Source of the DNA: a virus
Reading direction: 5' to 3' (one strand)
Virus record (IMG/VR): IMGVR_UViG_3300032240_001545
Coordinates: 1-32,256 of that record
DNA length: 32,256 nt
In this document: piece by piece, positions 1-32,256 of the stretch
How positions within the stretch are numbered: position 1 is the first letter of the stretch
Layout of the letters: every line of letters begins with the position of its first letter
Position numbers and translations under genes: made by a program
The notes under the pieces: generated by a model
Told to the model about the DNA's origin: nothing
Database searches by the model: none
The model's input: only the letters and a program-made list of their open reading frames with translations

Positions 1-70
1 GCACGCTACCGGCGGTCGGATTGAACGACTCCGGCAGGCCGCTTCGGTGCGGGGGCACCTCGGCGAACAT
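1..70 (-). CDS. 5' part of small coiled-coil early protein (duplicate copy, truncated by window edge)
   Basis: This is the first 70 bases of the 84-aa gene that is complete at 31949-32203, starting with the ATG complementary to 68-70. It appears here only because of the 123-base terminal repeat. In the closed circle there is a single copy. Its start overlaps the stop of the membrane peptide gene at 70-222 in a TGATG junction. Confidence 0.85.
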   Translation of the reverse strand, partial: MFAEVPPHRSGLPESFNPTAGSV

Positions 71-123
71 CAGAGAAACTCCTTACGGATAAAATCCCAA
101 ACCCACAGCAACACGCACATGGC
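1..123. repeat. terminal direct repeat, left copy (circle closure)
   Basis: These 123 bases are identical to 32134-32256 at the other end of the window. The repeat cuts through two coupled genes, and both are intact only if the ends are joined. The simplest reading is a circular assembly with an overlap of one k-mer length, giving a unique genome of 32133 bp. A true short terminal redundancy is possible but less likely, because the boundaries fall inside coding sequence. Confidence 0.95.
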
Positions 124-222
124 CAGCGCCAGGCCGTTAATTGCAAAACCAATGTAAAAAACCCAGCCAAGTATAAGCAGAGAGAGCTGTCCCAAATCTC
201 TCATCACTTCCCAAGCAATCAT
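70..222 (-). CDS. 50-aa membrane peptide, first clear gene of the early series
   Basis: A 50-codon frame begins MIAWEVMRDLGQ and ends WDFIRKEFL. Residues from about 13 to 42 are almost entirely hydrophobic, enough for one long or two short membrane segments, and the C-terminus is basic. The stop overlaps the next start (TGATG at 70-72), so translation is probably coupled to the coiled-coil gene downstream. Its own start overlaps an upstream TAA (TAATG), but I see no convincing gene upstream. The function is unknown; small inner-membrane peptides in early phage regions often affect superinfection or host envelope functions, but nothing here proves that. Because the genome is circular, the second half of this gene is seen again at 32203-32256. 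Confidence 0.65.
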   Translation of the reverse strand: MIAWEVMRDLGQLSLLILGWVFYIGFAINGLALAMCVLLWVWDFIRKEFL

Positions 223-505
223 TACTGCGCGCTCCACATACGAGCCACGGCGGGATTTGGATGGTACGCGGGTTCGGGTTCATACCCGCCGCGAATTAAA
301 AGCGAATGTTGTTGGTAGTGCTTTTTTTGAGGCTCATTTGTTACCGCCGTGTCTTTCTCTCGGCGTAAGTCTCTATAGCGATAAGTGTTGGCAGTGGAGG
401 GATTTGAACCCCCGATTCTATTTCCCTCTACGTTTTGATTGATTATGGTTGGAAGTGTCATGGTGATATCTTGCGTTAAACAGAGGAAATGTTACCCTTG
501 ATACC
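223..505. other. intergenic attachment region upstream of integrase
   Basis: This 283-base stretch separates the early series (leftward) from the integrase (rightward). It holds the tRNA-like attP core. Bases 433-505 are moderately AT-rich and probably carry integrase arm sites and the int promoter, but I cannot define either. A leftward early promoter should also lie here or further right, at the regulatory switch near 1.9 kb. A 79-codon open frame crosses the tRNA fragment, and I do not accept it as a gene. Confidence 0.5.
389..432 (-). other. attP: tRNA 3' fragment, probable attP core
   Basis: On the minus strand this region reads as the 3' end of a tRNA. It has a five-pair T stem (GGGGG with CCCTC) enclosing the loop TTCAAAT, then a seven-base acceptor strand CACTGCC and discriminator A, at 389-413. 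No 5' half (GGCAGTG acceptor, D arm, anticodon arm) lies upstream, so it is not a working tRNA gene. Integrative phages commonly carry such a 3' end to restore the host tRNA after recombination. It lies directly upstream of the integrase, the usual place for attP. The crossover boundaries cannot be fixed without the host sequence. The T-arm bases are certain; those at 414-432 may belong to the tRNA variable region or to the phage. Confidence 0.75.
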
Positions 506-1603
506 TTGGCTTATTCTTACATTAAAAAGGGAAGTCCTTGGTTCTTTATTCGCTCTAAAGATCCAGCGGGTAAGTGGCGCAGTAAAGCCACCCGCTACCG
601 AATCGACAACACGCTTCACCGCGCCAAGGCAACGGCCGAGGCGGCTCGAATCGGAGTAAACGAAAAGCGAGGAGATTGTGGCCACGAGTGGGTCAATGAT
701 TTGATCGAAAATCATCCCGTTTCCGCTCTGACAAAAATTTATTACAGGAATTGCTGGCGTCATCTGGCGAGATTTATTAGTGAGAAAAAAATAACCCTGC
801 AAGCGTTTTCTCCATCCGATTGTGAAATCTATTTGAAATGGCGCCAAAGCCTTCCCCGCACGTCGGGCCGTAAGGCTGGACGCAACCAAGCGTGTGCGGA
901 TTTGAAGCTGCTCAAATGGATTCACCGCCAAGGCCGACTGCTTGGGAAAATGGACTCCGTCGCCCTTCTGGATTACCGAATTAAAAGAAGCCCGATCGCA
1001 CGCATCAAACCTGTTTTTTCGGAGAATGAAGTTAAAATGGTAAGGAAGGCTCTGGCTGTGGAAGGCGTGCCCGAATGGATGCGAGTGAGCTTTGAGATCG
1101 CCCTGGCCACTGGCTGCCGCCTCCGCGAGACGCAGATCCCGCTCGACTGCGTGGACTTGAAAAATCGTGTGCTGACCTTCCCTACCCCCAAGGGCGGATC
1201 CGGCAAATCGTTCAGCATCCCCATCCCGGCCGCCATCGAACCTATGCTCGCCAGAATGAAAGCCGAGGGCCGCAAGATTACTTGCGAAGTCCCTCGCACG
1301 CGAGCCTCGCTTTGCTGGCGTCGCTTGCTGGATATATGCGGTCTTAAACGTCACTGCTTTCATTCCCTTCGGGTAACCCGTATAACTCGATTGCGCCTCT
1401 CGGGCTGCAGCCAATCTGTCGCGATGAGGCTCGTAAACCATAGCAGCTCACTGGTTCACGAACTTTACCAGCGGCACTGCGTAGACGATCTCCGCGATGC
1501 TGTGAACTTAGGCCAGTCTGCATCAGCCTCCACCGATCAAAATCAGACGGAATTACCTTTCCCGCGATCAGCGGAAATCCGGGCAGTGCCTGCATTTGCT
1601 TAA
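506..1603 (+). CDS. int: tyrosine integrase
   Basis: This is a site-specific tyrosine recombinase of 365 aa that joins attP to the host attB. The N-terminus (about 1-50, with the sequence IKKGSPWFFIRSK) matches the AP2-like arm-binding domain of phage integrases. Residues 58-150 form the SAM-like core-binding domain. The catalytic domain has the full set: R205 in TGCRLRE, a lysine in the TPKGGSGK hairpin, H286 and R289 in HSLR, H312 in VNHSS, and the nucleophile Y321 in HELYQRH. The only in-frame start I find is TTG at 506; no ATG or GTG lies upstream in frame, so translation may be weak. The last 30 residues (serine- and proline-rich) lie beyond the fold and overlap the excisionase-like gene on the other strand. 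Confidence 0.95.
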   Translation: MAYSYIKKGSPWFFIRSKDPAGKWRSKATRYRIDNTLHRAKATAEAARIGVNEKRGDCGHEWVNDLIENHPVSALTKIYYRNCWRHLARFISEKKITLQAFSPSDCEIYLKWRQSLPRTSGRKAGRNQACADLKLLKWIHRQGRLLGKMDSVALLDYRIKRSPIARIKPVFSENEVKMVRKALAVEGVPEWMRVSFEIALATGCRLRETQIPLDCVDLKNRVLTFPTPKGGSGKSFSIPIPAAIEPMLARMKAEGRKITCEVPRTRASLCWRRLLDICGLKRHCFHSLRVTRITRLRLSGCSQSVAMRLVNHSSSLVHELYQRHCVDDLRDAVNLGQSASASTDQNQTELPFPRSAEIRAVPAFA

Positions 1604-1709
1604 TCCGTACGTAGCCGAACCCGTAAGCAGCGCCTAGTTGGCGAAGAGAAAGAGCTTGGTTCTCCTGGCGGAGTTTCATGGCAGTATCGTTGAGGCGCCC
1701 CAAGCTCAT
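1344..1709 (-). CDS. xis: excisionase-like DNA-binding protein, antisense to int 3' end
   Basis: This 121-codon frame starts with ATG at 1709, just after the ribbon-helix-helix gene (stop at 1717). Residues 19-66 read as a small winged-helix of the excisionase/MerR type: SLRQLGAAYGFGYVRIKQM, then a PGFPL turn and KVIPSDFDRW. Excisionases bend attachment DNA and direct integrase toward excision. The gene runs convergently into int: its helix-turn-helix overlies the dispensable int tail, while its own C-terminal 55 residues (Arg- and Ser-rich, no recognisable fold) overlie the int catalytic codons. The product may therefore act mostly through its N-terminal half. The family call rests on reading the pattern, not on a search. 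Position beside int and divergence from a regulator support it. Confidence 0.6.
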   Translation of the reverse strand: MSLGRLNDTAMKLRQENQALSLRQLGAAYGFGYVRIKQMQALPGFPLIAGKVIPSDFDRWRLMQTGLSSQHRGDRLRSAAGKVREPVSCYGLRASSRQIGCSPRGAIELYGLPEGNESSDV

Positions 1710-1716
1710 GGCGTAT

Positions 1717-1878
1717 CTAGCTTGGCTCTCCCGATGCTCTTGCGAGCAGTTGGGTGACGAGTTGGGAAAGTGAAATCCGACGGGCTGCGGCCAGTTTCTG
1801 AGCTGCCTTTTTCAACGCCAGCGGCAAGACGATGTTCGTCTTTTCCGCTTTGTTACCATTGAGAGGACGGCGAGCCAT
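1717..1878 (-). CDS. 53-aa ribbon-helix-helix (Arc/CopG-like) regulator
   Basis: A 53-codon frame begins MARRPLNGNKAEK. It then shows a short alternating strand (TNIVLPL), an amphipathic helix (ALKKAAQKLAAAR), and a turn with a second helix (ISLSQLVTQLLARAS). This is the ribbon-helix-helix layout of Arc, Mnt and CopG repressors, which bind DNA as dimers through the beta ribbon. The ATG at 1876-1878 sits against a TACGC half-site. The gene is divergent from a second ribbon-helix-helix gene at 1986, with two palindromes between them. The excisionase-like gene follows 7 bases downstream. I infer that it is one half of the lysis-lysogeny switch; whether it is the repressor or the anti-repressor cannot be read from the sequence. 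Confidence 0.75.
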   Translation of the reverse strand: MARRPLNGNKAEKTNIVLPLALKKAAQKLAAARRISLSQLVTQLLARASGEPS

Positions 1879-1888
1879 ACGCCTTGAC

Positions 1889-1905
1889 TACGCATAGTCT
1901 GCGTA
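1889..1905. promoter_or_regulatory. palindrome, probable operator 1
   Basis: The sequence tacgcatagtctgcgta is a perfect inverted repeat of TACGCA around five bases. It is nested with another (GACTA at 1886-1890 and TAGTC at 1895-1899). It lies 11-27 bases upstream of the leftward regulator start. Another TACGC half-site at 1878-1882 touches that start. Binding here would block leftward transcription. Confidence 0.6.
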
Positions 1906-1955
1906 TTGTCCACAACTTTCTTTTAGGTTGTTAAAGTTTTTTTCAAACTTGCGGG

Positions 1956-1970
1956 GCGTATAAATTACGC
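1956..1970. promoter_or_regulatory. palindrome over a TATAAA box, probable operator 2
   Basis: The sequence gcgtataaattacgc is an inverted repeat of GCGTA around five bases, with the same half-site as operator 1. It encloses TATAAA (1959-1964), a good -10 element for the rightward 47-aa regulator that starts at 1986. I see no clear -35 at the correct distance. The arrangement suits autoregulation. Confidence 0.6.
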
Positions 1971-1985
1971 ATACAATGTTGCCCT

Positions 1986-2129
1986 ATGAAAAAGGTGAAA
2001 ACAAACCTTACGATTGACCCAAAGGTAAAACGCAACGGCGAACGGCTGGCCAAGAAGGGCGGATTAAGTCTTTCCGCATTTATCACGACTTTGCTGGTGA
2101 AAGAACTGGCCAACGAAAAGAAACGCTAG
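1986..2129 (+). CDS. 47-aa ribbon-helix-helix (Arc/CopG-like) regulator
   Basis: A 47-codon frame begins MKKVKTNLTIDPKVK, a ribbon strand with an alternating pattern. It continues as helix 1 (RNGERLAKKG), the turn GLSLS and helix 2 (AFITTLLVKELANEKK). This is a textbook ribbon-helix-helix protein, close in size to P22 Arc. It is transcribed away from the 53-aa paralogue-like gene. The two share the layout and the SLS turn, but little else. The start has no strong Shine-Dalgarno site and lies about 20 bases after the TATAAA box, so its mRNA leader must be very short. The stop overlaps the 3' end of the convergent HTH gene by 4 bases. With int, it is one of only two rightward genes, so it is the better candidate for the prophage-state repressor (inference). 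Confidence 0.75.
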   Translation: MKKVKTNLTIDPKVKRNGERLAKKGGLSLSAFITTLLVKELANEKKR

Positions 2130-2413
2130 GATTTGATTAGTTTGTAGTACGGCACTTTGCGGCAGTATTGGCCACGCGGGCCACGTGCTCCGACAGTTTT
2201 GGATACTTTAGCCACAGCAAAAGTTCGCCTTTCTGCTTTCTTCTTTTTGACCAGCTCCGTCAGCGTTCGATTGGCATGGCTTTTTGAATAGTTCCACATC
2301 TTTGCAATTTGAAGTGCCGACATCCAACCAGGCGGGATTTCCTCCACGCGTCGAGTTTTAATGTGCTCATTGAGCACCTCCGCCCAATCTTTTTCTAAAC
2401 TGGCAGCCGCCAT
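2126..2413 (-). CDS. HTH DNA-binding protein, last gene of the late series
   Basis: The product has 95 residues. I chose the ATG at 2413 (MAAASLEKDWAEV), which has GGAGG just upstream, over the in-frame ATG at 2449. It overlaps the phosphoesterase 3' end by 19 bases. Residues from about 29 to 65 (PPGWMSALQIAKMWNYSKSH, then NRTLTELVKKKKAERR) read as a helix-turn-helix with a basic follow-on. The C-terminus (RGQYCRKVPYYKLIKS) resembles the wing and tail of small phage HTH proteins. Being last in the series and convergent with the 47-aa regulator, it may be expressed late. The target is unknown. Confidence 0.6.
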   Translation of the reverse strand: MAAASLEKDWAEVLNEHIKTRRVEEIPPGWMSALQIAKMWNYSKSHANRTLTELVKKKKAERRTFAVAKVSKTVGARGPRGQYCRKVPYYKLIKS

Positions 2414-3144
2414 ACTCCTCCGATTGGGCTGACCACGTTCACCGTGCATCCGTCACCGCCATCCAGATATTCCCCATAGGCTATCCCGTGCGACCAGCGG
2501 GTCACAGACCGCATCCGTCTGGCATATCCCATAGAGGCTATATCGGCCAAGCATCCGATTGACCATCCTACTGGCGCACCGATGCAACGGCCAGCAGCCC
2601 GATCAATGCGATGAAGATGACCCATTACAACGGGCCGACGGAGACATTCTACGTGGTCTCTGACGGCTGCCTCCGAGTGCATAAAACCATGCCCGAACGC
2701 TGTCCCGCCTAGGTCATGCCAGCCTGTTTCGATGTCGTACGGGATAAATTTTGCCCGGAGGTCTTTTGCTAGGTTGTGGATCTCCGACAGCGCAGACGTG
2801 CAACAGTGCGCCACAATGGCCGACGGCGAGCGTTGTAATGCGGTGAGGCGGTGTTCATGGTTTCCCTCAAAGATGAACTGTGGAGCCAGTTCTCGAACAA
2901 AATTCAGCCCAGCGTCGAAGTCCTCTCTGATGCTGTTCCCACGCTCCGGGCTGTCAGGATCCCGGCGGGCGCTACCCATAAGGCACGACAAATCTACAAA
3001 ATCGCCAAGGTGGAGAGTCGTATCCCCTGGGCGGATCCACCTCCGCTTCATTTCCAGCGCAGCTTTGCAGGCTTCAGCGTTTGCCAGGTGTCCGTGGCTG
3101 CATGATACGGCCAGCCAGCGCTTCCATTTGCGGATTACTTTCAT
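2395..3144 (-). CDS. calcineurin-like metallophosphoesterase
   Basis: This is a 249-aa protein with the order of motifs of the calcineurin-like phosphoesterases: SCSHGH at 14-19, LGDFVD at 46-51, EGNHEHR at 93-99, then FGHGF and a final GHLHRID. These ligands hold two metal ions that hydrolyse phosphomono- or diesters. The first motif is normally DxH. Here a cysteine (C15) stands where the first Asp belongs, so the metal site may be altered. The substrate is unknown; phage relatives have been linked to nucleotide or nucleic-acid ends, but that is not shown here. It follows the MazG-like gene with a 4-base ATGA overlap, so the two may act together on nucleotides. Confidence 0.85.
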   Translation of the reverse strand: MKVIRKWKRWLAVSCSHGHLANAEACKAALEMKRRWIRPGDTTLHLGDFVDLSCLMGSARRDPDSPERGNSIREDFDAGLNFVRELAPQFIFEGNHEHRLTALQRSPSAIVAHCCTSALSEIHNLAKDLRAKFIPYDIETGWHDLGGTAFGHGFMHSEAAVRDHVECLRRPVVMGHLHRIDRAAGRCIGAPVGWSIGCLADIASMGYARRMRSVTRWSHGIAYGEYLDGGDGCTVNVVSPIGGVWRLPV

Positions 3145-3470
3145 TGTTTATCCTGAGCGGACGGGAATCCTTCCAACACGGCGAGGATCTGACGGCAGCT
3201 CTCCCGCGATTGAGCGGCCGCCACCGTCTCGTCAGACGCTCCACGTAACGCAAGATCGCCGATGACGGAGAGCTGCATTTTTAACGTATGGACGTAGGTG
3301 CAGAGATCCAAAATCTCGTCCCACGCATCCTTCCACACCGGCCGCCGCCACAACGCACCACCGTGCTGCTCTTGGCCAGCGCGGTACTTGGCAGAAACGT
3401 CCCGCACCAAATCGGCAAGGATCCCATTCAAATGCTTCTCATGCTCTGGACTCATCATCTGGAACTCCAC
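3141..3470 (-). CDS. conserved phage protein, possibly MazG/dATP-diphosphohydrolase-like
   Basis: A 109-aa protein begins MEFQMMSPEHEKHL. Its centre (KYRAGQEQHGGALW, then WKDAWDEILDLCTYVHTLKM) follows the pattern of small phage proteins with a G-x-x-x-HGG turn and an acidic E-x-x-D helix. Those are related to all-alpha NTP pyrophosphohydrolases. One E-x-x-D helix is visible, but I cannot find the second acidic helix that a full MazG fold needs, so the enzymatic call is weak. The 5' end overlaps the endolysin by 16 bases and the 3' end overlaps the phosphoesterase by 4. Confidence 0.5.
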   Translation of the reverse strand: MEFQMMSPEHEKHLNGILADLVRDVSAKYRAGQEQHGGALWRRPVWKDAWDEILDLCTYVHTLKMQLSVIGDLALRGASDETVAAAQSRESCRQILAVLEGFPSAQDKQ

Positions 3471-3979
3471 GGCCTGCCGCTGACTAGGTTTTTATTCTTC
3501 ACCGCAAATCCTTTGACCACTAAGGGTTCGGTTTTTTGTTCCACACCATCGCGGGGAATGTCACGCCAGGTGGCGTATTCAGCAGCTTGCAGATGGCCCG
3601 TTTCCCAAGAGATTGCGGCCAGCTCAAACGTCAGCCCAACGTGCTCGCCAAGCCGGAAAGCGGTTTCGTCGTCCCAATCGGCTGCGTATAGATCCGCATT
3701 TTTTGGAGCTGGCTTAATGGGCACCCAATCAAACGCCAGCCCGTAGTTGTGATACGATTGCCCCGGCTTGGCCTTGGTCACGATCCGGCCGCCACTCGTC
3801 CTGCCTTTAGCGTACAGCGCGGCCTGCTTCTCCATGGTTCGCCTTCCGCAGTAAATAAGCGGGGTGATCCTGCTGGCCACCATTTCATTCAGCCATCCTC
3901 TCACCCGCTTTTGAAAGCCGACGTCTAGCGTATCAATGGATTGCAAAGTCCTAGAGCTGGCTTCAGCAAGGCTCGTCAC
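3455..3979 (-). CDS. endolysin, M15-type L-Ala-D-Glu/D-Ala peptidase
   Basis: This 174-aa peptidoglycan peptidase has the M15/VanY zinc site: H77 and D84 in SYHNYGLAFDW, and H129 in SWETGHLQ. It cleaves the peptide side chains of the cell wall at the end of infection. The usual catalytic acid is Asp in DxxH. Here it is Glu126 (ExxH), a conservative change. There is no signal peptide, so export depends on the holin. The GTG start at 3979 overlaps the lipoprotein stop (GTGA), and the neighbouring membrane and lipoprotein genes confirm a lysis cassette. The C-terminal 35 residues (after PRDG) are basic and may bind the wall. Confidence 0.85.
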   Translation of the reverse strand: MTSLAEASSRTLQSIDTLDVGFQKRVRGWLNEMVASRITPLIYCGRRTMEKQAALYAKGRTSGGRIVTKAKPGQSYHNYGLAFDWVPIKPAPKNADLYAADWDDETAFRLGEHVGLTFELAAISWETGHLQAAEYATWRDIPRDGVEQKTEPLVVKGFAVKNKNLVSGRPWSSR

Positions 3980-4227
3980 TGATTCCTCGCTCGCTCTCTT
4001 TCAGTTTCCGCCAAGCTGTCAGAAAGCGCCTTGAGCGCCTGTGCATACAAATCTCTATAAGCCTGCGGGCAGGGTTTGTTTGTTCGTTCCGCTTTGTCCC
4101 AGGCATAGATGAAATAGCTGATGCTGTCCTGGCTGGGCGGCGGGCCGTCCTGCGTTTGCGATGTCGTGGCACAACTTGCCAATGCCAGACTAAGAATCAG
4201 TAGGAGGCCGATGCGTCCACCAGGCAT
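3976..4227 (-). CDS. lipoprotein, probable outer-membrane spanin (Rz1-like)
   Basis: An 83-aa protein has a type II signal peptide: MPGGRIGLLLILSLALASC with lipobox LASC and modified Cys19. The +2 residue is Ala, which in Gram-negative bacteria favours the outer membrane. The mature part starts with a Ser/Pro-rich stretch and ends in a charged helix. A good Shine-Dalgarno (AAAGGG, 7 bases before ATG) lies inside the upstream gene. Overlap with a TM-plus-charged-helix gene, next to an endolysin, is the classic Rz/Rz1 arrangement. Here, unusually, the lipoprotein overlaps the upstream gene by only 38 bases. Its length is closer to two-gene spanins than to lambda Rz1. Confidence 0.7.
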   Translation of the reverse strand: MPGGRIGLLLILSLALASCATTSQTQDGPPPSQDSISYFIYAWDKAERTNKPCPQAYRDLYAQALKALSDSLAETERERARNQ

Positions 4228-4360
4228 TGATGTCCCTTTGTCTTTTGCGGCGTTCTAACTCAATCGCCTCGAAGTTTCGTTGGAGTGGCGATTTGCGTTT
4301 CAGGATCCACAGCACAATCCCAAACAACCCGCCCAGCGCCGTTAAGATACCGGCGATCAT
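4190..4360 (-). CDS. membrane-anchored basic protein, possible inner-membrane spanin or holin
   Basis: A 56-codon frame begins MIAGILTALGGLFGIVLWIL, one hydrophobic segment, followed by a strongly charged helix (RNFEAIELERRKRQRDIN). It overlaps the lipoprotein gene by 38 bases. This topology, one N-terminal anchor with a periplasmic charged helix, matches a short i-spanin. However, 56 aa is small for Rz (usually about 100 or more), and a small holin-like role cannot be excluded. The stop is TAG at 4190-4192. The gene follows the 56-aa holin-like gene by 6 bases. Confidence 0.6.
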   Translation of the reverse strand: MIAGILTALGGLFGIVLWILKRKSPLQRNFEAIELERRKRQRDINAWWTHRPPTDS

Positions 4361-4366
4361 GGCCGA

Positions 4367-4537
4367 CTACTTTCTGGAAAATCGTGACAAAAACTCAACT
4401 ATGCGTCCGAGAGTCCGTTCCGGCTCATCTCCAGGGATGAACGCAGCCACGGCAGCAATCGCTCCAAGCAGAGCCGTAACTGCGCCAAGAGCGCCGAGCC
4501 AATCAATCTTTAATAGTGCGGGTATGAGTGTTTCCAT
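4367..4537 (-). CDS. small holin-like membrane protein
   Basis: The frame is 56 codons long. METLIPALLKIDWLG is followed by one Ala/Gly-rich membrane segment (ALGAVTALLGAIAAVAAF), then PGDEPERTLGRIVEFLSRFS, an amphipathic basic tail. Size, single Ala-rich segment and place in the lysis cassette fit a phage holin or pinholin-like protein. The start is uncertain: AAGGGG is only 2 bases from the ATG. No homology is claimed. Confidence 0.6.
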   Translation of the reverse strand: METLIPALLKIDWLGALGAVTALLGAIAAVAAFIPGDEPERTLGRIVEFLSRFSRK

Positions 4538-4552
4538 GCCCCTTGCGCTATG

Positions 4553-4813
4553 TCAAAGGCCGATCCGACGTTTAATTAGTTCCCACGCCATAGAGCAAAC
4601 TGCCCCGGCTACCAACGCGACTAGCCACAGGCGGGTTTTGATTGTGTGGGCATCCCGTTCCATTTGCGTGAGGCGGCCGTGATACTCTCCCAAGCTGGCT
4701 TGTGAGCGTTCCAGCATATCCATAATAACGCCCTGGCGGGTTTCGATTCTGGCGATGCTCTCACGGACAAGGCTCAATCGTTCCGCCAGTTCTGCCACTT
4801 GATCCGTGCTCAT
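4553..4813 (-). CDS. XhlA-like lysis-associated protein
   Basis: This 86-aa protein has a heptad-rich N-terminal coiled coil (from AELAERLSLVRESIARIETR to LTQMERDAHTIKTR). One C-terminal membrane segment follows (LWLVALVAGAVCSMAWELI) and then a basic tail. The coiled coil plus C-terminal anchor, with a T-x-x-W turn before the membrane, is the layout of the XhlA/haemolysin family found next to holins. It probably associates with the inner membrane and works with the holin. The start overlaps the preceding 46-aa gene by ATGA. Confidence 0.65.
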   Translation of the reverse strand: MSTDQVAELAERLSLVRESIARIETRQGVIMDMLERSQASLGEYHGRLTQMERDAHTIKTRLWLVALVAGAVCSMAWELIKRRIGL

Positions 4814-4950
4814 ACTTTTTCAGCGCCTTCCGCAATCCGCACCCACTCCACGCCGTCCTTATCTGTCCAGCGTTCGATGAACCCTTCGGCTTCTAGGTAG
4901 CGGAGCTGACTTTGAAGCTCACGCCATTCGGCTGAATCGAAGCAATCCAT
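4810..4950 (-). CDS. 46-aa acidic small protein
   Basis: The frame is 46 codons long, MDCFDSAEWRELQSQLRYLE... to RIAEGAEKV. It holds one helix and a two-strand turn (GFIERWTDKDGVEWVRIA), which together look like the last helix and wing of a winged-helix protein. The junctions are tight: the ATG comes immediately after the lipoprotein stop and the TGA overlaps the XhlA-like start (ATGA). The spacing on both sides argues for a real gene. The function is unknown. Confidence 0.6.
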   Translation of the reverse strand: MDCFDSAEWRELQSQLRYLEAEGFIERWTDKDGVEWVRIAEGAEKV

Positions 4951-5070
4951 TCACTTGGCCTTCCCCGCGTCCTCGGCCGCACTCATGTCGCTGTAACGTC
5001 CCAGGCCCGTGTTCTCAACCGGCCGTGGCGAACACGAGGAGAGCAAGATAGTGAGAAGGAGCAGTATCAT
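4951..5070 (-). CDS. 39-aa lipoprotein
   Basis: A 39-codon frame consists of a short type II signal peptide (MILLLLTILLSSC, lipobox LSSC with Cys13) and a 27-residue mature tail rich in Pro at its start. It lies just upstream of the lysis genes, with a GAAGAG ribosome site and a TAA-ATG junction with the tail gene. Such tiny lipoproteins are typical of Rz1-like spanins. Here it is distant from the TM gene at 4190 and would be the second lipoprotein of the region. It may alternatively be a superinfection-exclusion lipoprotein. Confidence 0.65.
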   Translation of the reverse strand: MILLLLTILLSSCSPRPVENTGLGRYSDMSAAEDAGKAK

Positions 5071-5580
5071 TTACTCTTCAACTATTCCCCAAGACGAAAG
5101 ACTATTAATTTCACTTTGTGTTATGTCGGCACCAGATGGAATAAATATAACAGAATAAACCTCATTTTGAAAAACTTGCCTAACAAATCCTGTTGATGTT
5201 GGGAATAGCGACCCGCTTGCTGATACTGGAAGTTCATACACAACATCAGTAATACCGCTTCCATCTGCGTCCGGAGCAGTTGGGCATTTCATTAGAGAAG
5301 TAACAAGAGTCAAACTACCCCAACTGCTTCCCTGACTTCCAATTTGCACAAAAAAACTACAAAAAGAATTTCTATTTATTTTAACTGCAGAATAACCACC
5401 GGACTCATAGTTGTGATAATATGTAAATAAATCGCCTGTGTTTATTATGGGAGAGGGATCCCATGTTGTTTGATTAAGCGTTGCATCAAATAATGTAATA
5501 TCTCCTGATTGATACCATTTTGCCTTAAAAATAGATTTTGGAGTAATTGCAGAACTACCTCCGCTAAAAAATCCTCCCAT
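5071..5580 (-). CDS. tail tip or fibre-associated protein, AT-rich
   Basis: A 169-aa protein begins MGGFFSGGSSAITPKS, a glycine/serine-rich start seen in phage tail-associated proteins. The rest is rich in Ser, Thr, Tyr and Phe in a beta-strand pattern (VYSVIFIPSGADIT). Its DNA is clearly more AT-rich than the neighbouring fibre genes, which suggests recent exchange, as is common for receptor-binding modules. It comes last in the tail block, where receptor-binding proteins or tail-fibre partners often lie. No family is recognised. Confidence 0.6.
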   Translation of the reverse strand: MGGFFSGGSSAITPKSIFKAKWYQSGDITLFDATLNQTTWDPSPIINTGDLFTYYHNYESGGYSAVKINRNSFCSFFVQIGSQGSSWGSLTLVTSLMKCPTAPDADGSGITDVVYELPVSASGSLFPTSTGFVRQVFQNEVYSVIFIPSGADITQSEINSLSSWGIVEE

Positions 5581-5583
5581 TTT

Positions 5584-6789
5584 TTAGCCCTCTAAAATAA
5601 CAAAATTATCGCCGGTTGTTGCACTAAGCCAATAAACTGCACTCGTGGGGCAAAATGAATCAAAAACAATACCAGAACCAGCAGACAACTGAATCCCTTG
5701 AGTCGTTGTGGGGGAAAATCCAATACCGATAGTTGCGCTTGTTGTGGATATGTTTTGAACTAAAAGATATTTGCGGGATGTATTTGTTACGGCAGTAGTT
5801 ATTTGTGCAGTATTTGCCGTTGTGACAGAGCCAAATCTTGTTGCTAAGCCGCCCGATGGATTTTGCAATATAGAAGCAGTAACTGATCCAATTTGAGCCG
5901 TTCCGGCCGCCAACGCTGGCAACGATGCTAATGACGCAGGTTGCGTTGCTTGCCAGAATGTACCGCTAACTGGAACCGTTCCGTTGATGCTGGCAGTCAC
6001 GGATCCTATCTGTGCTGTTCCAGCCGGCAGAGCTGGCAACGAACTAACTGTTACCGTTGTGCTGGCTAATGTAACAGCGTGAGCTGGGACAGATGCCAAA
6101 CTAACGGGCTGAGTTGCTTGCCAGAATGTACCGCTAACTGGAACAGTTCCAGAGATTGATGCTGTGACGGAGCCAATCTGATTCGTGCCAGCCGCCAACG
6201 CTGGCAACGATGCCAAAGATGCGGGCTGCGTCGCCTGCCAGAATGTTCCGCTGACTGGAACAGTACCGCTGATTGATGCTGTCACGCTTCCAATCTGTGC
6301 CGTTCCCGCCCCAATGGTTACCGTTCCCCCGCCAATAGTAACTACGCCGATGCGGTTTGTGCCAGCAGGGAGAGCTGAACCGACGGTGACTGTGCCAGAG
6401 ATGGGGAAAGAAGTGTAATCAAATACATAATTTTGTATTCCACCCGCTATTTCCACATAGGATGTTCCTGATAATACCGCAGTCACCGTGCCAGAGATGG
6501 CGGGCATAGAGCTGACTGTGACGGTTGTGCTGGCCAACTGATCGTCGTAATAGATGACTAAAGCGGCCGTGGTAGTCAGGCCAGCGGTAGTCGCCACCAG
6601 GGTGAGTGCGGTATTAGCGCCAGAGGTGAAGGCAGAGGCGGTGACGGAGCTATCGGCAAAGTTGTACATGATCCGCCCGCGATCCGCTGCGGTCACAAGC
6701 AAGAGCTGGTCGCGATCAATGTTTAGCCCGGTGAGCGTAAGCACGTTAGTGGCGGGCGAGTAAGAATAATTAGGCCAAATCTGCTTCAT
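5584..6789 (-). CDS. repeat-containing tail fibre-like protein
   Basis: This 401-aa protein is built from short beta strands. Residues 162-200, 201-239 and 257-295 are near-identical 39-residue repeats (GTAQIGSVTASISGTVPVSG, then TFWQATQPASLASLPALAA). A fourth, partial unit lies at 296-307, and a degenerate ISGTVTV-type series precedes them (90-160). The pattern suits a trimeric beta-helical shaft. The N-terminus (MKQIWPNYSYSPATNVLTLT) looks like a small attachment domain. The C-terminal ~85 residues (from NTSRKYLLVQN to GDNFVILEG) form a separate capping domain. AAGGAG lies 9 bases before the ATG. It is probably a virion fibre. Confidence 0.75.
   Translation of the reverse strand: MKQIWPNYSYSPATNVLTLTGLNIDRDQLLLVTAADRGRIMYNFADSSVTASAFTSGANTALTLVATTAGLTTTAALVIYYDDQLASTTVTVSSMPAISGTVTAVLSGTSYVEIAGGIQNYVFDYTSFPISGTVTVGSALPAGTNRIGVVTIGGGTVTIGAGTAQIGSVTASISGTVPVSGTFWQATQPASLASLPALAAGTNQIGSVTASISGTVPVSGTFWQATQPVSLASVPAHAVTLASTTVTVSSLPALPAGTAQIGSVTASINGTVPVSGTFWQATQPASLASLPALAAGTAQIGSVTASILQNPSGGLATRFGSVTTANTAQITTAVTNTSRKYLLVQNISTTSATIGIGFSPTTTQGIQLSAGSGIVFDSFCPTSAVYWLSATTGDNFVILEG
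5905..6306 (-). repeat. three 117-bp coding repeats in the fibre gene
   Basis: Units at 6190-6306, 6073-6189 and 5905-6021 encode the 39-residue repeats. The first two are exactly tandem. The third follows a 51-bp interruption encoding a degenerate strand series, and a 36-bp partial unit follows it. The DNA similarity is high enough for recombination to change the copy number. Confidence 0.85.
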
Positions 6790-6805
6790 TTTCTAGTGCT
6801 CCTTG

Positions 6806-6946
6806 TCATCCGAGGGCGATTGCTAACGCCACGGCCGTGCCAGTGGTTACTCCGCCAGCCCCCGATCCGCCTCCACCCGTCACGATTGGCGTACCTACAG
6901 CCACGGTGATGCTGGCAGGCCCGCAAACTGTAGCAGTAATAGGCAT
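6806..6946 (-). CDS. 46-aa Gly/Val-rich small tail protein
   Basis: The frame is 46 codons long, MPITATVCGPASITVAVGTP then a glycine-rich turn and TGTAVALAIALG. Its start overlaps the stop of the 111-aa gene (TAATG), with GAGG upstream, and it lies 16 bases before the fibre gene. The composition (alternating small and beta-branched residues) matches the fibre and baseplate proteins on both sides. It is probably a minor tail protein. Confidence 0.55.
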   Translation of the reverse strand: MPITATVCGPASITVAVGTPIVTGGGGSGAGGVTTGTAVALAIALG

Positions 6947-7281
6947 TATTCAGTCACCTCGCCTGAGATAGTGACCGAGCCTTGCAAGAGGCGCACTTTA
7001 GTGGCGGCCGATGTGGTAAGTAATAGATCCCACTTTCCGCCGCTGATAGGTAGAGCTGAGGCCGTGACTGCGTTCAAAGCCAAGGTAAGACTGCCGGTCG
7101 TACCGGTTGCAGTAACAGCGGCGAATGACGCCAGCAAGTTGCCGTTGTAGGTATCGCGAATCTGAGCGGCGGCAGTTGCGCCAGTCAGTGAATAAGTCGC
7201 CCCTGTGCCGTCCTTAACCGCTATCTCCAAGGCAAGATCCACGCCTTGTTCGATAGTGAGATTATATACGCCAGCGGCCAT
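6946..7281 (-). CDS. baseplate/fibre-associated beta protein
   Basis: An 111-aa protein begins MAAGVYNLTIEQGVDLALEI and continues with AVKDGTGATYSLTGATAAAQIRD. This resembles the N-terminal domain of phage baseplate upper proteins and tail-fibre adaptors (BppU-like), in which an all-beta unit with a TGATAAAQIR-like strand docks onto the baseplate. It is a single domain without a fibre shaft, so it may act as an adaptor for the proteins encoded next to it. Confidence 0.6.
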   Translation of the reverse strand: MAAGVYNLTIEQGVDLALEIAVKDGTGATYSLTGATAAAQIRDTYNGNLLASFAAVTATGTTGSLTLALNAVTASALPISGGKWDLLLTTSAATKVRLLQGSVTISGEVTE

Positions 7282-7306
7282 ACTTCTGGATGGCGTGTGT
7301 CAAAAG

Positions 7307-8767
7307 CTAGTAGCCGATGACAGTGATACGGAACGTAGCAGCCGACTGCGTTTTGCTTGCACCGATTGCGTTAATACAATCGATATGAATTTGATCAGTT
7401 GCCACTACATGCCCAAAAAATGAAAGTCCTTCGGTAAGTCCAGCAGGAAGCCCAAGAAGCACTATGTCGTTAACCGCGGCGCCTGTAACAGATACTGTAA
7501 TAGAAGATGACGTAAAAGCTGGAAGGCTGCCAAAGTTTAATGATGTTGCTACATTTATGGTTTCCGTGGATTGTGGAAGAACGCCATAGGTCGTAGACGA
7601 GGAAAACAAGCCAAGACTTATAAGTCCAGAAACGACATTTATATTAGCCTGCGGGTTAGATTTTGATACAAAATTTGCATCAGTTTCAGTTTTTGTATAG
7701 TAAGCATCTCTCGCACCCGGAACGGTAGAGCCTGCTGTAATTAAATCTTTTCGGATAGTGGCCGTGCCTTGGAAAACTGTTTTAGGTGTTCCGCCTTGGG
7801 TAAGTTCTATTTCCAGCGTGGGTGTAATTGTGTTCTCGGTGGTATCTGCAAACGCATCCTCAACCTCCGCCGTGTTGATGGTAAGCGTGGTTTGACGCAT
7901 CGGAATGAACTGGATCCCGCTGGCATCCAGGGTAAGCGCGGTCGTAATGTTAGTTAATCCAAGTCGGCCAGTAAATCCTATGATATACCCGCCCTTGCCG
8001 TTTTCTTGCACGCTGATGTTGGAAGTAACGGTAGTAATTCCTGCAGAGATGGCGGCTTGTACCGACACGGCCGACTGGAACAGCGGAATGGCTGTAGTGG
8101 TATTTGAGCCCCATATTAAGGCAAACGACCCACTGCGAGCCAACGGCCCCACCGCAAGTTCATACGTTTCGTTTTGCGTGGATGATCCATCCTGCAATTT
8201 TGTTAAAGAAATCTCGCTGGCTGTCGGTGTGACGGTAAATGTATCGGCATAAACAATTGGATTGCGGACTAGCTTTACTACTTGCTGAGCCGCTATATTT
8301 GCAGATGGATTGCGACGAGTGCTGACTAGCACTGAGCTGTTTGGAAAAAGCGTGAATGTCTCTGGGCTGAACGACATAGCCGTATTGGGCTGAGTGGCAG
8401 TAAGCAAATATGCGCCGTAGGATCCTTGACCATAGAGAGCAACGGTTGAGACGTTGTTTGATATAGCATTATAGACAGAGATTGCTGTGGCATTATATGC
8501 GATGGCAGACGAAGTCGTGCCATTAATCGCGAGCTTAAACGATCCGGCCGATGGTGTTTCCTCTATATTTCCAATTCCAGCTTTTAGGCTTGCCCCAGTG
8601 TAATCAATATCATCCAGCGATCCGTTTGCCTTTTTTTCAAGCAATCGCAAACGGAGTGTGTAAGCATCGTTTCTTGTTAGCGTAGGCAACGCCCCGCCAA
8701 TTACGCTCCCGCCGTCGATTAACTGGCCGGAGGAGGTGTCGATGTACAGGTCTAGCGTTGATGGCAT
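7307..8767 (-). CDS. tail fibre/baseplate protein with internal duplication
   Basis: This 486-aa virion protein has an N-terminal adaptor (1-70) with DAYTLRLRLLEK and DIDYTGASLKAGIG, similar in pattern to the 111-aa neighbour. Two related beta modules follow, at about 74-135 (AGSFKLAINGTTSSAIAYNA) and 212-270 (SGSFALIWGSNTTTAIPLFQ). Each has an SV-x-x-AIS helix and a GGY or YGAY strand. Residues 280-370 link to a short YTKTETDANF motif, which is common just before trimeric fibre parts. The C-terminal ~100 residues form a further beta domain. It is probably a side fibre or baseplate component. Confidence 0.7.
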   Translation of the reverse strand: MPSTLDLYIDTSSGQLIDGGSVIGGALPTLTRNDAYTLRLRLLEKKANGSLDDIDYTGASLKAGIGNIEETPSAGSFKLAINGTTSSAIAYNATAISVYNAISNNVSTVALYGQGSYGAYLLTATQPNTAMSFSPETFTLFPNSSVLVSTRRNPSANIAAQQVVKLVRNPIVYADTFTVTPTASEISLTKLQDGSSTQNETYELAVGPLARSGSFALIWGSNTTTAIPLFQSAVSVQAAISAGITTVTSNISVQENGKGGYIIGFTGRLGLTNITTALTLDASGIQFIPMRQTTLTINTAEVEDAFADTTENTITPTLEIELTQGGTPKTVFQGTATIRKDLITAGSTVPGARDAYYTKTETDANFVSKSNPQANINVVSGLISLGLFSSSTTYGVLPQSTETINVATSLNFGSLPAFTSSSITVSVTGAAVNDIVLLGLPAGLTEGLSFFGHVVATDQIHIDCINAIGASKTQSAATFRITVIGY

Positions 8768-8783
8768 TTAGGATGAGCAAGTG

Positions 8784-9326
8784 TCAATTTGAGCGAAGTA
8801 TTGATGAAACCTTAGAAGATATTCCACCATAAAATACATATATCTGGGGATAAATGCCTTGAAGATACCCATAACCACTCCAAATGCTTGGCGGGCCACT
8901 TGGATTGCCTGAAAATCCGAATTGTGATGCAAAAGGATTATTATCAGCAATCACATAATTGCTTGTTCCAACAAATCCACTAAAGTCTGTGTAAATTTGG
9001 CCTAATGTTGATGAGGAGATATCAATCACGCCGTCGGGCTTTCCATATATACGAAGTAAATCTTCGTATTTGAGTGCTTTGCTAGGTGTAGAACCGTCAT
9101 TTACTGGCGTAGGTCGCCTAGGTCGCGTAGCTCCGCCTGCAACGGGGTAATAATAACTCACCCTCGTCCCGTCATAATGCGGCTCGACGTACATTCCGCT
9201 TCCCGCCGTTAGCTTATATTGCCGCAAAAGATCGGCGGCGTATTCAGTGCGATTGATGATGCCATTGATCAGATCGGTGGTCAGCCTTGTCCCGCTGGCC
9301 ACTTTGGACAAGCGAGGCCGGATCAT
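8784..9326 (-). CDS. minor tail protein, paralogous N-terminus with next gene
   Basis: This is a 180-aa protein. Residues 8-58 (GTRLTTDLINGIINRTEYAA, then AGSGMYVEPHYDGTRVSYYY) match the layout of the 75-aa neighbour: a basic strand, a helix with I-N-x-I-I-x-R, and a beta hairpin. The remaining 110 residues are Gly, Ser, Tyr and Phe rich (FGFSGNPSGPPSIWSGYGYL), typical of surface-exposed tail parts. The 5' end overlaps the neighbour by 4 bases. No family is recognised. Confidence 0.6.
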   Translation of the reverse strand: MIRPRLSKVASGTRLTTDLINGIINRTEYAADLLRQYKLTAGSGMYVEPHYDGTRVSYYYPVAGGATRPRRPTPVNDGSTPSKALKYEDLLRIYGKPDGVIDISSSTLGQIYTDFSGFVGTSNYVIADNNPFASQFGFSGNPSGPPSIWSGYGYLQGIYPQIYVFYGGISSKVSSILRSN

Positions 9327-9550
9327 TGTGTGACAGCGTTAATGACCGCACCTTGATCCGTAAAATTGATGGTGATGTTGTTGCCAGCTACAGGCTTTTG
9401 GCTTTGTGCAACTAGCACAAGATCCTCAATGCGATCAATAATGCTGTTGATATAGTCCGATGATATCCCCACGCCATTTGTAGTTGCTCTTATCGTGCGT
9501 AGAGGCTGACTTTTGCCCGGCAGTTTTGGCGGTGAAGGATTTTCAGCCAT
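9323..9550 (-). CDS. small tail-associated protein
   Basis: A 75-aa protein: a Pro-rich start (MAENPSPPKLPGKSQPLRTI), a helix (SSDYINSIIDRIEDLVLV) and a hairpin ending INFTDQGAVINAVTQ. It has the same helix-hairpin unit as the start of the 180-aa protein downstream, so the two probably arose by duplication or occupy equivalent sites in the tail tip. The start is 3 bases after the 275-aa gene. Confidence 0.6.
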   Translation of the reverse strand: MAENPSPPKLPGKSQPLRTIRATTNGVGISSDYINSIIDRIEDLVLVAQSQKPVAGNNITINFTDQGAVINAVTQ

Positions 9551-9553
9551 AAC

Positions 9554-10381
9554 CTAGAATGAGTAATTTACATCAGAGAAAGAGTTTACCCTGCCAAAAT
9601 TAATTGTGCCGTCTGTTTGATAGAATATATCCGTGCCCTTAAAATACTCTGTAAATTGTTCTTCAATTTGATTGAAAAGGCCGCGCCGCTGAAAGCTGAT
9701 TGACGATTGCACATACCCGGCATAAATATATTCTACAGATGGCGCGTAGTTAATTACTGGAGGTTGTGCAATTCCGCCCGGCCCCACTGGATTTGCCCTT
9801 AAATAAGATTCATAAGCCGCAGTAGCAATCGCTTGATTTTCAGCAACATTTTTTGTTCTTCGATATTCTCTGCCTCTTGGGTTTGGCGGCAACGCAGTTC
9901 CGTTAATACTTGCTGGCATAAGCCTTTTTGTAGGAAGGGTGAGGCTAGTACCGCCAAGATTGAGAGAAATATTCCCACCTTTTAGCACATCAAATAGCGA
10001 ATCCTGCGTGATATACTTAACAACAACTGCCGCATCGGCTCCAAACACGCCAACACCAGGCTGTCCTACGGCTGTGATGTATGCGGCTGGCAGGCCAGAG
10101 GCTGTGTCCAGACCAACGTAGGTCACGCTCAGATCCGCAAGATCCCCGTCAATTGGGTTTACGGCCGTGGTCTCGACCAGCATTCTTGTATATTTGGCAG
10201 TTGCAGTAGAAAAAGCGCTGTGCGTTGTCCCGGCATCAGGCTCCAAGGACGCAATATCCGCAAGGCGAATGGTGTAATTTTCAACAAGCGTGACCAATCC
10301 GTCCACGGACGTCGATCTTGTCGACTTGCGGAGGATCTTACCTCCTGCGTTTAGCGTCGTATTGACTATGCTAGCGGCCAT
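9554..10381 (-). CDS. distal tail protein, function not recognised
   Basis: This 275-aa protein lies directly after the tape measure, where siphoviruses encode the distal tail and hub proteins. The N-terminal half is beta-rich and Thr/Ala/Val rich (IVNTTLNAGGKILRKSTRST). The C-terminal third has YEYIYAG-like aromatic strands and ends with TDGTINFGRVNSFSDVNYSF. It is too short for a classic gpJ-like hub. A distal tail role is inferred from position only. Confidence 0.55.
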   Translation of the reverse strand: MAASIVNTTLNAGGKILRKSTRSTSVDGLVTLVENYTIRLADIASLEPDAGTTHSAFSTATAKYTRMLVETTAVNPIDGDLADLSVTYVGLDTASGLPAAYITAVGQPGVGVFGADAAVVVKYITQDSLFDVLKGGNISLNLGGTSLTLPTKRLMPASINGTALPPNPRGREYRRTKNVAENQAIATAAYESYLRANPVGPGGIAQPPVINYAPSVEYIYAGYVQSSISFQRRGLFNQIEEQFTEYFKGTDIFYQTDGTINFGRVNSFSDVNYSF

Positions 10382-10382
10382 A

Positions 10383-11801
10383 TCAATAAGCCGATTTCAA
10401 GATCGGCACTCCTAGTTTGTCGTCGATTTTGTTTAAGATATTTGAAACGATTTTCTGCATGGTATCAAAGCTATTGAGCAGATCGGTGTTTTGTTGCCTC
10501 TGCAAGTCGCCTTCAGTTTGCGTAAGAGCGTTGATCTTTTCATTGTCCCTGAAGCTACGGCGTTCCCCTGGCGTTGCGCCTAGCCCGGAAATCAGCGAAA
10601 CGTCCGTCTGCCGCTGTTGTTGCTGCCTTTGAATATCGATCTGGCGAACTAAACCGCCCATGCCCAATCGTTCAGCGGAGGCTCTGGCCCTATCCAAGAT
10701 GGTGCCGGATGCTTCCATTCCTCGCATGACCAGCTCGCGGTTCCTCATGGCTGTTTCTTTTTCTAGTTCCAGTACCCGCTTTTTTTCGTCACGGGCAAAC
10801 TCCGCATCCCTTACCATGCGATCAAAAATCGTCTTTTCCCTGTTTTCTTTCAGGCGTGCTTGTTCTTGTATGCCGTATATTTCTTCATCATATAGGCTTT
10901 TATCTAGTTTGCGTTTTTCATCCGCCACTATTTTTGTTGAATCTTGCTCATCCATAGATACGGATGGCGCTGGTTTTGCTTCTCTTGCCTTGGGTTGAAG
11001 CGAGGCAACATGAGATAAAGATGCTGACTTTAATATCTCAGCGGCTCCCTTTGCATTTCCAGAAAATGCTTCCTTTATTGCAAAACCAACCATCGTGATT
11101 TCTTCTGAGAATTGCTGAAAACTTAAAATGACTGGATTTATATACGAGGCAAGTTGGCCAAAAATTTTGGTGAAAGTGTTTTGAAATATTTTTAAAGAAT
11201 CCGACGCATCTGCAAGGCTTTGTATTTCCTCATTTGACCAAACTCCCATGGCGTTTCCTAGTTTTGCTATTTCATCTGGGCCCATCCTAAGAGTTTCCAA
11301 TAAGGATGTGACGCTTTTTCCTGCAACATCTTGCGCTTTTGCAAAAGCCACTAATGGATCTTGGGTGTTTTGAATGGATCGGCTTAGCGCAAAAAACAAA
11401 TCTTCTGGCGACATGCTTTTTAAATCCTGAACGCTCAAGCCTATGTTTTCAAAAGCCTTGACCATTCCAGTGTCTCCGCCAATCGCTTTGCCAGCATTTA
11501 TGGCTAGCTTGTTCATTGATTTGGCTACGTCGTCTATTCCAGATCCAGACAAACTGGCAGCGTTTCCTATTTCTTGAAGTCCGCTTGCAGCCAGACCAAA
11601 ACGATTGGCAAGATCCTGCAACTGATCACCCTTTTCAATTGCGCTGGAAAAACCTTCAATAATTTTATCAAAAGCAAATGCCCCTGCAATCATGCCGCCT
11701 ATCTCTTTTGAGAACTTTCTAACTGATGATTGAGCAGCCGTCAGGCCACGATCAAAGCCGGATGCGTCTAAGGCAAGTTTTGCTGTGGCGACTGCGTCCA
11801 T
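10383..11801 (-). CDS. tail tape measure protein
   Basis: This 472-aa protein sets tail length. The start (MDAVATAKLALDASGFDRGL, then TAAQSSVRKF) is the usual tape measure opening, with residues from about 30 to 60 Gly/Ala-rich. A hydrophobic stretch at about 36-46 and a further apolar region around 210-250 alternate with long helices. The second half is a charged, Gln/Arg/Glu-rich coiled coil (QIDIQRQQQQRQTDVSLISG). At about 0.15 nm per residue, the tail would be about 70 nm, short for a siphovirus. It follows the frameshifted chaperone gene by one intervening gene, close to the lambda order. Confidence 0.85.
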   Translation of the reverse strand: MDAVATAKLALDASGFDRGLTAAQSSVRKFSKEIGGMIAGAFAFDKIIEGFSSAIEKGDQLQDLANRFGLAASGLQEIGNAASLSGSGIDDVAKSMNKLAINAGKAIGGDTGMVKAFENIGLSVQDLKSMSPEDLFFALSRSIQNTQDPLVAFAKAQDVAGKSVTSLLETLRMGPDEIAKLGNAMGVWSNEEIQSLADASDSLKIFQNTFTKIFGQLASYINPVILSFQQFSEEITMVGFAIKEAFSGNAKGAAEILKSASLSHVASLQPKAREAKPAPSVSMDEQDSTKIVADEKRKLDKSLYDEEIYGIQEQARLKENREKTIFDRMVRDAEFARDEKKRVLELEKETAMRNRELVMRGMEASGTILDRARASAERLGMGGLVRQIDIQRQQQQRQTDVSLISGLGATPGERRSFRDNEKINALTQTEGDLQRQQNTDLLNSFDTMQKIVSNILNKIDDKLGVPILKSAY

Positions 11802-12655
11802 TATAGACCAGCTTTTTTGCTTTGATAAGCAGCGATGATGGAAAGCCGTTTGATCATTTTTACTACTTGTATGTCAATGGATTTCTGGACGGTAGATTTG
11901 CTGATGACGTTCGATATCCATGGGATCGTGTTTGTCATTGAGATGTAGGGCTTTGAAAAAACGCCTGCTTTTGTTAGCGACCTGTCCTCAACGCGGCCGC
12001 CGCCGGTGTGACGATATACCCATTTCGGTATGCCCCTGAATCCGCCAAGGATCCCCGCACAGACGGCCCAGCCGGATTTTGCGATACCTACATTTCCACG
12101 CTTTTGCTTAAAGTATCTGGCCAGTTCGGTTTCCTTTGTGACGATCTGGCGTACAAATTGATTTTTTGGCACTCGTCGATTCTTTCCAAACCTAGCATTT
12201 TCATGTGCGCTGCCTTTATCAAAATCGCCGATCCTAGTGTAAACGTAAGGCTTATAGTTTACGCGATCGATCAAAGCTTGCGCCTCGCTTTTTGCAGCGA
12301 CGCCTTTCTTGCCTTTGTTGAATGATTTGCCCAGGACAAGCGCGGCCAACGCAGCGGCGGCCTGCTTGGCATTTTGTGTTGCCGTCTTTCCTTTTGCTAA
12401 TGGCAACGATCCTATTTCACGAACGGCCGTGGGTGCTGACTTGTAAACTCGATCAATATCCCGCGTCACAGCCTTCTCGCCTACGGCCTTGGCCTTTGCA
12501 TTTAGACCGAATGGCTGAGTGGAATTGGCAAGGCTGACGCAAAGCGAACGAGCCTGAATCCGCATTTCCTTGGCGGCTTCGATCTTCATGTTTCCAGTAA
12601 AAGCTTTAAATGCCTGCTGAAGTTTGATCGGATTGACGGTAAGGCTGGCGCTCAT
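11801..12655 (-). CDS. minor tail protein upstream of tape measure
   Basis: A 284-aa, very basic protein (many Lys, Arg and Ala), beginning MSASLTVNPIKLQQAFKAFT. The first 75 residues are helical, and a central region has TRIGDFDKGSAHENARFGKN, with TRIG... resembling tail-completion folds of the gpZ/HK97-gp10 type. It ends ISKSTVQKSIDIQVVKMIKR, as in proteins that join subunits at the tail end. Its place between the G/GT gene and the tape measure is unusual, since gpZ-like genes normally lie before the tail tube gene. It starts in an ATGA overlap with the frameshift extension, which supports translation of that extension. Confidence 0.55.
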   Translation of the reverse strand: MSASLTVNPIKLQQAFKAFTGNMKIEAAKEMRIQARSLCVSLANSTQPFGLNAKAKAVGEKAVTRDIDRVYKSAPTAVREIGSLPLAKGKTATQNAKQAAAALAALVLGKSFNKGKKGVAAKSEAQALIDRVNYKPYVYTRIGDFDKGSAHENARFGKNRRVPKNQFVRQIVTKETELARYFKQKRGNVGIAKSGWAVCAGILGGFRGIPKWVYRHTGGGRVEDRSLTKAGVFSKPYISMTNTIPWISNVISKSTVQKSIDIQVVKMIKRLSIIAAYQSKKAGL

Positions 12656-13238
12656 AGTCCTAACGCTTTCTCCATGTCACGGAGATCTGTGCCCACGACG
12701 GCATACGGGCGACGCAACTTTGCCCCGTTCATATACATAAACACATGCTCTGCCTGATGGACGATGTGCAGCGGAACTTCCCACAGAATCGTCATTAGTG
12801 GCCACCCGGTTTCTTTTGCCAGGACGAACACGCACGCGGCGGTTCCGCCTGGCGTTACCCGTTTCCCGGCGGCTGTGGCACGCCGGATGGGATTACGTTT
12901 ACTTTAGATTTGTTCGACTCGTTAAGGATATTGGCCACTAGCAAGCTGGCAGTATCGCGATCTTCCTCCCCAAGATTCTCCGACCATTCCATCAGCCTTT
13001 CCCTAAAAGCATCCTGATCCCACGCCAACTTGATGGCTTCTTTCCTGCTCTTTGCCAGCAGAATGTGCAGATAGATAAATGCGTAAACAAAAAATATGGG
13101 GCTATCATTTTCGTTGCGAATCTGGATCATCAGCAAGCGACTGCCCTCCGTATAGGGCGCTAGTTTCTGATCCTTGAAATATTTGTCGGGCGATATGAAT
13201 GCCTGATCCAGCTCCTGCAACAGATTCTCTTCGCTCAT
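12652..13238 (-). CDS. tail assembly chaperone gpG / gpGT pair made by -1 frameshift
   Basis: The zero frame (12855-13238) gives a 127-aa acidic helical protein, starting MSEENLLQELDQAFISPDKY and ending VPQPPGNG. Two codons before its stop is G GGA AAC, a standard -1 slippery heptamer in the correct phase. After slipping, reading continues from 12861 to 12652 as 69 more residues (RVTPGGTAACVFVLAKETGW, then ...VFMYMNGAKLRRPYAVVGTD), making a 195-aa fusion. In lambda and most long-tailed phages this gene position, just before the tape measure, makes two chaperones (G and GT) that bind the tape measure and tube. The extension has no good start of its own at its head, and its stop overlaps the next start (ATGA). 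The frame reading is certain; the efficiency is not known. Confidence 0.85.
12861..12867 (-). promoter_or_regulatory. -1 ribosomal frameshift site GGGAAAC
   Basis: On the minus strand the heptamer GGGAAAC is in X-XXY-YYZ phase with the 127-aa frame. A possible small stem (GGCG with CGCC around GAAC) starts about 11 bases downstream, on the complement of about 12838-12849. That is the right distance for a stimulatory structure, though the stem is short. Lambda uses GGGAAAG at the equivalent place. Confidence 0.8.
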
Positions 13239-13609
13239 AATTTCTTTAGCATCGCCCGTTTCAGCTCTGGGCTCGCTCGCTCGCTGACCAAAAGCGTCTG
13301 ACCGCCACGCTGAATTGATATGATGGGTTCAGCCCGTTTCATTAAGCCAAGCAGTGTCTCGCGGTTTTCAAGGGCTGCTCTTACGTAACGGATTGGCGAT
13401 TCTGCGTCTGATTTCATTTCCGCCCAGGTGCGTTCCATTTCAGCTTTTGCCTCGTCGCCTTCAGATATGGTGAACCAGAATGTAAACTGGCGATGGCCGT
13501 CCTCTTTTACAATGCAAGTGACTGGATCCATGGGGCGCAACTTGGCGCCGAAAGCGGAAGCGGCCGCAGCCACTTTAATGTTTGTCGTTCCCCAGAAGCT
13601 ATCGACCAT
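13235..13609 (-). CDS. tail assembly-region protein
   Basis: A 124-aa protein: MVDSFWGTTNIKVAAAASAF, then a beta region (RQFTFWFTISEGDE) and two helices (AEMERTWAEMKSDAE; IRYVRAALENRETLLGLMKR). It lies between the tail tube-like gene and the chaperone gene and overlaps the latter by 4 bases. No family is recognised. A role in tail assembly is inferred from position. Confidence 0.55.
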   Translation of the reverse strand: MVDSFWGTTNIKVAAAASAFGAKLRPMDPVTCIVKEDGHRQFTFWFTISEGDEAKAEMERTWAEMKSDAESPIRYVRAALENRETLLGLMKRAEPIISIQRGGQTLLVSERASPELKRAMLKKL

Positions 13610-13623
13610 TTTAGGATCTCATA

Positions 13624-13641
13624 AACCCGCCGGAGCGGGTT
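13624..13641 (-). terminator. hairpin after tail tube-like gene
   Basis: Minus strand AACCCGC-TCCG-GCGGGTT makes a perfect seven-pair stem with a four-base loop, and its 5' arm contains part of the TAA stop of the 115-aa gene. Only TTT-A follows, so termination would be partial. A read-through attenuator giving more tube than downstream protein is a reasonable reading. Confidence 0.6.
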
Positions 13642-13987
13642 AGCTCATGTTAGGGAAGCGAGTCGCCGAAACGTCCACCGTGACAAACCCGTCAGAGGCT
13701 CGGTTTACGGTCACGCTGTCCACAATAATTTTTCCGCCGGTGCTGGCAGCGTTAGCAAGGGTGGTTAGAACAGCGCCAGCCGTAGTAGCATAGGTGCCCG
13801 TGATGGTTGTGGAGAAGGCAAAGGTATCAGTTGGGTTATACATAGCAGCACCAACTACCTCGCCGCTTTGGTTTCTAACTTCCGCACGTTCGACGTTGCG
13901 GGTTTCTGTAAAAGATTGTACGAGGCCGCCAGATTCCGCAGAGATGCCGAATTGTAGGCCAGAAGTTCCGATTGTTGTGGCTGCCAT
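13640..13987 (-). CDS. probable major tail tube protein
   Basis: A 115-aa, almost all-beta protein: MAATTIGTSGLQFGISAESG, then VQSFTETRNVERAEVRNQSG and VDVSATRFPNMS. Size, Thr/Ala/Val-rich composition and strand pattern fit a compact tube subunit or tail tube domain of a siphovirus. The order (terminator-like, this gene, chaperone, tape measure) places it where the tube gene should be. It is smaller than most tubes (usually 150-250 aa). The hairpin directly after it could protect its mRNA and lower expression of later genes. Confidence 0.6.
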   Translation of the reverse strand: MAATTIGTSGLQFGISAESGGLVQSFTETRNVERAEVRNQSGEVVGAAMYNPTDTFAFSTTITGTYATTAGAVLTTLANAASTGGKIIVDSVTVNRASDGFVTVDVSATRFPNMS

Positions 13988-14005
13988 ATTGCCTTAAAAT
14001 TTATG

Positions 14006-14452
14006 TCAACTGGCGATCGAATTAGGATACGCGATGACTGCTAGTTTGTAGGTGCGACGCATCGTTCGCTCCTCATCATCGGCTTCTGGCTCAACTGATT
14101 CTAGTTTAGCGTTAAAACAACGGGCTGATCCGATGGCTGTGGTGGCGTTTAATCGCGTGGCTAGCGGGCTAGAATCATAGAAAACCTGCAAGATCTTGGA
14201 ACATTTTTGAGTGTGAGCGTCCACGGTTGTGTCGTCATATCTATCATTTACAACAATTTCAACTGGCACGCTAAATACGCCAGATCCTTGCACCGGCTCC
14301 TCTGTTCCTAGCGTCGCCTTTATGACAATAGATGGTGGCACATTCTCCGTTTTATCGTGCGACAAGTGATACGTCGGCCCGGTAACGGTGGCGGATAGAA
14401 TCTCTTGAAAAGCAGCTTCAATTAGACGATCAAGCATTGTGACAGCGGCCAT
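14006..14452 (-). CDS. tail terminator-like protein
   Basis: A 148-aa protein: a helical start (MLDRLIEAAFQEILSA), then beta strands (VFSVPVEIVVNDRYDDTTVD) and an acidic stretch near residue 125 (EPEADDEERTMRR) before a final strand (YKLAVIAYPN). Position before the tube gene, size and fold pattern fit gpU-like tail terminators. It starts two bases after the GT9-like gene, and an in-frame ATG five codons later (MLDRL) is an alternative start. Confidence 0.55.
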   Translation of the reverse strand: MAAVTMLDRLIEAAFQEILSATVTGPTYHLSHDKTENVPPSIVIKATLGTEEPVQGSGVFSVPVEIVVNDRYDDTTVDAHTQKCSKILQVFYDSSPLATRLNATTAIGSARCFNAKLESVEPEADDEERTMRRTYKLAVIAYPNSIAS

Positions 14453-14454
14453 GG

Positions 14455-15120
14455 TTACAGCTCCACGTCAACGCGGCCTGGCCATGAGGCAACGTTGTCC
14501 TGCTGCCATTGTTCTTTCTGTGGCAGGAAATAAGTAAGGCGATCTTTACGCAAGGCAGACGCCAGTATGGCCGGAGCTGAGTTAATCGTCATAAACTTGT
14601 CGGCGTGCTTAATGGCTTGCGCCATTTCGACAACTGATTGAGCCGTCCAATGTCTTTTATGAAAGTAGTATTGGCTTTCGCACATAATCACATAATCGCC
14701 CATCAGCTCTTCCGCTTTTTGTAGAATATCCAAGGTTGGATAATTCCATGCTTGGCTAATTCCTAGCGGAGCCAGAAGGTTGTATTGATCGGGCAAGCCA
14801 GGTGGCGGCCCGTCGGGTACGCGATCCAAAACGATCTTGCGATCAGCTTCAACAATCGCTGGATGTTGGTATACGAAATCCATCCATGACAATCCTGAAT
14901 TTCGAAATTCGTTGTATCGATTGGGCCAGATTTCTAGCTCCATACGTTCGCCCTTGCCTTCCCCTGGCGCCACCCAACTAGCATAAGAAACAAGATCTAG
15001 AACTCCCGCGTATTTCGGAAGGCATTCAATTTGCACTTCGTCTTTTTGCGCTAGATACTTGGCGGCGGGCAAGCATTGCAACACGTCGCCTAACCGCTGA
15101 TGATAAATAATGGTTTTCAA
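14455..15120 (-). CDS. GT9-like (GT-B) glycosyltransferase
   Basis: A 221-aa protein begins MKTIIYHQRLGDVLQCLPAA, the R-x-GD-x-x-x-x-LPA opening of family 9 glycosyltransferases (ADP-heptose:LPS heptosyltransferases). It ends with the sugar-nucleotide site pattern FMTINSAPAILASALRKD. The protein is short compared with the usual ~320-350 aa, and the middle region is compressed, so it may transfer a different sugar or work with the upstream enzyme. It is cytoplasmic. The 5' end overlaps the methyltransferase by 4 bases. The acceptor is unknown: virion protein and host surface glycan are both possible. Confidence 0.7.
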   Translation of the reverse strand: MKTIIYHQRLGDVLQCLPAAKYLAQKDEVQIECLPKYAGVLDLVSYASWVAPGEGKGERMELEIWPNRYNEFRNSGLSWMDFVYQHPAIVEADRKIVLDRVPDGPPPGLPDQYNLLAPLGISQAWNYPTLDILQKAEELMGDYVIMCESQYYFHKRHWTAQSVVEMAQAIKHADKFMTINSAPAILASALRKDRLTYFLPQKEQWQQDNVASWPGRVDVEL

Positions 15121-15752
15121 TTTCGTTCAGCAATAACCGTGATGATGTTTGCTTTTCCGTCAGGCAACGTGCCGCGAATCTTATCCTCTGGGCATCCTGT
15201 CCAAGTGACGGTATAATCAGAATAAGAAAGCAAGGTTCGCAACCCGCGCTCGTTAAAGTGATGATAGTGCTCGTTTTGCCTTCGGTGTTTCCAGTTGCGA
15301 AAAGAATCTGCGCCAGCCGTTTCGTGAAGCAGCGGGCAAGAAATCACAACTGCCTCTGCTCGCAGGCCGCGAAGTGTCCCACTTAGATCCGCATCTTCAA
15401 AGTGCTCCAAGCTGTCAAAAAATGTGACGATGCCTACTGACTTTGATATGGTTTCACTACGCCCTACTCCTCCGGGTAACGGATACCCGCTAATGTCGTA
15501 TCCAAACGCCTTGTGATCTCTGGCGTGGCAGTGACGCAAAAAGTCTCCGTTCCCGTAGCCAACATCTAACACGCTAGAGAAGTTGCCAAAATAAGAACGG
15601 ATTACATCGTAACGCAAAGCGCTCATGGCCTTCGTAGTAGTATAGGTGTCGTAGCGCTCTTTAACGTAAGCAATATCGTACGATGGGCCTTGGCCTGTTC
15701 GCTCTTCTTGCCACCAATGACCAGCGTGAATCCTGCGGTACCCTTCAATCAC
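15117..15752 (-). CDS. class I SAM-dependent methyltransferase
   Basis: A 211-aa methyltransferase with motif I LDVGYGNGDF at 62-71, the acidic residue D86 after the second strand (FGYDISGY) and FFDSLEHFED (about 111-120). A later EHYHHFNERGLRTLLS is typical of Methyltransf_23-type enzymes of sugar and glycan pathways, often found next to glycosyltransferases. It is sandwiched with 4-base overlaps between two glycosyltransferases. It probably methylates the sugar or the glycan tip made by them. The N-terminal 40 residues (HAGHWWQEER...ERYDTYTTT) are an extension of unclear role. Confidence 0.75.
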   Translation of the reverse strand: MIEGYRRIHAGHWWQEERTGQGPSYDIAYVKERYDTYTTTKAMSALRYDVIRSYFGNFSSVLDVGYGNGDFLRHCHARDHKAFGYDISGYPLPGGVGRSETISKSVGIVTFFDSLEHFEDADLSGTLRGLRAEAVVISCPLLHETAGADSFRNWKHRRQNEHYHHFNERGLRTLLSYSDYTVTWTGCPEDKIRGTLPDGKANIITVIAERN

Positions 15753-17434
15753 GGATTTCTCTCCTTGAATATCTTTTCACCCAGCTCGTAGTTTCCTTTT
15801 GCGTTATGGCGTTTAAATTCCGCATCCTGTGCCGCACCCGTAAAGAGCGGATTATTGTGAGTGAATACGATGTCCTTGGCGGGAATGATCACACCGTCGT
15901 ATGCAGCTCTTTTTGAAAATTCGTTGTCGCTAAAGATTCCAGAGCATGCGTCATACTCAGCAGCAAACATAGCACCCTGATCTTGCAGCCGAGCTTTGGT
16001 GAGGATTGCCATACACAACAGATCGTCTTTGCGATGCCCGTCAGATATAGCCAACACCTTCGGCTTGCTGGTATCGCCAATCCTGTCGGTGATTATTTTG
16101 TCCCAGTGTAGCGGAGGATCCCAATCGTCGGATCCTTGGATGAGGATATCCCCACGTGCTACTTCTGCCGCCCTGTTCCAAGCGGCAACGCATCCGCCCT
16201 TACCTTTTACAATCCCCCAATTTTTCAGCATGTCGGCCCTAGGATCGTCATCATCGACTGAGTAGATCCACTCAACTGAGGCTGGATCTGCCGCTTTTTT
16301 CATCCACAAGATGCGGGCGTTGATAGCTTCTTGTGGCCTGCCGCGAGTGGCGTGACATACGCTGATCTTCACTGGCTTCTGTGCCCGCCACATGTTCTCG
16401 ATCTTCTCAGCCTCTGTTGTGTCGCCCACGGCTTTGCAGGCCGCTAGGTAAAGATCAATGCACTCAAAGTCGTACACAGTGCGTTGAGCGTTCCAGATTT
16501 TTACTCCAGGATCGGGCTGAACCATAGCCGATTTTAGTAAGTGGTAAGCCTGCAACCATGCGCCTACGCTCGCCTCTTCCCTGGCTAAAAAGTAAATCGC
16601 CTCTCTTCGCCCGGGGTTCATCTGATGGGCCTTTTGGTATAGGCCGATCCTGACGGTGCGATCTTGTGTGGCTGTGGCCTGATTGCAGGCGGCCTCGTAA
16701 GCCAGCGTTGCCTCTTGCCCAGGCCAGACGGCCGCAACGTGTGACCAAGGCTCTGATTCTGTCCTGCGATTTCCTAAGAAAAGTTCCTGCTGGTAGTAGT
16801 ACGCATACTTGCCTGCTTCGCTTAACTGGCCCTGAAGAATGCGGAGATTGCGATCGGCGCTGTTTGGCTTATATCCGCCTGGGTGATGCTCTACCCATAC
16901 CGCCTGCTCGCCTACAGATTCCAGCCCAGCGTTAGGCAACAGCGCCTCATGCACGGCATAATGCCACCTACCAGACCATGCGCCGTCTATACGCCGCACC
17001 ATCCTTTCCCTTACCGGCCTCAATTTGGCGTTTAAAACTTCATATACGCCTGCATAGATGCCGAGCTTGGGATTCTTCTCAAAAGCATCCACAGCCCTTT
17101 TAATTGCGTTTTTGAGGTCTTTATGAGGCAAGTCGTCACAATCGACCCAAACCGCGTAGTCGCCAGTACAGGCATCCAAGGCGGTATTACGGGCGGCGGC
17201 AAAGTTATCGACGTGGGGCCAGCTCGCCCCTGCCGGTGCGTTTTTATATTCAACTATCCTAGCGCCTGAGCTTTCCGCAATTGCCCGCGTGCCGTCGTCA
17301 GGTCGGCCGCCCTGGGCAATGCAGACCACTAGCTCGTCGCAGAATGGCTTGAACGCGGTAAGGCAGCGGTCAATAAATTGCGCCTCGTGCCCGGCGATCA
17401 TGTAGATGGAGATTTTAGGATTTCGAGTGGCCAC
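15749..17434 (-). CDS. two-domain GT2 glycosyltransferase
   Basis: This 561-aa protein has two transferase-like domains. Domain 1 (about 5-190) is a GT2 GT-A fold: ISIYMIAGHEAQFIDRCL, then DCDD at 98-101 as the DxD metal site. The middle (about 240-345) has helical repeats, as in GT2-TPR proteins. Domain 2 (about 353-555) starts KISVCHATRGRP, then YSVDDDDPRADML and ILIQGSDDWDPP, a second GT-A-like unit with Asp-rich motifs. Such bifunctional proteins add two sugars or build short chains. The start is 2 bases after the head-tail gene, and the stop overlaps the methyltransferase start. Its place between head and tail genes suggests it acts on virion parts or on the host surface late in infection. 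Confidence 0.8.
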   Translation of the reverse strand: MATRNPKISIYMIAGHEAQFIDRCLTAFKPFCDELVVCIAQGGRPDDGTRAIAESSGARIVEYKNAPAGASWPHVDNFAAARNTALDACTGDYAVWVDCDDLPHKDLKNAIKRAVDAFEKNPKLGIYAGVYEVLNAKLRPVRERMVRRIDGAWSGRWHYAVHEALLPNAGLESVGEQAVWVEHHPGGYKPNSADRNLRILQGQLSEAGKYAYYYQQELFLGNRRTESEPWSHVAAVWPGQEATLAYEAACNQATATQDRTVRIGLYQKAHQMNPGRREAIYFLAREEASVGAWLQAYHLLKSAMVQPDPGVKIWNAQRTVYDFECIDLYLAACKAVGDTTEAEKIENMWRAQKPVKISVCHATRGRPQEAINARILWMKKAADPASVEWIYSVDDDDPRADMLKNWGIVKGKGGCVAAWNRAAEVARGDILIQGSDDWDPPLHWDKIITDRIGDTSKPKVLAISDGHRKDDLLCMAILTKARLQDQGAMFAAEYDACSGIFSDNEFSKRAAYDGVIIPAKDIVFTHNNPLFTGAAQDAEFKRHNAKGNYELGEKIFKERNP

Positions 17435-17436
17435 GG

Positions 17437-17736
17437 TTAAATCTCTCTCAAACCGAGCACGTAACTACCGATAGAAGTATCAATGGAGGCCACCCGATAG
17501 CTGACCGAGTTGGCCAGCAGAATAGATCCAATCGTAGGAGCTGTGGCTAAGTTCGCCACGTCGATAGTAAAAGTGGAGTTAAGATCCAGATCAAAGCCGC
17601 CCAGCTCCACGCTTTCTTTGCGGGTGATTGTCGAAAGGATGCCAGTAACGCTTGTCGATCCGATGGTGGCCGCCGTGCCAGTTTGAATATAAAGAGCAGC
17701 CAAACTTTCCTTTAGGCACTCTGTAAATTCAGACAT
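17437..17736 (-). CDS. head-tail joining protein-like
   Basis: A 99-aa protein: a helix (SEFTECLKESLAALYIQTG) then strands (SVTGILSTITRKESVELGGF; FTIDVANLATAPTIGSILLA; SYRVASIDTSIGSYVLGLRE). Size, all-beta character and position after the capsid gene match the gpFII/head-tail joining class. It is followed by the glycan genes with no gap and preceded by the capsid-distal terminator, so it must be made from read-through transcription or a promoter inside the capsid gene. Confidence 0.6.
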   Translation of the reverse strand: MSEFTECLKESLAALYIQTGTAATIGSTSVTGILSTITRKESVELGGFDLDLNSTFTIDVANLATAPTIGSILLANSVSYRVASIDTSIGSYVLGLREI

Positions 17737-17755
17737 GAGAGGATTTCTTAAAGTG

Positions 17756-17790
17756 GAAAGGGCGGTGAGCCTTTCAGCCCACCGCCCTCC
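17756..17790 (-). terminator. rho-independent terminator-like hairpin after capsid gene
   Basis: Minus strand: AGGGCGGTG pairs with CACCGCCCT (9 pairs, positions 17780-17788 and 17759-17767) around a 12-base loop, followed by TTCCACTTT. It lies 10 bases after the major capsid stop. The T tract is broken, so it probably terminates only part of the transcripts, lowering downstream expression relative to capsid. Confidence 0.7.
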
Positions 17791-17799
17791 CCGAGTGAA

Positions 17800-18690
17800 T
17801 TAGCTACCGTTGATACGCACGAGGCTGTTGGTCTCGCCGGCCTTCACGCCGTAAATGAGGCAGTAGGTTCTGCTGAGCTGTCCGGTTTGGACAGAATAGG
17901 CTTCCCGTACTTGGACAGAAAGTCCGGTGCGGGGTTCCGTCACCACGCTGATGTCGCCGGGGATCGGAACGCCAGTGGGGATTTCGGGAACGCGGGCTGC
18001 AATTAAGAGCGCTTCACGTTGAGCGAAGAATCCGCCGAGGGTGATGCTGTTGGAAGGCACCGCGCTGTACATGTTGATGTTAAACCCGGCAACGGATCCG
18101 ATTCCGGCCGTGCGGGATTGTTCACCGCTGATCTGAGCATTCGCCACGATGGTCGAATCATTCAAAAGACGACCATAGAAGGAGGGAGCCAGAACCGCGT
18201 ACCGATCGTGTTGAGGCACGTTGGCGTTGTTGAGGGTGATTCCAGCCGATACAACGGATGCGTAGCTAAAGGATGACGAAGCAACCGTCAATGCGCTGGT
18301 GTAGCTGGTGGAGGTGACGAGCGTGAGCAAGTCGCCAACCATCTGCAAGCCGAGAGCGTGAGCGGCCGCACCGGCAAACCGTTCGATTAGGTTGATGTTT
18401 GAGCTGGTACGTTCTGCATCGTCCACCGAATAGGTAACGTGCTTGAACTTATTGAGGGTGATCTGCACGTCCGTCTGAGTTGTCGCGGTCGCTACGTAAC
18501 CATTAGCCTGGGAATAATCCTGGGCGGTTGTCGCAGAAATGCGGTGGGTGTAGATCGATGCGTTGTATTTAGCCGCTTCGCTGCTGAAATCCGTGACGGA
18601 GTTCTTAAGGAAGCTGTAATCTGCCACGAGGATTTCCAGAGCCCTCTGAGCGATTACATTGGCATTCGTTGTTCCGATTGTATTGGCCAT
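17800..18690 (-). CDS. major capsid protein
   Basis: A 296-aa protein: MANTIGTTNANVIAQRALEI, a helical N-arm, and an alternating alpha/beta body. It carries FKHVTYSVDDAERTSSNINL, and AFAGA-like helix RFAGAAAHALGLQMVGDLLT. A later LSRTYCLIYGVKAGETNSLV is typical for coat proteins of the P22 gp5/HK97-fold class. It has a strong ribosome site (AGGAG, 10 bases before the ATG), follows the protease-scaffold gene and is followed by a terminator-like hairpin, all expected for the most abundant virion protein. It builds the icosahedral shell in the cytoplasm of the host. Confidence 0.85.
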   Translation of the reverse strand: MANTIGTTNANVIAQRALEILVADYSFLKNSVTDFSSEAAKYNASIYTHRISATTAQDYSQANGYVATATTQTDVQITLNKFKHVTYSVDDAERTSSNINLIERFAGAAAHALGLQMVGDLLTLVTSTSYTSALTVASSSFSYASVVSAGITLNNANVPQHDRYAVLAPSFYGRLLNDSTIVANAQISGEQSRTAGIGSVAGFNINMYSAVPSNSITLGGFFAQREALLIAARVPEIPTGVPIPGDISVVTEPRTGLSVQVREAYSVQTGQLSRTYCLIYGVKAGETNSLVRINGS

Positions 18691-18715
18691 TGTAGTGTTC
18701 TCCTAGTGGACTGGA

Positions 18716-19663
18716 TTACAGTCCGAGTTTGCGAAGTAGTTCCGACCGACGGGCCGGATTCTTTTCCGCGTTGAATTGATTGAGGATTTCTGCCCGGCCG
18801 AGCGGTTGGCTCGATTCAGCGGGAACCGCCACTGCGCCAGCAGCGTCGGCCTTGGCTTTCTCCAAAGTGGTAGAAATTTTTTCGTCAGACTTGGCGCTCA
18901 TTCCGTAAGGCTTGGCCATGTCTTCGGCGGGAGCTGCAGGAGCTTCGCCCGCCTCTGCGCCTTGTTCTCCGGCAATATCTGCCTTTTGAAGGGCGATCAT
19001 CGAATCAATTTTTACGGAAAGAGCCGTCAACATTCCTACAACGTCCGTGAGAGTAGGCTCAGCCATTTTTTCAGCAGGCTTGTCGGCGGGCACTTCAGCC
19101 AGTTCGGCTTTAGGCGCTTCGACAATTGCGGGAGTTGCAACGGCGGGAGCTTCAGGCGCGGGAGCTGCCACAACGGCAGGCTCGCTCAGCTCTTTTTTGA
19201 CTTCGACAGGTGCTTCGATCATTTGAAGTTTTTTCATGTCAACTGCACAGAAGGCAGAAAACATTCCCGCTGGGTTTGCGGCTGGCGTGCTAACTACGCT
19301 GATATCGTAAATTTCAGTTACCCTAGCGAAACGATCGCCAGCAATCTGTTCGGGTACTCCGCTGAACGTAAGAGATAGGCCAAACCCCTCCGGCAACACT
19401 TGAGCCAAGTGCTGAACAAACTGCGCCTCGTTTGTGTTAAACAAGGTCAGATCACCCATTAGGCGATCGCCCTCGATCTTAAATCCGTCGATATAACCGA
19501 GGATCCCGGAAACTTCTGCCCCGTGACCCATGGTGACTTTGATTCGCTTCATGGTCAGCGCCACGGCCAGCGCTTGTTCAAGTGAAGTTTGATCAATCAG
19601 CAGGTTGTGCCCCTTGGCCTCGCCTACCGTTAGGATGGATACGTTATAGAGTTTGTTGGCCAT
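18716..19663 (-). CDS. prohead protease fused to scaffold domain
   Basis: A 315-aa protein from the ATG at 19663 (MANKLYNVSILTVGEAKGHN); a TTG three codons upstream is less likely. Residues from about 1 to 145 form the protease: VTMGHGAEVSGILGYIDGFK with a candidate His, EGDRLMGDLTLF, then LSLTFSGV (candidate Ser) and ARVTEIYDISVVSTPAANPA, the typical C-terminal strand of HK97-like prohead proteases. Residues 150-230 are Ala/Pro/Glu-rich and unstructured, and the last 90 (KSDEKISTTLEKAKADAA... RSELLRKLGL) form helices as in scaffolds. The enzyme cleaves scaffold and itself during head maturation. No Shine-Dalgarno precedes the start, and the start codon lies in a stable hairpin. Confidence 0.8.
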   Translation of the reverse strand: MANKLYNVSILTVGEAKGHNLLIDQTSLEQALAVALTMKRIKVTMGHGAEVSGILGYIDGFKIEGDRLMGDLTLFNTNEAQFVQHLAQVLPEGFGLSLTFSGVPEQIAGDRFARVTEIYDISVVSTPAANPAGMFSAFCAVDMKKLQMIEAPVEVKKELSEPAVVAAPAPEAPAVATPAIVEAPKAELAEVPADKPAEKMAEPTLTDVVGMLTALSVKIDSMIALQKADIAGEQGAEAGEAPAAPAEDMAKPYGMSAKSDEKISTTLEKAKADAAGAVAVPAESSQPLGRAEILNQFNAEKNPARRSELLRKLGL

Positions 19664-19673
19664 GCTGGCCAAC
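19655..19673 (-). promoter_or_regulatory. hairpin enclosing the protease-scaffold start codon
   Basis: The sequence gttggccatgctggccaac is a perfect inverted repeat: eight pairs (GTTGGCCA with TGGCCAAC) around three bases. On the mRNA, the ATG of the protease-scaffold gene is at the end of the loop and start of the 3' arm. The site lacks a Shine-Dalgarno, so initiation should depend on ribosomes from the upstream gene (stop at 19684) or on melting of this stem. Confidence 0.6.
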
Positions 19674-19683
19674 AGGTGTCAAA

Positions 19684-20187
19684 TCAGTTTCGGCTTAAAA
19701 CTGGATCAGGAAAGATGGGTGAAAGCTGGACGGATTGCCCGGGATCCGGCGGTGTATTTAAGTCATGCATGGCCATTTTTATGGCTACGGCCAAAGCCTC
19801 GGCGCCATCCATTCTCTTCATATACAGCATTTGATTATTCAATCCGCCAAACTTTAGTTCAACAAATGGGCGGCCATATCCGCGAAAAGCCACCCAAGCA
19901 ACCCAAAGAGATGCTAAAAAAATGATTGCCCCAGTAAGTATCCAATCTTCTGAAACTAAAATGGCCCCCATCAATAGCCCAAAAGCACCAAGCAAAAACC
20001 ACATTAATTTCACAATGACTCCGCTATTGTCGCGGCCGTGACTTACTCCATGTATCGTCGCTAGATTGAACGCTTGATTATATGGATGCCCCAAAGTGAC
20101 CATACTTTTAGTCACGCTGATTGTATCGTCGTAATAGTATAACTTGGAAGAATCTAAATCTGGCTGATTAGACCCAAGCCTGTTCAT
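19684..20187 (-). CDS. DUF6232-like small membrane protein in the head module
   Basis: A 167-aa protein: residues 12-60 show LYYYDDTISVTKSMVTLGHP then FNLATIHGVSHGRD, the soluble start of DUF6232-type proteins. Two membrane segments follow at about 60-100 (LMWFLLGAFGLLMGAILV, then LTGAIIFLASLWVAWVAF), and a conserved RPFVELKFGG turn. The C-terminus is soluble (DGAEALAVAIKMAMHD). It is not a known part of head modules. It lies between portal and protease, where phages sometimes carry extra genes (morons). It is AT-richer than its neighbours and has AGGA 7 bases before the ATG. It may help lysogens resist other phages or act on the host membrane. That role is inferred only. Confidence 0.65.
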   Translation of the reverse strand: MNRLGSNQPDLDSSKLYYYDDTISVTKSMVTLGHPYNQAFNLATIHGVSHGRDNSGVIVKLMWFLLGAFGLLMGAILVSEDWILTGAIIFLASLWVAWVAFRGYGRPFVELKFGGLNNQMLYMKRMDGAEALAVAIKMAMHDLNTPPDPGQSVQLSPIFPDPVLSRN

Positions 20188-20221
20188 GCTCTGATCCTAT
20201 GGTAAGAGCCGGTGCGGACAA

Positions 20222-22042
20222 CTATTTTTTACGGGTAGTTCTTGGTTTCTTATCTTTTAAGCCGACGGCCTTGGCAACCATATCTAGTTCCTTGGCAGAG
20301 AGGTTAAAGTCTGGATCATCTCTCATAGTGAAACTTTCCGACGCTTCTTTAACAGGTTCGGGAATTTTGGCCGACAGCTCCGCATCCGGCCCAGCGTTCG
20401 GATCTTTTTCTGGATTTGCGGGCGTAGGTTCGTCGATTGCAGGCGCTTCGGCTGCTGGCTCTTGTGGAGCTGACGCACTCTCTCCGCCTGTTGCAGTAGC
20501 AGATTTCGTCGGCGCACCTTTTGCAATTCTTTCGGCATCGTCTTGATTCATTCCAAAAATTGAAACAAGAATAACAACGGCTTGCTCTGGGCTGACTAAT
20601 CCTTGGCCAATCGATTGCAATAATGCTGTAAGGCTTTGCGCTCCACCGACACCAATCTTTGTGATCAATGGCTCAGGCTGTGCTTCGCCGCCGCCAAGAT
20701 AAGCCTGCTCAATTTTTCTTTGATCGGATACCTCCATCCAATCCATCCCAAGTTCACCAAAATAATCCGAAAGCGTAGTTAGTCCGGCTTTGTAGTCCTC
20801 TCGCGATTGCTGTGCTTCGCGCCCAGCGTCCACGGTCAGCGACTTCGGCGTTTGCCACGTAACCTTGGCGTAATCTTCGACGGCCGGTAGATCTCCATTT
20901 GCAATCGCGCCACCAATGAAGTAACGCCATGCGCGGGTGCAGAATCTATCGATCAGCAAGCGTTGCCGTTGTTCAAATCTGCGTTGCGCCTTGGCTACAA
21001 TAAACCGCATTCCGGCACCGCCAACGCTTGCTGGGTCGTAAACAAACTCAACCGGCAAGCCTAGGCCCATAGCCACATCGCGGATCAGAAACTTGGCGAA
21101 CGGTTCAAAGCCAGCGTGCGGCCGGTTCGGCCCAATCATCTCAATCTTTTCGCCAGGTGAAAGGCGCGGAATAGTTGCCGAGCTTGTAATTTCTTCACGG
21201 GCGATAGTCGCTTCGCCAGAGTCTTGCGCCTGCACGGTTCCAAAGAATCCGCCCTGCCCGGCCAGCTCGTCGCCTTGGTCGGTGGTAATGACTGCCGCAA
21301 TCGATCCCTGCAATTTCAATGCGTCCTTCTCAAACTCACCAAGCATCTTAAGATCCCGAACGTGGTTTAATGCGCGAGCGAGTGAAGAACCTCCGCGAAT
21401 CTGATCAGGCCGTTCTAGCTCCATCAGGTGAATCACAGTCTCTGCGCTTAGCTTGCGATACAATTCGCCTGTCTGAACAAGGTACGCGGTAGGCTCGCCA
21501 AGTTTGCCAAGAAACACGCCGTCGGCCGTTCCGTAGTCGTCGCCTTCGCAAACTCTGTGTCCTTCGACGATTTGCAGTTTGCCCTTCTCCGTCATCACGA
21601 CAAACACGTCGCCATCCACGTCGATCGATCGCGAAAGCGCCAGCAGCATATCCGTCCAAGTCATCCGGCCGGTGACTTCGGGTGATGGTGCCACCATGTC
21701 CCGCCAGTATTCCTCACACAATCTGCCAAATTCTTGATCAGCTCCGCGATATTGCGGGCGTAATCCTGGGCCGATTGAGTAGGTGGCAATCGAATCCACC
21801 GCCCCTTTAATCAGCCCCACGTTGCGGTACATGTGTCGAGCCAGTTTGAGCAGCTCAGTCCGAGTGGCTTCGTTTAGATCCAACCGAGAATCGCGAGCAT
21901 GCGCTCCGTAAATGACTGGCCGTTTACGTGAAAAGCCTGCGCCCTCGTAAGGCTGGAACGTGCTGATGCCTGCACCAAATCCAGCGCCAAACGCTTTAAT
22001 GCCTGCCCCCATCCGAGCCACGAGTGAAAGTTTCTGTGCCAT
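20222..22042 (-). CDS. portal protein, lambda gpB family
   Basis: A 606-aa portal subunit: residues 45-75 (ARDSRLDLNEATRTELLKLA) and then RHMYRNVGLIKGAVDSIATY, the classic start of lambda-type portals. Later: KLEIVEGHRV-like KLQIVEGHRVCEGDDYGTAD, YLVQTGE, and AMGLGLPVEFVYDPASVGGA, the conserved helix near the crown. The C-terminal ~130 residues are Ala/Pro/Glu-rich and low complexity (ATATGGESASAPQEPAAEAP), an added tail. Twelve subunits form the DNA channel at one vertex and bind the terminase. The ATG is 2 bases after the gpW-like gene. Confidence 0.9.
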   Translation of the reverse strand: MAQKLSLVARMGAGIKAFGAGFGAGISTFQPYEGAGFSRKRPVIYGAHARDSRLDLNEATRTELLKLARHMYRNVGLIKGAVDSIATYSIGPGLRPQYRGADQEFGRLCEEYWRDMVAPSPEVTGRMTWTDMLLALSRSIDVDGDVFVVMTEKGKLQIVEGHRVCEGDDYGTADGVFLGKLGEPTAYLVQTGELYRKLSAETVIHLMELERPDQIRGGSSLARALNHVRDLKMLGEFEKDALKLQGSIAAVITTDQGDELAGQGGFFGTVQAQDSGEATIAREEITSSATIPRLSPGEKIEMIGPNRPHAGFEPFAKFLIRDVAMGLGLPVEFVYDPASVGGAGMRFIVAKAQRRFEQRQRLLIDRFCTRAWRYFIGGAIANGDLPAVEDYAKVTWQTPKSLTVDAGREAQQSREDYKAGLTTLSDYFGELGMDWMEVSDQRKIEQAYLGGGEAQPEPLITKIGVGGAQSLTALLQSIGQGLVSPEQAVVILVSIFGMNQDDAERIAKGAPTKSATATGGESASAPQEPAAEAPAIDEPTPANPEKDPNAGPDAELSAKIPEPVKEASESFTMRDDPDFNLSAKELDMVAKAVGLKDKKPRTTRKK

Positions 22043-22044
22043 AA

Positions 22045-22338
22045 TTAGCTATCCAGAATGTAAGAAAATGAGGCGCTGGTGCGTGTGACCTGTACGCCAT
22101 TTAGGTAATCGATTGCGGCCTGAAATAGTTCAACCCGCTCTGTCGGTTTTAGATCTATCTGAAAGCTGGCTGACTGGCCACCGGCTGACGTTCCAATCAA
22201 AGCACGGCCGGCCGCTGCTCCCGTCATGGCCGCGTTGCGGTCATTCGCCAGATTAGTCAGGGCACTTGCGGTAACCCCGGAGGCTTGTGCCAGGTAGTTT
22301 GTCGCAACGGCCCGCGTGAGTCTGCGGGAGATAGCCAT
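22045..22338 (-). CDS. gpW-like head-completion protein
   Basis: A 97-aa protein from ATG 22338 (MAISRRLTRAVATNYLAQAS), which is coupled to the terminase stop by TGATG; a longer frame from an upstream start overlaps the terminase and is rejected. The first half is helical (NYLAQASGVTASALTNLAND), then a Gly-rich turn and strands (FQIDLKPTERVELFQAAIDY). The sequence of helices, hairpin and C-terminal strand, and the place between terminase and portal, match lambda gpW, though it is longer (68 aa in lambda). It stabilises packaged heads and connects to the tail. Confidence 0.65.
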   Translation of the reverse strand: MAISRRLTRAVATNYLAQASGVTASALTNLANDRNAAMTGAAAGRALIGTSAGGQSASFQIDLKPTERVELFQAAIDYLNGVQVTRTSASFSYILDS

Positions 22339-24086
22339 CACGTCGCAACGGGTGTCAACGATTCCTCGTCGAGTGATGCGGTAGGTCGAATGACTTTTCC
22401 GTAGACGGCAAAGCCAGCTAGGTAAGTTTCGCAATCGTATAAGTGATCCTGCCTGCTTTTGATCCGTATCCATTCGTAGTGATCGCGCCCTGTCTTGCGG
22501 TTAATCCGATGCACCTTTTTGTGGCTGCTCATGTGCTCGCGGTAGTCTGGGCTTACGTCATGTGCAATTTCCCAGCGTGGCCCCTGCCCTCTTCGCAACC
22601 ATGCCAGCATATCCTGGCAAGCTGGAGAACTTAGAAGCAAAAGCATGCAGCCTGCGTCAGTAGGTTGCTCGGCTGAGTGTACTGACTTCATCCGCCCACG
22701 TGGCGTTTCGATCCAGTAAGCTGGGCGTTCTTCGCCCTTCAATGCTTTCCACTTATAGCGGGCACAGCATCTATATGAATCCTGAGTCTCATAACCTGAA
22801 TCTAAAATTGTGTGCTGCGGTTGCACTCCCAACTCATGCAGATGTTGCGCCACGTCCTCAATCGTTCGTGCCCGGCCTTCGTCAATCAGCCTACTCGTTC
22901 CATCCCTAGCAAATGCTCTTACTACAAACCAATACTCGTCGATCTGTCTGTCTATGGCCGCAAGTTTGATATGTTCCGTTTCCCAATTCTGCTTTTTGGC
23001 AAATGCACCCGCTGGAATGTCGATTGCTTTATCATCATCAAACTGATCTTCCCATGGCATCGCGCTCCATCCGTTCACGAATCCTTGCAAGCCGTGTAGG
23101 TAATGCTTTTGAGTTAGGAACTGTTTGGCGCAGTCGGCAAAGGTGACGGTCGGCGAGTACCAGCTAGGCAGTCGCATGCTTCGCCTGCCGCGTTCTGCGT
23201 TTGGATTTGCCGCCACCCACTTGCCCTGCTCGACTGCTGCTCGTCGATGGCCTTCATTCCATGGCTCGTTACACTTAGTACAATGATATGCCGCGGTCTC
23301 TCCGACTTTCTGCAAGTCCCATTTGCCGTCTGGATTGCGTGCGCTGTCTGCCCAACGCACTTGCCCAAACTCCATCGCTTGAAATTCACCGCAAGCGTGG
23401 CAAGGCACGTGGAAAGTTTCCTGCGTTCCGGCCTGATAGTTCTGCCAAATGTCGCCAGTTGAAAGCGTGGGCGTGCTAGTCAGCACGTGCTTGCGATTGG
23501 GAAAAGCTTTTGTGCGTTCTAGCGCCAGATTGTAAGCGGCCGCTTCGCGTTCGGTCGGTGGCGCAAACTTGTCCAGCTCGTCCAGTACCGCGATGCAGAT
23601 CGGGCGTGAGCTGATGTTGGCCGGGCTATTTGATCCGACCAAGCTGAGAGTCATGCTGGTAAATTGCATTTCTAGGATTTTAAAATCGTCGCTGTCGTAT
23701 GGGAACAGTGCACGCACCGGCTTGCACTTCTCAAAGATCGGAGTCAGTCGCGTTTCGCTGTAGCTCCTAGCCAGATCCGCGTTAGGCATTACGAGCAGAG
23801 CTGGCGCTGGATCGTTTGCGATTCTGTACGCCAGCCAGATAGCCAGAGTCAGAGTCTTGCCTGTCTGTGATCCCCAGCAAAGGCTAACGGTATGAACGCC
23901 AGGATCGGCCAATGCTTCCAATACGCCAGCCACGTAAGGCGTGTACTTAGTCGAGTAAAGACCTGGGCGAGCCGTGATCCTGCTATCTAGCTGAATGTTT
24001 TTTTCGGCCCACTCGATGACGGACGGCGGCGGTTCAAAGTTCCAGCGGTCGCGCTCGCGTTTGAGTAGCTGTTCAGCCGCCTTCAC
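22338..24086 (-). CDS. terminase large subunit, GpA type
   Basis: A 582-aa ATPase-nuclease that packages DNA into heads. Walker A is WGSQTGKT at 71-78 and Walker B with catalytic Glu is ICIAVLDELD at 163-172. A zinc-finger-like pair of C-x-x-C motifs (CHACGEF and CTKCNEPW) at about 230-270 is typical of the GpA family. The C-terminal RNase H-like nuclease begins at about 375 (IKLAAIDRQIDEYWFVVRAF) and carries TILDSGYETQDSY and RINRKTGRDHYEWIRIK. GpA-type terminases generally cut at cos sites. The GTG start overlaps the small subunit stop (GTGA). Confidence 0.9.
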   Translation of the reverse strand: MKAAEQLLKRERDRWNFEPPPSVIEWAEKNIQLDSRITARPGLYSTKYTPYVAGVLEALADPGVHTVSLCWGSQTGKTLTLAIWLAYRIANDPAPALLVMPNADLARSYSETRLTPIFEKCKPVRALFPYDSDDFKILEMQFTSMTLSLVGSNSPANISSRPICIAVLDELDKFAPPTEREAAAYNLALERTKAFPNRKHVLTSTPTLSTGDIWQNYQAGTQETFHVPCHACGEFQAMEFGQVRWADSARNPDGKWDLQKVGETAAYHCTKCNEPWNEGHRRAAVEQGKWVAANPNAERGRRSMRLPSWYSPTVTFADCAKQFLTQKHYLHGLQGFVNGWSAMPWEDQFDDDKAIDIPAGAFAKKQNWETEHIKLAAIDRQIDEYWFVVRAFARDGTSRLIDEGRARTIEDVAQHLHELGVQPQHTILDSGYETQDSYRCCARYKWKALKGEERPAYWIETPRGRMKSVHSAEQPTDAGCMLLLLSSPACQDMLAWLRRGQGPRWEIAHDVSPDYREHMSSHKKVHRINRKTGRDHYEWIRIKSRQDHLYDCETYLAGFAVYGKVIRPTASLDEESLTPVAT

Positions 24087-24574
24087 AGCGCAGCCTGCAC
24101 TTGTCGCATGACTTGCCCCACCTCGTTCTCGACCTCTTTCTGAATCTCGGCGGCTGGACGGTGGGCGCAGATAGGCGCTAGGCGCTTGGGCATGCCAAGC
24201 AGTAGCGGGATTAGTGCGTTAGTCCGGCGTGCCAGTATCTTGTCTGCCTCGTCGATCGGTACCATCTTGCCCTCCGCCTCGTTAATGTCGGGCCGGTCGC
24301 CCTTCATTTTTCGCAGTGCTTCAACGACGCGGGTGTAATCGCCTATCAGTGACGACCGCTCCGGCCCGCTTGCCTCCTTGGCTGCCTCGCCCAAGGTGGC
24401 AGCCAGTGATTCAAGTCGATCAATCTCGCCGTCTAATCCTATCCCAGCGATCGGCTTCATAGGTTTTGCTGGCGCAACCGCCTGCCCCTTTTCAAGCTGG
24501 CGCCGAGCCTGCCGCAAACCGACGCCAGTAGCGGCGGCTTGAGCGAGAATTGCGGTGTTTGGTCGTCGTCCCAT
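24083..24574 (-). CDS. terminase small subunit (putative)
   Basis: A 163-aa protein from the ATG at 24574 (MGRRPNTAILAQAAATGVGL); a TTG four codons upstream also fits. Residues from about 8 to 30 (AILAQAAATGVGLRQARRQL) read as an HTH for binding DNA ends. The centre (IDRLESLAATLGEAAKEASG) is helical, as in oligomerisation domains. The C-terminus has APICAHRPAAEIQKEVENEV, probably contacting the large subunit. It overlaps that gene by 4 bases. Confidence 0.7.
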   Translation of the reverse strand: MGRRPNTAILAQAAATGVGLRQARRQLEKGQAVAPAKPMKPIAGIGLDGEIDRLESLAATLGEAAKEASGPERSSLIGDYTRVVEALRKMKGDRPDINEAEGKMVPIDEADKILARRTNALIPLLLGMPKRLAPICAHRPAAEIQKEVENEVGQVMRQVQAAL

Positions 24575-24586
24575 AACGTCATTCAA

Positions 24587-24688
24587 TGTTTTTGCAAAAA
24601 ACTCAAGTAATTACCGAATGTCTTTGCCATCGCGAGCTGTTGCAAAATTTTAAAAGATTCCTTAGGCACTTACGCAAGCTCATCTAGG
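24587..24688. other. intergenic region before the packaging genes
   Basis: These 102 bases separate the regulator block from the terminase genes. This is one of the few real gaps in the leftward series. On the minus strand TTGCGT and TTTAAA are 17 bases apart, a weak sigma-70-like promoter candidate (three and four of six consensus bases). A GCAAAG/TTTGC series and a short 14-codon frame are also present. A late promoter or a cos-like packaging site would both be expected in this place, but I cannot demonstrate either. Confidence 0.4.
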
Positions 24689-25162
24689 CTAAGCCGTGCC
24701 CCCGGTGCCCCTCAGGTCGTTGTAAGTCTTTACAATGGGTTCGGCCTCGGCAAGAAATTGCTCCTTTAACGCCTTATCTTGAGCAATAAATTTTGCACCT
24801 CTTGAAGCAAGCCACTGCCTTGCTTTCATAATAGGAAACAAGAAGTGCTTGGGTTCGCTTGGCTCACTGACTGTGATCGGATCGGGCATGATGCCGATAC
24901 GTAAATACGTTTGACGCATCAGACTGGGATCGGCTTCGCCATTCGTTAGCTTCTGCTGAGCTGCGGCGACTTTCTCATAACGCTTGCCGACTTCCTCTGT
25001 GATCCCTGCCTCTTTGCATAGATCGACAATGTTATCGCCGTTGGTGCGTGCCTGATGAATGATCTCGCCAGCTTCCGCTGCCAAGCCAATCGTCTTGCCA
25101 ATCAGCTCTAACGCCTTGTCGCGTGTTACGTTTAGTTTGTTAATTACTGGGGTTAGTTTCAT
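24689..25162 (-). CDS. DUF3102-like phage protein
   Basis: A 157-aa protein: MKLTPVINKLNVTRDKALEL then KTIGLAAEAGEIIHQARTNG, and CKEAGITEEVGKRYEKVAAA. The pattern A-x-EAG-x-I-x-x-A followed by an HTH-like turn and Y-x-x-V/L-A resembles the DUF3102 family found in phage regulatory and replication regions. The C-terminal half (FLFPIMKARQWLASRGAKFI) is helical. It overlaps the preceding DNA-binding gene by 4 bases. Confidence 0.5.
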   Translation of the reverse strand: MKLTPVINKLNVTRDKALELIGKTIGLAAEAGEIIHQARTNGDNIVDLCKEAGITEEVGKRYEKVAAAQQKLTNGEADPSLMRQTYLRIGIMPDPITVSEPSEPKHFLFPIMKARQWLASRGAKFIAQDKALKEQFLAEAEPIVKTYNDLRGTGGTA

Positions 25163-25632
25163 TTCTTAATGCCTTTCTGTAAGGCGGCCATATTAAATTT
25201 AGGCGCTTCACGCCGCCGCTTGGCGTGGACGCGGTATGCTCGTTTACGGTAGGATTCACGAGCCTTCTCGCTCTTTTGCGATCGTGCCCTTATGCCCAAC
25301 CGGTCATAGACTTCTGTGACTTTCTTGCTGATCGCCTGCTTGGTAATGCCGTACCGTTTAGCCACGGCCGTCATAGATTCAGGCGACCGATTCAGCGATA
25401 TGTTTAGTACTGCATGCCCTAGCGTATCAGTCCGATTAGCCATAGCCGGGTGATCGGCAGACTTATCCATCAAGTGCTCTATCACTTTTGTGATAGTCGC
25501 AACCGATGACGTGGTGACGGTGATCTTCAGCGCATCGCATGACTCAAAGACCAGATCCTGCAAACTATCCATCATCAACGCTGGGTGCGGTATGTTGGCC
25601 GGAATACGTTCGATTGCTTCCTGATCTATCAT
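25159..25632 (-). CDS. DNA-binding protein with sigma-region-4-like HTH
   Basis: A 157-aa protein. I chose the ATG at 25632 (MIDQEAIERIPANIPHPALM), which has GAGG 7 bases upstream, over an in-frame TTG at 25638. Residues 85-115 (SMTAVAKRYGITKQAISKKV then TEVYDRLGI) form a clear HTH of the sigma-70 region 4/LuxR type. A very basic tail follows (SQKSEKARESYRKRAYRVHA, KRRREAPK). Its Shine-Dalgarno comes from the first of the CCCTCAA repeats, so it might autoregulate at that repeat region. It may be a late-gene activator or a replication-control protein (inference). Confidence 0.65.
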   Translation of the reverse strand: MIDQEAIERIPANIPHPALMMDSLQDLVFESCDALKITVTTSSVATITKVIEHLMDKSADHPAMANRTDTLGHAVLNISLNRSPESMTAVAKRYGITKQAISKKVTEVYDRLGIRARSQKSEKARESYRKRAYRVHAKRRREAPKFNMAALQKGIKK

Positions 25633-25638
25633 ACGCAA

Positions 25639-25750
25639 CCCTCAAGATCGAAATCACCCTCAACCCTCACCCTCAAGATCCCCCTTAATAGGGGGGATCT
25701 TGAAGGTGGTGGTATCAAGTTAATTTGAGTGGCACTCAAGTTAATTTGAG
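25639..25750. repeat. iteron-like repeat region, candidate origin or operator
   Basis: Within 112 bases there are several related repeats. CCCTCAAGATC occurs at 25639-25649 and 25670-25680 (31 bases apart, about three helical turns). Two more CCCTCA(A/C) units lie at 25657-25669. A perfect inverted repeat of TCAAGATCCCCC lies at 25673-25703 with a 7-base loop. TCAAGTTAATTTGAG occurs at 25715-25729 and 25736-25750, exactly 21 bases apart (two turns). The region lies between the primase-helicase and an HTH protein. Phased tandem repeats with an AT-rich part are typical of iteron origins, but an operator is also possible. Confidence 0.65.
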
Positions 25751-25752
25751 GG

Positions 25753-27717
25753 TTAGAAAGGCTGATCATTTAAACCCCCCTTGATTTGATACTTTCCGTC
25801 AACTTCACATATAAAATCATCAGCCTTACCGTCAGATACATAGCGCTCGGCAGTTTGAGTTGATTTCCCAGTATGATCTTTAACCCACCTAACTAGGTCA
25901 GCCCATGAACACGGCATAATTCCGCACCTCCGCCAATCAACAGTTGGAGCCTTTGGCCCCGGCTTCTTCTTTTCGGGTGCTTCTGACTCAAACCAAGCCA
26001 TCCCCTTGTCGGCGTGCTTAAGGTGGACTAGCGGCTGCGTCTTGCTGGCAATTAAATCGCTCGCAGTAAGGCCAGAACGTAGCCCAGATCGCTTTCCGCG
26101 CTTGGTCACCTCTAGTTTGTAGGTATACGTTCCTTGCTCATCCTGGCCACAAGGCGACAACATTAACACGGCTCTCGCCCAATTCGTCAGCTCGCTCGAT
26201 CCAAACCCGCTGTATGCCTTGTCGTGCCCCTGATAGCCACTGCCATCCCGTGTTGGCTTTGGCGTATGGTGCATGAGCATCCAGGCAAACCCAGCCGACA
26301 ATGCCAGCGGGTTCAGCATGTTGCGCAAAAAGCCACCGGCCGTCTCTTGGCTGGATAAATCGCCACCGATAAACGCCAGCAGCGGATCAACCCACGCCAG
26401 ATGCGGCTTGTGCTTTTCGACAAGGCGACGCATCCGATCCACAAACCGCTCCCCTGTCGACGTACAGTCACGAACGATCACGATGTTTTCCTTCACTTGT
26501 TGAAGCTCGTCTTGAGTAAGGTTTAATGCCTTCAAAATGCCCTGCAACGCCTCCGCCACGTCGCCTTCATCGTTCTCAGCCTGCACAATCAGCGACTTCA
26601 ACGGCTTGCCGTGCGGCGATATGCCAAACAAATCACGGCCGCACGCCCAAGTAATAGCCGCTTGTAAGCACAGCACGCTCTTTCCAAGTCCACTGCTGCC
26701 CACCCACAAGGCGGATCCGCCACGGCAAATCCATCGCTTGCCTAGCAGTTGCGTTGGATCGGCGTCCTCCTTAAAATTGACCAAGTCCTCCCACTTATAC
26801 GGCTCTGGAATATCGCCGTAGATAGTGCGCTCTTGCCATTCGATGTAGGTGAGCGTCGGAGCGCCACACTCGACCAACTCTTGCTGCTGGCCGGTGGCCG
26901 TCCTCATAGCACCGGGCAACCTGGACAACCGCCCGGCGTCCTTGTTGGCAGGATCTAGCTTGGTGTGTTCTAGGTGCTTGTAAATAAACGCCACACGCTC
27001 GGCAAACTCCTTGGCATTGGCTGCCCGCACATCGACAAAAGCATGCAGGCTACGTGAACCGCTCTTAATAATGGCGGAGGTAGGCAGGCCGCTCCGTTTG
27101 ATAATTGCCCACTGTTCCTGCAACGTGCTTTCGTCAAACTCGATTAGACAGTGCCGGTATTTTGTGACGTGCTCTGCAGCCCGCCCGTTCCCATTGTTAG
27201 CGTTGATCGACACATACACGCCGACGGCAGATCCTTGCCATTCCTTCAGCCCGTCGCCCTTAAAAATTTCAAGCCACTCCTCCCGGCTTCTCGTTTCACC
27301 GCTACCGTCCGGCCGCTCGCGGTCGCCGTCCTTAATCGATCGGCATATATTGATCTGATCGCCCACGTCAAAGCATGTAGTCAGAAACTTATCGACCGGC
27401 CCGCTTTCCACGCTGATCGGCATAGGCGGCACAGGCAAATCCTCACGCACGATTGCCCCATTCTGATAACCGTACTTAGCTTTCGGCGTCCACGCCTCCC
27501 TGGCTGGCTTCGTGTAGGCTGACTTGACGGCCGCCACTGCCTCTTTCTGCGTCAGACCAAACTTAGCGCCCCAGATTTCGGCCTCCGTCTCAGCATCGAA
27601 CTGCGACAAGCCTTGGTCACGAAATTGCAACGCCATCTTGAAAAGCTCGGTATTCCGATGCCCTTCCGGCGCCCCGTTGTGGTAAATCGCTTCCGTAGCT
27701 GGCGGGAGTGCGATCAT
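25753..27717 (-). CDS. primase-helicase (prim-pol plus RepA-like AAA+)
   Basis: This 654-aa protein combines primer synthesis with unwinding. Residues 15-75 (HRNTELFKMALQFRDQGLSQ, then FGLTQKEAVAAVKSAY) resemble PriCT-1. Residues 165-275 form a primase-polymerase-like domain: KYRHCLIEFDES with E193/D195, SGSRSLHAFVDV and NKDAGRLSRLPGAMR. The helicase domain has Walker A GSSGLGKS (340-347), Walker B LAWVDPLLAF (440-449), LMHHTPKPTRDG and SSELTNWARAVLML, as in RepA/AAA_25 hexameric helicases. The C-terminus (from about 600) has a winged-helix (SWADLVRWVKDHTGKSTQTA). It probably starts replication at the repeats beside its 3' end. Confidence 0.85.
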   Translation of the reverse strand: MIALPPATEAIYHNGAPEGHRNTELFKMALQFRDQGLSQFDAETEAEIWGAKFGLTQKEAVAAVKSAYTKPAREAWTPKAKYGYQNGAIVREDLPVPPMPISVESGPVDKFLTTCFDVGDQINICRSIKDGDRERPDGSGETRSREEWLEIFKGDGLKEWQGSAVGVYVSINANNGNGRAAEHVTKYRHCLIEFDESTLQEQWAIIKRSGLPTSAIIKSGSRSLHAFVDVRAANAKEFAERVAFIYKHLEHTKLDPANKDAGRLSRLPGAMRTATGQQQELVECGAPTLTYIEWQERTIYGDIPEPYKWEDLVNFKEDADPTQLLGKRWICRGGSALWVGSSGLGKSVLCLQAAITWACGRDLFGISPHGKPLKSLIVQAENDEGDVAEALQGILKALNLTQDELQQVKENIVIVRDCTSTGERFVDRMRRLVEKHKPHLAWVDPLLAFIGGDLSSQETAGGFLRNMLNPLALSAGFAWMLMHHTPKPTRDGSGYQGHDKAYSGFGSSELTNWARAVLMLSPCGQDEQGTYTYKLEVTKRGKRSGLRSGLTASDLIASKTQPLVHLKHADKGMAWFESEAPEKKKPGPKAPTVDWRRCGIMPCSWADLVRWVKDHTGKSTQTAERYVSDGKADDFICEVDGKYQIKGGLNDQPF

Positions 27718-27905
27718 TTTTTGGAAAACCCTTCCAACGCCATTGCAATTACGTACTGAATCACTGCCTCTTCATCTTTTTTTAGCTGCCTTAGCCCAAA
27801 TGCGTGCAACGCCTTCGCTGTTTTGGCGTCATAGCTTACGTCGACTAAAACTTGCTTTGGCGCAGGCCGTGCTTTTCCAAAAGTAATTTTGCCCAAATCC
27901 TTCAT
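27714..27905 (-). CDS. 63-aa early protein
   Basis: This 63-aa protein has a basic first half (LGKITFGKARPAPKQVLVDV) and a helical second half (AKALHAFGLRQLKKDEEAVI, QYVIAMALEGF). The strand-then-two-helices order looks like a ribbon-helix-helix fold, but the strand is atypical. It overlaps both neighbours by 4 bases, within the replication unit. Confidence 0.55.
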   Translation of the reverse strand: MKDLGKITFGKARPAPKQVLVDVSYDAKTAKALHAFGLRQLKKDEEAVIQYVIAMALEGFSKK

Positions 27906-28081
27906 TTGCCTTTCGCCTCCATCGCCTTTGCCTTATGCTCCTCGGCTCGCTTCAGCATCTCCTTGCAAATCGTGATCGCCAGATCCAGCCGGGTACGCAC
28001 GGCCTGATACTGCTCTTTGAGCAGATTCTTTTTCGCACGCTCAAGAATTTCGAGGTGCCAGGTAAGGCGTTTTACGGACAT
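27902..28081 (-). CDS. 59-aa coiled-coil protein
   Basis: The frame is 59 codons long: MSVKRLTWHLEILERAKKNL then EQYQAVRTRLDLAITICKEM and a Lys/Glu-rich end. It is almost fully helical, with GGAG 7 bases before the ATG. It overlaps the next gene (ATGA at 27902-27905) and the nuclease-like gene upstream by 10 bases. The function is unknown. Confidence 0.65.
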   Translation of the reverse strand: MSVKRLTWHLEILERAKKNLLKEQYQAVRTRLDLAITICKEMLKRAEEHKAKAMEAKGK

Positions 28082-28527
28082 AAACGCTCCTTAAATATAG
28101 CGAAAGCTATATCAAATGTTTTCTTGGACATTTCCTCGGTAAACATTTTTGGCTCAACCGATACGTGTTTTCGCTCTTCTTGAATTATGTGAAAGAAAAG
28201 CGGCCAGATAGAATCTGTGTAAAAGAATGCAATTATATCCACCTCATCTTCACTGTATTTTGTTTTTTCATATCTGCCCTTGCAAACAGATCCACGCACC
28301 ATGCCGTTTTTTATGTCCTCAGAAGTTTTTACATTAATAACGCATAGGTGTTTATTATGTTTCAGCCACACATCCCCAGAATCTTGGCCATGCAGTTGTG
28401 TAGCCTTAAACCCCATCCTTAAAAGCATTCCGACGCAAAGTGGCTCATGTGCGTATCCTTGATCAAGATTGGATGAAGTTGATCTTGTTTCGGTAATGGC
28501 TTCCTGAAAAAGAGTTGTCTGTGTCAT
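28072..28527 (-). CDS. PD-(D/E)XK-like nuclease of homing/restriction type
   Basis: A 151-aa protein: ALQ-like start MTQTTLFQEAITETRSTSSN, GYAHEPLCVGMLLRMGFKAT, then D52 in DSGDVWLKHNK and CVINVKTSE, and YSEDEVDIIAFFYTDS. This matches the PDDEXK_5 type seen in I-Ssp6803I-like homing enzymes, in which a second DEVD strand and an IP-like turn follow the core. The expected E-x-K reads N65-V-K67, so the acid is missing or shifted. It is AT-rich compared with its neighbours and follows the 102-aa gene with an ATGA overlap. A mobile-gene origin is plausible; activity is uncertain. Confidence 0.55.
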   Translation of the reverse strand: MTQTTLFQEAITETRSTSSNLDQGYAHEPLCVGMLLRMGFKATQLHGQDSGDVWLKHNKHLCVINVKTSEDIKNGMVRGSVCKGRYEKTKYSEDEVDIIAFFYTDSIWPLFFHIIQEERKHVSVEPKMFTEEMSKKTFDIAFAIFKERLCP

Positions 28528-28832
28528 TTCTTTACTTTTTTTGTAAAAACCGCAACCCAGCCCCGCCGTCGTTTTGATAGAATATATTCGTCTACGTATT
28601 TGTATTGATAATTGAGCGAGTTTATTACGTCCACAATGTCGCCAATTTCCTTTAAATAACTTTTCTCTTTTTCCCTATGCAAAAAGATTGCAGTCCATTG
28701 CTTTGGCTTTTGATTTGTATCTTCGATTAGCCTGTCGACTTCGTAACCAAGTCCTTCTATTCCGCACAATATCTTTTCAGCCTCTACCCATTTGGCTTTT
28801 TCTGTTTTAGTATTTTTAAATTGTTTTCTCAT
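28524..28832 (-). CDS. 102-aa AT-rich gene paired with nuclease-like gene
   Basis: A 102-aa protein: MRKQFKNTKTEKAKWVEAEK, ILCGIEGLGYEVDRLIEDTN, and a Lys-rich end (SKRRRGWVAVFTKKVKK). A longer reading from 29111 crosses another gene in a different frame, so I chose the ATG at 28832, 2 bases after the 42-aa gene. It is low in GC like the following nuclease-like gene, and the stop overlaps that gene (ATGA). The pair looks like a two-gene insertion. No family is recognised. Confidence 0.6.
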   Translation of the reverse strand: MRKQFKNTKTEKAKWVEAEKILCGIEGLGYEVDRLIEDTNQKPKQWTAIFLHREKEKSYLKEIGDIVDVINSLNYQYKYVDEYILSKRRRGWVAVFTKKVKK

Positions 28833-28834
28833 AT

Positions 28835-28963
28835 TTACCACTGCCCCATTCCCCACCGCATACGATTGGCGCGGGCCTCTCGCACACATTTGGCGTACTG
28901 CTCCGGCGTGTAAGTGCAGATGACGCGGGCGGAGAACATAGTGAGTAGATCGGCTTCGCTCAC
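28835..28963 (-). CDS. 42-aa early peptide
   Basis: The frame is 42 codons long with a GTG start that overlaps the HTH gene stop (GTGA at 28960-28963): MSEADLLTMFSARVICTYTP, EQYAKCVREARANRMRWGMG. It contains a helix with two cysteines. Tight junctions on both sides support translation; the function is unknown. Confidence 0.6.
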   Translation of the reverse strand: MSEADLLTMFSARVICTYTPEQYAKCVREARANRMRWGMGQW

Positions 28964-29241
28964 AGCACCGCCTTCGGCAGCGGCCCCGCCAGTTTGTATT
29001 GGTACTTGCTGGCGTCGTATTCCAGCGGATATCCAAAAAAATCACGCAGCAGATCGATGTCCCGCTGGATAGTTTTGTAGCTACATTCGAGCTCAACGCC
29101 CAACCGTGCACAGCTAGGCAGCGTCAAATCTCGGCGCAACTTGCCAGCGATCACGCCCAGGCGGCGGAACGTCGGCCGTGTATCGCCCAGGCCCATCGCG
29201 CGCTGGCTTTTGGATGCAAACGTGGCGGCTTTAGTGCTCAC
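28960..29241 (-). CDS. HTH regulator (WYL/DeoR-type N-terminal HTH)
   Basis: A 93-aa protein: the first 45 residues are basic with helices (FRRLGVIAGKLRRDLTLPSC). Then comes LECSYKTIQRDIDLLRDFFG, the recognition helix pattern of DeoR/WYL-type HTHs (S-x-x-T-x-x-R-D-x-x-x-L), and a wing YPLEYDASKYQYKLAG. There is no WYL ligand domain, so it is a stand-alone DNA binder. The GTG start overlaps the 3D-domain gene stop. It might control this early block. Confidence 0.75.
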   Translation of the reverse strand: MSTKAATFASKSQRAMGLGDTRPTFRRLGVIAGKLRRDLTLPSCARLGVELECSYKTIQRDIDLLRDFFGYPLEYDASKYQYKLAGPLPKAVL

Positions 29242-29666
29242 TTGCTGATCTCCACCATCGCCACTTTCGGCAACCGCATCGCGTTAAACTGCTTTTCACT
29301 TGCTGCGAACACGTCGATCACCGGCAACTTCCCACCGCTCGCCTTCTTGCTCTTCACGGCTGTACCTGTATCCACGGCCACCCACTCCCGCTTGGCGCCC
29401 ATAACGCGGATCTTGCTCCACAGCGGAATGATGTCTGGATCCACGGCGCAGTGACGGCCAGCACGCAACTTGGTGCCAGTGCTGGACTGATAGCGGCTCG
29501 ACCACTCATCTTCCCCTGGCCAATAGCCAGTGATGCGAACTTTGATCTTTTTCACGTCGATCTTTTTGGCGTCCGGCCGCATGTCGATCATCACGTTCGA
29601 CGCCTGCGTGGCTGGGAACCCAAAGAACGCCAGAAACGTCAGAACTACGTTGCAAAGCGCTCTCAT
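29238..29666 (-). CDS. secreted 3D-domain (double-psi beta-barrel) protein
   Basis: A 142-aa protein with a signal peptide (MRALCNVVLTFLAFFGFPAT-QA), then a 3D domain. Its three aspartates are D76 (AVDPDIIPLWSKI), D99 (AVDTG) and D118 (VIDVF), and RITGYWPGEDEW opens the barrel. The fold is that of MltA-type lytic transglycosylases, RpfB/YabE 3D proteins and RlpA. It should act on peptidoglycan or bind it in the periplasm. The gene is in the early block, far from lysis, so its job may be wall access, exclusion or remodelling. The ATG overlaps the 50-aa gene stop (ATGA). Confidence 0.75.
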   Translation of the reverse strand: MRALCNVVLTFLAFFGFPATQASNVMIDMRPDAKKIDVKKIKVRITGYWPGEDEWSSRYQSSTGTKLRAGRHCAVDPDIIPLWSKIRVMGAKREWVAVDTGTAVKSKKASGGKLPVIDVFAASEKQFNAMRLPKVAMVEISK

Positions 29667-29815
29667 AGCCCTGCCCTTATGCGATCGATCAGATCGTTCT
29701 CACGGCCTTCCGCAGCCGCCAGCGCAGCCTTCGCCTCCGCAAGCTCACGTGCCAGCGACCTCACGCGGTTCAGCAACTGCTCGTGCGCGGATTGTTCAGG
29801 CAGGATTTCAATCAC
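29663..29815 (-). CDS. 50-aa coiled-coil peptide
   Basis: The frame is 50 codons long with GTG start (29813-29815) and GGAGG 6 bases before it: MIEILPEQSAHEQLLNRVRS, LARELAEAKAALAAAEGREN, ending LIDRIRAGL. It is a strong heptad coiled coil. It overlaps the exonuclease stop by 8 bases and the 3D gene by 4. It may be a partner for one of these. The function is unknown. Confidence 0.7.
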   Translation of the reverse strand: MIEILPEQSAHEQLLNRVRSLARELAEAKAALAAAEGRENDLIDRIRAGL

Positions 29816-30593
29816 AGCGCACCTCCCGCGGGTCATACTTTTTCAGCCAGCGCCACACCTTGCAGATCGACGTAAACGCCTCGAACGCCTGAGCAACTTG
29901 CTCGGCAGTGTACTTGATGTCCTGCAACTGGCCGGTGACTGGATCGATTAGAATGTTTCGGCACGCTATGCCTTCGTCCGTAAAGGCGTACGCGTAGGCA
30001 CTGAGTTGTAAAAGGTCAGTTTCATACCCGGTTGCTTTCGAGACGCCTTTTGCATCCGTCTTAAATTTGCGGGTTTTAAAATCGACCACCTCGATCTCGC
30101 CGTGAATGTCGCAGATTAAATCGACTCGCCCTGCATAGCCTTCGGCCTCGTTCACCAACACGGCCTCATTGACGTGTACTTTTGAAACACAACACTCCCG
30201 CCACTCTTTCAGGCCGGCATAGTGCTCCTCGTAGCCCTTGACCAAATCACCGGGATCCTCGCGATTGATTATGATTTCAGCTAGGGAATGAATGTGAGTC
30301 CCGCGGGCAGCAGCGGCCTCCACTTCCTTGCGGCTGTCCAATACCACACGCTTGGCAAAGTCGCTGTCGGCCTCGCCTTCGTTACGTGGTAGCGACAAGG
30401 CGGATAGAATCGCCTGTTCCTCTTTCCAATTCATCAGCCCTTGCTTACTGGGGCCAGCAGCACCGAGAATTGTAGTCACGGATGGAAACGCCCCTACCTT
30501 CCGGGCAGATCGCAGATCACCGTGGCACGAATCTCCGCTTCGCAGATAATAGTGCGACGACTCTGCCTTTGCGGTAGCGATGATCGGAGCCAT
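29808..30593 (-). CDS. RecB/Cas4-family PD-(D/E)XK exonuclease
   Basis: A 261-aa nuclease from ATG 30593 (MAPIIATAKAESSHYYLRSG). Motifs: RGTHIHSLAE (helix with His), GYAGRVDLICDI (Asp), EVVDFKTRKF (D-x-K) and TDLLQLSAYAYAF (Q-x-x-x-Y). This is the usual order of RecB/Cas4 nucleases. It probably acts in recombination or DNA-end processing with the SSB-like protein upstream. I reject the longer start at 30731 because it reads through a hairpin and a 31-aa gene that is coupled to this ATG by TGATG. Confidence 0.85.
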   Translation of the reverse strand: MAPIIATAKAESSHYYLRSGDSCHGDLRSARKVGAFPSVTTILGAAGPSKQGLMNWKEEQAILSALSLPRNEGEADSDFAKRVVLDSRKEVEAAAARGTHIHSLAEIIINREDPGDLVKGYEEHYAGLKEWRECCVSKVHVNEAVLVNEAEGYAGRVDLICDIHGEIEVVDFKTRKFKTDAKGVSKATGYETDLLQLSAYAYAFTDEGIACRNILIDPVTGQLQDIKYTAEQVAQAFEAFTSICKVWRWLKKYDPREVRCD

Positions 30594-30688
30594 CAGTTCC
30601 ACCTTCCGATGACTGGCATAAGCTGAACGGCCAACGCCACAGCACACAGCGGGAACATGATTTGAACGACAACAGACAGGATTTCCAT
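30593..30688 (-). CDS. 31-aa membrane peptide
   Basis: The frame is 31 codons long: MEILSVVVQIMFPLCAVALA then VQLMPVIGRWN, one membrane segment. The stop overlaps the exonuclease start (TGATG), which supports a coupled gene. The region just upstream is a hairpin. It may be a tiny toxin-like or superinfection peptide, or just a coupling frame; the function is unknown. Confidence 0.5.
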   Translation of the reverse strand: MEILSVVVQIMFPLCAVALAVQLMPVIGRWN

Positions 30689-30699
30689 GGGGGTCTTTC

Positions 30700-30730
30700 T
30701 GGCCGGAGTGGGAATTGCCCACCCCGGCCA
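30700..30730 (-). other. strong intercistronic hairpin
   Basis: A 13-pair stem (TGGCCGGGGTGGG with CCCACTCCGGCCA, one G-T pair) encloses a 5-base loop. It lies between the SSB-like gene and the 31-aa gene. No T tract follows, so it is probably an mRNA-processing or stabilising element, or a rho-dependent terminator. Confidence 0.6.
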
Positions 30731-30735
30731 AGTGA

Positions 30736-31218
30736 TTAGAACGGGACGGGGTTTCCGTCGTGATCCAGTTCAGTTGCGGTTGTAGTTGAGGCTCCGTTGC
30801 GGTTGATTTTCCGAACGAACGCCTTGTCGACAGTCACCTTTTTTGCACCGGCAGGCAGTACGGCCTGAACGTTTGCGTAGGTGGAACCATCACGCTCCAC
30901 ATGGGTGACTAGGATCTGGCACGGCTTACCGATCAGGGTTTCCAGATCCAGATTCTGCGGTGGCGCCTTCTTGGCATAGGATTTCAAATCCTTAAACAAA
31001 GCTGCCTTTTCATGCAGGCTCAGTCCGTAACGCCGGCCGATAGTGAACGGTCGCCCGTCCTCCATCTTTTCGGCCAACTGCCACACCAGGCGAATCTGGT
31101 GCTTCTTTCCGTACATGGTTTCGACGACGCCTAGATCCTCCACGTCGCAGAAAACTGCGTCGTGCGAACCTTCGGGAGCTGGCGTGTAGGTGCCCCCTCT
31201 GCTTGCTACTATTGGCAT
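30736..31218 (-). CDS. probable single-strand DNA-binding-like (OB-fold) protein
   Basis: A 160-aa protein: MPIVASRGGTYTPAPEGSHD, then FCDVEDLGVVETMYGKKHQI then RLVWQL, GRPFTIGRRYGLSLHEKAAL, and LIGKPCQILVTHVERDGSTY. The strand pattern with SGxK-like turns is that of a phage OB-fold family usually encoded next to a RecB-type exonuclease, as here. It probably coats single-stranded DNA in replication or recombination. There is no acidic SSB tail; the C-terminus is LDHDGNPVPF. AGGA precedes the ATG by 8 bases. Confidence 0.65.
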   Translation of the reverse strand: MPIVASRGGTYTPAPEGSHDAVFCDVEDLGVVETMYGKKHQIRLVWQLAEKMEDGRPFTIGRRYGLSLHEKAALFKDLKSYAKKAPPQNLDLETLIGKPCQILVTHVERDGSTYANVQAVLPAGAKKVTVDKAFVRKINRNGASTTTATELDHDGNPVPF

Positions 31219-31228
31219 TTGCTATTCC

Positions 31229-31255
31229 TTTCTTGGTTTTGGTTTCTTGGTTTTG
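31229..31255 (-). repeat. tandem 13-bp repeat in the leader of the SSB-like gene
   Basis: On the minus strand CAAAACCAAGAAA occurs twice, 14 bases apart (31243-31255 and 31229-31241), in the 43-base gap before the SSB-like gene. It is all purine plus C, lacks G pairs and cannot fold, so it leaves the ribosome site open. This is typical for strongly translated genes. Confidence 0.7.
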
Positions 31256-31261
31256 CTTGGA

Positions 31262-31477
31262 CTATTCGTCGTCGCAAAAATCGTTATTCCTGTGCGGTTG
31301 GTTAAGGTCCTGGAACTCGCGGTCGGTCATGTGCCAGGCGATCTCATGCTTTCTGGCCAGTTGTTTTGCCTGATCGATCTCCCCGCGGTTCAGCGCCTTC
31401 ACAACCCGCTCGGCGGAATTGCGACAGGCCATCACCTCAATGTTTTCGATCAGACGAAACTTGGTCAGGTCGGTCAT
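31262..31477 (-). CDS. 71-aa early protein
   Basis: A 71-aa protein, mainly helical: MTDLTKFRLIENIEVMACRN, VVKALNRGEIDQAKQLARKH and an acidic end (NQPHRNNDFCDDE). The helical pair and the acidic tail recall small DNA-mimic or protein-binding phage factors, but no family is recognised. The ATG lies 2 bases after the preceding small gene. Confidence 0.6.
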   Translation of the reverse strand: MTDLTKFRLIENIEVMACRNSAERVVKALNRGEIDQAKQLARKHEIAWHMTDREFQDLNQPHRNNDFCDDE

Positions 31478-31479
31478 TG

Positions 31480-31620
31480 TCAGCCCCGGCGGTTGTTGCC
31501 GTAGTAATCGGCAAAACGGTGAAAGTCGTAATCCGAGTCACATTCTTCGCGCTCGTAAGCCTCGGTTTCGTAGTCTGGTTTTTCGTTGTTAAATTCAGTC
31601 GGTTCTTTTGGTTCACTCAT
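31480..31620 (-). CDS. 46-aa acidic early peptide
   Basis: The frame is 46 codons long: MSEPKEPTEFNNEKPDYETE, AYEREECDSDYDFHRFADYY, GNNRRG. It is very acidic and rich in Tyr, with no hydrophobic core. The Shine-Dalgarno AGGAGAG is excellent, and the start overlaps the nuclease stop (ATGA). It could mimic DNA or bind a basic host protein (inference). Confidence 0.65.
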   Translation of the reverse strand: MSEPKEPTEFNNEKPDYETEAYEREECDSDYDFHRFADYYGNNRRG

Positions 31621-31952
31621 TTTTTTCTCTCCTTAATCGCCATGCGGAACGATTGGGCGGTCATCGCCACTGCTTCAGCCGTGAGGCACTTCGTTGTGAA
31701 TCTCCAAATCCGCCAGCCCAGGTCGGCGGCTGCCCGATATTTTTCGCAGTCTTTCACCATCCCCATCCCACGGCCGTGACGGCCACCAAACGGCAGGAAC
31801 GCACCGCCATCCAGCTCAATGGCACAGCGAGCTGATTTGCAGGCGAAGTCGAAACGCCATTTGCGTGTGGGGTGGAAAGCGTGCTCGGCGACCAGCTCCG
31901 GGCCGTTGGCAACTTTCCAAAGAACAAGGAACTTGCTGGCCAGTGCGCTCAT
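31617..31952 (-). CDS. Vsr/DUF559-like PD-(D/E)XK nuclease
   Basis: An 111-aa protein: FHPTRKWRFDFACKSARCAI then ELDGGAF, D35 and E46/D48 forming a PD-(D/E)XK-type site (D...E-x-D, as in the Vsr/DUF559 group), followed by GRHGRGMGMVKDCEKYRAAA and GWRIWRFTTKCL. The GRHG-R-G-x-x-x-D motif is characteristic of this phage family of small endonucleases (VRR/Holliday-type). It probably resolves or nicks DNA in recombination and replication. It overlaps the next gene by ATGA. Confidence 0.75.
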   Translation of the reverse strand: MSALASKFLVLWKVANGPELVAEHAFHPTRKWRFDFACKSARCAIELDGGAFLPFGGRHGRGMGMVKDCEKYRAAADLGWRIWRFTTKCLTAEAVAMTAQSFRMAIKERKK

Positions 31953-32203
31953 TTCGTTTGCCCCTGCTTGGCCATAAGTGCGGCCACAACTTCGTTCAAT
32001 CGCGCCACGTCACTCTCAAGGCGTTTCATGCGACACTGCAAATCAATCATCGCTGTTGCTGTCGACCACTCAGCCATGCCCACAGACTTGGACGGATTAA
32101 GGTGCTGAATAACGCCTTCAGCTTCCAAATCACGCACGCTACCGGCGGTCGGATTGAACGACTCCGGCAGGCCGCTTCGGTGCGGGGGCACCTCGGCGAA
32201 CAT
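31949..32203 (-). CDS. 84-aa coiled-coil early protein
   Basis: An 84-aa protein: a polar start (MFAEVPPHRSGLPESFNPTA) then, from about residue 52, a heptad helix (DLQCRMKRLESDVARLNEVV). It is complete here, and its 5' 70 bases recur at 1-70. The ATG is coupled by TGATG to the membrane peptide upstream (its end is seen at 32203-32256), and the stop overlaps the nuclease start. Confidence 0.7.
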   Translation of the reverse strand: MFAEVPPHRSGLPESFNPTAGSVRDLEAEGVIQHLNPSKSVGMAEWSTATAMIDLQCRMKRLESDVARLNEVVAALMAKQGQTK

Positions 32204-32256
32204 CAGAGAAACTCCTTACGGATAAAATCCCAAACCCACAGCAACACGCACATGGC
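32134..32256. repeat. terminal direct repeat, right copy (circle closure)
   Basis: Exact copy of bases 1-123. Joining the two copies leaves one unbroken coupled pair, the 50-aa membrane peptide and the coiled-coil gene. Confidence 0.95.
32203..32256 (-). CDS. 3' end of the 50-aa membrane peptide gene (duplicate copy, truncated by window edge)
   Basis: The last 17 codons and stop of the gene that is complete at 70-222. It is present here only because of the terminal repeat, and has the same TGATG coupling to the coiled-coil gene. Confidence 0.85.
   Translation of the reverse strand, partial: AMCVLLWVWDFIRKEFL

Follow-up and report, generated by a model that had tools for sequence, protein, structure and literature searches.

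We found that a constant glycosyltransferase gene (GT2) in the head-tail region of a small freshwater phage is followed by an exchangeable gene cassette. Eight alternative gene sets occur behind GT2 in the 76 distinct loci where the whole slot could be read, and the window (the whole stretch of 32,256 bases that was analysed) holds one allele of this polymorphic slot. The locus probably encodes a two-layer virion glycosylation system, with GT2 as its constant part and the exchangeable cassette responsible for the outer glycan.

The window is a complete-looking virus record with an exact 123-base direct repeat at both ends (1-123 and 32134-32256), as would be expected for a circular or permuted complete genome. 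Nearly all of its genes are on the - strand, and the late genes are in the order terminase, portal, putative protease, capsid, head-tail gene, glycan genes, and tail genes. A tyrosine integrase is encoded near the record start on the opposite strand to the late genes (506-1603, +), and thus the phage is probably temperate. Since this integrase covers the same region, the - strand open reading frame at 476-1441 is likely to be spurious. The anchor gene of the late region is the P22-coat-like major capsid protein (17800-18690, -; PF11651, E = 7e-6; phrog_283, E = 2e-30). The window phage and its relatives, which were gathered through GT2, through the capsid gene, and through a distant GT2, form a family of small freshwater phages. 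The closest cultured phage by capsid protein is Verrucomicrobia phage P8625 (28% identity), and the sole relative found when bacterial genomes were searched with the capsid alignment is one Opitutae MAG; the same kind of search with GT2 returned no relative. Because the capsid matches are to P8625 and this one MAG, they only suggest a host in Verrucomicrobiota. Outside the family, no capsid relative is nearer than these two (28-30% identity). Their capsid-to-tail intervals contain no recognisable glycan genes, and they are too distant to count as true empty sites.

The three glycan genes are all on the - strand. GT2 (561 aa, 15749-17434) and the methyltransferase (211 aa, 15117-15752) start with GTG, and the third gene (221 aa, 14455-15120) starts with TTG. 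As had been read from the sequence, they are joined by 4-base overlaps of stop and start codons, GTGA between GT2 and the methyltransferase and TTGA between the methyltransferase and the third gene. The cassette had also been described as having no gap to either neighbour, but both outer junctions are gaps of 2 bases. The gene immediately upstream (17437-17736, -) is probably a head-tail attachment gene. Its synteny is kept in the relatives, which agrees with the head-tail joining label given to it earlier, although its PF05354 match (E = 0.0067) is weak and below the cut-off. The gene downstream of the slot (14006-14452, -) also has conserved synteny, and it can be called tail terminator-like by position only, since neither Pfam nor PHROGs gave a match and a profile comparison with the P8625 protein at the equivalent place also found none. 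The exchangeable slot itself runs from the GT2 stop codon to this next gene (14455-15748, -). Homologues of the three glycan genes were seen in dozens of contigs, internal stops are absent from all GT2 copies, and dN/dS is low, so the three are more than chance open reading frames.

The sequence-only reading of GT2 as a two-domain enzyme held. The N-terminal GT-A domain (residues about 5-190, 16865-17422, -) matched PF00535 with E = 2e-12 and 47.7 bits (cut-off 23.3), besides other profile matches, and it also appears in the predicted model. It carries the sequence DCDD, and this acidic metal-binding DxD-type motif, D[CAS]DD, is present in 70 of 75 GT2 copies. The middle part is predicted to be a TPR-type helical array (residues about 192-350, 16385-16861, -). 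The second glycosyltransferase domain (residues about 356-560, 15755-16369, -) has a GSDDWDPP motif, matched phrog_14945 (E = 2e-8), and is about 28% identical to Streptomyces phage glycosyltransferases. GT2 also matched phrog_13126. The structure model, which has modest confidence (pLDDT 60), shows a GT-A domain, a run of helix pairs like those of TPR proteins, and another glycosyltransferase-like domain. Pfam support for TPR is confined to the homologues in podoviruses, whereas the window GT2 has predicted helices only.

GT2 is a constant gene of this phage family. It follows the head-tail gene in all 54 distinct loci that were collected through the capsid gene and had enough sequence, and by an approximate measure the spacing between the two genes is 1 or 2 bases in nearly all of them. 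The sequence-only reading had proposed looking for the same cassette position in related phages. The position of GT2 is the same throughout, but what stands behind it varies among the eight types. The reading had also taken the tight junctions as a sign of long residence and not of a recent insertion. This holds for GT2 and for the slot, which are old; the genes that follow GT2 were repeatedly exchanged for others, and their junctions are nevertheless still tight.

The likely role of GT2 is indicated by its closest profile and fold matches. When the GT2 alignment profile was compared with the PDB, the matches were GmaR (E = 2e-8), chondroitin synthase (6e-5), and SunS (0.003). A fold search with the model of pLDDT 60 placed SunS/ThuS first (E about 1e-11, 368-387 columns, TM-score 0.24-0.41). 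GmaR, which acts on Listeria flagellin, and SunS, which acts on sublancin, have cytoplasmic protein substrates, and the assembly of phage particles also happens in the cytoplasm. Therefore, GT2 might prime a virion protein. Moreover, the glycosyltransferase is encoded by the phage and lies among its virion genes. The best profile (GmaR, SunS) and fold (SunS/ThuS) matches of GT2 lie in its N-terminal and middle parts and suggest a possible resemblance to these enzymes; it differs from them in having an extra second glycosyltransferase domain and in its location in a virion operon.

The main rival is modification of a polysaccharide on the host surface, either at a late stage of infection or in lysogens, which would block superinfection or help progeny to be released from receptor debris, with the cassette swaps following host surface types. 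The tyrosine integrase permits lysogeny and thus surface conversion. Furthermore, since the closest profile enzymes include chondroitin synthase, a polysaccharide synthase, a lipid or polysaccharide acceptor is possible. Comparable islands in pelagimyophages, variable regions that carry glycosyltransferases and radical SAM cassettes, have been interpreted as modifying the host O-chain (PMC7029224). However, GT2 and its cassette belong to the late head-tail operon, and such an operon is generally silent in lysogens. We also recognised no membrane flippase, polymerase, or Gtr-like protein in the cassette types. The best profile and fold matches of GT2 are also protein glycosyltransferases. We therefore regard modification of the host surface as unlikely, though it is the most serious of the alternatives. 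The late position had been read earlier as a sign that either virion proteins or the host surface are modified. Glycosylation of a virion protein, the putative acceptor, is now the best supported function, given the GmaR/SunS profile matches and the podoviruses with a GT2-TPR gene near the capsid gene (see below).

The second gene is a class I SAM-dependent methyltransferase, as had been proposed (PF13489, 44 bits vs a cut-off of 27, E = 3e-11). Its closest relative in a cultured phage (38%, full-length) is in cyanophage S-SM2 (NC_015279.1; L216:3948-9658), where it lies in an island of nucleotide-sugar genes that includes one for a transketolase-like protein.

The third gene had been called a GT9-like enzyme (heptosyltransferase family). 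We rejected this label, as Pfam, PDB profiles, and fold gave no support for it and the sole resemblance to GT9 is the N-terminal motif RLGDVLQxLPAA. The 221-aa protein has no Pfam match. When seven of its relatives were scanned singly, only one meaningless Pfam match appeared even at E = 10, and none was to PF01075. The window genome as a whole gave no PF01075 match at E <= 1, whereas seven control genomes did. The predicted structure was unusable (pLDDT 38). A comparison of the small proteins of types A and C likewise gave no support for homology, the hhalign probability being only 0.3%.

The eight cassette types differ in gene content. Type A (10 loci, including the window) consists of the methyltransferase and the 221-aa protein, and type B (12 loci) of a different methyltransferase and a 222-aa protein of the same kind. 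Type C (43 loci) encodes four proteins: one of 254 aa with a GT9-like motif, one with a transketolase pyrimidine domain, a radical SAM protein, and one with an E1/TPP domain. Type D (4 loci) has the 254-aa protein, another kind of split transketolase, a methyltransferase, and the radical SAM protein. Type E (3 loci) contains a DUF5672 protein, a small open reading frame, a PF13578 methyltransferase, and the 221-aa protein, while type F (2 loci) contains an FkbM methyltransferase, a nucleotide-sugar transferase, and an exostosin GT47. The remaining two types are known from one locus each: type G has a GT47 fused to a radical SAM-like domain and a 219-aa protein, and type H is one 221-aa protein without a family. 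The kind of protein encoded by the third gene of the window is the last cassette gene of types A, B, E, and G. Many genes of the other cassette types are also joined by 4-base overlaps. The mean G+C content of the cassette is no higher than that of GT2 in all eight types and is lowest in type F (39.5% vs 54.6%). Different types were found in the same sample: A, C, and E in 3300022752, B and F in 3300032329, and C and H in 3300032332.

The edges of the slot are sharp. In blastn comparisons of five pairs of different type, homology reached within about 10 bases of the GT2 stop codon. In three of these pairs it came back within about 5 bases of the next start codon, and nothing between could be aligned. 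Between the window and L032, homology came back about 26 bases upstream of the next start, and between L149 and L150 (types A and B) it came back inside the last cassette gene. In this last gene, the first hundred alignment columns are type-specific (identity between types A and B 0.50-0.77), while in the remainder the similarity between types A and B equals that within type A. The change near residue 100 points to a second, internal exchange point. From these alignments, cassettes appear to be exchanged as whole units. A search for a resolvase as the swapping enzyme found none.

The cassette type is nearly unlinked to the flanking genes. Flank identities of same-type and different-type pairs are close to each other (0.82 vs 0.81 for the major capsid protein, 0.75 vs 0.76 for the head-tail gene, and 0.74 vs 0.75 for the downstream gene). 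A quick tree of the downstream gene, with many weak forks, required 27 changes of type vs a mean of 30.4 with shuffled labels. In relative L209, the type A methyltransferase is 91% identical to that of the window, while GT2 is 70% and the downstream gene 68% identical. No association of cassette type was found with the tested capsid, head-tail, or tail genes. This lack of co-variation would fit a conserved acceptor site and also fits an acceptor outside the virion.

A type distribution that is nearly random with respect to phylogeny would also be expected if the slot were a neutral landing place for morons, where GT2 is useful and the genes that follow it are exchanged with no selection for diverse glycans. 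Phage genomes are generally mosaic, and a minor tail gene downstream also has divergent alleles. However, GT2 and the tested cassette genes are under strong purifying selection. GT2 has a median dN/dS of 0.059 and the methyltransferase one of 0.031, and the cassette genes are within 0.03-0.06. In addition, recognisable genes for sugar or methyl transfer are present by Pfam in seven of the eight types (the exception being type H with its single gene), so the content is not random cargo, and an empty slot was never seen in the window's phage family. We consider a neutral slot improbable.

Still less probable is that these genes hypermodify the phage DNA, like the glycosyltransferase clusters of other phages. 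Attachment of a variety of glycans to DNA by phage glycosyltransferases is reported (Pyle et al. 2024, as cited in PMC12619734). Radical SAM and methyl-transfer enzymes would suit such tailoring. However, the head-tail position and the similarity to SunS and GmaR fit this explanation badly, and the complete-looking genome has no thymidylate-synthase-like gene, while the control for this search was matched. Tet_JBP also had no match in the genome, though the positive control gave none either.

Under two-layer virion glycosylation, the constant enzyme GT2 would start the glycan by attaching the first sugar or sugars to a virion protein encoded among the neighbouring late genes. The GT-A domain might add the first sugar while the TPR-like part holds the protein, and the second glycosyltransferase domain might then add a further sugar. 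The cassette behind GT2 would add the outer sugar or alter it chemically, and in the window this would be done by the methyltransferase and the small putative transferase. Related phages may exchange whole cassettes when they recombine within the conserved flanks, namely GT2 and the next gene. Because the cassette would be swapped whole, similar particles would bear different outer glycans, and selection would presumably act on this change of glycan. We put forward more tentatively, as a possibility, that this is a "serotype" locus, in which the constant glycosyltransferase primes a virion protein, the cassettes (some with radical SAM and split TPP enzymes) vary the outer glycan, and selection for rare coats keeps several types in one water body. 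If so, the locus would be a phage counterpart of capsule or O-antigen loci, with a conserved priming gene and interchangeable finishing genes, and the particle surface could change while its proteins stay unchanged. Since natural phage pairs differ cleanly in the cassette, the purpose of virion glycans would become testable.

Glycans are found on the capsid and tail tube subunits of mycobacteriophage virions, where they affect antibody recognition (Freeman et al. 2023, as cited in PMC12619734 and PMC10955285). Virion glycans are thus known in mycobacteriophages; here they are predicted from the genes, and the available parts of those accounts describe no exchangeable cassette beside a constant GT2-TPR enzyme in the head-tail operon. 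The host recognition cluster of pelagimyophages is similar in being a variable island in the structural region with glycosyltransferases and radical SAM cassettes. It differs in its size of about 45 kb, its tail fibres, its gradual divergence in place of clean replacement, and its interpretation as acting on the host surface (PMC7029224). Our literature search did not find cassettes of radical SAM and transketolase genes with glycosyltransferases in phages, nor a description of a constant GmaR/SunS-like gene with interchangeable cassettes between head and tail genes.

The combination of genes in the window had been judged not to be a standard module. This is fair for the exact trio, but a related arrangement exists at the equivalent place in Pseudomonas phages PAJU2 and IME307, which carry an insert between head closure and tail terminator, as in the slot of the window. 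In the cultured phages PAJU2 (NC_011373.1, L217:3555-5934) and L218, the insert holds a gene annotated as a sialyltransferase, one of unknown function, a PF13489 methyltransferase gene, and an HK97-gp10-like gene. The alpha-2,3-sialyltransferase annotation in the PAJU2/IME307 insert had no Pfam support, while the PF13489 methyltransferase is 28% identical to that of the window. Unlike the window, these inserts have no GT2-TPR gene. A homologous GT2-TPR-glycosyltransferase is encoded within three genes of the capsid gene in the podoviruses ctKR88 (MW202524) and L211, and its GT2, TPR, and GT4 parts are each supported by Pfam. More transferases and methyltransferases are encoded behind this protein. 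These phages differ from the window in that the second catalytic domain is of the GT4 type and the virion genes are unrelated.

Furthermore, the huge phage LR756501.1 (735 kb; L215:6798-9663) has all four genes of type C in the same order, beginning with the one for a small protein that has a GLGD motif and continuing with those for the transketolase pyrimidine-domain, radical SAM, and E1/TPP-domain proteins. The radical SAM protein is 39% identical to that of type C over 99%. This cassette corresponds to type C, whereas the window carries type A; it is embedded among many glycan genes, and no head-tail genes are adjacent to it in the part that was read. The recurrence of one cassette type gene for gene in a 735-kb phage indicates a shared pool of glycan modules, which thus move between very different phages.
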